Below, piece after piece: positions 1-5,781 of a stretch of 5,781 bases of DNA (position 1 is the first letter of the stretch; the number at the start of each line of letters is the position of its first letter). A program made the translations under genes and the position numbers. The DNA is from a bacterium (GTDB lineage Bacteria; Blakebacterota; Blakebacteria; Blakebacterales; Blakebacteraceae), in assembly GCA_025774205.1 (NCBI GenBank), contig JALGWK010000309.1, positions 1 to 5,781 on the forward strand, in the 5' to 3' direction. The notes under the pieces are model-generated. The model did no database searches. It was not told where the DNA came from and saw only the letters and a list, made by a program, of their open reading frames with translations.

Positions 1-183
1 GCCCCCGTCCGCACGTGCCACCACCGGCGGATTCTTCAGAACGCCGTCGGCGCTGAACCGCTCGATGAGCTGGGCCACCCGTTCGGTATCGGGGTCCTCG
101 TGGAGCACCACGTCATCCATCGAGACGATCTGTAGCTCCGGCAGTTCACCGATCTTCAGTTGTCCGTTCTGCTCTTCGGGCAT
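1..183 (-). CDS. ParB/Srx-fold protein, SerK/SbnI-like (N-terminal part only)
   Basis: Partial gene: 61 codons are visible and the frame runs off the left edge. The ATG at 183 is the first possible start, because two in-frame TGA codons lie just upstream (210-205). A GGGAAG ribosome site (197-192) sits 8 nt before it. The protein begins MPEEQNGQLK, then has a strand-helix pattern, IVSMDDVVLHEDPDTERV, followed by a helix and the segment DGVLKNPPVVA. This layout (position/address segment, helix, 'G-hydrophobic-x-x-PP-hydrophobic-V') is that of the ParB N-terminal/sulfiredoxin-like fold. The acidic HED-PD-ERV start resembles free-standing ParB-like proteins related to the free L-serine kinases SerK and SbnI more than chromosome-partitioning ParB, which has a different leader and a DNA-binding helix-turn-helix. 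The catalytic part is outside the window, so kinase activity is inference. It lies directly behind a Trp-type attenuator that should control it. Confidence 0.75.
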   Translation of the reverse strand, partial: MPEEQNGQLKIGELPELQIVSMDDVVLHEDPDTERVAQLIERFSADGVLKNPPVVARADGG

Positions 184-214
184 CTCCCGAGCTTCCCTTT
201 CTGGCTTTCATCAC

Positions 215-252
215 AAAAAAAAGGCCCACTGCAGGTTTTTCTGCAGCGGGCC
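215..252 (-). terminator. Intrinsic terminator (attenuator terminator)
   Basis: On the minus strand the arm at 252-241 (GGCCCGCTGCAG) pairs with 234-223 (CTGCAGTGGGCC) over 12 bp with a single G-U pair. The loop is the 6 nt at 240-235, and eight U residues (222-215) follow immediately. On the plus strand the wobble becomes an A-C mismatch and no T-run follows, so it works in one direction. It ends 31 nt before the ParB-like start codon and inside that gene's own leader, which marks it as a regulated terminator rather than the end of the preceding gene. Confidence 0.9.
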
Positions 253-345
253 CGAAAAAGTCCGGGTTTCAGGTCGGGTTACATGACGGTCCTCGCCACA
301 CGCCTCCCACTGCTCTGTTGCGAGCGCCACCACCAGGTGCGTGTG
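215..345 (-). promoter_or_regulatory. Trp-type transcription attenuator
   Basis: Mutually exclusive RNA stems can be read directly. The octamer GCAGTGGG occurs twice: at 313-306 inside the leader frame and at 232-225 in the 3' arm of the terminator. The upstream copy can pair with CCCGCTGC at 250-243 (8 bp, one G-U), which removes the 5' arm of the terminator: an antiterminator. A protecting structure is also visible. CACACGC (345-339), just before the three Trp codons, pairs with GCGTGTG (303-297), and inside it GCTC (325-322) pairs with GAGC (315-312), hiding the start of the octamer. A ribosome stalled at the Trp codons (335-327) would cover 345-339 and 325-322, free the octamer and favour antitermination. 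With enough Trp-tRNA the ribosome moves on and the more stable terminator forms. The logic is that of known trp leaders; the pairing is done by eye without energy calculation. Confidence 0.82.
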
Positions 346-362
346 CGGTTCCCTTTGATCAT
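279..362 (-). CDS. Trp-rich attenuator leader peptide (trpL-like)
   Basis: A 27-codon reading frame: ATG at 362-360, TAA at 281-279. The peptide starts MIKGNRTRTWWWRSQQ, with Trp at residues 10-12 encoded by three consecutive TGG codons (335-327). A good ribosome site, GGAAG (372-368), lies 5 nt before the ATG. The short basic peptide with a run of Trp followed by Arg resembles trp leader peptides, for example the WW-R of E. coli TrpL and the WWW of rhizobial and actinobacterial trpE leaders. It is not expected to act as a protein; its translation senses charged tRNA-Trp. The frame overlaps the competing RNA stems and ends 27 nt before the terminator stem. The tail after the Trp codons is longer than in E. 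coli, and the antiterminator octamer is encoded within it (codons 17-19). It is too short for routine gene callers. Confidence 0.82.
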   Translation of the reverse strand: MIKGNRTRTWWWRSQQSSGRRVARTVM

Positions 363-426
363 GTTCTCTTCCGTCCTGATCCCTCTCGGAGCGTGGCTTT
401 TAACCGGGCCACTGAATGTCGAGGCT

Positions 427-456
427 CCAATAAGCACCCATTTTCCGGAGCGTCAA
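427..456 (-). promoter_or_regulatory. Candidate promoter of the attenuated operon
   Basis: TTGACG at 456-451 matches five of six -35 positions. A -10 element is less clear: TTATTG at 433-428 (17-bp spacing, preceded by TGC as in an extended -10) or TATTGG at 432-427 (18 bp). Either would start RNA near 420, giving about 60 nt of leader before the 27-codon frame, a normal size for an attenuator. The -35 lies a few bases after the stop codon of the PHP gene. Two copies of TCCGGA (463-458 and 449-444) flank the -35, the first within a 10-bp perfect palindrome at 465-456. The weak -10 keeps confidence moderate. Confidence 0.45.
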
Positions 457-467
457 GTCCGGACTCA

Positions 468-1682
468 CTACCGATCGGGAATGACCGGCTGAGTCCAGGC
501 GTACTCGGGGGCCTCCTCGCCGGCCGCCGGATTCTCATGCATCTTCGAAGAGACAACCCTCGCCCTGACATAGAGTTCATCGCCCTGATACCGGTATTTC
601 GCTGATCTACCGGACGTCTCCTGCAAAACCTCGCCGATCTCGCCGACCACACCATCCACCATTCTGGTGCCGATGAACTGGATGGTATGAGTCACGCCCT
701 CCTCAGGCTGGACCCGGATGGAATACCTCGATCGGGTATGGCTGACATCCTCCAGGTCGACACCGGTCGAGGAGTAGAAATCGCCGGCGCTGATCGACTG
801 CACGATCGCCTCAACCGACAGCTCGTCCGCCCGCACCTGGATCCATCCCCGTCCGGGATGAGACACGTCCGGTGTGAAGGAGTGGTAGTTGTGGGTATCA
901 TCGACCGCCAGGCCATAGAGAAGCTCCGATCCGCCACCAGCCAGTCGCCTGGCAAGCGCGATATCCCATACTTCATCCATACCGGGATGGGTCTCATCCC
1001 CATAATTATTGCAGCCGGTGCTGCCGTTGTAGATCTCGAAAAGATGGGTGCCCCGCATGTCTGCAAGCTGCTCGGGGGTAAGGGCCCAGCGCCAGTTCGT
1101 ATGGTTGATATGCGCAATCATCGTGCGTCCGAGCCGCTCGGCCTGCTCATTGACGGCAGCGAGGTTCCGCTCAACGTTTTCCATGATGGTGTCGCCGCCC
1201 TGAGTGGGGATCAGTTCAGCCAGATTCAGCACGTTGAAGTGGAGAGGCTTTCCTTCTGCTCCATCGCTGATTTCTTCGCCATCGACGTAGAGGAATTCTC
1301 CCGGTTCCTCGAAGAAGCTCTTCACCTCCTCCAGGGTCTTCAGCCTCATCTCGAAGCGTCCCTCATTTGTCCGGGTCTCAACCCATTCCCGGCCGAAGCG
1401 TGCCCTGAGGTCTTCGAGGTACTGGTTGGAGATCCGTCCCCTCTCACCGACCGTGATCCAGCGCTCACCGCGGGCAATGCGGTCGTGTTCGGTCATGACC
1501 AGGAAGTGGTACCCGTTCGAATGATACCAGTCGCCGACCTCCTCAAGGGTTGCGTCACCGTCACTCCACAGGGAATGGGTGTGGGTGTTGCCGCGGTACC
1601 ACTGACCGTTCTCCCCGGCTGAACAACCGGCGATCATGATACCAGCCGCCAGAACCACGACCAGGCTCACCAACTTCTTCAT
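468..1682 (-). CDS. PHP-fold metallohydrolase lipoprotein, CehA/McbA-like
   Basis: 404 residues. The start at 1682 is set by an AGGAGGG ribosome site with a 7-nt spacer and by the signal peptide that begins there: MKK, a hydrophobic stretch to residue 18, and a lipobox IAGC with Cys20 as the predicted lipidated residue. Ser follows the Cys, so in a diderm the lipoprotein would be expected to reach the outer membrane. The mature part is a PHP-type metal-binding domain: NTHTHS (His34, His36), Asp41 in SDG, EHD at 65-67, GEEIS at 135-139, His148 in HFN, AHINH (His191, His194) and DDTH at 261-264. These are the usual PHP ligand positions, and none seems lost. The C-terminal about 100 residues look like the beta-rich tail of this family and end in AWTQPVI. 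CehA/McbA members include carbamate-ester hydrolases, but the family is broad and the substrate here is unknown. Two stop codons in a row (TAG TGA) end it. Confidence 0.88.
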   Translation of the reverse strand: MKKLVSLVVVLAAGIMIAGCSAGENGQWYRGNTHTHSLWSDGDATLEEVGDWYHSNGYHFLVMTEHDRIARGERWITVGERGRISNQYLEDLRARFGREWVETRTNEGRFEMRLKTLEEVKSFFEEPGEFLYVDGEEISDGAEGKPLHFNVLNLAELIPTQGGDTIMENVERNLAAVNEQAERLGRTMIAHINHTNWRWALTPEQLADMRGTHLFEIYNGSTGCNNYGDETHPGMDEVWDIALARRLAGGGSELLYGLAVDDTHNYHSFTPDVSHPGRGWIQVRADELSVEAIVQSISAGDFYSSTGVDLEDVSHTRSRYSIRVQPEEGVTHTIQFIGTRMVDGVVGEIGEVLQETSGRSAKYRYQGDELYVRARVVSSKMHENPAAGEEAPEYAWTQPVIPDR

Positions 1683-1762
1683 CGCGGGACCCTCCTGAAC
1701 AGATTCACATCCGACATCGGCGGAGCTGCGCGTTCCGGACAGCGGAGCGCGACTCATAGTGA

Positions 1763-1778
1763 CAGGGAAAGTATATCA
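1763..1778 (-). promoter_or_regulatory. Extended -10 promoter of the PHP lipoprotein gene
   Basis: The minus strand reads TGA-TATACT at 1778-1770: a TGn extension followed by a -10 hexamer matching TATAAT in five of six positions. No convincing -35 is present 16-18 bp upstream, which is common for extended -10 promoters. RNA would start near 1763, giving about 80 nt of untranslated leader before the ATG at 1682. It also argues against the in-frame ATG at 1757, which would lie only a few bases from the RNA start without a ribosome site. Confidence 0.6.
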
Positions 1779-1849
1779 GGAACAGTCAGAAGGGAAGGTT
1801 CGCGGGACAGGCAGGGTACACCGGTTCGTAATTCGTCAGGCGATTGGTT

Positions 1850-2302
1850 TCAGACCGAGGTCCCGTTGTGGTTCATCTCCACGGCCTGCTTGAGATCGAT
1901 CAGCCAGCCGGCGAGGGAGGCTTCCAGAGTCTTCTGTGCCTTCCCCTTCATGAGGCTGATGAGCCAGCCCTCCATCGACTCCTCGGTCTTGAGGATCGTG
2001 CCATCTCCGTCAGCCTCGAGGGTCCACAGATGTCGGGCGCTGGTTCCGGCGCCCCTGCCGGTCCAGCTGATCCGTCTCGATTCCTCGACCTCCTCCAGGG
2101 TGGAGGTGATCTTCACTCCCCCCGAGGTCCACTTGAATTCGGAACCGGGTGAGAGTTCACCCACCAGTTTCGAGGTCGAAATGTCAGGATTCCAGGTATG
2201 CCAGCCGTTGATATCGGCATGTACCTTCCAGACATCTGCCGGAGACGCGTCAATGCGGATCTCTTTTTCGGCTACAGCGGGTGCCTGTCTGTTGATTTCC
2301 AC
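1850..2302 (-). CDS. SRPBCC (START-like) family protein
   Basis: 150 residues if it starts at GTG 2302, the usual length for this fold. That start gives VEINRQAPAVAEKEIRIDA, which begins right at the first strand as in relatives, with a purine-rich GAGAGAGG 10 nt before it. The in-frame ATG at 2335 would add 11 residues (MVHRGERGCNA) without a better site and looks non-coding. The fold signature is clear: 'EKEIRIDASPADVWKVHADINGWHTWNPDI' split as strand, helix and the W-x-x-W-N-P turn (about residues 12-40), then G-S-E-F-K-W and a series of beta strands, ending in a long amphipathic helix (LEASLAGWLIDLKQAVE). Such proteins enclose a hydrophobic cavity and bind or act on small lipophilic ligands; the ligand here cannot be named. 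No signal peptide is seen, so it is likely cytosolic. It lies 122 nt after the helicase gene; co-transcription is possible, as no terminator separates them. Confidence 0.85.
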   Translation of the reverse strand: MEINRQAPAVAEKEIRIDASPADVWKVHADINGWHTWNPDISTSKLVGELSPGSEFKWTSGGVKITSTLEEVEESRRISWTGRGAGTSARHLWTLEADGDGTILKTEESMEGWLISLMKGKAQKTLEASLAGWLIDLKQAVEMNHNGTSV

Positions 2303-2424
2303 AGCGTTACAGCCTCTCTCCCCACGGTGTACCATCGGCCCCGACCGGCATGGATGGTTCCATCCTGATACTCGATCGACCTCGCGCTTGTTTCAACCGG
2401 ACACCCTGTTTGTGGGATACACCG

Positions 2425-5415
2425 TCAGATGGTTACACGTTCAGACGTTGAAAGAGCCCATATCTCCGAACTGACCGGGCGCCCGGATACGCCGGTGAGC
2501 AGCATCCGATAGGCCATGAGCTGTCCCTGGTAGCGATCCTTGAGGGCGCCGTTCGAGATGATACCGGTCTTGTAATCCACGATGAGGAGATCCCCTGAAG
2601 CGTTCTCCAGGATGAGGTCGGCGGTACCGGTCAGGACCGAAATATCGGTGCCCGCGAAACTGATCAACTCATCGGGGATATCGGTGACCGCCATCGGCCA
2701 CTCAGCCGCCGCCATCGGCCACTCAGCCGCCATCGGCAGCCAGCCCTCCGATCCGGCTGTTTCCATCAGCGCCAGACCATTTTCGACCAGTTGACGACAC
2801 TCATCTTCCAGTCCGGCCGGATCGGCCGGATCGGCAACCAGCCTGCAGACCTCTCCGGCGTTCGCCTCCCCGGAGAGGAGGAGTTCCATTGCCTCGTGCA
2901 CCCGTGTCCCGCGCAACTTCGCGTACCATGAACTCCGCTCGATCGGGAAGTCCCCGCCACTCTCTTCAGATCCTGGCTCATCCCCCTGCCACCGCCCGAG
3001 ACCGGAAGCTCGGGCAGCTCGTGACAGCCACGCCTGTTTGACGACCTGCCGCCAGGCAGTCCGCGCCTCTTCCCGGTGCCCGACCGCGACCATGATCTCT
3101 TCATCGGTGGGAGCGGTCAGATCGCGGGGCAGACGATGGTGGCGGAGTTCCACCTGCTCCGGTTCAGGCGGAGAGACCCATTCAACCAGCCCTCCTTCCG
3201 ACATTTCCTCTTCCGCCAGTTTCCTGAGACCGTACTCCAGCGGCTGGAGGAATCCCTTCCCGGCTTCTACCTCGGAAGAGCGACTGCAGACGACCACATG
3301 CTCACGAGCCCGCGTAAAGGCCACATAGAGCATCCGTTTCCCTTCTCTGTCCTGCTCCTCTTCCTCCGCGCTCTTTCGGTCGGGCCAGTCGTACGGTTTC
3401 AACCGGGCGTCCCTGACCGCCACCGTGCCCTGTTCCCGGTCGGGGATCGCGGTGTCCTTGAAGGTCGGTGAGTAACTGCGGTCGAGGAGCGCCACCACCG
3501 GGAACTCCAACCCCTTGGCGGAGTGGATCGTCATGATCGTCACGGCTCCCCCTCCCTCCCCGACCAGCCCTGACTCCTCCTCCACGGCCGCCTGCTGCTG
3601 TTTTTCGAGATACCGCGCCAGACCGGGAAGGGTACCGGCTTCGGCGGCGCCGGCACCGGCCAGGGTCGTCGCGGCCTCTTCCCAGGCTCCGGCGATATCG
3701 AGCAGTTTGAGCAGGTTCGCCATCCGACGCTCCCCGTCAGGCTTGAGGGCGTGCAGGGGCAGAGCCCTGGTCCGATCGAAGATGGCCCGCAGCACTTCCG
3801 ACGGGGCCATGAAGGAAGTGTCGTGGTGCAGGTCGGCCAGGATCTCCCTGGCAACCAGCAGCGGAGCGTCCTCCTCGGGATCGAGATGCCCGTCCGGGAC
3901 CGCCGCCAGGTCCTCCAGGTAACTGAAACTGCCGGCGCTTGCCGCGAGTCTGACAAGGCTCTCGTCTGATACCCCGAAGTAGGGGGAGCGGAGGGCTGCC
4001 ACGATGGCTACTTCATCGGAAGGATCGGCCAGAGCCCTGAGCACCGGGATCGTCTGGACGATCTCCAGTCGGTGGAAGAACTCCCGTCCCCGGGTGAGGC
4101 GGCACGGGATCCCATACCGTTCGAGCTCCCGTTCGAAAATCCGAACCCCGGTATAGGTTCTGACCAGGATCGCGATATCCCCATAATCAAGTGGTCGGTC
4201 CTCACCCGATTCCCGGTCGGGGATATGCATTCGCCCCGCAATCCTGCTCTCTATCCAGCCCGCCAGCGCCCGCGCTTCCGCGATCCGCAGATCATCCGTT
4301 TTCGGACCGCGCTCTTCATCACCCGGACCCATCCGCTCGAGAACCGGATCGAGATCGAGCAGGCTCACCACCGGCGCGGAATCGCCCTCGTCCCGCCAGG
4401 CCGACAGATCGTGATAATCACCCTCGGGGAGGATATCCCGGAAGAGGCGGTTGGCGAGGTTCACCAGCCCCGGTCTGCTTCGGAAATTGACTGCCAGCCT
4501 CGCCTCGGTTCCCGCTTTCAGCACCTGTTCGCGCACCTGCCTGAACAGGGCCAGGTCGGCCCGCCGGAACCGGTAGATACTCTGATTCGTGTCTCCGACC
4601 AGGAAGAGCCGCCCCTCGGCCGGCACCGCCTCAGCCAGAGTCTCCGCCCTTACCTCCGGAGCCTCTGCCAGACGCATCACGATCCTTGCCTGGATCGGAT
4701 CGGTATCCTGGAACTCATCGATCAGGATGCACCGGTACTGCTCCTTGATCTCCCTGGCGATCCCGTCATCGGACTCGAGCAGCCGTTCGGTTGCCAGGAG
4801 CAGATCATCGAAATCGAGGGCCCCCATCTCCTCTTTCCGGCGGCGGAAGATCGCGCCGATCTCCTCCGCGATCTCGACCATGATCCTGAGCATGGTGCTC
4901 TCGTAACCGGCGATCGCGGCCTTCTTCCGGCCTGACAACCCCCCCCAGGCCGGCTTCAGCCTGCCAAAGGCGATCCCGGCCTCCTCGTCCTTCTCCCATT
5001 TCGTTTTCGCTCCCGCCGTCGCGCCGACCTTCAACGGACCCAGAATACCCGCCCGGTCGTGTATGTCGGAGGCGGGGTCGGTCAACGCCGCTGCCCTGGA
5101 AATCACTTCGGATGCCTGTCCGATGAGCGTATCCCTGCCCTTTACCTGATCCGCGAAACCGACGATCTCACGGGCGGTATCGAGCAGGTCCCCGATCACG
5201 TCATCGATGCTCTCGAAACCCTCTCCCGGCATCTCGGTTTCCAGGTCGGGGAACCTCAGTACCGCTTTGACCAGGTCACGCAGGCTGCCCAGGCCCGCGC
5301 CCGCCAGCAGGGGGCCCTGCAGCGTGCTCTCGGTCGAAGCTCTCAACCGTTCCACCTCCGCGGCCACGACCGAGTCGAGCAGCAGATCGGAGGCGAGCTG
5401 ATCGAGGACAACGAA
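2425..5415 (-). CDS. AddA/RecB-type helicase-nuclease, main part (after frameshift)
   Basis: This piece carries the protein from just after Walker A to its C terminus. In-frame similarity to the family begins at FVVLDQLASDLLLDSVV (5415 onward); the first usable start in this frame is a GTG at 5367 without a ribosome site, giving 980 residues. Numbering from that GTG, superfamily 1A motifs follow in order: Walker B ILIDEFQDTDP (214-224), motif III FLVGDTNQSIYRFRRAD (255-271), motif IV NFRSRPG (294-300), motif V TIMTIHSAKGLEFP (610-623) and motif VI RMLYVAFTRARE (678-689). A PD-(D/E)XK nuclease domain ends the protein: GTRVHE (His824), GTADL (Asp917), VDYKT (Asp931, Lys933) and the Y-x-x-Q-x-x-x-Y-like segment with Gln949 and Tyr953. 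All catalytic residues are intact. Such subunits unwind and trim double-strand breaks before RecA loading, usually with an AddB partner, which is not in this window. An EWPMA repeat is noted separately. Confidence 0.9.
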   Translation of the reverse strand, partial: FVVLDQLASDLLLDSVVAAEVERLRASTESTLQGPLLAGAGLGSLRDLVKAVLRFPDLETEMPGEGFESIDDVIGDLLDTAREIVGFADQVKGRDTLIGQASEVISRAAALTDPASDIHDRAGILGPLKVGATAGAKTKWEKDEEAGIAFGRLKPAWGGLSGRKKAAIAGYESTMLRIMVEIAEEIGAIFRRRKEEMGALDFDDLLLATERLLESDDGIAREIKEQYRCILIDEFQDTDPIQARIVMRLAEAPEVRAETLAEAVPAEGRLFLVGDTNQSIYRFRRADLALFRQVREQVLKAGTEARLAVNFRSRPGLVNLANRLFRDILPEGDYHDLSAWRDEGDSAPVVSLLDLDPVLERMGPGDEERGPKTDDLRIAEARALAGWIESRIAGRMHIPDRESGEDRPLDYGDIAILVRTYTGVRIFERELERYGIPCRLTRGREFFHRLEIVQTIPVLRALADPSDEVAIVAALRSPYFGVSDESLVRLAASAGSFSYLEDLAAVPDGHLDPEEDAPLLVAREILADLHHDTSFMAPSEVLRAIFDRTRALPLHALKPDGERRMANLLKLLDIAGAWEEAATTLAGAGAAEAGTLPGLARYLEKQQQAAVEEESGLVGEGGGAVTIMTIHSAKGLEFPVVALLDRSYSPTFKDTAIPDREQGTVAVRDARLKPYDWPDRKSAEEEEQDREGKRMLYVAFTRAREHVVVCSRSSEVEAGKGFLQPLEYGLRKLAEEEMSEGGLVEWVSPPEPEQVELRHHRLPRDLTAPTDEEIMVAVGHREEARTAWRQVVKQAWLSRAARASGLGRWQGDEPGSEESGGDFPIERSSWYAKLRGTRVHEAMELLLSGEANAGEVCRLVADPADPAGLEDECRQLVENGLALMETAGSEGWLPMAAEWPMAAAEWPMAVTDIPDELISFAGTDISVLTGTADLILENASGDLLIVDYKTGIISNGALKDRYQGQLMAYRMLLTGVSGRPVSSEIWALSTSERVTI
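2691..2737 (-). repeat. Short in-frame tandem repeat in the nuclease domain
   Basis: On the plus strand CCATCGGCCACTCAGCCG occurs at 2691-2708 and again at 2712-2729, with a third partial copy (CCATCGGC) at 2730-2737. Spacings are 21 and 18 nt, so the frame is kept. It encodes PMAAEWPMAAAEWPMAV, a duplicated EWPMA segment just before the catalytic GTADL motif. This looks like replication slippage in a tolerant linker or strand. Confidence 0.8.
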
Positions 5416-5768
5416 GCCTCGATCGGACGGGTGGAGATGAGCGACCGGCAGAATCCGTGGATCGTCGTCAACGGCGAAAGATCCACGCTTCCGAGGGCCT
5501 TCTTCCGGTTCTGCGCGACATCCTCCGCGGGCGGTTCGGGAACCCGGGAGAGTCCCTCCCGGACCCGTTCCCGCAGTTCGGCGGCAGCCTTGTCGGTGAA
5601 CGTGATCCCCACGATCTTCTCAAGCTCGGTTCCCGCGTCCACCAGTCCGATGATCCGGTCGACCAGAACCCGGGTCTTCCCCGTTCCGGCCCCGGCACCG
5701 ACCGCGAAGCTCGTCAGCTGATCTTCGACCAGCCGCTTTCTCTCCAGGTGATCCACCGGCGGCGACAC
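5343..5768 (-). CDS. AddA/RecB-type helicase-nuclease, N-terminal part (before frameshift)
   Basis: This frame starts at GTG 5768, and remains open to the right edge of the window (four more codons), so the true start could lie slightly outside; a GGGAG directly abuts the GTG. It encodes the nucleotide-binding start of a UvrD/AddA-type helicase: Walker A GAGAGTGKT at residues 24-32 (Lys31), motif Ia ITFTDKAAAELRERV and motif Ib TIHGFCRSL, then RPIEA (to about 5418). After that the frame leaves the family pattern (SLSSISSPPICCSTRSW) and stops at 5343, while the continuing family sequence is found in another frame from 5415. Alone this 141-residue product would have the ATP-binding loop without Walker B and cannot be a working helicase. 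Joined with the following piece it would give a protein of about 1,110 residues, typical for AddA-like subunits. Both fragments were surely one gene. Confidence 0.88.
   Translation of the reverse strand: MSPPVDHLERKRLVEDQLTSFAVGAGAGTGKTRVLVDRIIGLVDAGTELEKIVGITFTDKAAAELRERVREGLSRVPEPPAEDVAQNRKKALGSVDLSPLTTIHGFCRSLISTRPIEASLSSISSPPICCSTRSWPRRWNG
5413..5420 (-). other. Frameshift junction in the helicase-nuclease gene
   Basis: Reading the minus strand, the upstream frame ends its family-like sequence at ATC-GAG-GC (Ile-Glu-Ala) and the downstream frame begins at TTC-GTT-GTC-CTC-GAT (F-V-V-L-D), so the sequence is short by one base, or 3n+1 bases. No homopolymer or slippery heptamer is present. 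Related proteins generally carry about five more residues (of the type GLDPG) between the E-A and the F-x-V-L-D, so a loss of about 16 bases explains the shift better than a single missing base. Confidence 0.8.
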
Positions 5769-5781
5769 TCCCGTACGATCG

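Follow-up and report, generated by a model that had tools for sequence, protein, structure and literature searches.

Trp attenuators precede the trp operons of Corynebacterium and Streptomyces (PMC1262725). The largest TrpB2 group, TrpB2_o, lies outside operons (PMC1854888), and TrpB2 enzymes are reported to be O-phosphoserine-dependent tryptophan synthases (Busch 2014, as cited in PMC11917138). SerK of Thermococcus kodakarensis is a free serine kinase with O-phosphoserine as its product (PMC5120207), and SbnI and SerK are both cited in PMC12704722 as free-serine kinases giving this compound. At the locus described here these themes appear to meet: judged from its sequence and from that of its relatives, it very likely represents a Trp attenuator of a serK-like/trpB2 operon, the products of which would make tryptophan from phosphoserine and scavenged indole.

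Genomic context of the window

The window, meaning the whole stretch of DNA analysed (5,781 nt), is the complete contig C104 of genome G000. It ends inside the serK-like gene, the first 61 codons of which occupy positions 183-1 of the minus strand. The window's own genus was sampled with two species, G000 and its congener G001. The congener locus (public contig JALGVQ010000013.1) matches the window in its neighbours on either side and shows the order metallohydrolase-like gene, leader, terminator, ParB-fold (serK-like) gene, trpB2 and RtcB-like gene; the product of its serK-like orthologue is P0001. In G000, trpB2 was found on contig C368 and is 90% identical to that of the congener. Since the 3′ end of the serK-like gene makes up the first 36 bases of C368, C104 and C368 are very likely adjacent, with the gap inside this gene. 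Contamination of G000 was put at 4.8%, and the matching congener neighbourhood argues that the window contig belongs to the genome.

Just 5′ of the leader, the minus strand of the window carries a CehA/McbA-type metallohydrolase-like gene (1757-468; weak match below cut-off), which is kept in the congener. Farther away, an AddA/UvrD-like helicase gene is split across two frames near 5415 (region 5460-5343, minus strand), and the congener copy is a single open frame of 1121 codons. Either the gene is really disrupted or the split is an error of assembly or sequencing. The helicase frame also contains an exact 21-bp tandem duplication (2688-2731), giving ...EWPMAAAEWPMA....

Leader, terminator and pairing elements

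All regulatory elements lie on the minus strand. The leader ORF (362-279; ATG 362-360, TAA 281-279) has 27 codons, translates as MIKGNRTRTWWWRSQQSSGRRVARTVM and includes three consecutive Trp codons, TGG TGG TGG (335-327), the putative sensor. A Shine-Dalgarno-like GGAAGAG (372-366), a moderate match only, stands just 5′ of the leader ATG. A promoter-like pair (456-428) is formed by TTGACG (456-451) and TTATTG (433-428), 17 nt apart. Its hexamers and spacing are common to the window and the congener, and the spacer letters have diverged; TTGACA..TATATT precedes several leaders of other genomes. The output of a sigma-70 consensus scan did not include the conserved pair at 456-428.

Between the leader ORF and the serK-like gene, the first gene of the operon, stands an intrinsic terminator (252-215) with a 12-bp stem, GGCCCGCTGCAG (252-241) and CTGCAGTGGGCC (234-223), followed by T8 (222-215). 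Its calculated dG is about −25 kcal/mol, and a second analysis reported it as well. The octamer GCAGTGGG occurs twice without mismatch, at 313-306 and at 232-225; the leader copy (313-306) is the candidate antiterminator strand and pairs with the segment CCCGCTGC (250-243) of the terminator 5′ arm. A putative protector helix joins CACACGC (345-339) to its exact complement GCGTGTG (303-297) across the Trp codons, as had been claimed, and a small hairpin of the form GCTC-loop-GAGC (325-312) extends into the start of the octamer. The first-pass annotation had described this stretch as a complete tryptophan attenuator. On re-reading the minus strand, every one of its coordinates proved correct, and the 27-codon frame, the ribosome site, the WWW run and the 12-bp/U8 terminator were all found as claimed.

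The element is very likely a ribosome-mediated tryptophan attenuator of this operon. RNA polymerase would start near 420 and produce the leader RNA. Under a shortage of charged tRNA-Trp, the ribosome would stall on the three Trp codons and melt the protector helix, and the freed GCAGUGGG (313-306) would pair with the terminator 5′ arm (250-243), so that transcription could continue. With ample tryptophan the ribosome would reach the stop codon, the leader copy would not be free, and the 12-bp terminator would form and end transcription.

T-box and TRAP-type control are both known for tryptophan genes in other bacteria, and the RNA might accordingly be a T-box reading uncharged tRNA-Trp or a target of a TRAP-like protein. 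For either device, a Trp codon run and a ribosome site would be needless. Rfam covariance models at gathering score matched no family, the Trp leader included, either in the window or among 20 related loci, and a lax search of 183-456 gave chance-level matches only. The check with covariance models for trp leaders that had been advised thus yielded no match, and we regard a T-box or TRAP-like device as extremely improbable.

Folding and conservation of the alternative pairings

Ribosome-mediated attenuation is consistent with the predicted folds. In free folding, the segment 183-456 was more stable than its shuffled versions (z −2.5). Constrained folding, the check proposed for this RNA, was run on the window and on the congener. 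With a ribosome on the Trp codons and the RNA extending up to the terminator loop, the antiterminator formed in the window (−30.8 kcal/mol); in the congener the leader copy likewise paired with the terminator 5′ arm (about −24 kcal/mol). Placing the ribosome on the stop codon instead gave the terminator in both.

Trp runs at the place corresponding to 335-327 of the window were found in 21 leaders, and in each of these the sequence following the Trp codons was compared with the terminator 5′ arm and the best pairing of the two scored. The summed score was 364.5, against 245.6 ± 8.9 in 300 shuffles with a maximum of 271.5. Taken singly, the leaders vary. For the window, 7 of 300 shuffles paired as well as the real leader copy; for the congener, the antiterminator comprises 6 pairs (GCAGTG with CGCTGC), and 78 of 300 shuffles were as good. 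Five leaders besides the congener were likewise not significant when taken singly. In the core of the antiterminator, AGTGGG pairs with CCCACT or CCCGCT, and AGCGGG pairs with CCCGCT; comparison of AGTGGG/CCCACT with AGCGGG/CCCGCT indicates that one core pair changes on both sides. The duplicated octamer of the first-pass annotation is exact in the window, while the congener retains only the six pairs and not the eight letters. By comparison of the leaders, the conserved feature is the pairing of the leader copy with the terminator arm rather than the eight letters themselves.

The RNAalifold consensus of four leaders drawn from both phyla comprises a protector helix, the small hairpin and the terminator, and six of its pairs change on both sides. 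Here the protector helix is shifted in register by 2 and has two pairs changed on both sides, the small hairpin joins columns 26-30 with 37-41, and the terminator shows compensated changes among the four leaders.

Recurrence of the leader

Within the genus, the congener leader keeps WWW and aligns without gaps inside the frame, and its terminator and spacing are kept too. For a broader survey, 121 upstream regions of serK-trpB2 or trpB2 were scanned for a short ORF with at least 3 Trp in 6 codons together with a terminator just downstream; the antisense strand and 20 dinucleotide shuffles served as controls. This combination was present in 23 of the 121 regions; the antisense strand had none, and neither had any of the 20 shuffled whole sets. 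Counting Trp-rich frames alone gave 24, whereas the antisense strand had 1 and the shuffles averaged 0.9. The earlier judgement that chance is an unlikely origin is borne out by these counts and by the features kept in the congener.

These results also bear on a simpler explanation, in which the hairpin is merely the terminator of the metallohydrolase-like gene and the short ORF has arisen by chance. That gene is indeed co-directional, and its end at 468 lies about 215 nt 5′ of the terminator. However, the promoter-like pair kept in the congener lies between the gene and the hairpin, the controls lack the Trp-rich leaders with terminators seen in 23 regions, and the pairing of the leader copy with the terminator arm recurs. 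A terminator of this kind alone is thus very improbable, and we retain the attenuator.

The second phylum examined is that of G322. Nine of its serK-like loci have a Trp-rich leader (WWW, WWWW, WWWWW or WLWW) and a terminator before the kinase-like gene; trpB2 is visible in eight of the nine, and the contig of G447 ends before it. The contig of G414 starts too late to show a leader, and the terminator is still present. Ten trpB2 genes of this phylum without serK have the same kind of Trp-rich leader and terminator. A covariance model built from two sequences, R1, recovered the leaders of G415 and G416; in G000 and G001 it revealed no second leader of this type, with two weak or partial matches only.

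It had been stated that an attenuator would be refuted if the leaders of orthologues had no in-frame Trp run or no duplicated octamer. The attenuator stood up to this check: Trp runs with terminators were found in the congener and in the nine loci of the other phylum, and the pairing of the octamer recurs over 21 leaders. In G322, G404 and G405, which have the pair of genes, a search of the 500 nt next to serK found no leader of this kind. A WW frame in G404 was considered as a leader; it has no terminator and overlaps the chorismate mutase gene at its start, and was taken as chance.

In a wide sample, a leader was seen at 2 of about 88 trpB2 genes of other lineages, and most show none. Outside the closely studied groups, L125 (G298) and L170 (G330) have Trp-rich leaders and terminators before trpB2.

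Genes proposed to be under control of the leader

The first-pass annotation placed a ParB-like gene downstream. The gene is present, but its product is now identified by sequence as a relative of free-serine kinases, and trpB2 is next to it. P0001 matched the SbnI model with E 3e-15 over residues 17-279, the SerK model with 5e-8, and PDB chains of SbnI (4e-8) and SerK. It resembles SbnI over the full length, including the C-terminal part, and SerK over the first third. Since its scores are far below both equivalog cut-offs (56.1 vs. 350 and 32.3 vs. 380; NF033589, NF053625: SbnI / SerK), we name the protein serK-like without assigning it to SbnI or SerK. A Pfam search of the serK-like protein gave no match. 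The HE and DGANR motifs are invariant among 17 aligned full-length relatives, and the window fragment keeps HE.

The congener protein P0002 is a TrpB2, with 668 bits against a TIGR01415 cut-off of 518.85; the PDB chains closest to it are 6hul, 4qys and 6hte. Its AGGLRYHG motif has Arg as in PDB 4qys, whereas a TrpB1-like chain has Asp there. This Arg is said, after Busch in 2014, to set the specificity of TrpB2. At E ≤ 1e-100, TrpB2 occurs in 156 of 386 sampled genomes. A serK-like gene followed by trpB2 as the target explains the presence of a tryptophan switch at this place.

In the phylum of G322, a serK-like gene was detected in 17 of 82 genomes. Among closer relatives with enough contig, trpB2 follows it on the same strand in 13/13 cases, mostly immediately; in G445 and G446 several hundred bases separate the two. 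In G322, G404 and G405 the pair is flanked by a chorismate mutase gene on one side and a DAHP synthase gene on the other. In G349, G220 and G078, a less closely related serK-like gene lies immediately 5′ of a cysteine-synthase-like gene; such a pairing may obey a similar logic, in which phosphoserine would have a different user.

Where distant serK-like genes directly precede a cysteine-synthase-like gene at L022 (4683-6752), L024 and L025, a MoaD/ThiS-like gene lies nearby, and these loci are possibly phosphoserine-to-cysteine clusters. The serK-like genes of L060, L061 and L062 are ~34% identical and have no trpB2 beside them.

The predicted free-serine kinase would convert serine to O-phosphoserine, and TrpB2 would join O-phosphoserine and indole to give tryptophan. 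Such a hand-over from the serK-like enzyme to TrpB2 seems likely. It might instead be supposed that the attenuator is real, that the ParB-fold protein is a regulator or a nucleotide-binding protein, and that TrpB2 uses serine. The scores under the equivalog cut-offs would fit this. Against it stand the full-length similarity to SbnI, the invariant HE and DGANR motifs, and the strict pairing, which links the gene to trpB2 in one group and to a cysteine-synthase-like gene in the other, both products being plausible O-phosphoserine users. A role other than that of a serine kinase is accordingly unlikely, if worth keeping in mind.

Tryptophan pathway genes and the source of indole

Searches of G000 and G001 (86% and 82% complete) detected neither TrpA nor TrpC (PF00218) nor TrpD, with all 14 control genomes positive in each search, and no TrpB1 turned up alongside TrpB2. 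Since TrpA, TrpC and TrpD were not found in the genus, indole is probably scavenged there. In the second phylum, searches did not find TrpA and TrpC in G322 (97% complete) or TrpA in G404 and G405 (95% and 97%). Across this phylum, TrpA is rarer in genomes with a close serK-like gene (3 of 14) than in the others (45 of 68); the Fisher test applied to these counts ignores relatedness.

The attenuator could otherwise serve synthesis from indole made de novo, the trp pathway genes being merely missing from the assemblies. The incompleteness of both genomes of the genus leaves room for this, and G415, G416 and G446 have the serK-like/trpB2 pair together with TrpA and TrpD. On the other hand, all three genes are missing from both G000 and G001, and the absences in G322, G404 and G405 concern nearly complete genomes. 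We consider de novo indole quite improbable as the explanation for the genus, and prefer indole salvage.

Comparison with known systems

The attenuation mechanism is classical; the controlled operon and its wide occurrence were not found described. In the open-access literature, we found no paper holding both 'TrpB2' and 'serine kinase', and no description of a serK-trpB2 operon or of a trpB2 attenuator of this kind. On balance, we lean towards a widespread undescribed module, in which a ParB-fold serine kinase would feed TrpB2 with O-phosphoserine for the conversion of scavenged indole to tryptophan, with the attenuator as an undescribed RNA family of at least two phyla and with a sister module of kinase and cysteine-synthase-like enzyme.

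For TrpB2 outside trp operons, the switch and the predicted supplier of the co-substrate point to a role in making tryptophan from indole and phosphoserine on demand. For cells without the normal tryptophan pathway, the recurrent switch suggests how indole capture is controlled. 'ParB-like' genes that annotation would call partition proteins gain a testable function, and the leaders found provide a set for a new RNA family model.

Like the trp attenuators of Escherichia coli, Corynebacterium and Streptomyces, the window has a leader ORF with at least two Trp codons and the same order of antiterminator and terminator, with a leader strand that competes with a terminator arm. Unlike them, the target is serK-like/trpB2 or trpB2 alone and not a trp biosynthetic operon, and several of the genomes lack the de novo pathway. 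The kinase-like protein resembles SbnI of Staphylococcus aureus in its full-length similarity, its ParB-like fold family and a common HE region, and it shares with SbnI and SerK a predicted O-phosphoserine product usable by a neighbouring PLP enzyme; it differs in its low scores against their equivalog models and in its partner, which is TrpB2 rather than an enzyme of siderophore or cysteine synthesis. The TrpB2 itself conforms to TrpB2 as known (PDB 4qys, 6hte, 6hul; TIGR01415) in its score above the cut-off, its nearly full-length alignment and the Arg of AGGLRYHG, and departs from it in lying within an operon, downstream of a kinase-like gene and of a Trp attenuator.
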